Below are positions 1 to 30,203 of a stretch of 30,203 nt of DNA, in pieces. Source of the stretch: a virus; the IMG/VR virus record IMGVR_UViG_3300047274_000161, positions 1 through 30,203 of that record; one strand, given 5' to 3'. The notes under the pieces are model-generated. The model saw nothing but the letters and a program-made list of their open reading frames with translations, had not been told where the DNA came from and did no database searches. Position numbers and translations under genes: made by a program. Numbering within the stretch: the stretch's first letter is position 1; every line of letters starts with the position of its first letter.

Positions 1-7
1 CACTCAT
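1..7 (-). CDS. Start of a further leftward gene, cut by the window edge
   Basis: On the minus strand a strong ribosome binding site, GGGAGG, is followed after five bases by ATG AGT and then the window ends. This matches the site-plus-start pattern of the other leftward genes. Only two codons are visible, so nothing can be said about the product. The gap between it and the nuclease gene upstream (positions 8-50) shows nothing else. Confidence 0.4.
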
Positions 8-50
8 GTGTACCTCCCTGTTGTTGTTTATATTACAAGACTAGCAGATG

Positions 51-854
51 CTAGTCATTCATATTGAATGCGCCCTTACAGACGCTCCAATAAGAACACC
101 AATTTGCCGAACACAACGCACTGGAATCATTCATAACCCAGTTCCGTTGGGTAGAGGTGGCAAGAGCAGAATGCAAAGCACCACCAACGCTATGCTTAAG
201 CCAATTATGATGTGCTTCGTTGCGGGATATAGAAACAATCTGATGCTTAGGAACATCACCACGCACCATAACACCGTAGTTAAATCCAACATTTTCAATA
301 TCCTTTCGCTCAAACGCAACCGCGTAAGTATAGACGGTCGGCTGGATAGCCGACTTTTGTTTCTCCTTAGCGTAATAGGCTTTGCTGGCAGTCTTCCAGT
401 CCCAAATCACACCGCTAGGGGTCAGATAATCCATTGTGCCTTCGAGCCACACCGCATAACCCTGAACCACAATACCCAGTGGCACACGAAAGAACTTCTC
501 AACCTCGCCACCCAACTCTACCTCGGGCAGAATACCCTCATAGAAAGCCTCAGTCATGCTGGCTAGATAGTCGGGAATCTTGTCTCCGTCAATGTTCGTT
601 ACCTTGTGTGGCTGTTTGGCAAGTTCATCAAACTTGCCTGAAACAGCCTGTAACATTTCTTCACGAGAGGAGGCGGAACCGCCAAGCACCGACTCAATAC
701 CGTGGTGCATGGCGGTTCCGATAATGGTAGCATCAGAACCAGTACGAAACTCAGGGCGAACAATACCCAATCTAGCCCGTTCAGGACAGATAGCAAGGTC
801 ATTCAGCCAAGACTGTCTAACATATACTATCTTATTAGCAATATCTAATTTCAT
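51..854 (-). CDS. PD-(D/E)XK nuclease, RecB/Cas4-like, with probable Fe-S cluster
   Basis: Protein of 267 aa with the signature of the RecB/Cas4/AddB nuclease domain. It has GTAMH (residues 46-50), EGTMD with the metal-binding Asp142, the core DWK (152-154) and a QPTVY motif (171-175) typical of RecB-family motif III. One Cys near the N-terminus (Cys23) and three at the C-terminus (Cys248, 253, 259) have the spacing of the four-cysteine iron-sulfur staple seen in Cas4 and AddB. The expected role is single-strand end processing during phage recombination or replication, or host DNA degradation. No cas gene lies nearby, so a CRISPR role is not indicated. A hairpin leader and an extended -10 box lie upstream. 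The fold is well supported; the biological role is inferred. Confidence 0.87.
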   Translation of the reverse strand: MKLDIANKIVYVRQSWLNDLAICPERARLGIVRPEFRTGSDATIIGTAMHHGIESVLGGSASSREEMLQAVSGKFDELAKQPHKVTNIDGDKIPDYLASMTEAFYEGILPEVELGGEVEKFFRVPLGIVVQGYAVWLEGTMDYLTPSGVIWDWKTASKAYYAKEKQKSAIQPTVYTYAVAFERKDIENVGFNYGVMVRGDVPKHQIVSISRNEAHHNWLKHSVGGALHSALATSTQRNWVMNDSSALCSANWCSYWSVCKGAFNMND

Positions 855-887
855 ATCTTCTCTTTTCTAATAGACAGCGTAGACAGT

Positions 888-915
888 GGGGTGAGGGACT
901 GTTGTCCCGAACCCC
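888..915 (-). promoter_or_regulatory. Leader hairpin with AACA loop
   Basis: The minus-strand RNA reads GGGGT-TC-GGGAC-AACA-GTCCC-TC-ACCCC. Two perfect 5-bp helices are separated by a symmetric 2x2 internal loop and closed by an AACA loop. It lies 33 bases upstream of the nuclease start and downstream of the extended -10 box, so it should be in that gene's 5' leader. It belongs to the AACGG/AACA-loop hairpin family of the left arm. No U-tract follows, so it is not a classical terminator. Confidence 0.6.
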
Positions 916-922
916 TAGAAAA

Positions 923-931
923 AGTATACCA
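923..931 (-). promoter_or_regulatory. Possible extended -10 promoter for the nuclease gene
   Basis: The minus strand reads TGG-TATACT, an extended -10 arrangement (TGn followed by a TATAAT-like hexamer). It lies in the short gap between the 189-aa gene and the nuclease gene and points toward the nuclease. No good -35 hexamer is present at 17 bp; the nearest candidate, AAGACA, would need a 19-bp spacer. Assignment is by motif only. Confidence 0.35.
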
Positions 932-938
932 TAGCCAG

Positions 939-1508
939 TCATCCATCTGTCTTCGCTGAACGGATACCTCTAAACAGTTTCTTGTAGAACTTCATAGTAT
1001 TGACACCAGTTTTGTGGTCACGACCTATCTTGGCAAAGTTGGGTTTATCTGCCAGACACGCGTCACATAATGACTGAAACTCTTGTTCGGTCATTATGTG
1101 ACGGGCCTTGTTTACCGTAACAGCCTGAATAAACTGAGGCAAGGACAAACCCAACTGGCGGATAATGTCCAAGACGGGAACCTCAGGATACTGCTTGCTG
1201 TACGACAACACGCTATCACGAATCAACTTCCAGTTCTCAACATTATTGACACCCGAGAACTCGAGGGGCTGGATACTGTCTGCGTCAAACGCAATGTAAC
1301 CACCAGTGGACACAAACTGGTCGTGGATATCAACAAGCCTAGTTAGATAGTCCAACATTGTTGTCTTGTTCCACTCATGGTCAGTGCCGTCAGTGTAACC
1401 TAAGATTTCGCACAAGCGTTCTCCAAGCCACATATCGTAGACGGCATCTTTCGTGATGGTAACCCCGATAGGGGTGACATCACACAAACAGTCTGTGTCC
1501 ATACACAT
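939..1508 (-). CDS. Hypothetical protein, 189 aa
   Basis: Not recognised. The N-terminus is Cys-rich (MCMDTDCLCD). Two predicted helical segments around residues 110-175 include a stretch, FAKIGRDHKTGVNTMKFYKKLF, that resembles a resolvase-type helix-turn-helix reading head. DNA binding is therefore possible but unproven. The start overlaps the previous stop as TAATG, with GAGG seven bases upstream, so it is translationally coupled to the 55-aa gene. A perfect 14-bp inverted repeat lies inside the reading frame at 1061-1103. The C-terminus runs close to the promoter-like box of the nuclease gene. Confidence 0.7.
   Translation of the reverse strand: MCMDTDCLCDVTPIGVTITKDAVYDMWLGERLCEILGYTDGTDHEWNKTTMLDYLTRLVDIHDQFVSTGGYIAFDADSIQPLEFSGVNNVENWKLIRDSVLSYSKQYPEVPVLDIIRQLGLSLPQFIQAVTVNKARHIMTEQEFQSLCDACLADKPNFAKIGRDHKTGVNTMKFYKKLFRGIRSAKTDG
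1061..1103. repeat. Perfect 14-bp inverted repeat inside a coding region
   Basis: The arm CGTCACATAATGAC (1061-1074) and its exact reverse complement (1090-1103) flank a 15-base loop. The element lies within the C-terminal part of the 189-aa gene and would form a strong stem in the mRNA or bind a dimeric protein as DNA. Confidence 0.8.
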
Positions 1509-1675
1509 TACTTTACCTCGTCAATCTCATCAACTAATGCGAACTGTGCCGCGTATAATGATTGGCGGGCAAGGTCGGTTTCCAATTCCATGTAACCGAT
1601 TTCTGCCGCCTTGTCTTGGTCGTCCGCATACACATCCATAGTGTACACGAAGTTTAGTCTGAACTTCTTTATCAT
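1508..1675 (-). CDS. Small hypothetical protein, 55 aa
   Basis: The start is taken at ATG 1675, where TAATG overlaps the upstream stop and AGGAGG is well placed. An in-frame upstream Met exists, but it lies inside the upstream gene and lacks a site. The protein begins MIKKFRLNFVYTMDVYADDQDKAAE and is mostly acidic toward the C-terminus. The beta-strand followed by acidic helix (YADDQDKAAEIGY) resembles small phage proteins of unknown function. No domain is recognised. Confidence 0.7.
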   Translation of the reverse strand: MIKKFRLNFVYTMDVYADDQDKAAEIGYMELETDLARQSLYAAQFALVDEIDEVK

Positions 1676-1896
1676 TATTCTTCCTCCTCTGAACCGAACA
1701 ATTTTGTCCAACAATCGGGGTGAACTCCGCTAATCATCTGCTCACGCAATGCCGGCTCTAGGTCGGGAAACGCTTGCTGGATAAGGATTTCCCCGATATG
1801 CCACCTGTCAAGTGCCATCTGTGCCTCAGGGGTATCGGGCAACTGCACGATACCCCCAGTCTGACACACCAAACATTTCTTGGTGACAACTTTCAT
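1675..1896 (-). CDS. Small hypothetical protein with CxxC motif, 73 aa
   Basis: The start is chosen at ATG 1896, which overlaps the upstream stop as TGATG with GGAGGT five bases away. A GTG one codon earlier (1899) is also possible but too close to the site. CLVC near the N-terminus and a later HPDCW may bind zinc as an incomplete ribbon. The protein ends in an acidic tail (SEEEE). It lies in a tightly coupled series with the DUF3846-like gene upstream and the 55-aa gene downstream. No function can be assigned. Confidence 0.7.
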   Translation of the reverse strand: MKVVTKKCLVCQTGGIVQLPDTPEAQMALDRWHIGEILIQQAFPDLEPALREQMISGVHPDCWTKLFGSEEEE

Positions 1897-2498
1897 CACT
1901 TACCTCCATTCTCTAGGAACTCGTCAATCTCATCAAACAAAGTGCTGGTCGCTTGGCTGAGCAACTTTTCGTTTGCTCGCTCAATCAACGCATTCACTTT
2001 ATCGTCAATGGCACTGCCCTGCTCTTTGGTGCGGTTCGGGTCATCAACATAAGCGTTGATTTCCTTAAGCAACTGCTCCAACTCCTCCATAGTGGCAAGG
2101 TTGTTATCCTCGCAATATGACAAAGCCATAGCGGTAACCGTAGCCTGATTATATGCGTTAGCCACTTTCTCCGTGAAACTGGTCGCAAGGAACAGAACGA
2201 ACTCTGTCGGCAAGTCATAACTCTCACCGTCATATTCACCGTCCTCATTGTAACCGTTCACCACCACCACATTGCCGCGGATTTCCCGCATAAACAATGC
2301 GCTAGCAAGATAGTTCGGCTCCATGTTCAGCAACAAACCCTCATCGTGAACATAACCGACAGCCATGATACCATCACAGTCTTGGCGAACAGCGTCAAAG
2401 TGACCGCCCACCAACTCCTGAATGTCGTCAATGCCGTTGATTTCCACAGGGCGAACAGTCGCCCCCATGCCACAAGGCAAATATGCTGCTCTAGTCAT
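1896..2498 (-). CDS. DUF3846-like protein
   Basis: Protein of 200 aa. The first ~80 residues follow the DUF3846 pattern known from phages and plasmids: a short strand with RPVEI, then IQELVGGHFDAV, a central region naming the gene's own early residues (NYLASALF), and a closing IRGNVVVVNG strand. The C-terminal half is helical and acidic (about residues 110-200) and resembles no family I know. DUF3846 has no established biochemical function. The start follows GGAGGAATAGTA and sits three bases after the stop of the 58-aa gene, so it is probably co-translated. Confidence 0.65.
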   Translation of the reverse strand: MTRAAYLPCGMGATVRPVEINGIDDIQELVGGHFDAVRQDCDGIMAVGYVHDEGLLLNMEPNYLASALFMREIRGNVVVVNGYNEDGEYDGESYDLPTEFVLFLATSFTEKVANAYNQATVTAMALSYCEDNNLATMEELEQLLKEINAYVDDPNRTKEQGSAIDDKVNALIERANEKLLSQATSTLFDEIDEFLENGGK

Positions 2499-2500
2499 TA

Positions 2501-2677
2501 CTATTCCTCCATCCCAAAGTTATTTACATATTCCGTGATTGTGTCCCCACCGATACCGATAGCACCTGCGTGGACAGTGATACCGAAGTCTTCCAACGCC
2601 TGAACAACATCGTCAAGCGTGGCGAAACCATCAGCGTCACCATTTGTGATTACCAACCTAACAGTATAGCCTAACAT
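2501..2677 (-). CDS. Small hypothetical protein, 58 aa
   Basis: A 58-aa frame starts at ATG 2677 with a strong GGAGG eight bases upstream and ends in TAG two bases before the DUF3846-like start. It begins MLGYTVRLVITNGDADGF and contains a helix followed by a strand (VVQALEDFGITVHAGAIGIG). It looks like a small alpha/beta domain. The site, coupling and tight fit between neighbours argue that it is real. Function unknown. Confidence 0.65.
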   Translation of the reverse strand: MLGYTVRLVITNGDADGFATLDDVVQALEDFGITVHAGAIGIGGDTITEYVNNFGMEE

Positions 2678-2694
2678 TATGTTTCCTCCCGTCG

Positions 2695-3534
2695 CTAAAC
2701 CAGCGACAACCCTTTGATTGTGGACATTATGAACTTCACTCCGTCAGTTACTGGGTCTCCTGTGGCATCCTCCATTCTGTCAATAACGATATCCGCTTGG
2801 ATATTCTCGGCTTGTGTGACTGCGTGAGCCTGACCGTACGAACCGCCCTCAATCGCTAGTTTGCGTGCGGGACGCCAGTCAGTCTTCTCAAGGACACTGA
2901 ATCCGATACGGCGCAACATTGACGGATGAGCCATAGCGAACATCAGATTATCAACATCCAAACGCTCCTCAGATGAGTGAACCTTGCATAGTTGCGAGTG
3001 AAGCAAGTTCGTGTCATAATGGTCAAGTGTAGCGGACTCCAACCATACTTCCACGCCGACACCCAACTTGTTCAGCACATCCAGCAACGCAACAACGATT
3101 GCGCCACGATTACGAATGTACTCAGGTTGGACATGGCAGTTAGCCGCGCCATTCACAAGCACACGAACAACACGCCCCATGCGACCACTAGGGACGGTCA
3201 CATACTCCAACATATGTTCAGGTTCGCCGTGAATGAAACGGTCAATGTCCACACTGTCTCCGCTAGTGTCGTAGCACATCTCGAACACATCACCAAACGC
3301 CATGTTGATATGTTCCTCCATTTGATGGAAGATTTCGTCCACTTGTGGACGAATATCGTGCCAGCCAGTCAGGCACAAGTCCACAGCCTCGGCTAAGGAC
3401 TCTGAACCTGACCACTTGTTATTGCTACGCTTATCGGATGACGCGGGCTTCGGGTTATCACCAGCGTACCTAACAAGGTCGCCCAGTGACTCCCAACGCT
3501 CCACATGAACCTTACCGATAATCTCCTTGTGCAT
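2695..3534 (-). CDS. DUF7192-like phage protein, partner of the AAA+ ATPase
   Basis: Protein of 279 aa from ATG 3534 (a GTG one codon earlier is an alternative), overlapping the ATPase stop as TGATG. The order of conserved patches recalls the actinophage family I know as DUF7192: an N-terminal segment (ESLAEAVDLCLTGWHD), a central DTSGDSVDIDRFIHGEPEHM, then VLVNGAANCHV and IRNRGAIVVALLDVL. In such phages it often follows a MoxR/CobS-like ATPase, as here. The alternating strands and helices after residue 120 could be a von Willebrand A-like fold, which would fit the usual MoxR partner. That structural reading is inference. Confidence 0.65.
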   Translation of the reverse strand: MHKEIIGKVHVERWESLGDLVRYAGDNPKPASSDKRSNNKWSGSESLAEAVDLCLTGWHDIRPQVDEIFHQMEEHINMAFGDVFEMCYDTSGDSVDIDRFIHGEPEHMLEYVTVPSGRMGRVVRVLVNGAANCHVQPEYIRNRGAIVVALLDVLNKLGVGVEVWLESATLDHYDTNLLHSQLCKVHSSEERLDVDNLMFAMAHPSMLRRIGFSVLEKTDWRPARKLAIEGGSYGQAHAVTQAENIQADIVIDRMEDATGDPVTDGVKFIMSTIKGLSLV

Positions 3535-4856
3535 CACTTCACCTCCAACTTAGCACCACCATTAGGAACAACGACATTCGCCATGACCTTAGCGAACTGG
3601 TCAGGCTTCATACCTGAACCGAAAGTCATCGGGACACACTCCTCATAGGTGAACCCTGCGTTGAGCAGTTTCGCACCATGATATGAGGCTCGTGGCGACA
3701 CGATAACCTTGAGTCCGTTAGCCTGAACATTGCGACGCGCACCACGAACAACACTCAGCCATTGTAGCCCAGCGAACTTGTCCACCGACAAATCGTTCAC
3801 GATACCCTGCTCCATGTCCTCGTCAATCGGGATATCCAACTTGACGAACCTATCAAGGGTTGAGCCGTCGATAACCTGACGACCGACATACTCGGCGGTC
3901 GCACCGTTCCCGTAAGTGTTCGCTGACGCAATCGCCACGAACTTCTCGTGACGCTTCACCTTACCGTCAGGGAACATCATCCAACCGTTACTGAGTGCGC
4001 TATTGAGCGTGAGCAGGATGTTCGGGTTCGCTGCGTCAATCTCGTCAAGCAGATAGACACCGCCTTCCTCGTAACGCTTGCGGAAGTCCACTGAGTGGTA
4101 CAAGCCGTGACCGTCACGATAGCCCTTGATTTCGGACTTGGATGACTGCGAACAGAACGACTCGGGACTGTACTCCAGTCCCAATGCTTGCGCAACCTGT
4201 TCTGCGATGGTGGTCTTGCCGACACCAGCCGTTCCCGTAAGCCACGGAGCCATGCCCGCATCAACGACACGCAACACCTTATCCATCATAAAGTGTGTAC
4301 GCCCCGTAATCTCGTGAGTGTGACCACCACTCAGCGTGACTTGCGTCACCTTAGGGGTCAGGTTCGTGATGCGATTATCCATATCGGCTAGCACCGCCGT
4401 TGTAGCGGTGACAACCATCTCGCGAACCTGCTCCATATCAACGGACGGCTTCGCATAATCACGAAGCACCTTACCCAACACCTCGTCAAGCCCGAACTTA
4501 CCCTCGGGCTGTGGCTGTGGCTGAGTCTCAACCTCAACCTCAGGCTTAGGTGGAATGGAATGTGGATTAGTTGCTGGCGTTGCTGGCACAGGTTTAGCCT
4601 CCATAATCGTAATCGTACCCTCACCCAACTCACGACACTTGTCAAGACAAATCTGACTCAACTCGTTAGTCGTATACTTCAAAGGCGACTTGGTGAGTTT
4701 GTAACCCAAGTGCCTAGCGACTATCAACAGCGTATTGCGGTCAAGATACGCAATACGATACGGATAGTCCCGTGTGTGTTCGCCAGACCCGAAACGGGCG
4801 ACGACAGTCTTCTTCCCCGTGTCAATGGACACGATTTGCTTAGCCTTGTTTGCCAT
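3534..4856 (-). CDS. MoxR/CobS-type AAA+ ATPase
   Basis: Protein of 440 aa. The AAA+ core occupies about residues 185-420: Walker A GTAGVGKT (208-215), Walker B VYLLDEID (267-274), sensor-1 Asn in AIASANT (308-314) and an arginine finger in GSTLDRF (331-337). The layout matches the MoxR/CobS clade, whose members remodel protein partners, often one with a metal-dependent adhesion domain. Residues 1-160 form a separate N-terminal region ending in a Pro/Gln-rich linker (about 90-120), likely for target binding. The start has GGAGG nine bases upstream. It opens an operon behind a two-hairpin leader and one copy of the 27-bp repeat. Confidence 0.9.
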   Translation of the reverse strand: MANKAKQIVSIDTGKKTVVARFGSGEHTRDYPYRIAYLDRNTLLIVARHLGYKLTKSPLKYTTNELSQICLDKCRELGEGTITIMEAKPVPATPATNPHSIPPKPEVEVETQPQPQPEGKFGLDEVLGKVLRDYAKPSVDMEQVREMVVTATTAVLADMDNRITNLTPKVTQVTLSGGHTHEITGRTHFMMDKVLRVVDAGMAPWLTGTAGVGKTTIAEQVAQALGLEYSPESFCSQSSKSEIKGYRDGHGLYHSVDFRKRYEEGGVYLLDEIDAANPNILLTLNSALSNGWMMFPDGKVKRHEKFVAIASANTYGNGATAEYVGRQVIDGSTLDRFVKLDIPIDEDMEQGIVNDLSVDKFAGLQWLSVVRGARRNVQANGLKVIVSPRASYHGAKLLNAGFTYEECVPMTFGSGMKPDQFAKVMANVVVPNGGAKLEVK

Positions 4857-4869
4857 TATGTTTCCTCCC

Positions 4870-4914
4870 GCCCCAGTGGGGCATAAACGCCACCAGCCCC
4901 TGTTGGCTGGTGGC
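4870..4914 (-). promoter_or_regulatory. Two-hairpin leader of the AAA+ operon
   Basis: On the minus strand a perfect 10-bp stem (GCCACCAGCC paired with GGCTGGTGGC, loop AACAGG, 4914-4889) is followed by GTTTAT and a second 5-bp stem (GCCCC-ACT-GGGGC, 4882-4870). The second stem abuts the ribosome site. The same order, with a TTTAYG linker into GCCCC/GGGGC, recurs before the YubB-like gene. It could be an attenuator, a translation operator or an mRNA-stabilising 5' structure. Confidence 0.65.
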
Positions 4915-4921
4915 AGACCCT

Positions 4922-4948
4922 ATCAAAGACGCACAGACCCGCACACAC
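4922..4948 (-). repeat. 27-bp left-arm repeat, copy 1
   Basis: On the minus strand the copy reads GTGTGTGCG, five variable bases (GGTCT), then GTGCGTCTTTGAT. It begins ten bases after the YubB-like stop codon and lies 65 bases before the AAA+ start. In this copy part of the repeat also pairs with its upstream flank (GACCCG-loop-CGGGTC), so it could end one transcript as well as start another. Confidence 0.75.
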
Positions 4949-4958
4949 GGGTCATGCG

Positions 4959-5588
4959 TTATGCGAACATTACCTCCTCCACCTTGTATTCGTAGTCGCC
5001 CGCAATATCAGCGAGCATATCGTGGAACGGCTCATAATCGTCGTCCTCCTCCATCGCCTTAGTGACGCTATCGGGAACTTCGATGTCCTCGCACTCATCC
5101 AAAAGCAGTTCCCCATTATGAACAACATAACAGCCTGCGAACATCATCCCAGTCTCTTCGTAAGTACCGCCGAACCACAACTCAGGGTACAACTTTGAGA
5201 TATGAATAATCAGTTGCGTACACGGACCCCACGCACTCTGAAACACAAACGCACAGTTGGAATACTGGTCTTTCTCGGACTTGATTACCTCACCGCTAGT
5301 GAAATCGGTTTCGCAATCACCCCACTTCGTACCCCAGTTCGCATACTCCCACTCATACCAGTCAGCGTGACCGTATTTCTCAATGTTACGCTTCTGCTGT
5401 TCTACAAGGGCTTTCTGCTTCTCCTCGTCGCTATGGAAACCCGCCATTGTTTCTTTGAGTTCCTGAGGACAAGGAACAAGTTGCGCCAAGCGAAACCCAT
5501 CCTCACCGTCACGAACATCCTCAACGAACTTGGAAACCTGCTCGTAGTTTCCTCGCACCGTCAAATTGTTGCTACACCAGTTCGGCAT
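4959..5588 (-). CDS. YubB/DUF1281-like ferredoxin-like-fold protein
   Basis: Protein of 209 aa opening with MPNWCSNNLTVRG, the hallmark N-terminus of the YubB/Api92-like (DUF1281) family found in plasmids and phages. Further family traits are the central WGTKWGDCE and a late strand-rich SAWGPCTQLIIHISKLYP, where family members have a conserved aromatic-Gly core. The fold is expected to be ferredoxin-like; the function is unknown, with no catalytic residues evident. The C-terminus is acidic. AGGATAGG precedes the start, behind a two-hairpin leader. Confidence 0.85.
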   Translation of the reverse strand: MPNWCSNNLTVRGNYEQVSKFVEDVRDGEDGFRLAQLVPCPQELKETMAGFHSDEEKQKALVEQQKRNIEKYGHADWYEWEYANWGTKWGDCETDFTSGEVIKSEKDQYSNCAFVFQSAWGPCTQLIIHISKLYPELWFGGTYEETGMMFAGCYVVHNGELLLDECEDIEVPDSVTKAMEEDDDYEPFHDMLADIAGDYEYKVEEVMFA

Positions 5589-5605
5589 AACCTATCCTGC
5601 TTTCT

Positions 5606-5648
5606 GCCCCTTGTGGGGGCGTAAATCCGCACACCCGTTGTGTGCGGA
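5606..5648 (-). promoter_or_regulatory. Two-hairpin leader of the YubB-like gene
   Basis: The minus-strand RNA has a perfect 9-bp stem (TCCGCACAC paired with GTGTGCGGA) closed by an AACGG loop (5648-5626). The linker TTTACG follows, then GCCCC-CACAA-GGGGC (5620-5606). Architecture and linker match the AAA+ leader, but the long stem sequence is entirely different. Confidence 0.65.
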
Positions 5649-5651
5649 AAC

Positions 5652-5726
5652 CTATTTGAGAACCCTGAATGTGATAATGACCGTCAAAGTCACCCACACA
5701 ATGCTAAATACTTGCTCGTAAGTCAC
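5652..5726 (-). CDS. Tiny membrane peptide, 24 aa
   Basis: The frame starts at GTG 5726, overlapping the previous stop by four bases (GTGA), with GGAGG seven bases upstream, and ends in TAG four bases before the next leader hairpin. The product is essentially one hydrophobic helix (VFSIVWVTLTVIITF) with a basic end (RVLK). The coupling and the site argue for translation despite the length. A regulatory or membrane-active role is possible; no family is known to me. Confidence 0.5.
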   Translation of the reverse strand: MTYEQVFSIVWVTLTVIITFRVLK

Positions 5727-6004
5727 GACACACCTCCCCAGTCCTCTTGGTCATCCAATATCTGAACAACCCAGTCGGGCAACCCACCACGCAACGCAGG
5801 GAACTGACGGAACAACGACAGCGCGCACTCACGGCACATATGAACCGTGATATCCCTACCGTAATCGCCCTCCTGAGGGAAATAATCCCACAGCCCACCA
5901 TAATGCCCCCAAGCATACGGGAACACGCTGATACCATCCTCAATGATATCGCAGTCACCCAACGCACCCTTACGGACGACACCGCAGTTATCACAAACAG
6001 CCAT
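5723..6004 (-). CDS. Zinc-ribbon-like hypothetical protein, 93 aa
   Basis: CDNC at residues 4-7 and CREC at 57-60 form two CxxC knuckles that could bind one zinc. The intervening segment is aromatic and Gly-rich (AWGHYGGLWDYF). The C-terminal 30 residues are acidic with Trp (DDQEDWGG). The start at ATG 6004 has GGAGGAAT just upstream. Similar knuckle-containing proteins are common in phage early regions, but this one is not recognised. The stop overlaps the start of a 24-codon membrane peptide. Confidence 0.75.
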   Translation of the reverse strand: MAVCDNCGVVRKGALGDCDIIEDGISVFPYAWGHYGGLWDYFPQEGDYGRDITVHMCRECALSLFRQFPALRGGLPDWVVQILDDQEDWGGVS

Positions 6005-6035
6005 TATTCCTCCAGTTATCTGTCTTCGCTAACTA

Positions 6036-6083
6036 TTGTTCAGGTGAACAACAGTAGGATAGCGTGGGACGACAGCCCCACGC
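6036..6083 (-). promoter_or_regulatory. Two-hairpin leader before the 93-aa zinc-ribbon gene
   Basis: On the minus strand a 7-bp stem (GCGTGGG paired with CCCACGC, 8-base loop, 6083-6062) is followed by a 6-bp stem (TTGTTC-ACCT-GAACAA, 6051-6036) that can be extended across a small bulge. The order, a longer stem followed by a shorter stem before the ribosome site, matches other left-arm leaders. The loop here is not AACGG. Confidence 0.5.
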
Positions 6084-6108
6084 CACCTTACCGCACTTCC
6101 CCTAAGGA

Positions 6109-6528
6109 TTACAGGAACTTGCTGACGCTGGACAGTGTGCTTGCGTTCACAAACTCCTGCTCAGTCATACCAAGAACACGAATAGCGTTGGAAATCTCCT
6201 CGCGTTCCTTATTGTATTCCCATTCAGCGTAACACTCGCCGCACTCAGGCGACTCACCGATAGCAGACTTCGGGAACAACAAAGTGACGCCAACAGCAAC
6301 CATCCCGTTCGGACGGTCACGCCACTCACGATGAGGCGTACCCTGAATAATGCCCTTGCCCGACTTCACCAGTTTCACCAGTTTGGCTTCGTGCTTCGCA
6401 ACCTGCTCCTGATAATCAGCCTGCTGACGCTGACTATCCTCAAACTTCTGTTTGCGATTAGCCAACGCACGCTCCAACGCCTGAACCAGCACGCCAGTCC
6501 TTACCTTTACCGATACCGACTTACCCAT
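6109..6528 (-). CDS. Hypothetical protein with N-terminal coiled coil, 139 aa
   Basis: The start is placed at ATG 6528 (MGKSVSVKVRTG), which has GGGAGG in front. A longer frame back to 6624 would run through a perfect hairpin in the leader and lacks a site. Residues 15-60 are a charged, Gln/Lys-rich helix likely to be a coiled coil. A beta-rich middle (GMVAVGVTLLF) and a CGEC pair follow. The last 40 residues are helical. Not recognised as a known family. Confidence 0.75.
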   Translation of the reverse strand: MGKSVSVKVRTGVLVQALERALANRKQKFEDSQRQQADYQEQVAKHEAKLVKLVKSGKGIIQGTPHREWRDRPNGMVAVGVTLLFPKSAIGESPECGECYAEWEYNKEREEISNAIRVLGMTEQEFVNASTLSSVSKFL

Positions 6529-6560
6529 TACACAACCTCCCAGTTGTATCCGATTACTAC

Positions 6561-6615
6561 CGTTCGACGAACGATAGTGGAATGGTACGGGGCGCGACCA
6601 CAGCACCCCGTACCA
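6561..6615 (-). promoter_or_regulatory. Two-hairpin leader before the 139-aa coiled-coil gene
   Basis: A perfect 10-bp stem (TGGTACGGGG paired with CCCCGTACCA, 13-base loop, 6615-6583) precedes a 5-bp stem (CGTTC-GTC-GAACG, 6573-6561) on the minus strand. Both lie between a 27-bp repeat copy and the ribosome site of the gene, as in the AAA+ leader. Confidence 0.55.
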
Positions 6616-6641
6616 CATCACCACCCTCCAGCCGTCAGCCT

Positions 6642-6668
6642 ATCAAAGACGCACGGATACGCACACAC
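6642..6668 (-). repeat. 27-bp left-arm repeat, copy 2
   Basis: The minus strand reads GTGTGTGCG, TATCC, then GTGCGTCTTTGAT. It begins directly after the stop codon of the 55-aa gene. Part of it pairs with the end of that gene, giving an 11-bp stem with one bulge (GCACGG/CCGTGC plus TACGC/GCGTA). It thus sits at an operon boundary, about 115 bases before the next start. Confidence 0.75.
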
Positions 6669-6836
6669 CTACGAGGCGTACCGTGCCACCACCTGAGAAC
6701 CGCGCAACAACCGCTTCTTGTAACCGTTGCCGATATTCAGGCACGAATAATAATGCCACGCCTGAGACTCCATCGTGGACACCCAACGGGTCTTGTACGC
6801 ACCCTTGCCCTTGCCTACCTGAACCTGATAAACCAT
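6669..6836 (-). CDS. Small basic hypothetical protein, 55 aa
   Basis: The start is chosen at ATG 6836 (MVYQVQVGKGKGAYKTRW), which overlaps the upstream stop as TAATG and has GGAGGAGG nine bases upstream. The protein is basic, with aromatic patches (SQAWHYYSCLNIGNGYKKR). It may be a small beta-barrel or nucleic-acid binder, but no family is recognised. It is the last gene of a four-gene coupled set. Its 3' end forms one arm of a stem with repeat copy 2. Confidence 0.65.
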   Translation of the reverse strand: MVYQVQVGKGKGAYKTRWVSTMESQAWHYYSCLNIGNGYKKRLLRGSQVVARYAS

Positions 6837-6973
6837 TACAGAACCTCCTCCTGAACCTTTGCCCAATATGTATCCAACCAATGCCAAGCCAACTCCTCAG
6901 CCCACTCCTTACGCGTTTCCGCATAATGCGCAATCCAGAACTTGTACTCGTTGTAACACTCCTCAGCCGTCAC
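6836..6973 (-). CDS. Tiny acidic tryptophan-rich protein, 45 aa
   Basis: The frame begins at GTG 6973, overlapping the previous stop as GTGA, with AGGAGG seven bases upstream, and ends in TAATG coupling to the next gene. The product is a probable single long helix (AEELAWHWLDTYWAKVQEEVL) with five Trp in 45 residues and a net negative charge. No family is recognised. Such compact acidic proteins in early phage regions are sometimes host-takeover or anti-defence proteins; that is inference. Confidence 0.6.
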   Translation of the reverse strand: MTAEECYNEYKFWIAHYAETRKEWAEELAWHWLDTYWAKVQEEVL

Positions 6974-7044
6974 GACTGCTCCTCCTGTTCTTCGTTCGCC
7001 CACTCACGGGCATCCAACTCATCCAATATCTCGTTGTACCACAT
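6970..7044 (-). CDS. Tiny acidic protein, 24 aa
   Basis: ATG 7044 overlaps the upstream stop (TGATG), and the TGA overlaps the next start by four bases. The product, beginning MWYNEILDELDAREWANEE, has nine Asp/Glu against one Arg and would form one acidic helix. The in-frame GTGG at the upstream gene's end offers only a weak ribosome site, so translation probably relies on coupling. Possibly a leader-like gene whose main role is to pass ribosomes on. Confidence 0.45.
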   Translation of the reverse strand: MWYNEILDELDAREWANEEQEEQS

Positions 7045-7247
7045 CACTTCATCCACCCCCAATCTGGCTCAATCGCGCCCTCATCCCCACGCTCCCACGC
7101 AAACAGACGATAAGCCTGAACCAAGTTCCACAACGCCTGCTCGCACTCATCATCCCACTTGTCGTTGATGAACTCCAACATTTCCTCGCTCGCGGCGACA
7201 CCGAGCCACTCCATCAAATGCTCGCCAGTCCACTTCTTCGCACCCAT
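7044..7247 (-). CDS. Acidic tryptophan-rich hypothetical protein, 67 aa
   Basis: ATG 7247 is coupled to the previous stop as TAATG. The protein has seven Trp in 67 residues and is acidic (DKWDDECEQALW, WERGDEGAIEPDWGW). It is predicted to be mostly helical. With the two tiny genes that follow it forms a run of acidic, Trp-rich products. No domain is recognised. Confidence 0.65.
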   Translation of the reverse strand: MGAKKWTGEHLMEWLGVAASEEMLEFINDKWDDECEQALWNLVQAYRLFAWERGDEGAIEPDWGWMK

Positions 7248-7438
7248 TACGCACTCACCTTACACGCCCGAAGAAACCGCTCACGGTCAAACGCCCGATT
7301 ATCCTGCTCAAACCACCTCGCAAGCGAACCCGCGACACTCGCAAGGACAACCTCAACACCGTTCGGTTCGCCACCGTTACGCTCAACTTCGTGGGCAATC
7401 GCCTGAGCGACCGCCTCATACTCCTTGCGACTAGCCAT
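7247..7438 (-). CDS. Small actinophage-like helical protein, 63 aa
   Basis: The start is taken at ATG 7438 (MASRKEYEAVAQAIAHEV), coupled to the previous stop as TAATG. The end of the protein, NRAFDRERFLRAC, is the recurring C-terminal pattern of a short family I recall from many actinobacteriophages (N-terminal AxAIAxE helix, then FDRxRFLxAC). Function is unknown; a helical bundle is likely. A longer upstream frame runs through the next gene and the tRNA-like element and is rejected. Confidence 0.7.
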   Translation of the reverse strand: MASRKEYEAVAQAIAHEVERNGGEPNGVEVVLASVAGSLARWFEQDNRAFDRERFLRACKVSA

Positions 7439-7584
7439 TACGCACCCGCCTTTCGCGTCATCTGTCCGTGCTGACCACACTTCACCTCGTACACGCGAAC
7501 AAACACCTGTGTTTGCTTCGCGCACTTCTCGCACGCATAGACACCTTTCGGCATCAAGCGTTCGACCTGCTTCTGCTTGCTCAT
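7438..7584 (-). CDS. Small zinc-ribbon protein, 48 aa
   Basis: ATG 7584 has GGGAGGTTCGTT upstream. CEKC (residues 18-21) and CGQH (36-39) with an intervening strand pair form a Cys3-His zinc ribbon. The product is basic (MSKQKQVERLMPKG, RKAGA). Comparable one-domain ribbons occur in many phage early operons, with unknown targets, possibly nucleic acid. It is the first gene after the tRNA-like element and an AACGG hairpin, and its TAA overlaps the next ATG. Confidence 0.65.
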   Translation of the reverse strand: MSKQKQVERLMPKGVYACEKCAKQTQVFVRVYEVKCGQHGQMTRKAGA

Positions 7585-7609
7585 AACGAACCTCCCAGTT
7601 CATTATCCG

Positions 7610-7632
7610 ACGGTTCACCCGTTGTGAACCGT
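7610..7632 (-). promoter_or_regulatory. AACGG-loop hairpin before the 48-aa gene
   Basis: A perfect 9-bp stem (ACGGTTCAC paired with GTGAACCGT) with an AACGG pentaloop on the minus strand, three bases after the tRNA-like element and 26 bases before the start. The stem is unrelated in sequence to the other AACGG hairpins, so only the loop and the position are shared. Confidence 0.65.
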
Positions 7633-7635
7633 TCG

Positions 7636-7679
7636 TGTGTGCGACGGGAATCGAACCCGTCCGAAGCACCAGCGCACAC
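7636..7679 (-). ncRNA. Miniature tRNA-like element (acceptor stem plus T-arm only)
   Basis: The minus strand reads GTGTGCG (7-bp acceptor arm), a 12-base linker CTGGTGCTTCGG, ACGGG-TTCGATT-CCCGT (5-bp T-stem with a canonical 7-base T-loop), then CGCACAC completing the acceptor, and a single A. The stems stack directly, as in real tRNA (7+5 bp). The D and anticodon arms are absent and no CCA is encoded. It sits between two leftward genes. RNase P accepts acceptor/T-arm minihelices, so a processing signal is plausible. Alternatives are a deleted tRNA or a fragment of a tRNA attachment site. Confidence 0.6.
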
Positions 7680-7693
7680 GACCCCGTGAGGGG

Positions 7694-7936
7694 CTACTTC
7701 TTCGCGCTCACCCGCACATAGGTGAAGAACACGGTCGGCACACCGTCCTCACGCTCGGGGATGGACACAGCAACCGCACGCTTCACGCGCACCTGCTGAA
7801 CCTCGCCGTCCACCTTGCGAACGGCAACCTCCGCACCCTCATCAGGCGCGTTGGTGGCGGGGAAACCCACCGTCCAGTCCGCACCCACTCGGGCGTAACC
7901 GCCGTACACGACGGCTTCTGTCTTCTTGCGTGCCAT
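7694..7936 (-). CDS. Small hypothetical protein, 80 aa
   Basis: The start is taken at ATG 7936 (MARKKTEAVVYGGYAR), with GAGGAGGTGCTGTG upstream. A longer frame back to 8197 would cross hairpins and repeats and lacks a site. The protein is strand-rich (GGYARVGADWTVGFP, VQQVRVKRAVAVSI, TVFFTYVRVSAKK) and basic at both ends. It is the first gene downstream of the left-arm control region. No family is recognised. Confidence 0.7.
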   Translation of the reverse strand: MARKKTEAVVYGGYARVGADWTVGFPATNAPDEGAEVAVRKVDGEVQQVRVKRAVAVSIPEREDGVPTVFFTYVRVSAKK

Positions 7937-7950
7937 CACAGCACCTCCTC

Positions 7951-7993
7951 GCGACCGCAGTCGCACTAGTGGCACAAGCCCCGTTGGCTTGTG
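7951..7993 (-). promoter_or_regulatory. Two-hairpin leader before the 80-aa gene
   Basis: On the minus strand an 8-bp stem (CACAAGCC paired with GGCTTGTG) with an AACGG loop (7993-7973) is followed by a 5-bp stem (GCGAC-TGCG-GTCGC, 7964-7951) that abuts GAGGAGG. This is the same module order as in the leaders of the AAA+ and YubB-like genes. Confidence 0.6.
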
Positions 7994-8006
7994 AACCCGT
8001 CCTGCC

Positions 8007-8033
8007 ATCAAAGACGCACCGATGCGCACGCTC
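8007..8033 (-). repeat. 27-bp left-arm repeat, copy 3
   Basis: The minus strand reads GAGCGTGCG (two differences from the other copies), CATCG, then GTGCGTCTTTGAT. It lies just upstream of the two-hairpin leader of the 80-aa gene. Confidence 0.7.
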
Positions 8034-8092
8034 ACGCCGTGTGGCGTTGGCGTTGCGCTGTGTCGCTGTGTCGTTGCTAACAGTTGCCCCCC

Positions 8093-8119
8093 ATCAAAGA
8101 CGCACTGGTGCGCACACAC
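8093..8119 (-). repeat. 27-bp left-arm repeat, copy 4
   Basis: The minus strand reads GTGTGTGCG, CACCA, then GTGCGTCTTTGAT, followed by a run of six G. It is 86 bp upstream of copy 3 in the same orientation. Within this copy CGCAC-CA-GTGCG is a perfect small dyad. Confidence 0.75.
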
Positions 8120-8391
8120 GAGAAGAAAACACGCACACACACACGAGGCTAGCATATGACTGACGGCGAAGACAGGTCGCTCCGCACTAGCGCGCACGCA
8201 CGCATGATGCGACCCTGTTCGGTCGGGGCTGGCTGGGTTTCCTGTGTGGGTGCGCGCAGATGCGTGTTATGCGCACTCGCACACACGCGCGACGGGGGGC
8301 ATGGGGGGGCTACGGGGTCGCTTCGGATTTCTACTATAACTGTTGAGGGCGAGAGCCACTCCCAGAATCCAGTTTATACGGCTGTCTATGC

Positions 8392-8407
8392 TGTGACTGG
8401 CGTCACA
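8392..8407. promoter_or_regulatory. CRP-family (Crp/GlxR-like) binding-site match
   Basis: TGTGAC-TGGC-GTCACA is a perfect dyad that contains TGTGA-N6-TCACA, the consensus of bacterial CRP and of actinobacterial Crp/GlxR regulators. It lies in a region without genes upstream of the leftward operon. Minus-strand -10-like boxes lie 14-75 bases downstream. Regulation by a host cAMP-sensing factor is inferred from the motif alone. Confidence 0.45.
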
Positions 8408-8462
8408 TGGGGGTGGGGGTGTTTTTGTTTTGAGTCCCAATACCTATAAGGTTTTTTATATG

Positions 8463-8492
8463 AAAAAACCACCCCGTTTGGGGTGGTTTTTT
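8463..8492. terminator. Bidirectional intrinsic terminator
   Basis: AAAAAACCACCCC, loop GTTT, then GGGGTGGTTTTTT: a perfect 13-bp stem with a T-tract on both strands. On the minus strand it ends the operon of five small proteins (9547 to 8524). On the plus strand it would stop any rightward transcript from the control region. Confidence 0.92.
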
Positions 8493-8495
8493 ACA

Positions 8496-8528
8496 GTATT
8501 GTTACGGTATTGTTACGGGAGTGTTACG
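8496..8528. repeat. Three tandem 11-bp repeats
   Basis: GTATTGTTACG occurs twice back to back, followed by a third degenerate unit (GGAGTGTTACG) that overlaps the stop codon of the 105-aa gene. The 11-bp period is one helical turn, so each TGTTACG faces the same side of the DNA, as in repressor or activator arrays. It lies directly beside the terminator. Confidence 0.65.
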
Positions 8529-8841
8529 AGCCTTTGACCCATTTCTTGTTGCGGGGTTGGGCTGTTTTGGATGGTGACCATTTTACTTTGTCTGCCCAGT
8601 AGGCGGCGGACAGTGGTCCGCGCGCAATATTCTTCGAGTGGCGGGATTTGAATGCTTCTCGTTGTCCAGCGGTCTGGTTTGTTCGGACGCCTTGCTGCCC
8701 GAACCTGATGGTTTTTACTTGTCCGCCTGATTTGGCTACAACAACATGGGATTTGGTTGGGTGGCTTGGGGTTCGCTTGGGCTTGTTATAACCCGACACT
8801 CCTGCTCGTGCTAGGCGTGGGTCACGCTTGCTGGTTGCCAT
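8524..8841 (-). CDS. Small basic conserved phage protein, 105 aa (possibly DUF6321-like)
   Basis: Begins MATSKRDPRLARAGVSGYNK and has RTPSHPTKSHVVVAKSGG and AAYWADKVKWSPSK. This combination is familiar from a strongly conserved family of short basic proteins in aquatic phages and some bacterial genomes; the DUF number is from memory and uncertain. Function is unknown. It is Lys/Arg-rich with a conserved RHSKNIARG core and may bind nucleic acid. The start overlaps the upstream stop at base 8841. A terminator follows. Confidence 0.75.
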   Translation of the reverse strand: MATSKRDPRLARAGVSGYNKPKRTPSHPTKSHVVVAKSGGQVKTIRFGQQGVRTNQTAGQREAFKSRHSKNIARGPLSAAYWADKVKWSPSKTAQPRNKKWVKGS

Positions 8842-9245
8842 TATTTTGCCTTTCGTGCAGCGCGCCCTGCTGTCTTCGCTGCTTTGGTGTTTGGTACGAA
8901 CTGTTTTCCTTGTTTCATTCCTGCACGCTTTTTGCGGCTGGTGGCAGCGTATTCCGCTGCCGACAAACTAGAGATAGCCTTCTTGGGCAGATAGCGTTCA
9001 CCTGTAGCCTTGGGTCCTTGGGTGGATGGTTTACCTGACTTGGTTCGCCATTCTTCTTTGGTCCATTTACTTAGGTTGGATTGGGCTTTGGTTTTGGGTC
9101 CAGAGTATCCGCCACCCGCTTTCTCGTAGCGTTGGTTGGCGATTTGGGCTTTGCGTGCCGACCATTGGCCTGGTCGGCCTCCTTTATCGCCTGCCTTGAC
9201 GGCGGCGACGATACGCTTGCGCAAACCAGGATTGCTGTAAGACAT
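8841..9245 (-). CDS. Small basic conserved phage protein, 134 aa (possibly DUF5872-like)
   Basis: The pattern GDKGGRPGQWSARKAQ, then YEKAGGGYSGPKTKAQSNL, WTKEEW, SGKPSTQGPKATGERYLPKKA and LSAAEYAATSRKKRAGMKQGKQF fits a conserved family I recall as DUF5872, seen in phages, some bacteria and giant viruses. No function has been established as far as I know. The C-terminus is a Lys/Ala-rich tail (AAKTAGRAARKAK) like those of histone-like proteins. It is coupled by overlap to both neighbours and is commonly found next to the 105-aa family. Confidence 0.75.
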   Translation of the reverse strand: MSYSNPGLRKRIVAAVKAGDKGGRPGQWSARKAQIANQRYEKAGGGYSGPKTKAQSNLSKWTKEEWRTKSGKPSTQGPKATGERYLPKKAISSLSAAEYAATSRKKRAGMKQGKQFVPNTKAAKTAGRAARKAK

Positions 9246-9349
9246 TACTTGTGCTTTGAACCCTTCATCAATTTACCATCAGGCATACGATGATACCCCT
9301 TAGGGGTCTTCTTTGTCTTTGACATCTTGGCTTGCTTCTTGGTTGCCAT
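9245..9349 (-). CDS. Tiny basic protein, 34 aa
   Basis: ATG 9349 to TAA, with one-base TAATG overlaps at both ends. The sequence MATKKQAKMSKTKK is followed by TPKGYHRMPDGKLMKGSKHK, a motif I recall as the end of short basic proteins in many aquatic phages. Eleven Lys in 34 residues. The coupling and the motif support translation. Probably nucleic-acid associated; no known function. Confidence 0.65.
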   Translation of the reverse strand: MATKKQAKMSKTKKTPKGYHRMPDGKLMKGSKHK

Positions 9350-9447
9350 TACTTTTTCTTCTTCTTTCTGACCGCAATAATTTGCGCCATCAGGCGCACA
9401 TGGTCCGAGGTTGGCTTAGGTGTACTATTAGAATCCGTCATGGTCAT
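9349..9447 (-). CDS. Tiny hypothetical protein with polylysine tail, 32 aa
   Basis: ATG 9447 (or 9441) to TAA at 9349, overlapping the next start as TAATG and the upstream gene by 20 bases in another frame. It begins MTMTDSNSTPKPTSDHVR and ends RKKKKK. The weak ribosome site (AGAAAG) suggests translation by coupling. Existence is supported mainly by the chain of overlaps. Confidence 0.5.
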   Translation of the reverse strand: MTMTDSNSTPKPTSDHVRLMAQIIAVRKKKKK

Positions 9448-9547
9448 CTGCTTTCTCTAGTTCAGCAAACAGCAATCTGAGAAAGGCGGCTATTGCCGCC
9501 AAGGTTAAAACTGCTGTCCCGAAAATAACGGCTAATGTTTTAATCAT
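9428..9547 (-). CDS. Small single-span membrane protein, 39 aa
   Basis: ATG 9547 with GGGGAG just upstream. Residues 4-31 (TLAVIFGTAVLTLAAIAAFLRLLF) form one hydrophobic helix and the tail is acidic (ELEKADDHDGF). It opens the five-gene leftward operon. It could be a small membrane effector or a holin-like protein, although a better holin candidate lies in the right arm. A pair of overlapping hairpins fills its leader. Confidence 0.6.
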   Translation of the reverse strand: MIKTLAVIFGTAVLTLAAIAAFLRLLFAELEKADDHDGF

Positions 9548-9577
9548 TCTCCCCATCTCCCTGTCTACGCTGTACGG

Positions 9578-9621
9578 GTGTCACACTCACTGGGGTTCGT
9601 GTGACACAACTCTGTTGTGTC
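9578..9621 (-). promoter_or_regulatory. Two mutually exclusive hairpins in a leader
   Basis: The minus-strand RNA can form GACACAAC-AGA-GTTGTGTC (9621-9603) or GTGTCACAC-12 bases-GTGTGACAC (9607-9578). They share GTGTC at 9607-9603, so only one can exist at a time. This resembles an attenuator or switch in the leader of the leftward five-gene operon. Confidence 0.5.
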
Positions 9622-9658
9622 CCCCCTCCGTTGGTTCCCCCCACTACCTTTATATCGC

Positions 9659-9667
9659 TGTTCCCTA
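9659..9667 (-). promoter_or_regulatory. TAGGGAACA motif, leftward copy
   Basis: The minus strand reads CTAGGGAACAGC, followed by GATATAAAGG. It is the only leftward intergenic copy of the recurring octamer AGGGAACA and faces away from the rightward copy at 9766. Confidence 0.6.
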
Positions 9668-9765
9668 GACAAGTTGAATACAAGTTAACACAAAACCCTG
9701 TAGCAGCGCAGACAATCCCGCAATGTTACAAAACTGCTGTGAAAAAATTAACAAAACTGTAACAC

Positions 9766-9774
9766 TAGGGAACA
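9766..9774 (+). promoter_or_regulatory. TAGGGAACA motif before the small-terminase-like gene
   Basis: ACTAGGGAACA followed by ATCTGCTATATG, ten bases before the first right-arm start. No ribosome-site spacing fits, so a transcriptional or RNA-level role is more likely. Confidence 0.6.
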
Positions 9775-9783
9775 ATCTGCTAT

Positions 9784-10227
9784 ATGTTGATGGCAGAAAT
9801 ACTAGACCCGCGCCAAGAAGCATTCTTGAACTGGCTGGTAACACCTGCTTCGGGGCGGGTTCCATCATCCCAAACAGCATACGCACAGCAAATCGGTGTA
9901 GACGAAACAACCTTGCGGCGGTGGAAAAATAAGCCAGCCTTCAAAGCGGAATGGGAAAAGCGTGTGGCTGCGCTCCAGGGTTCGCCCGAGCGAACCCAAC
10001 AAATATTGGATAATCTATTTGCTAGGGCTATGGATGGAGATAATAATTCTGCAAAGTTGTATCTACAGGCAACGGGGCGTTTGGCTCCCGTTCAGGTCAA
10101 TGTGGAACACTCGGGGAAGGTCACAGAATTGTCGGATTCTGAGTTGGACGCGCTAATTGCGGAGTCCGCTAGGTCCGAGAAAAGTTTTCGTTTACAAACA
10201 AAGGTGATACCTGATGGCAACAACTAA
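9784..10227 (+). CDS. Small terminase subunit-like HTH protein
   Basis: Protein of 147 aa. A helix-turn-helix lies near the N-terminus (QTAYAQQIGVDETTLRRWKNKPAFKAEW, about residues 30-57), followed by a helical region (QILDNLFARAMDGDNNSAKLYLQATGRL) as in phBC6A51/PBSX-type small terminase subunits, which bind the packaging site. The start may be ATG 9784 or ATG 9790; neither has a good ribosome site. It is the first right-arm gene, but it is separated from the large subunit by about 3.4 kb. A transcriptional role is the alternative. The stop overlaps the next gene. Confidence 0.7.
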   Translation: MLMAEILDPRQEAFLNWLVTPASGRVPSSQTAYAQQIGVDETTLRRWKNKPAFKAEWEKRVAALQGSPERTQQILDNLFARAMDGDNNSAKLYLQATGRLAPVQVNVEHSGKVTELSDSELDALIAESARSEKSFRLQTKVIPDGNN

Positions 10228-10531
10228 CGACGCAATCTATTTGGCACTTAAAGAGTTGTATCCAACTGCTGGTTCTACTTTGGCTGACCTTCTTTATACT
10301 CATTGGTCTGAAAAGGGTCTTCAATATCGTGGTTCTTTGCAATATGATTATTATGTTGCTCAGGGTGCTACGGGGACCACTTTGGGTGATTTGGCTAATG
10401 ATTTTTGGGCTGAGGATTATCCGATTGTAATTGATACATTGCTTTTCAATTTTAGCGACCCCGATGAGTGGCTGGAATTGTTTGTTTTTGACCGTATTGA
10501 TACGGTTGAAGAAGAAATATTCGTAATTTAG
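10214..10531 (+). CDS. Hypothetical virion-associated protein, 105 aa
   Basis: Contains three loose repeats of an aromatic helix pattern: LADLLYTHWSEKG, GSLQYDYYVAQGA and LGDLANDFWAED. Short proteins of this type are often found beside tail-fibre genes in aquatic phages, where the repeat may be a small adhesion or assembly module. The C-terminus is acidic and hydrophobic (DTVEEEIFVI). It overlaps the small-terminase-like gene by 14 bases and is followed at once by an AGGGAACA motif whose first bases form its TAG stop. Confidence 0.6.
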   Translation: MATTNDAIYLALKELYPTAGSTLADLLYTHWSEKGLQYRGSLQYDYYVAQGATGTTLGDLANDFWAEDYPIVIDTLLFNFSDPDEWLELFVFDRIDTVEEEIFVI

Positions 10532-10537
10532 GGAACA
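10529..10537 (+). promoter_or_regulatory. TAGGGAACA motif overlapping a stop codon
   Basis: The TAG stop of the 105-aa gene is the first three bases of the motif. GGAG, the ribosome site of the next gene, follows directly. Confidence 0.6.
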
Positions 10538-10552
10538 GGAGTTCAATAGTAT

Positions 10553-10915
10553 ATGGCAACTTTTTCAAAGCAAATCCTGAGTGGCTCGACCGATGGTAAG
10601 GCCATCAAGGTTGCTGCTACCGCAACGGCTGGAACCACGATTCATACTGGTTCTTCAACGGCAACAACGCTTGATGAGGTTTGGATTTACGCAGTAAATA
10701 CCAGCGCATCTGATGTCAAGTTGACGATTGAGTGGGGTGGCGTTGCTTCCCCTGATGACCACATTGAGTTTACTGTTAAGGCAGAAAACGGTTTGTACCT
10801 GATTATTCCAGGACTTATCCTGAAGGGTAATGCTACTCCGCTGGTTGTTCGTGCATTTGCTGGTACGGCGAATGTTATTACTCTGTCGGGGTATGTAAAC
10901 CGAATTACGGCTTAA
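10553..10915 (+). CDS. Conserved aquatic-phage virion protein, 120 aa
   Basis: Pattern: FSKQILSGSTDGKAIKVAAT, TTIHTGSS, LDEVWIYAVNT, LTIEWGG, then IIPGLILKGNA and VITLSGYVNRITA. I recognise this as a small, strand-rich protein family that is very common in marine and freshwater phages next to fibre genes. It is usually taken to be a virion component such as a tail accessory or head decoration. Its exact function is not known. The regular strands suggest a jelly-roll or Ig-like domain. GGAG lies eleven bases before the ATG. Confidence 0.75.
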   Translation: MATFSKQILSGSTDGKAIKVAATATAGTTIHTGSSTATTLDEVWIYAVNTSASDVKLTIEWGGVASPDDHIEFTVKAENGLYLIIPGLILKGNATPLVVRAFAGTANVITLSGYVNRITA

Positions 10916-10924
10916 GGAGTCATA

Positions 10925-11785
10925 ATGAGATACGCTCCTAGGACACAGAGTTCTTCTAGTATTGATAGTTGGGGTCGCCCCGCTACCCCTGGAATTGGTG
11001 TTGTTGATGGTTATGGTGTTGCGACTGGTGGTTCATCCTCAACAATAACCGTTGGTGGCAAAAGTTATAGACTTTTGACTTTTACCTCTACTGGTACTTT
11101 AACTGTTACCGCATCTGGCCTTTTTGATATTTTGGTTATTGGTGGTGGTTCATCGGGTGAAAACTCTTGGGCTGGTAACGGTCGTCCAGGTTCTGGTGGC
11201 GGTGGTTCTGGTGGCTATATGCAAACAAGTGTTTATTTCACTAGCACCAATACCCATACTTTGACGGTTGGTGCTGGTGGTGCTAAGCCTGCTGGAACAA
11301 TGGAAGGACCATATTTTGGCACTCCTTCTGGTTTGCATATTACCTCCACATCTGGTGTTCCACTTGTCGTGGCAGTTGGTAGTGCATCTGGCAAAGGTGC
11401 AGCACCATCGTGGTCATCTGGTTATGTTGCCAACCACCCATTGTTTGGTGGCAAAGATGGTGGCACAGGCGGTGGCGGTGGCAACGGCGGTGGTGGTGGC
11501 GGACTCGGTGGAGTTGGCGCAGCCGTAGGCGTTGGCGGAACTGGCGCAGATTTTTCTGCTTGGCTCGGTCAATCTGCTGGTACTACCTATTTGGGTGGTG
11601 GCGGTTGTGGTCGAAACTCTAGTGGAACTGTTTATGCTGGTGGCGCAGGTGGTGGTGGAGGAAACTCCCCTGGAACTGGTGTCGCAAACGGTGGAGCAAA
11701 CACTGGTGGCGGCGGTCGTGGTGGCGCAGATACAGATAGCGGTGCTGGCGGCTCTGGTGTTGTTTATGTGAGGTTCAGGATTTAA
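10925..11785 (+). CDS. Glycine-rich tail fibre / adhesin-like protein
   Basis: Protein of 286 aa. Residues 1-65 form a Ser/Thr-rich head with GGKSYRLLTFTSTGTLTV, the typical entry to a glycine-rich domain. A FDILVIGGGSSG motif follows, then long Gly/Ala/Ser runs (about 80-280), and the protein ends in GGSGVVYVRFRI, the family's standard C-terminus. Such domains form polyglycine-II-like receptor-binding tips in phage fibres. Host recognition is therefore likely. The gene lies between two small virion proteins, with GGAG upstream of the ATG. Confidence 0.8.
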   Translation: MRYAPRTQSSSSIDSWGRPATPGIGVVDGYGVATGGSSSTITVGGKSYRLLTFTSTGTLTVTASGLFDILVIGGGSSGENSWAGNGRPGSGGGGSGGYMQTSVYFTSTNTHTLTVGAGGAKPAGTMEGPYFGTPSGLHITSTSGVPLVVAVGSASGKGAAPSWSSGYVANHPLFGGKDGGTGGGGGNGGGGGGLGGVGAAVGVGGTGADFSAWLGQSAGTTYLGGGGCGRNSSGTVYAGGAGGGGGNSPGTGVANGGANTGGGGRGGADTDSGAGGSGVVYVRFRI

Positions 11786-11786
11786 T

Positions 11787-12044
11787 ATGGCTCATTTTGC
11801 AGAACTAAAAGATAACATTGTTCAACAGGTAATTGTTGTTGCCGACGCCGATTGCGGCGGTGGAGAGTTCCCTTCCAGCGAACCAGTAGGTCAGCAATTT
11901 ATTGCTGAAATTGGTTTGAGTGGAGATTGGAAACAAACTTCTTACAACTCTAATTTCCGTGGACGTTTTGCTGGTATCGGATTTTTTTATGATGCTGAAA
12001 AGGATGAGTTTGTTGCACCAAAGGTTGTTGATGAAGTTCTCTAG
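11787..12044 (+). CDS. Small virion-associated protein, 85 aa
   Basis: MAHFAELKDNIVQQVIVVAD, then FIAEIGLSGDWKQTSYNSNFRGRFAGIGFFYDAEKDEFVAP is a familiar short pattern in cyanophages, pelagiphages and freshwater phages. A conserved DCGGG-type loop and WKQTSYN core precede a C-terminal tail. It is usually encoded beside tail fibres and thought to be structural. This copy is short because the family's C-terminal Trp-rich tail is missing. It starts two bases after the fibre gene and overlaps the holin by 14 bases. Confidence 0.7.
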   Translation: MAHFAELKDNIVQQVIVVADADCGGGEFPSSEPVGQQFIAEIGLSGDWKQTSYNSNFRGRFAGIGFFYDAEKDEFVAPKVVDEVL

Positions 12045-12258
12045 TGAGCATAAGGCTATTGTTAAGTCGTGGGCAAAAGTATTTGCCGCCGCTGTAATCG
12101 CAGCCTACAGTGCAGGAAGTCGCGATTGGACTGTGCTTGTCAATGCTGGTGTTGCCGCATTGATTCCTGTAGTGTACTCTTGGCTTGACCCGAAGGATGC
12201 GCGCTTTGGTCGCCGTCTGGTGGTCAAGAAGAAGGCTGCCCCGAGAAAGAAGCGTTAA
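12031..12258 (+). CDS. Probable holin
   Basis: Protein of 75 aa from ATG 12031; a longer in-frame start upstream would lie entirely inside the previous gene. There are two hydrophobic helices, about residues 13-28 (WAKVFAAAVIAAYSAG) and 33-50 (WTVLVNAGVAALIPVVYSW), joined by a short turn. A strongly basic tail follows (RRLVVKKKAAPRKKR). The size, two helices, basic end and position directly before two cell-wall enzymes match class II phage holins. Assignment rests on topology and context. Confidence 0.7.
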   Translation: MKFSSEHKAIVKSWAKVFAAAVIAAYSAGSRDWTVLVNAGVAALIPVVYSWLDPKDARFGRRLVVKKKAAPRKKR

Positions 12259-12261
12259 GTA

Positions 12262-12708
12262 ATGCCATCTAAAAAACCAGCAATTCAGCGAGGGCAAGGA
12301 CACCCCACTGGTATTATTGATGATACCGCTAAAGCATTTGGCAAAGCAGTAAAAAATGCAAAAACTACTATTGCCAGAAAAACTGCTGCAAAATCATTGA
12401 CCCTTAATTCAAGCGGCACAATTTCCAGAAAAGCAAAATCAACAAGAATACAAACTGCTGCTGATAGATATTTACAAAAAGAGTTTTCTGTTAAAGGCGT
12501 TCCTAATTCTTATAGTATAACAAAAGACCCTTATGTTGGTAAAGAGGTTCTAAAAACTCGCCCATCAAAGCGCGTGATAAAAGAACACAAGAAATCCATG
12601 CGTAGTCTTGAAAAGGGCAAAACAAAATTGCAGAAAACTTTGCAAAAAACTGATAAAAAATTGCAAAAAGATTTAAAGAAAATAGACAAAAGGCATAGAC
12701 CACGATAA
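12262..12708 (+). CDS. Basic protein with AIQ..QGHPTGIIDD N-terminal tag
   Basis: Protein of 148 aa, about 30% Lys/Arg. Its N-terminus (SKKPAIQRGQGHPTGIIDD, then TAKAFGKAVKN) closely matches that of the 169-aa basic protein at 19297, while the rest is unrelated. The C-terminal third is a Lys-rich helix of repeated LQK units. It lies inside the lysis cassette, which is unusual for a DNA-binding or virion protein. A shared tag on different basic proteins suggests a common targeting signal, perhaps into the prohead. Function is inferred. Confidence 0.7.
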   Translation: MPSKKPAIQRGQGHPTGIIDDTAKAFGKAVKNAKTTIARKTAAKSLTLNSSGTISRKAKSTRIQTAADRYLQKEFSVKGVPNSYSITKDPYVGKEVLKTRPSKRVIKEHKKSMRSLEKGKTKLQKTLQKTDKKLQKDLKKIDKRHRPR

Positions 12709-13169
12709 TGCGTCGACCCTACACAGGAATGTCTGACGGCGTTTCCAAAGGGAAACGCCCAGGAACTGAAACATTTGTAAAACATTGTATTCTGCTAAGT
12801 AAAAAGAACTTGTGGAATAATGGAACTTGGGGTGTGCGCTCAATTAAGGGCAAGCCCGAGAAGATGTCTGTTCATTCAACGGGTCGGGCTATGGATTTGA
12901 GTTGGCGCGGCAAAGACAGAAAGACAGCCAACGAGTTTATAAACTTTCTTGCCGATAACGCTGTGGCGTTGGGCATTGAACTAATTATTGATTATTATCC
13001 AATCCCGCATGGTCGCGCTTATAAGTGTACGCGTGACGCATGGGAGAAGTATGACCGCCCCACTGTGAGTGGTGCGCCCAAGGGTGACTGGTATCATATT
13101 GAACTGTCTCCCGAGTTTGCTGATGATGCCAAGAAGGTGCATCAAGCGTTTAAGGCACTATTCAAGTAA
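12708..13169 (+). CDS. M15-family peptidase endolysin
   Basis: Protein of 153 aa. SVHSTGRAMD (residues 54-63) and WYHIE (128-132) carry the zinc ligands His56, Asp63 and His130 plus catalytic Glu132 of the M15 (VanY/D-Ala-D-Ala carboxypeptidase) family. It should cut peptidoglycan stem peptides or cross-links at lysis. No signal peptide is present, so it would need the holin to reach the wall. The start overlaps the previous stop as TAATG. A lysozyme gene follows. Confidence 0.85.
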   Translation: MRRPYTGMSDGVSKGKRPGTETFVKHCILLSKKNLWNNGTWGVRSIKGKPEKMSVHSTGRAMDLSWRGKDRKTANEFINFLADNAVALGIELIIDYYPIPHGRAYKCTRDAWEKYDRPTVSGAPKGDWYHIELSPEFADDAKKVHQAFKALFK

Positions 13170-13173
13170 CCTG

Positions 13174-13193
13174 TAGTGGACTGCGGTTCACTA
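13174..13193 (+). promoter_or_regulatory. Hairpin between the two lysis enzymes
   Basis: TAGTGGAC-TGCG-GTTCACTA: an 8-bp stem (one G-U pair in RNA) with a TGCG tetraloop in the 35-base gap before the lysozyme start. No T-tract follows. It may adjust translation or protect the downstream mRNA. Confidence 0.45.
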
Positions 13194-13204
13194 GACTGGA
13201 ATCT

Positions 13205-13636
13205 ATGAAAAAGTTACTGCTAGTTTTGGCTATACTGTTTTCGGTTATGGTTGCCTCCCCTGTCTCTGCTACAACCCGTGAGTTGTTGTGCGACACAAGA
13301 CATAATATCACTAAAATGGTTTCTGCCAAGCGGTCCGCTGGCAGATACCAAGTGGATTATGTCATGTGGCGCGAATCACGCTGCCGACAGGTAGCATTCA
13401 ACCCGAATGACCCTATGGGGGGTTCTTATGGTCTTTTCCAAATCAACGCTTATTGGTGTAAGCCTAGTAGATACTATAAGCGCGGCTGGTTACAGACGCA
13501 AGGTATATTGGATAACTGTGAAGATTTATTCAATCCTGTTGTTAACGCTCGGGCTTTTATCGCTATTTTTGATTATGCTGAAAAAACTTATGGGAACGGC
13601 TGGCTACCTTGGGGAGGTACTCCGCGGTGGAACTAA
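13205..13636 (+). CDS. Secreted SLT-like lysozyme / transglycosylase
   Basis: Protein of 143 aa with a clear signal peptide (MKKLLLVLAILFSVMVASPVSA, cleavage near residue 22). The mature part is a lysozyme/lytic transglycosylase domain: catalytic Glu57 in WRESRC, then GGSYGLFQIN (72-81), which matches the substrate-cleft motif, and a late FAKTYG-like helix. Four Cys (29, 60, 85, 105) could form two disulfides outside the cytoplasm. A signal peptide suggests export by the Sec system, so it may act at entry or at lysis independently of the holin. It overlaps the terminase gene. Confidence 0.8.
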   Translation: MKKLLLVLAILFSVMVASPVSATTRELLCDTRHNITKMVSAKRSAGRYQVDYVMWRESRCRQVAFNPNDPMGGSYGLFQINAYWCKPSRYYKRGWLQTQGILDNCEDLFNPVVNARAFIAIFDYAEKTYGNGWLPWGGTPRWN

Positions 13637-15231
13637 ACGAACTTCTTAACGAAAAAGAATGGCGCAAGTGTCGCGGTCCGCAGGACGCGACCAACGAAGA
13701 ACTATTAGAAGCATTCGCCTATTTCTGTGGTAACTACTGGAATATTAAACATCCTGAACATGGGCGTATCAAGTTTGAGTTGCGGGAAGCACAGTTGGAA
13801 ACTGTGCATACTTGGCTAGAGGAACGCTATAGTATTGTTTTGAAGGCACGCCAGATTGGGTTCTCTACACTGGTTGCGGCCTATTGTTTTTGGTTGGCTT
13901 TCTTTTGGCCTGACCGTTTTATTGTTATGTTGTCCCGCACCGAACGAGAATCGGTCAAGTTGCTGGCTAAAGCAAAATACGGTTACAGATTTATGCCATT
14001 GTGGATGAAGCAGCGTGGTCCTCAGCAGGTGACAGAGCATCAGTTGAAAATGGTATTTGATAACGAATCCGCTATCGAGTCGCTACCGTCCAGCAATGAC
14101 CCTGCTCGTGGTGAGTCGGTGTATTTGGTTGTTGTGGACGAGTGGGCGTTCTTGCCCAATGCCGAGGAAGCGTGGGCATCTATTGAACCTGTTGCCGATG
14201 TCGGCGGTCGTGTAATCGGTCTGTCTACTGCTAACGGGTCTGGTAACTTTTATCATCAACTATGGGTCGGCTCCCAAACGGGAGCCAACCGTTTCAAAGG
14301 AGTGTTCTTTCCGTGGTCTGCTGATGGTGAGCGTGATGAAGACTGGTACAATGCTAAGGCTGCAAATATGCACTCTTGGCAACTGCATCAGGAATACCCG
14401 TCATTCCCTGAGGAAGCGTTTATTAAGTCGGGTAATCCTGTTTTTAATATCGAGTTGTTGGACGAGATGCCTGTTATGGAGGCTGAGACTGGTTACTATC
14501 ATTTATACTCTAGCGGCAATGGTGAGTTTCGCCCCGAAGAGGGCGGCGAACTGTCTGTATGGGATTTTCCTAGGGCTGAAGGTGTATATACGATTGGTGC
14601 GGATGTCGCGGAAGGTTTGTCGTATGGTGACTACAGTTCCGCACACATTATAGACGCAACCACAGGTATTGTGGTTGCCCACTGGCATGGACGAATCGAG
14701 CCAGATATTTTTGGTGAACTATTGGCGGAGTTGGGTTGGTGGTATAATAACGCTATTTTGGGTATCGAAAACAACAACCACGGTTTGACCTGTATTAAAG
14801 CAGCCCAAAAATATGGTTACAAGAATCTTTATAGGCAGCGTAAGTTGGCTCGGGTGCGACCCGAAGCCACCGAAATCCTTGGTTGGCGCACCACAGCGAC
14901 GACAAAGCCTATTTTGATTGACGAATTGAATGCTGCTTTGCGTGATTCGTCTATTGAGTTGTATGATGGGCATACTATTGCCGAGTTGCGCACCTTTGTG
15001 CGCAAGGAAAACGGCAAAATGGCTGGTTCCCCGCATGACGACAGAGTAATTTCTTTGGCGATTGCGGTTCAGATGCTGAAATATGTGTGGCTTCCAGAGT
15101 ACCGCAGCGATTTTAAGCCCCCAACCAATAGTTTGATGTGGTGGGAGCAGCATATTTATGGCGGTATGCCCGCCACTAAGACCTTTTTGGGGGCGCATAA
15201 TGTTCGAGAACGCACCCCATTTGGTTCATAG
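13627..15231 (+). CDS. terL: Large terminase subunit
   Basis: Protein of 534 aa from GTG 13627, chosen because GGGGAGG lies nine bases upstream; a TTG 18 bases earlier is the alternative. The ATPase has KARQIGFST (about residues 73-81, Walker A-like) and VYLVVVDEWA (about 165-174, Walker B with Asp-Glu). The nuclease half carries GADVAEG with Asp326, GIENNNHG with Glu381, and PHDDRV with Asp471/472, the acidic triad of the RNase H-like domain. It packages DNA through the portal. The gene overlaps the lysozyme gene. Length fits the family. Confidence 0.95.
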   Translation: MELNELLNEKEWRKCRGPQDATNEELLEAFAYFCGNYWNIKHPEHGRIKFELREAQLETVHTWLEERYSIVLKARQIGFSTLVAAYCFWLAFFWPDRFIVMLSRTERESVKLLAKAKYGYRFMPLWMKQRGPQQVTEHQLKMVFDNESAIESLPSSNDPARGESVYLVVVDEWAFLPNAEEAWASIEPVADVGGRVIGLSTANGSGNFYHQLWVGSQTGANRFKGVFFPWSADGERDEDWYNAKAANMHSWQLHQEYPSFPEEAFIKSGNPVFNIELLDEMPVMEAETGYYHLYSSGNGEFRPEEGGELSVWDFPRAEGVYTIGADVAEGLSYGDYSSAHIIDATTGIVVAHWHGRIEPDIFGELLAELGWWYNNAILGIENNNHGLTCIKAAQKYGYKNLYRQRKLARVRPEATEILGWRTTATTKPILIDELNAALRDSSIELYDGHTIAELRTFVRKENGKMAGSPHDDRVISLAIAVQMLKYVWLPEYRSDFKPPTNSLMWWEQHIYGGMPATKTFLGAHNVRERTPFGS

Positions 15232-15237
15232 GGAACA
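15229..15237 (+). promoter_or_regulatory. TAGGGAACA motif overlapping the terminase stop
   Basis: The terminase TAG stop forms the first three bases. GAATGTGTATTTATG follows, up to the next start, which has no other recognisable ribosome site. Confidence 0.6.
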
Positions 15238-15249
15238 GAATGTGTATTT

Positions 15250-15474
15250 ATGATGGAATTAGTGTGCGAAACTTGTCAAAAACAGTTCTTTGTGGAGCAG
15301 ATGCCTCATCGTGGAGAAATCTGCTTCAAATGCCATATTAAGGGGGTCCGTCTTGGCTTTACCTATGGTCAAGAGGATTTTCATGGTCCTACTATTGCTG
15401 AGCGTCAGCGTCAAACTGTGGAACAGGCTAAGATTAACGGTTACAATGCCGAACCTGTCACGAACTGGATGTAA
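15250..15474 (+). CDS. Small zinc-ribbon protein, 74 aa
   Basis: Two CxxC pairs, CETC (residues 6-9) and CFKC (25-28), should hold one zinc. The middle reads VRLGFTYGQEDFHGPTIAERQ, followed by a helix and NGYNAEPVTNW. I recall this arrangement from short proteins encoded just after terminase in aquatic phages, with no known role. A packaging or head-assembly role is suggested by position only. It has two Met codons at the start and an AGGGAACA motif upstream. Confidence 0.7.
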   Translation: MMELVCETCQKQFFVEQMPHRGEICFKCHIKGVRLGFTYGQEDFHGPTIAERQRQTVEQAKINGYNAEPVTNWM

Positions 15475-15477
15475 TGT

Positions 15478-15684
15478 ATGTCGTCGGCGGTCTGGGTTCC
15501 TATCGCGGTCGCGATTATCACAGGACCAGTCGTTGTGGTATTACAAAAACTTCGCAAAGAGAATACCGACCAGCACGCCCAAGGACAGATTCTTTTACGA
15601 ATGATAGGTAAAAAGGTCGATAATATCGGCACAAAGTTGGACAACCATATTGGTTGGCACGAAGGTCAGAAGGACGCAGAATAA
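15478..15684 (+). CDS. Small membrane-anchored coiled-coil protein, 68 aa
   Basis: Residues 5-22 (VWVPIAVAIITGPVVVVL) form a single membrane helix with the frequently seen ITGPVVVVLQ motif. The rest is a charged helix (RMIGKKVDNIGTKLDNHIGWH) likely to be a short coiled coil facing the cytoplasm or virion. Related short proteins sit between terminase and portal in other aquatic phages. The stop TAA overlaps the portal start as TAATG. Confidence 0.7.
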   Translation: MSSAVWVPIAVAIITGPVVVVLQKLRKENTDQHAQGQILLRMIGKKVDNIGTKLDNHIGWHEGQKDAE

Positions 15685-17402
15685 TGGCACGGAAATCGGC
15701 AGCAGACCATCTTAAGCATTATAAGCAGCGTCTGGAAGCATCTAAGCGTTGGCGTAAAAAGGATGGCTACGATGCCACTTGGAAGCGTTTGAACGACTTG
15801 TATCGCGGCAAGCATTTTGATGACTATAAGAACGAGGACCAGATGCTGGTCAACATTTCGTTCTCGACCATCAATGTTATTTCTCCAAGTATTTCGGTGA
15901 ACTATCCGAAGATTTCGGTTTCCGCTGTTAAGCCAGATAATGCGCCCCAGGCTGTCATTGCTGAGGCTGTGGTGAATTACTGGTGGAAGCATCGTGACAT
16001 TCGCTCGGAGTTTCGCCGTGCGGTCAAGGATATGTTGGCGTTTGGTCACGGCTGGATTAAGGTTGGTTACCGTTTTGTTGAAGAAGTTGTTGAGGGTGAC
16101 CCTGAGATTTCTGACACCGCCGAAGGCGGTGAAAGCCAGCCACTAACCGTTATTCGCGAAGACAGCCCGTTCGCTGAGCGTGTGTCCGTCAGCGATGTGT
16201 TCGTTGACCCAGATGCCACCAGCATGAAGGATTTGAAGTGGATTGCTCAACGCATTCGTCGCCCTATGGCTGATGTTAAGTCTGATAAGCGTTACTCGAA
16301 GGCTGCCCGTGAGCAGGTTCAGCCGATGGCGGTCAGCCGCTACGCGGATGACCCGTCCCGACGCAAGATTCACGACACCAATGAAGGTTATGCCGAGATT
16401 TGGGAGTTTTATGATGTTGCTGCTGGTTTGATGTCGGTGTTCTGTGAGGGTTCGGAGCAGTTTCTTGTGAAGCCAATGCCGATGCCTTATTCGTTTGGTC
16501 AGCCGTTTGTGATGATTCGCAACTATGATGTCCCAGACCAGTTTTATCCGATTGGCGACTTGGAAACGATTGAACCGTTGCAACTCGAGTTGAACGAAAC
16601 CCGTACCCAGATGATGAATCATCGCAAGAAGTTCAGCCGTAAGTACCTCTACAAGGAGTCGGCGTTTGACCAGTTGGGTCGGTCAGCATTGGAATCGGAT
16701 GACGACAATGTAATGGTTCCAGTTATTACAGATGAGCCGCTGGGTGCTGTTGTTTCGGCTTTTCCTGCTGTTATTAACCCGCCAGAGTTCTATAACCAAA
16801 CTGGTCAGATTATGAGTGACATTGACCGTGTTTCTGGTGTTTCAGAGTTCCAGCGTGGTGGCATTTCAGAGATTCGCCGTACGGCAACCGAGGTTAGCGG
16901 TTTGATTGATGCCGCCAACGCCCGCACAGCGGACAAGTTGGCGGTTGTGGAGCAGGCTATTGCTGAGGTTGGTCGCCGTATGATTGCTTTGGCGCAACAG
17001 TTCATGGTCGGTGAACAGGTTGCCCGTATCACTGGCAAAGACGGTGAGCCTGTTTGGGTGAACTTTGACCGCGACTATTTGGCTGGCGATTTTGACTTTG
17101 AAGTTGCTGCTGGTTCAACACAGCCGAACAATGAGTCGTTTAAGCGTCAAATGGCTTTGCAGATGGTTGATGCTATGTCGCCGTTTGCTGGTGCTGGCAT
17201 TGTTGATATGAAGAAGTTGGCTGCCCATGTGCTTCAGTTCGGATTCGGTGTTAAGAATCCTGAACAGTTCTTGGCTGAGCCTGCCCCTCCTGTCCCTGCT
17301 GGTCCTGAGGGCGCACCTGAGGGTGCTGCCCCCACTGTTCCTCCCCAAGTGGCAGCGATGCTTCAGGGGCAGCAGGGGCAACCACCGTTGCCCCCAATGT
17401 AG
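15684..17402 (+). CDS. Portal protein
   Basis: Protein of 572 aa. ATG 15684 is chosen because it overlaps the upstream stop; ten further in-frame codons upstream lie inside the previous gene. Portal traits are the N-terminal WKRLNDLYRGKHFDDYK, the central ISPSISVNYPKISV and VNYWWKHRDIRSEFRRAVKDMLAFGHGWIKVGY, a later YDVPDQFYPIGDLETIEPLQLELNETR, and the long stem helix region with SEIRRTATEVSG. These suit podovirus-type portals of aquatic phages. The ring forms the DNA channel and docks TerL. The tail is Pro-rich (PPQVAAMLQGQQGQPPLPP). Confidence 0.85.
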   Translation: MARKSAADHLKHYKQRLEASKRWRKKDGYDATWKRLNDLYRGKHFDDYKNEDQMLVNISFSTINVISPSISVNYPKISVSAVKPDNAPQAVIAEAVVNYWWKHRDIRSEFRRAVKDMLAFGHGWIKVGYRFVEEVVEGDPEISDTAEGGESQPLTVIREDSPFAERVSVSDVFVDPDATSMKDLKWIAQRIRRPMADVKSDKRYSKAAREQVQPMAVSRYADDPSRRKIHDTNEGYAEIWEFYDVAAGLMSVFCEGSEQFLVKPMPMPYSFGQPFVMIRNYDVPDQFYPIGDLETIEPLQLELNETRTQMMNHRKKFSRKYLYKESAFDQLGRSALESDDDNVMVPVITDEPLGAVVSAFPAVINPPEFYNQTGQIMSDIDRVSGVSEFQRGGISEIRRTATEVSGLIDAANARTADKLAVVEQAIAEVGRRMIALAQQFMVGEQVARITGKDGEPVWVNFDRDYLAGDFDFEVAAGSTQPNNESFKRQMALQMVDAMSPFAGAGIVDMKKLAAHVLQFGFGVKNPEQFLAEPAPPVPAGPEGAPEGAAPTVPPQVAAMLQGQQGQPPLPPM

Positions 17403-17408
17403 GGAACA
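17400..17408 (+). promoter_or_regulatory. TAGGGAACA motif overlapping the portal stop
   Basis: The portal TAG stop is part of the motif. CAACAAAACATATATAG follows, and then an AT-rich leader with CTAGGA twice and GGAG before the scaffold start. Confidence 0.6.
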
Positions 17409-17456
17409 ACAAAACATATATAGAGCAACCATCTAGGACTCTAGGAGATATTTTTA

Positions 17457-18248
17457 ATGAGTGATGAACTCGCAACGCCGTCCGTGGAACCCGAAGTTGG
17501 GTCAACCGTATCTGATAGCGTAAATACAGAAGCACCCGATACACCCGTCCTGCCAGTTGATGAGTACTCTAACTATAGAGTGCCAATCAAGGTGGATGGT
17601 GAGGAATTGCAAGTTCCTTTGTCGGAGGCTATCGCTGGTTATCAGCGTCAGGCCGATTACACTCGTAAGACGCAGGAACTGTCGCAGCAACGGGAACAAT
17701 TCCAGTTTGCTTCGGCTCTTCAGGCGGCTTTGGAGAATGACCCTGCCGCAACGATTGATTTGCTGTCTCAGCATTATGGTATCAGCCGTAAGGCTGCTAC
17801 CCAGATGGTTGAGCAGGCATCTGAATCGTTTGATGATATTGACCCTGTTGAGCGTCGGTATCGTGAACTTGACCAGCGTATAGCGTCCTTTGAGGATTAC
17901 CAGAATCAGCAGCAAGTTGAGCGTGAGATTCAGGGTTTGCAATCCAAGTATTCTGACTTTGATGTTCGAGAAGTTGTGACAGCCGCTTTGCGGATGGACA
18001 CTACTGACCTCGAGGGCGTGTATAAGCAACTAGCGTATGACAAGATGGTTGCAAAAGCACAGTTGGAGCAGGCTGCACAGCAGCGACAGCAGGCGGCGGA
18101 TGCCGCAGTTGTTGAGGCTAAGCGTGCGGCATCTGTTGTGTCTGGCGGAGCGTCAGCGACAGCCAGTACCACCAACGACACTTTTGTCCCTATCACCAGT
18201 ATTGCTGATGCTTGGGAAGCCGCTAAGCGTCAAATGGGAGCAAGTTAG
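17457..18248 (+). CDS. Capsid scaffolding protein
   Basis: Protein of 263 aa between portal and capsid, the standard scaffold position. It is acidic at the N-terminus and rich in Gln/Glu/Ala helices (YQRQADYTRKTQELSQQREQ, and AQLEQAAQQRQQAADAAVV). It contains the VDGEELQVPLSEAIAGYQRQADYT segment typical of many phage scaffolds, and it ends in a short helix that could bind capsid (DAWEAAKRQMGAS). It should direct procapsid assembly and then leave. GGAG precedes the ATG. Confidence 0.85.
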   Translation: MSDELATPSVEPEVGSTVSDSVNTEAPDTPVLPVDEYSNYRVPIKVDGEELQVPLSEAIAGYQRQADYTRKTQELSQQREQFQFASALQAALENDPAATIDLLSQHYGISRKAATQMVEQASESFDDIDPVERRYRELDQRIASFEDYQNQQQVEREIQGLQSKYSDFDVREVVTAALRMDTTDLEGVYKQLAYDKMVAKAQLEQAAQQRQQAADAAVVEAKRAASVVSGGASATASTTNDTFVPITSIADAWEAAKRQMGAS

Positions 18249-18284
18249 TTACCCACAAATTACTAGTTCTCTTAGGAGAGAATA

Positions 18285-19223
18285 ATGTCTAACCCAAACT
18301 TTGATGCGTTGCTTTCAACAACGCTCGCAAACTACCGTGACCAGTTGACCGATAACGTCTTCACGGCACGCCCACTGACCTACTTCCTCATGGACAAGGG
18401 TCGCATTCGTATGCTTAACGGCGGAACGAAGATTGTTGAACCGCTCATCTACGGTCAGAACTCGACCGTTGCTTCGTACAGCGGCTACGACACCATCTCG
18501 CTGACCGCACAGAGCGGCATCACGGCTGCCGAGTACGACTGGAAGCAGTACGCTGCATCCATCGCCATCTCGGGAATCGAAGAGGCAAAGAACAACGGCG
18601 AGCAGGAAATCATCAACCTGCTTGAGGCCAAGATTATGCAGGCTGAAGAGTCCATGCGTGAAGGCTTCAACCAGATGTTCTTCGCAGACGGAACTGGCAA
18701 CAGCGGCAAGGACTGGAACGGTCTTGGCAACATCGTTGAGGCTTCGGGAACCGTTGGTGGAATCAACCGTGCAACCGCTGGTAACGAGTACTGGCGTTCG
18801 TACGAGGAAAACACCGCAGGTGCTTTGACCCTCGCCCAGATGTCCACGGCGTACAACAGCGTGTCGGTCGGTAACGACCACCCAGACATGGTGCTGACGA
18901 CCCAGACCCTGTTCGAAAAGTATGAGGCACTCCTCCAGCCGCAACTCCGTTACACGGACACCAAGACCGCAGACGCTGGCTTCCAGAACCTGCTGTTCAA
19001 GGCTGCTCCTGTTGTGTACGATGAGCATTGCACCGCTGGTGTCGTGTACTTCCTCAACAGCAAGTACCTGACCCTCGTTGGTCACTCGGGTAAGTGGTTC
19101 GCACAGACGGATTTCGTCCGCCCAGAGAACCTCGATGCCCGTTACGCACTCATCATGTGCTACGGTAACCTGACCTGCCGCAACGCGGCTAAGCAGGGCA
19201 AGTTGACCGCCAAGACCGCCTAA
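18285..19223 (+). CDS. Major capsid protein, HK97 fold
   Basis: Protein of 312 aa following the scaffold gene. It lacks a long N-terminal delta domain. Features are LTYFLMDKGRIRMLNGG early, a charged spine helix (IINLLEAKIMQAEESMREGFNQMFF) and LTTQTLFEKYEALLQP. It closes with DARYALIMCYGNLTCRNAAKQG, a strand/helix end frequent in this capsid type. The codons differ sharply from its neighbours, with C-ending choices (AAC, ATC, CTG), as expected for the most highly expressed gene. AGGAG precedes the ATG. A terminator lies directly downstream. Confidence 0.88.
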   Translation: MSNPNFDALLSTTLANYRDQLTDNVFTARPLTYFLMDKGRIRMLNGGTKIVEPLIYGQNSTVASYSGYDTISLTAQSGITAAEYDWKQYAASIAISGIEEAKNNGEQEIINLLEAKIMQAEESMREGFNQMFFADGTGNSGKDWNGLGNIVEASGTVGGINRATAGNEYWRSYEENTAGALTLAQMSTAYNSVSVGNDHPDMVLTTQTLFEKYEALLQPQLRYTDTKTADAGFQNLLFKAAPVVYDEHCTAGVVYFLNSKYLTLVGHSGKWFAQTDFVRPENLDARYALIMCYGNLTCRNAAKQGKLTAKTA

Positions 19224-19230
19224 TCGGTTA

Positions 19231-19238
19231 AGGGAACA
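19231..19238 (+). promoter_or_regulatory. AGGGAACA motif between capsid gene and terminator
   Basis: AAGGGAACAACTAG begins seven bases after the capsid stop and only nine bases ahead of the terminator stem. If it starts transcription, the product would end almost at once, so this copy favours a role in RNA. Confidence 0.55.
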
Positions 19239-19246
19239 ACTAGTTA

Positions 19247-19278
19247 ATGGTGGGGGTTTCGGCCCCCACCATTTTTCT
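19247..19278 (+). terminator. Intrinsic terminator after the capsid gene
   Basis: ATGGTGGGGG, six-base loop, CCCCCACCAT: a perfect 10-bp stem followed by TTTTTCTT. It would end or reduce transcripts of the highly expressed capsid gene before the basic-protein block. Confidence 0.9.
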
Positions 19279-19296
19279 TATATAAAGGAAACATTA

Positions 19297-19806
19297 ATGG
19301 CATCCAAGAAGAAGTCCGCTATCCAGTCTCGTCAGGGTCATCCGACTGGTATTATTGACGATATTGTTCGTCCCATCATTCAGAATACCGCCAAGGCTGT
19401 TAAGAATAAGGCTGCCTCTAAACCAGCAAATAAGTTGCGCGCAAAAGCATATTACGCTGCTAAGGATGTTGAAAGAAAAGTTGCAGGAAAACGCGCTATT
19501 TCTTATCGTGATAAGGCTAATTCTCTTTATGAAAAAGAATTAAAGTTGTTCAATCAGGGAACTCCACTTTCTACAAAAAAAATTGTTCGTTCTAGTGGCA
19601 AGCGAGGAGTTTTGGGCCAAAAGGCAATCGCTCTTGAAGTTGGTGGATATTGGGGTGGTCCACGACAGAGGGCAAAAATGGCTAGAAAGCAAAATAAAGT
19701 AGAGCAAAAGGTTGCGGAAAAAATTGCTACTTATGGAAAGAAAAAGCCAGTCCGTAAAGTTGCTGCGGTTAAGCCAAAGCCAATCAACAAGCGTGGTGCA
19801 AAGTAA
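19297..19806 (+). CDS. Basic protein with AIQ..QGHPTGIIDD N-terminal tag
   Basis: Protein of 169 aa, strongly Lys/Arg-rich. Residues 1-37 (SKKKSAIQSRQGHPTGIIDD, IVRPIIQNTAKAVKN) match the start of the basic protein at 12262. The rest is helical and ends in KPINKRGAK, much like the next gene (RSRKKGAK). It lies right after the capsid gene and terminator in an AT-rich stretch. An internal head protein that coats DNA or travels with it is the most natural reading. There is AAGGA upstream of the ATG. The last codon overlaps the next start. Confidence 0.7.
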   Translation: MASKKKSAIQSRQGHPTGIIDDIVRPIIQNTAKAVKNKAASKPANKLRAKAYYAAKDVERKVAGKRAISYRDKANSLYEKELKLFNQGTPLSTKKIVRSSGKRGVLGQKAIALEVGGYWGGPRQRAKMARKQNKVEQKVAEKIATYGKKKPVRKVAAVKPKPINKRGAK

Positions 19807-20312
19807 TGGCATCTAAGATTCCAAATCCACTCCTCGAGGCAATCAACGCAGCCCTAAAGGCTGCTGGACAAAAGACCGTCCAAACCACAAGCAAGTCAGT
19901 AGCGAAGACAGCAAAGAAGGCTACTAGTCGTCCTTCTGTCACCGCCAAGAAGGCGGCAAAGAAGGCGGCAGCACCGAAGGCTGCTGCGCCCAAGCGTTCC
20001 GAAAAGCAGATTGAAAACATCATGAAGCATAATCCGCAGTTCTCTAGAGAGCAGGCTGCTCAGGTTGCTGGTATGTCGCGTGAGCAGCGTCGTGAGTTGA
20101 ATGCTGCGCTTCATCGTGCAAAGACGGAGGCTGCTGCGGCTGAGAAGAAGGCTGGTCGTGAAGCGAAGCAGGCTCAGAATCGCATCGCTCATCGCGAAAA
20201 AAATGAAGCAAAGATGAATAGTTATCAGAAGTGGAAGGCTGAACAGGCTGCCAAGTCTGCTGAACCAGTCGTTCCTAAGCAGAAGCGGTCGCGCAAGAAG
20301 GGTGCTAAGTAA
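19806..20312 (+). CDS. Histone H1-like Lys/Ala-rich protein
   Basis: Protein of 168 aa. The N-terminal helix (NPLLEAINAALKAAGQKT) is amphipathic. A low-complexity Lys/Ala/Pro domain (about 28-65, AKKAAKKAAAPKAAAP) looks like a histone H1 tail. A helical region (FSREQAAQVAGMSREQRRELNAALHRA) and a basic end follow. DNA compaction within the head or nucleoid binding are both possible. It overlaps both neighbours by one base (TAATG). No specific family is recognised. Confidence 0.65.
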   Translation: MASKIPNPLLEAINAALKAAGQKTVQTTSKSVAKTAKKATSRPSVTAKKAAKKAAAPKAAAPKRSEKQIENIMKHNPQFSREQAAQVAGMSREQRRELNAALHRAKTEAAAAEKKAGREAKQAQNRIAHREKNEAKMNSYQKWKAEQAAKSAEPVVPKQKRSRKKGAK

Positions 20313-21616
20313 TGGCTAGTAATCTTGATGATATTATCCGTCAGGCATTAAAGGCTGGTAAGTCGGCTGCAAAGAAGGCTGAAAAAAAGACTGGTTCTGT
20401 TTCGCGTGAGGCTCGCAAGGCTGCAAATAAGGCTCAGGCTGCTAGTACGCGCGCAGCAAAAACTGAGGCTTCACAAAAAGCACGCGAGGCACGCAGGGGA
20501 TGGAATAGGCGTAATTGGAAAAAGGTTGAAGATACTGCCGCTACTCAGCGTTATGGTACTGGAGAGTTCCGTCTTAATAAGGCTAAGCAAAACTTTGCAA
20601 CGGAAATGGACCGCCTGAATAGCGTTATTGATGCAACCAACACGGAATTGCGTCGTGGTATAAACTCTAAGAAGATTGAAAAAGAAATTGCTCAATCCAA
20701 GAAAGTTGCCGAAGAAGCAGGATATGTTTTTAGCAAAGATGATGCAATGTTTATTGCTAGGGAAATGCTTGGCAAGACCAGAAAAGTAAATATGCAGGCT
20801 AAGCGTAATTTGAAGAAGTTGACGCGAACTTATACTGATATTGAAAAGACTGGTGGACAGAAGGCTTTAGTTGATGAAGGCGCACGACGAGCAATTCGTC
20901 GTGAGTCTCGTGGTGAGTCTTTGATTAAGTCTATTGGCGACGACAAGTTAGCGAATGAACGCGAAATTAATAAGCGTATCGAAGCAGTAATGTCTGAGCG
21001 TCGGCAAAAGGCTTTGATTAGGAAGGCCGACTCCAAAATGCGTGGTTCTTCTGGGCCTAGGAAGTCAACTAAGAAGAAAGATGATTCTTGGAAGAAGTCC
21101 CATAGTAAGTTGGAAGCGGCTCAAAAGAAGTCGCAAGATAAGACCAACAATAAGCCCATGAGCGAAAAGGATAAGAGGGCTTTGTCGGAAATTGCTAAGC
21201 GGACTCGCGGTGTGGTACTTCGTGGTCCTGGCGAATCTGAAAAGTTCGTTAGGCGTATGGAAGATGAAACTTTGGCAATTATTGCTCGCCCTAGAACTGG
21301 TGGTAAGCGTAAAACCGTTTCGCAGCAAGTTCGCGAAGAAGGCGGTCGTTTGCGTCCTGTCAAAAAGGGAAAGAAGTTGCCACAGTATGTTGCGCCTAAG
21401 CGTAATGCACCAAATCCAGTTATGATTCGTTCGCGCCAATCGGTTGCCGCTGATGCAGCAGATAAGAAAGTTAAGAAAAAGATTGCTGATAAGCCTAGAC
21501 TGGGCAATGTTGAAGGTGCAAAGGGTCCGACTGGCAGCCGTAAGGTTGCTATCCGTAGGCCATTTAATTCTGCTGGGAAAAATAAGACTGCTCAAAAACG
21601 CGCTAAGCGTAAGTAG
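20312..21616 (+). CDS. Large highly basic virion-block protein, 434 aa
   Basis: Protein of 434 aa, about one quarter Lys/Arg. It opens with NLDDIIRQALKAGKSAAKKAEKK, an amphipathic helix whose DDII-R pattern recalls the tags of its neighbours. Long charged helices with Ala/Lys runs fill the middle (KEIAQSKKVAEEAGYVFSKD). A Gly/Pro/Arg region (GVVLRGPGESEKFVRRM, RPRTGGKRK) precedes the basic tail KRAKRK. No enzyme motif is visible. An internal head protein is likely from position and composition. Confidence 0.65.
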   Translation: MASNLDDIIRQALKAGKSAAKKAEKKTGSVSREARKAANKAQAASTRAAKTEASQKAREARRGWNRRNWKKVEDTAATQRYGTGEFRLNKAKQNFATEMDRLNSVIDATNTELRRGINSKKIEKEIAQSKKVAEEAGYVFSKDDAMFIAREMLGKTRKVNMQAKRNLKKLTRTYTDIEKTGGQKALVDEGARRAIRRESRGESLIKSIGDDKLANEREINKRIEAVMSERRQKALIRKADSKMRGSSGPRKSTKKKDDSWKKSHSKLEAAQKKSQDKTNNKPMSEKDKRALSEIAKRTRGVVLRGPGESEKFVRRMEDETLAIIARPRTGGKRKTVSQQVREEGGRLRPVKKGKKLPQYVAPKRNAPNPVMIRSRQSVAADAADKKVKKKIADKPRLGNVEGAKGPTGSRKVAIRRPFNSAGKNKTAQKRAKRK

Positions 21617-21618
21617 TT

Positions 21619-22131
21619 ATGGCTGCCCGTTTCAGAAAACCATCTAGCGGTAAGGCTGTCCCTGTAACACCACGCCAAAATCCTACTGGACCATATACGC
21701 CAGAGGATATTATTGAGCCAGCCGCACAGAGGACCGTGGCTCAACCGAAAATGGATAAACTAGATAAGTTTAGTGCCGCTTTGTGGAATATTCTTTCTGG
21801 TTTAGGCGAGATGGGCAAACAGGATATCAAACTGTTAAAGTCTGACCCTGTTGGGGCTACGGTACGCACTTTGGATGAGTTGACGATTGGGCAGACTGCC
21901 CGTGACCAGTTCCGTAAGGGTGATTATGCTGGGGCTGTAAAACAGTCTGGTGTTGGTAGCCTGCTGTCTCTGCCAGAGTTGGACCGTCTGGTTAGGGGTA
22001 AGGCTAGTATGGCGGATTCTGGGTGGCTTGCAGCCACCTATTTGGGTGGTCCTTTGGCTAAAACCGCCAAACAGGCTACATCAATGTCCAAAAAGACTTT
22101 GCTGAAGACCCTTGCCAGATTGCCTAAGTAA
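21619..22131 (+). CDS. Hypothetical virion-block protein, 170 aa
   Basis: Begins MAARFRKPSSGKAVPVTP and then RQNPTGPYTPEDIIEP, which loosely echoes the RQGHPTGIIDD tag. After a charged segment it carries helices with LDKFSAALWNILSGLGEMGKQDIKLLKSDPVG and a Gly-rich C-terminal part (WLAATYLGGPLAKTAK). The amphipathic and Gly-rich helices could interact with membrane during DNA ejection. It is the last gene of the post-capsid block. An AGGGAACA motif follows the stop. Confidence 0.65.
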   Translation: MAARFRKPSSGKAVPVTPRQNPTGPYTPEDIIEPAAQRTVAQPKMDKLDKFSAALWNILSGLGEMGKQDIKLLKSDPVGATVRTLDELTIGQTARDQFRKGDYAGAVKQSGVGSLLSLPELDRLVRGKASMADSGWLAATYLGGPLAKTAKQATSMSKKTLLKTLARLPK

Positions 22132-22132
22132 C

Positions 22133-22141
22133 TAGGGAACA
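22133..22141 (+). promoter_or_regulatory. TAGGGAACA motif before the connector genes
   Basis: It starts two bases after the upstream stop, and TTGGGGCTATTATG follows up to the next start. Confidence 0.6.
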
Positions 22142-22152
22142 TTGGGGCTATT

Positions 22153-22410
22153 ATGATGAAGGGTTCTATTCCAGCGCACGCTTTGTATGGTCGTCCTGTG
22201 GACGGCTACCGCCTGTCGGCGGTTGCCGATGCCCGTATTGCTGCACCGTCTGGACCGTATATTGGTCGCGGAGACAAGTGCGAAGGCAACGATGACACCT
22301 GTGGCGCAAACAAGGTGAAAAACCAGCGGTATTGTGCTGGGCATTTGAAGCAGGTTCGGGCTTTGGCTATTTTGGCTGACAAGATTGACGGGGACACTAG
22401 TGGCTTATAA
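22153..22410 (+). CDS. Small zinc-finger-like protein, 85 aa
   Basis: Cys43, Cys50, Cys61 and His64 (CEGNDDTC, CAGH) form a probable zinc site in the second half. The first half is extended and Gly/Ala-rich. Comparable one-finger proteins with CxGxD...CxxH are encoded near connectors in aquatic phages, with no known role. It overlaps the adaptor gene by 11 bases. It starts with two Met codons; the site is weak (GGGG). Confidence 0.65.
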   Translation: MMKGSIPAHALYGRPVDGYRLSAVADARIAAPSGPYIGRGDKCEGNDDTCGANKVKNQRYCAGHLKQVRALAILADKIDGDTSGL

Positions 22411-23110
22411 TCAGATGACGGCTGCCGCGTTGCGTCAGACGGTTCGAGATATCACGGATTTGGATGCTGAGGATTTGCCAGATTCGTTGTTGAACCTATA
22501 TTTGCGTGACGGATATTACCGTATTTTGGACCTTGAGAAGCGTTGGCCTTTCTTGGAGAAGACTTTTACTTTTAATACGGTTGCTGAGCAGCGTGCGTAT
22601 TCTATTTCGGCGTTTACCGCCGACCCGATGGCACAGATTGTGTCTATTGTGGATAATACGAATGTTGGTTTGCGTTTGGATATGGTTGGCTACGATATGG
22701 CGGAGACAACCTATGTAGGGTCGTATGACACTTCTGGTGACCCGTTGTTTTATGCTGTCTGGGCTGGTCAGATTCATTTGTTTCCGAAGCCGAATAATGT
22801 TCGTACTTTGACGGTTCGCGGTTATCGCGAACCTGTGGATTGGATTACTTCTGAGGGTAATGTGGATGCGTCAGCGAATCTGCATTTTCCGTTGGCGTAT
22901 TATGCGTGTAGCCGTGTCTATCAGCGTCTTGAGGATACTGTTATGGCGCAGGAGTATAAGCGTTCATTTGATGAGGGCGTGTCACTGGCGAGGGAAACTA
23001 TTGCTAAGCCAACAAGTCATGCGCATCTGCGACTTAATGCTGGTCAAACTTCGGGTCGCCCGACTTTTAACGGCTGGTTGCAGATGATGGGTAAGAATCT
23101 GGGTCAGTAA
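22400..23110 (+). CDS. Head-tail adaptor, P22 gp4-like in position and pattern
   Basis: Protein of 236 aa from GTG 22400 (MAYNQMTAAALRQTVRD); a TTG 15 bases earlier is less likely. The pattern of an N-terminal helical pair (DLPDSLLNLYLRDGYYRILDLEKRWPFLE), a strand-rich middle (FTFNTVAEQRAYSI, FYAVWAGQIHLFPKP) and a second helical part (LAYYACSRVYQRLED) suits adaptor proteins that sit under the portal in podoviruses. It directly precedes the nozzle gene, as in P22-like and related phages. The family assignment is by pattern and order. Confidence 0.65.
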   Translation: MAYNQMTAAALRQTVRDITDLDAEDLPDSLLNLYLRDGYYRILDLEKRWPFLEKTFTFNTVAEQRAYSISAFTADPMAQIVSIVDNTNVGLRLDMVGYDMAETTYVGSYDTSGDPLFYAVWAGQIHLFPKPNNVRTLTVRGYREPVDWITSEGNVDASANLHFPLAYYACSRVYQRLEDTVMAQEYKRSFDEGVSLARETIAKPTSHAHLRLNAGQTSGRPTFNGWLQMMGKNLGQ

Positions 23111-24735
23111 TGAGCCAGATTGCTATTACCGAAGTTTCAGATTTTACTGGTGGCCTGAACTTTCGTGCCGACCAGTTTCAGTTGGCCGCCTTCGAGTCAC
23201 CTGATATGTTGAATGTTGAGATTGACCCGCGCGGCGGTGTTTTTAGCCGTGGTGGTCAGCATCGTTTGAACACTACTGCGGTGTCTGGTACTTGGAGTCC
23301 TGAGAAGTTGTATCCTTTTTATGGGGATACGAATACGGTTATGTTGGCGAACGCCAACAAGGTTTGGCGTTCTACTGGCGGTAACTTTACCACGCTTCAG
23401 GTTTCTGCTGGCGTAGACATCACTTCGGTGAGTGCGCATGGTGCGTGTATGGCACAGTGGGGCAAAACCATGTATATCGTTTGTGGCTCTGCTGGCAACG
23501 GTGGTTACGCTTGGCAAACCACCGACACCTATGCTACTGCTTTGACGGCTAGTGGCAATGCCCCTCATGCTTGGCAGACCACACCCGACGCAACACAAAG
23601 AAAAATGCCCACTGCCGAACACATTATTGTTCACGCTAACAAAATGTTTATCGGGTATGTTACCGAAGCATCTTTCGGTAACGCATCAGCAACCTACCCG
23701 AATCGTATTCGCTGGTCGTTGGAGAACTCACCAGAAAACTGGGACGAGGATGACTATATTGATATTCAGGGTGGTGGGACTGGTATTACTGGTTTTGCTG
23801 TTGTAAACGGTCAGTTAGTTGTATTCAAACCCAGTGCTGTGTATTTGGTTCTAGGTTATGATTCGGCAACCTTTCAGGTTGTTGAACTGACTAATCGTAT
23901 CGGCTGTCTCAGCCATCATGCTATTGCGCAAGCCGAAGACGGAGTGTACTGGTTCAGCCACAACCAGGGGTTGTTTTACTATAACGGCTCGAGCATTCAG
24001 GATATGTTCAGTAATTTGCGTACGGCTATTGACCTAAATTATATTAATCCTGTTGCACCCGATTCTGTTAGCGTTTCGTGGGTTGGTCGGCGTGTATGGG
24101 TTTCAGCCCCATACTCGACGACAACATCTGTTTCAAGCCCAACAGTTAACTTTGTTCTTGACCCATCAATCCGTGGTGGTGTTTACACCCAGTTCCAAAC
24201 CGCTGGCGGTGTTGGATTGATTGGTGGATGCGACTGGACCGACAGCACAAACACTGACTACAGATTGATGATTCATCCAACACAGGCCTATGTGATGAAG
24301 GTTGATTTGTATTCTGAGGAATCAGATAATATTACTGGCACGGAGACAGCCTTCACTAGTTACTATAAGACGCGTTGGTTTGATGGTGGAACCTATTTGC
24401 AGAAGAAAATGTTTCGTCGTCCAGATTTTGTTGTCAAGGAATCAAGTTTGGCGCAAAACATTACCGTTAAAGTTTACCACGACTATTCAGAAGGTACTGG
24501 TAACGAGCGAAAGATTTTCACAATCACCCAAACACCCCCTGCTACTGGTTTGTTGTGGGGTTCAGGCTTGTGGGGAGAAGACTGGTCGGTTGGTGCTATC
24601 AGTTCAACTGTTCAGAAGGGTCGTAACCTTGGGTTGGCGCGCAGCGTTCAACTCGAGTTTATCGGTCCAGCCAGCCAAAAATGGGGTGTTAATAGTATCG
24701 GTTATAAATATCAATCACGAAGGGTTAAGGGATAA
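23110..24735 (+). CDS. Tail nozzle / DNA stabilisation protein (P22 gp10- or T7 gp12-like)
   Basis: Protein of 541 aa. It opens with FTGGLNFRADQFQLAAFESPDMLNVEIDPRGGVFSRGG, the classic start of podoviral stabilisation and nozzle proteins. Repeated beta-propeller-like blades follow (AWQTTDTYATAL, NRIRWSLENSPENWDEDDYIDI, GYDSATFQVVELTNRIGCLS). The C-terminal half has a fibre-docking-like region (TRWFDGGTYLQKKMFRRPDFVV). It would cap the tail tube and close the DNA channel. It overlaps the adaptor gene by one base (TAATG). Confidence 0.8.
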   Translation: MSQIAITEVSDFTGGLNFRADQFQLAAFESPDMLNVEIDPRGGVFSRGGQHRLNTTAVSGTWSPEKLYPFYGDTNTVMLANANKVWRSTGGNFTTLQVSAGVDITSVSAHGACMAQWGKTMYIVCGSAGNGGYAWQTTDTYATALTASGNAPHAWQTTPDATQRKMPTAEHIIVHANKMFIGYVTEASFGNASATYPNRIRWSLENSPENWDEDDYIDIQGGGTGITGFAVVNGQLVVFKPSAVYLVLGYDSATFQVVELTNRIGCLSHHAIAQAEDGVYWFSHNQGLFYYNGSSIQDMFSNLRTAIDLNYINPVAPDSVSVSWVGRRVWVSAPYSTTTSVSSPTVNFVLDPSIRGGVYTQFQTAGGVGLIGGCDWTDSTNTDYRLMIHPTQAYVMKVDLYSEESDNITGTETAFTSYYKTRWFDGGTYLQKKMFRRPDFVVKESSLAQNITVKVYHDYSEGTGNERKIFTITQTPPATGLLWGSGLWGEDWSVGAISSTVQKGRNLGLARSVQLEFIGPASQKWGVNSIGYKYQSRRVKG

Positions 24736-24962
24736 TGGCTACGCTTAATGTTCCCAACACATTTGTCAACGGCACACCTGCCGTTGCCACCGAAGTAAAC
24801 GCAAACTTCAACGCCGTCAAGGTGTTTGCTGAGGCTCTCGCCGCAGGAACAAACATTGATGATGGTGCTATCACCTACAGCAAGTTGGCTGCTGGTGTTG
24901 CAGCCCTGCTTGCCAGTGGCGATTCAGACCAGATTGTTTTGGGTGGACAGGTTTTCGGATAA
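24735..24962 (+). CDS. Small tail protein, 75 aa
   Basis: LNVPNTFVNGTPAVATEVNANFNAVKVF is a well-known short pattern at the N-terminus of phage tail fibres and spikes, where it joins the fibre to the tail. Here it is encoded alone, with a short C-terminal part (ITYSKLAAGVAALLASGDSDQIVLGG). It could be a stand-alone fibre adaptor. C-ending codons resemble those of the capsid gene. It overlaps both neighbours as TAATG. Confidence 0.7.
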   Translation: MATLNVPNTFVNGTPAVATEVNANFNAVKVFAEALAAGTNIDDGAITYSKLAAGVAALLASGDSDQIVLGGQVFG

Positions 24963-25117
24963 TGACTTGGCAAACCCCCTTCCTGTCTGTGCTGAGCGGA
25001 ACCGACAAAGATGCCCTTCAGGCTATCTTTGGTTCGCTCACCAAGGAGTTGGAGCGGTTGAGCCGTGAAATCGAAACTTTGAAGGTTGAGATGAACGATA
25101 GAAACGGGAAAAAGTAA
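24962..25117 (+). CDS. Small coiled-coil protein, 51 aa
   Basis: ATG 24962 to TAA at 25117, coupled at both ends by one-base TAATG overlaps. MTWQTPFLSVLSGTDKDALQ is followed by a charged helix (LTKELERLSREIETLKVEM) with heptad spacing of Leu/Ile, so a short coiled coil. It probably belongs to the tail or internal-protein complex by position. Confidence 0.65.
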   Translation: MTWQTPFLSVLSGTDKDALQAIFGSLTKELERLSREIETLKVEMNDRNGKK

Positions 25118-25554
25118 TGAGTATGACTGACGCATATTACAGTGATTTTGGTTTGAATGAAGCGTCGGCGCGTAAACGCCGACTTTCACAGTCTGTTGCT
25201 AACCGTCAAGCAGCGTTTCTTGGTCAGCAGCGGGGACAGCGGTCGCTAAAGGAACTCACTAAGCAACTTACTGAGGGGTTTCGTCCGAAGATGGCGGAGT
25301 ATGGTTCGCGTGGTTTGGCTGGCCCTAATGTGGCTAGTGGTATTCAGCGTAAGGGTTTGGAGCGTTATGCTGCTGATTTTCAGCGGCAGGTTGGTGAGCA
25401 GACTCAGGCTCTTCAGGATGCGGCTAATCAGGCTGTGTTGGATGAGGCTGCGGCTCAGGCGGACCTTGAGGATTATATTAACCAGTTGCGTTTGCAGAAA
25501 CAGCAAAGCATTATTGATGCGGCTACTGCCTTGCGGCAGTATTCGTCCTACTAG
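25117..25554 (+). CDS. Internal virion-associated coiled-coil protein, 145 aa
   Basis: A YYSDFGLNEASARKRRLSQSVANRQAAFL start is followed by long Gln/Ala-rich helices with RGLAGPNVASGIQRKGLERYA in the middle. It is likely an internal or tail-accessory protein, because it lies directly before two much larger helical proteins in the position of the ejection proteins of podoviruses. No family is recognised with confidence. Confidence 0.6.
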   Translation: MSMTDAYYSDFGLNEASARKRRLSQSVANRQAAFLGQQRGQRSLKELTKQLTEGFRPKMAEYGSRGLAGPNVASGIQRKGLERYAADFQRQVGEQTQALQDAANQAVLDEAAAQADLEDYINQLRLQKQQSIIDAATALRQYSSY

Positions 25555-25563
25555 GAGATAGTT

Positions 25564-26895
25564 ATGGCATTCAAATATAATCCTGCTACCAGTAAGTGGG
25601 AGCAGAAGCCACAGCCAGGCCCAGGAACCGCTAAGGCTCCACAAGTTAATATTGGTCGTGCGCGTACCCCTAAGGTTAATATTGGTCAGGCTAAGCCTTC
25701 TAGTCCGCAGATTGATGCTCGTCCGCCAGTACGGGTGAGTAATCGTCAGACTGGTTCTTCTGGTGGTTCGGGTGGTTCACAGCCTGTTGCTCCTGTTGTG
25801 CCTACTGGTCCACAGTTGTCTGAGGTTGTTCCTACTGGTCAGGCTGCTATTGATGCTGCTTGGCAAGCAATTTATGATGAGGCGGATAACTATTACGAAA
25901 TTACTGGTGAACAGCCCCCTCCGTCTTGGTGGTCAACTAAAACCGCTCAGGTAGAAAATATCCAGAAGCGTTTTGATGCAGAACAAAAGGCTGCTGCTGA
26001 TGCTGCTAAGGCTGGTGCGTCGGCTGCTGCCGCAGCCGCTAAGGCTAAGGCTGAAGCCGAAAAGGAAGAGCGAGAGCGAGTCCGTAAGGTTCGTGGTGGT
26101 CGTGAGGCAGAGTCTTTCCTTAGGACGCAGGCTGAAACCCGTAAGGCTGAGATGTTGAAGCGTGTTGCCGATTTGTACGACCCACTCAAGACTAAGACTG
26201 ATGAGGATATGGCTCGTATGCTTGAGGCCGCTTCTCAGGCTTATGATACCGCTGAGGGTCAAGTTAGGGCTGCTGGTGAGGATTTCACTAAGGGTTTTAC
26301 GCCCTCTAAGGCTTATAGTGAGATTCCTCTTTCGACTTATACTACGGCTGCTAATCCTCTGCTTGCTGCGTTGCAGCAGCAGGGTGCTGGTACTGGTGAT
26401 GTTACAGCGGCGACAGAGGAGGCTAACCAGTTTATGGCTCAGCAGTCTGCTTTGGAAAAGTGGGCGGCTGGTCAGTTGAATGTTGGTCAGCAGAATTATG
26501 ATACCGCCGTCCAACAGGCTGCTCGTGGTGGTTTGGCTGCGGCTCTTCAAGGTTTGGCTGGTCGCCGTGCCGATGTTAAGACTGGTATCGAGCAACAATT
26601 CGCTGATGCGCTTAGCAAGATTGCTCAGGAACGCACTGGTGCTGAAAGCGATGTTGATAAGACTATTGCTGACCTGCTTGCTGAGGCTGATAAGGTTCGT
26701 GCCGAAACGACCGCTGATTATGGCAATCTGCCGAAGGAGGAGCCGAAGGAGGAGCCGAAGGCTCCAACTGTACCTAAGCAGACCCCTAAGACGGCTCCCA
26801 AGCCTGTGGTTCAGCCTGCAAAGGGAACAACCTCCGAAGATAAGGAGAAGAAGAAGAAGGCCCCATTGCTTTCTTCTACTATCAGGAGAAGTTAA
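25564..26895 (+). CDS. Ala-rich internal virion protein, 443 aa
   Basis: Residues 1-85 are a Pro/Gly/Gln-rich disordered region with a doublet (PQVNIGRAR, PKVNIGQAK). A long helix of Ala/Lys/Glu (about 130-175) and charged helices follow; the end is again Pro/Lys-rich (EEPKEEPKAPTVPKQTPK). Composition and position match podoviral ejection proteins that form a channel through the cell envelope. No enzyme motif is seen. GGAG precedes the ATG. Confidence 0.65.
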   Translation: MAFKYNPATSKWEQKPQPGPGTAKAPQVNIGRARTPKVNIGQAKPSSPQIDARPPVRVSNRQTGSSGGSGGSQPVAPVVPTGPQLSEVVPTGQAAIDAAWQAIYDEADNYYEITGEQPPPSWWSTKTAQVENIQKRFDAEQKAAADAAKAGASAAAAAAKAKAEAEKEERERVRKVRGGREAESFLRTQAETRKAEMLKRVADLYDPLKTKTDEDMARMLEAASQAYDTAEGQVRAAGEDFTKGFTPSKAYSEIPLSTYTTAANPLLAALQQQGAGTGDVTAATEEANQFMAQQSALEKWAAGQLNVGQQNYDTAVQQAARGGLAAALQGLAGRRADVKTGIEQQFADALSKIAQERTGAESDVDKTIADLLAEADKVRAETTADYGNLPKEEPKEEPKAPTVPKQTPKTAPKPVVQPAKGTTSEDKEKKKKAPLLSSTIRRS

Positions 26896-29800
26896 TGGCT
26901 GTCACACCATCACCGTTTTCTAAGACGGCTAGCAAGGCTCTGCCCAAGGGATATGGGTTCGACGAGAATGGTAATCCGATTTATGTTAAAGCGGATGGGA
27001 CTATTCGACAGTTGGGTGTTGGCGGTAAAGGTGGTAAGGGCGACGGTAAAACGACCTTTGCTCAGGAACAAACCCGTTTAGAAAACAGAACTAAGCAGGT
27101 TGTTTCGGGGTTGGCTGCTAATTCTGCTTTGAGTTTTGCTCAGCAGTCTAAGGCTCGTGCCGCCGCATTGGAAATTGCGGCTGGCGGTAAGGCATCCGTT
27201 AAGGATAGGGGGGTTTTGGGCGACCTGCTTAGCGCAGTATCCAAGGTTCCTGTCTCCGCCGCGAAGGGTGCATTCAACATCTATTCCAAGGCTGTTGAGC
27301 CATTCCAGTCTGCTGGTCAATCCTTCACAAAGGAATTGACCGACTTGATGTCAGGTCGTGGGTTCAGCCTTGACGACCTTGTTGCGCAGTCGCGCATGGA
27401 TAACTTTAAGGCTGCTGATGCACTGGGCATTAAGAATAAATGGGTTCGTGGTATTGGCAACTTTGCGTTGGATACTATTTTTGACCCAACAACTTATTTG
27501 ACTTTGGGTGCGAGTGCCGCCTCTAAGGCGACACGATTTGCTTTGGCATCCAAGGCTGCTTTGCTTGTGCCAAAGTATCCAGAACTTAAGCCTTTGTTGT
27601 CTAATGTTGCTCGTTATGGTGCTACGGCTATTCCCAAGAATATTCGTGAGGCTGAAGGTATTGCCGCTGGAGTAAAGTATATGGGTAAGGAAATTCCTTA
27701 TACTAGTGGTTTGGCTAAGGCTTGGCGTTATACTTTGGCTCCTGTCCGCGCAACGATTGGCGATGTTGTCGCAAGTACTGGTCCTGGTCGTTTGGCACTA
27801 CAAAAGACTACTACTGAGTCTTTGAAGGATTTGACTCTTAAGGGTTTTGGTCGCGCTGCGACACAAAACATTTATAAGCCCGAGTTTGTTCAGGGTCTTA
27901 TGGAGATGTCTGCTAGCGATTGGGCAAAGGGTACATTTTCGGCTACGCTACGACAGTCCATTGGTGAAATTGCTACCATGATGGACAACGCCCGCGAAGC
28001 GGGGTTGACCGATGAAACGATTGGTCAAGTTTACCGCGCTATTGAACATGGCAGCGATGACGGTCTGAGCGAACCAGCAAAGGAAGTTTATTCGGCCTAC
28101 AAGGGTTGGTCGAATAAGTTGCGGAACGAAGTTGTTGCGCTTCAACGCAATCTTAGCGACACCTATGGTTTGACTGTAGCAGAAATGGGTTATATTGATA
28201 ACCACATTTTCCATAAGATTACACCAGAAGCAAAGGCATGGACTCTTGGTAGTGATACCGTTACTCGTTCGGGGTATCGTTCAGCGGAATTGACGGAGCG
28301 TGATTTGCTGGAGTCTAGTGGTACTTTAATGTTCCGCAAGATTCGCCCACCCGTGGTTGATGAGGCTGGCAATGTTATTAGCAAATCCAAGTTCCTTGGA
28401 CGAGAAGTTGACGACGCCACGATTGACGGTCTTAATAAGATTTCGATGGAGGAAGTCGGATTCAAATGGTTTGAGGATGACCTTGGTTCGATTGCGCAGG
28501 GCTATGCTGAAAGCATCGCCCGCGCCAAGAGCCGTATTGCATATGTGGACCGCGCTATGGCGTTCGGTGCAGATGCTATCAAGCCAACAATCATCAAAGA
28601 GATTGTTAAGGATGAAGAACTTGTTGCCGACTTGACCCGTATTAGCAAGATTCTGACAAAGACACAGAAGTCTCTTAGGGCGAAGGTGCGTAATCAGGCT
28701 AGGTTGGCTGGTACGCGTGAAGGTGTAGCATCTGCCGCTGATGATTTCGCTAAGATTTTGGATGATGTTCTCGAGGGTCGTTATGTTGAGAAGACCCTTA
28801 GGGATGGCGAGATTGATGATATTACGAATCAGTTGGATGAGGTTTGGGATATTATTGAGTCTGCCCGTTTGAAGAGCCTTAGGGTTTCGCAGGATGCTAA
28901 GGGTGAGTTTGATGATTTGTGGGGCGGTTATCTTCGTGCCGCCGAGGAGTTGCGTGATGCGTTGGCTGGTAATACTTCTAGCCGTTATGCGTTGCTTCAG
29001 GATTTCCGCACCGAGTATGCCCGTTTGGCTGGTGTCTCCGCTGATGCTTCGGAACTTGAGGGCAAGAATCTTGAATGGTTTGCTGAGCGTATTAAGCGTA
29101 TGATGAATGGCGGTAAGTCTGAACCAAGGGAGCAGGCACGCTTGTTGGCTGAGCGCACGCGGTTGCGTGCGTCATTGGATGAGATGCCAAGTGGCGCACA
29201 GTTTGATTCTAGCCGTCAAAGGATTGTGGATGAATTGGACCGCGTAGACAGGGAACTGGAAGCGGTGCGTGTTTTGGGTGATGTCCGTGAGTCCGCTAGT
29301 TACGCTAATGATGGTGTGATTTGGGGTTCTGTTCCCGATGCCACTGATGTTGAAGCACCATTTCAGGTTTGGACAACCAAGCCTGTTGATGATGAGTTTG
29401 GTACTTTTAGTCGTATGCCTGACAGTTTGATGGGTCATGCTATCCCCGAAGAAGATTTGGTGGATTTGCGCAATCCCGAGATGATGCAAAGTTTGTTGAG
29501 TGCTGATACTATTTCTGACACCATCAATAGGGTTTGGCGTGAAGCCGGCATTGAGGACCCAACTTGGGCTAGCGTGGTTGATTCTGCTATCGCTAATGGT
29601 GGTGTTGTTGATGATACGCTTCGTATTGTCAGCCCCGCTAAGGCTGATTTCCTTGAGGGTGTTTTTGATTTCCAGCGCATGATTGATGACGCGGTTGAAC
29701 AGGGCGTGGATTTGACCGAGTTTGAAATTGAAAGTTTCTTCGGTTGGTTGCGTGAGAACTTTCAGGCTGTAGCCGCCGAGTTTTCCATTGATAACAGCGA

Positions 29801-30203
29801 TGTCGTTGCTGACACGATGCTGAATAACTTTATTCGTGGGATGACCGATGATGCTGTTGATAGCGGTTTCCGTGGTTCACTTGTTCCTATGCGCACTATT
29901 TTCCCCGATTTGGATGGCATCAGTTCGGAGTGGGCTGTTGTTCTTCCGAAGGATACGCCGACCCCTGCGGTTGGTATGGGTTTGACGGACGAGTGGCAGT
30001 CTGTTCAGGACAATCCGTTGGCTCGTAAGTTGTTGGATGGTTCTACCGAGTCTTATGAGTTGGATTTGATGTCGCAAGGCGATGCCTTGCGTACAGAAGG
30101 TTTGGACCTTCAGGCTCTTCAGCAGTCTCGTGACGAGTTGGCTAAGCAGTTGGATTCTATTACGAATCCCGCTGATGAACTTTTGGACCGCGCAAGAGCA
30201 GCG
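26895..30203 (+). CDS. Giant internal virion (ejection-like) protein, open at the window edge
   Basis: Open from ATG 26895 (TAATG overlap) with no stop up to the window edge: 1103 codons are visible and the end is missing. N-terminal Gly/Lys-rich linker (GVGGKGGKGDGK), then long helices. GYIDNHIFHKITPEA (about residues 434-448) recalls the YFPH-type motif of large phage virion polyproteins. Long charged helical segments follow (LTKTQKSLRAKVRNQARLA). No lytic or protease motif was found in the visible part. Its length and place as the last virion gene fit the largest ejection protein of podoviruses. Confidence 0.75.
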   Translation, partial: MAVTPSPFSKTASKALPKGYGFDENGNPIYVKADGTIRQLGVGGKGGKGDGKTTFAQEQTRLENRTKQVVSGLAANSALSFAQQSKARAAALEIAAGGKASVKDRGVLGDLLSAVSKVPVSAAKGAFNIYSKAVEPFQSAGQSFTKELTDLMSGRGFSLDDLVAQSRMDNFKAADALGIKNKWVRGIGNFALDTIFDPTTYLTLGASAASKATRFALASKAALLVPKYPELKPLLSNVARYGATAIPKNIREAEGIAAGVKYMGKEIPYTSGLAKAWRYTLAPVRATIGDVVASTGPGRLALQKTTTESLKDLTLKGFGRAATQNIYKPEFVQGLMEMSASDWAKGTFSATLRQSIGEIATMMDNAREAGLTDETIGQVYRAIEHGSDDGLSEPAKEVYSAYKGWSNKLRNEVVALQRNLSDTYGLTVAEMGYIDNHIFHKITPEAKAWTLGSDTVTRSGYRSAELTERDLLESSGTLMFRKIRPPVVDEAGNVISKSKFLGREVDDATIDGLNKISMEEVGFKWFEDDLGSIAQGYAESIARAKSRIAYVDRAMAFGADAIKPTIIKEIVKDEELVADLTRISKILTKTQKSLRAKVRNQARLAGTREGVASAADDFAKILDDVLEGRYVEKTLRDGEIDDITNQLDEVWDIIESARLKSLRVSQDAKGEFDDLWGGYLRAAEELRDALAGNTSSRYALLQDFRTEYARLAGVSADASELEGKNLEWFAERIKRMMNGGKSEPREQARLLAERTRLRASLDEMPSGAQFDSSRQRIVDELDRVDRELEAVRVLGDVRESASYANDGVIWGSVPDATDVEAPFQVWTTKPVDDEFGTFSRMPDSLMGHAIPEEDLVDLRNPEMMQSLLSADTISDTINRVWREAGIEDPTWASVVDSAIANGGVVDDTLRIVSPAKADFLEGVFDFQRMIDDAVEQGVDLTEFEIESFFGWLRENFQAVAAEFSIDNSDVVADTMLNNFIRGMTDDAVDSGFRGSLVPMRTIFPDLDGISSEWAVVLPKDTPTPAVGMGLTDEWQSVQDNPLARKLLDGSTESYELDLMSQGDALRTEGLDLQALQQSRDELAKQLDSITNPADELLDRARAA

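Follow-up and report, generated by a model that had tools for sequence, protein, structure and literature searches.

The window analysed here, a 30,203-nt stretch of DNA (IMG/VR record IMGVR_UViG_3300047274_000161), is part of an uncultured tailed phage whose early genes run leftward on the minus strand and whose structural genes run rightward. The early genes include those for a PD-(D/E)XK nuclease, DUF3846, DUF7192 and an AAA ATPase. By terminase the closest annotated relative (50.8%) is MW202803.1, a podovirus of 42 kb that was assembled from a spring, and the window phage is probably podovirus-like. Two co-directional early genes, designated A and B, are separated by a 109-nt gap that is home to a 44-nt tRNA-like minihelix on the minus strand (7636-7679). 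After the stop codon of gene A the gap holds, in order, a hairpin, the dinucleotide UC, the minihelix, ACGA, an 8-bp hairpin, a ribosome-binding site and the start of gene B, as listed here 5′ to 3′.

7694-7936, minus strand: gene A, 80 aa (MARKKTEAVVYGGYARVG...), upstream of the minihelix; no Pfam family
7682-7693, minus strand: 4-bp hairpin CCCC-TCAC-GGGG, directly 3′ of the gene A stop codon (from the fold)
7673-7679, minus strand: acceptor-like 5′ strand GTGTGCG (from sequence and fold), with the predicted RNase P cut directly 5′ of it
7661-7672, minus strand: 12-nt linker CTGGTGCTTCGG, replacing the D and anticodon arms
7644-7660, minus strand: T-arm ACGGG-TTCGATT-CCCGT with a canonical T-loop (from sequence and a partial match to the Rfam tmRNA model); T-stem 5′ strand ACGGG at 7656-7660, loop TTCGATT at 7649-7655, CCCGT at 7644-7648
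7637-7643, minus strand: acceptor-like 3′ strand CGCACAC (from sequence and fold)
7636, minus strand: discriminator-like A; the acceptor stem is followed by ACGA (7633-7636), not CCA
7611-7631, minus strand: 8-bp hairpin CGGTTCAC-AACGG-GTGAACCG (from the fold), between the minihelix and the gene B ribosome-binding site
7591-7596, minus strand: gene B ribosome-binding site GGGAGG, in and beside the loop of a predicted hairpin
7438-7584, minus strand: gene B, 48 aa, a small cysteine-rich zinc-ribbon-like protein

Elsewhere among the early genes, a 30-nt repeat, GTGTGTGCGNNNNNGTGCGTCTTTGATRGG, occurs in four minus-strand copies (4919-4948, 6639-6668, 8004-8033 and 8090-8119) in gaps before early genes, and is probably an early promoter of the phage. 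A degraded copy of the promoter-like 30-nt repeat, D1, was considered as an explanation of the element and rejected, its alignment score ranking only 62 of 801.

Structure and occurrence of the minihelix

All 12 base pairs of the two stems are Watson-Crick, and the T-loop has its closing G-C pair, T54, T55, C56 and R57 as well as A58. The first-pass annotation had described a 7-bp acceptor stem, a 5-bp T-stem, the loop TTCGATT and a 12-base linker, and every one of these structural details was correct; the minus strand is added here. The same annotation held that the 7+5 geometry is unlikely to arise by chance, which is true of only one version of the statement. With any 7-nt loop allowed, about one such stretch is expected per strand of the window and three are seen on the two strands, so the geometry by itself is not rare. 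Once a TTCRA loop is required, on the other hand, none appears in 400 local shuffles or in 30 whole-strand shuffles, and 2.13 million strand-bases of other natural phage DNA contain none with the strict geometry, compared with one in the window.

The gap as a whole is strongly structured (fold z = -3.8, more stable than 200 of 200 shuffles), as is the 44-mer (z = -3.05), and at all flank lengths tried the minihelix either has the lowest energy or lies no more than 1.6 kcal/mol above the structure that does. At some flank lengths the end of gene A can compete for the 5′ acceptor strand (pair probability 0.08-0.91), and in a 300-nt context with this competition the pair probability is 0.06.

ARAGORN calls neither a tRNA nor a tmRNA at the minihelix, and nothing in Rfam matches it at curated cut-offs. 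The mascRNA/menRNA transcripts, which are generated by RNase P, resemble it in keeping the acceptor and T-arm while the remainder is reduced. This family (RF01684) gives the best full-length Rfam match under lax filters, at 18.5 bits far below the gathering score of 42.5; it belongs to eukaryotic lncRNA processing, however, and the window element has no anticodon-like arm. The linker and T-arm together had been likened to the 3′ end of tmRNA (RF00023), a resemblance that survives for the T-arm ACGGGTTCGATTCCCGT (14.8 bits, where the cut-off is 47; model positions 347-363) and fails for the linker, which lies outside the match. The window element also differs from tmRNA in having neither a D-like loop nor a coding part, and its acceptor partner is local.

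No other ribozyme or Rfam family was found in the gap by Rfam search with lax filters. The window has no complete type II hammerhead, by Rfam match or as a CUGANGA and GAAA core joined by stem II, and a hidden or permuted hammerhead was rejected, the core being absent. A blastn search against annotated phages gave no match. A 20-mer of the minihelix has three matches elsewhere in viral contigs; none is the element described here, and two resemble tRNA attachment fragments.

Structured RNAs at the same junction in related phages

Homologs of gene A are found in contigs L002 and L003 (70-76%) and, at 46-51% to the window protein, in the L134/L135 and L136 contigs, and wherever both genes are found the order of gene A, structured RNA and gene B is kept. 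The contig of a near-identical phage, L004 (92%), stops short of the A-B gap. In six other contigs the gap is occupied by a type II hammerhead (L002, L003 and L018) or by a third kind of RNA, a conserved, unclassified hairpin here called motif 3 (L134, L135 and L136/L137). The first-pass annotation had suggested looking for the minihelix in relatives, and none of them shares it; as a single case it offers no covariation. Structured RNAs of three unrelated kinds thus occur at this one junction, in every case immediately after gene A.

The hammerhead core and stems I, II and III are complete in the gap of L002, L003 and L018. In L002 and L003 the element begins at the gene A stop codon or a few bases past it and is ordered GGAC-GAAA-stem III-UC-stem I-CUGAUGA-GUCC, with stems that differ between the two yet are fully paired. 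In the more distant L018 a hammerhead stands immediately before gene B (61%), and upstream is an 81-aa gene that we call gene A-like by eye and by position. None of the three reaches the Rfam Hammerhead_II cut-off (L002 scores 22.5 of 37 bits), and judged by core and stems these elements are type II hammerheads, a self-cleaving class. A hammerhead pattern scan of viral contigs returned 43 stretches, and many of the contigs concerned hold homologs of early genes of the window; the related contigs that bear hammerheads have one to three per early region. Type II hammerheads (RF02276) clustered in phage operons have been read as cutting long phage RNAs into gene-length mRNAs (PMC3088659), and in the three relatives they lie between genes A and B, in the gap that corresponds to that of the window.

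Motif 3 was found through a gene B alignment search, in three distinct contigs (L134:378-447, L135:1391-1462 and L136:1393-1462) and in L137, which is like L136. It is a conserved 70-nt RNA made up of an outer stem of 6-7 bp, an internal loop that does not vary (UGGUUGAG/YRAUUGCUC) and a long hairpin. Between contigs it is 89-90% identical, while the adjoining gene A there is only about 60% identical. It has no Rfam match, and one strict pattern did not find it elsewhere in viral contigs. Motif 3 is a candidate for a new processing element or ribozyme.

A possible RNase P processing site and its alternatives

If the A-B transcript folds as predicted, 12 bp of stacked acceptor and T-stem with a canonical T-loop would start after the hairpin that closes the gene A message, and host RNase P could cut between C7680 and G7679. 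The upstream product would be a gene A mRNA ending in the 3′ hairpin (7682-7693) plus UC, and the downstream product a gene B mRNA with a structured 5′ end. These products would mirror the layout in the relatives (stem III-UC / stem I), where hammerhead cleavage would likewise give an upstream message that ends in a hairpin and a downstream message that starts with one. Unlike the hammerheads, the window element has no CUGAUGA/GAAA core and cannot cleave itself in the hammerhead manner; a trans-acting enzyme would be needed. The cut would then separate or stabilise the A and B messages. We infer the RNA cleavage, the part of RNase P in it and the separation or stabilisation of the messages, all three, from the predicted fold and the comparison with relatives.

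RNase P is a plausible enzyme by analogy because, as the first-pass annotation had noted, hairpins reduced to acceptor and T-arm are established substrates (PMC11143913, PMC11221534). Hairpins made of acceptor, T-stem and T-loop are cut by E. coli RNase P at the canonical position (PMC11143913), and the rate constants of cleavage come close to those for complete pre-tRNA (PMC11221534). The shape bound by bacterial RNase P is the stacked acceptor and T-stems plus the T-loop (PMC11221534, PMC11143913). The substrates AT1, pATSer and MD1 have, like the window element, a 7-bp acceptor and a 5-bp T-stem adding up to 12 bp, a canonical T-loop and G1-C72 (PMC11143913, PMC11221534). They are man-made, whereas the minihelix is natural, has a linker of 12 nt and a predicted hairpin as its leader, and ends in ACGA in place of a 3′ RCCA. 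RNase P normally meets a single-stranded leader, and here only UC is unpaired before the predicted 4-bp hairpin. That the end of gene A can capture the 5′ acceptor strand at some flank lengths also counts against a cut by RNase P. The C4 RNA of phages P1/P7 is a non-tRNA transcript cut by RNase P. RNase P sites of this sort, whether in phage or in bacterial mRNAs, are not known to form clean tRNA minihelices or to take the place of ribozymes. What the window element would have in common with these sites is a non-tRNA transcript as the proposed substrate, and bacterial polycistronic mRNA is among the transcripts cut by RNase P (Alifano et al. 1994, as cited in PMC11143913).

That the minihelix is a processing and insulation module in the leader of early gene B, cut by host RNase P, is a reading we hold tentatively, as quite possible but short of an even chance. 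A processing site in a polycistronic phage mRNA, one of the roles proposed at first pass, is nevertheless the reading best supported by the relatives, because one slot holds three unrelated RNA modules of which one is a known self-cleaving class. The hammerhead comparison turns that earlier guess into a testable hypothesis; its RNase P part remains inferential. The minihelix is probably an alternative route, perhaps via RNase P, to separating or protecting the A and B messages.

The minihelix may instead be a structural mRNA element that RNase P does not cut, in a run of stable hairpins that stop 3′ or 5′ exonucleases or set the translation of gene B, in which case the T-arm likeness would be convergent and hammerhead, motif 3 and minihelix would share only the role of a stable insert. 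We consider this possible though doubtful. It fits the structure of the whole gap, with hairpins flanking the minihelix on both sides and a ribosome-binding site in a hairpin, as well as the lack of a CCA end. It stays alive above all because motif 3, a long stable hairpin without known cleavage, fills the same slot, which also counts against processing. A mere hairpin, however, needs neither a canonical T-loop nor exactly 7+5 bp, a combination with no second instance in the natural phage DNA searched, and in three of the six relatives the same place holds a self-cleaving class.

That the element lacks a function of its own, having arisen by chance or as the degraded leftover of a T-arm captured from a tRNA or tmRNA, is unlikely. 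Chance should yield about one pair of stems of this geometry, with any loop, on each strand of the window, the word GTGTGCG is frequent in this GC-rich part of it, and there is one unconserved case; yet the T-loop requirement removes all matches in the shuffled and natural DNA searched, all 12 pairs are intact with no decay, and the position is the one short gap that holds RNA modules in relatives. It is highly improbable that the element is an attP site with the 3′ end of a tRNA or tmRNA gene of the host. Such sites do carry a T-arm and an acceptor 3′ strand, and contigs L048 and L050, which share the same 20-mer, resemble such fragments. The matching 5′ acceptor strand that is present here would not be expected in an attachment fragment, though, and the site lies inside an early operon with conserved neighbors on either side. 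No integrase is among the genes checked, which are part of the genes of an incomplete genome. The search for an identical host tRNA 3′ end, proposed with the original description, gave no exact match to the 21-mer or 24-mer (GGTTCGATTCCCGTCGCACAC, CTTCGGACGGGTTCGATTCCCGTC) in 84,980 bacterial and archaeal species genomes, which speaks against an attachment site as far as exact matches go. The remnant or attachment site put forward in that description is thus disfavored, and its suggestion of a decoy for tRNA enzymes has found no support.

RNA processing signals in phage operons are known already; what appears to be new is a tRNA minihelix in a hammerhead slot, for which we found no precedent in the open-access literature. 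A bolder version of the processing reading, which we think somewhat unlikely, is that the phage uses a minimal RNase P substrate of natural origin as punctuation in its early mRNA, that the minihelix replaced a self-cleaving ribozyme, and that such slots take interchangeable modules that cut RNA, motif 3 perhaps being a further and possibly unknown one. As a natural swap experiment, an exchange between ribozyme and minihelix at one junction would bear on the biological role of the many hammerheads in phage genomes. Should RNase P prove to cut the minihelix, then the selected function of the slot would be mRNA cleavage as such, and the element would be a natural counterpart to the minihelix substrates used for decades in RNase P studies.

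Further tRNA-like and hammerhead-like elements in phage contigs

A hammerhead-like type II element lies near the start of the early genes of MW202803.1 (1949-2003). The 3′ part of the element and the annotated start of the following gene overlap, and this phage also encodes an RNA ligase. In a hammerhead-bearing relative, L042, the leader of a gene C homolog contains a T-arm consensus hairpin, TAAGG TTCGATT CCTTG (3375-3397; the same in L012), with no convincing acceptor stem. The T-arm and acceptor 3′ end occur without the rest of a tRNA at L048:7562 and L050:5723, in L048 as a continuous 12-bp hairpin, and these two fragments are probably tRNA attachment sites. The 122-kb phage contig L016, which also has type II hammerheads, carries on its minus strand four tRNA-like elements with an acceptor and a T-arm (GTTCGAT), near 5358, 3693, 3574 and 3398, that ARAGORN does not call; at least one has a single long hairpin in place of the D and anticodon arms. 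Another phage contig encodes a tmRNA (L122:665-967) with an unusual repetitive predicted tag, VPIMGLIVPIMGLIVPIIGAELA.
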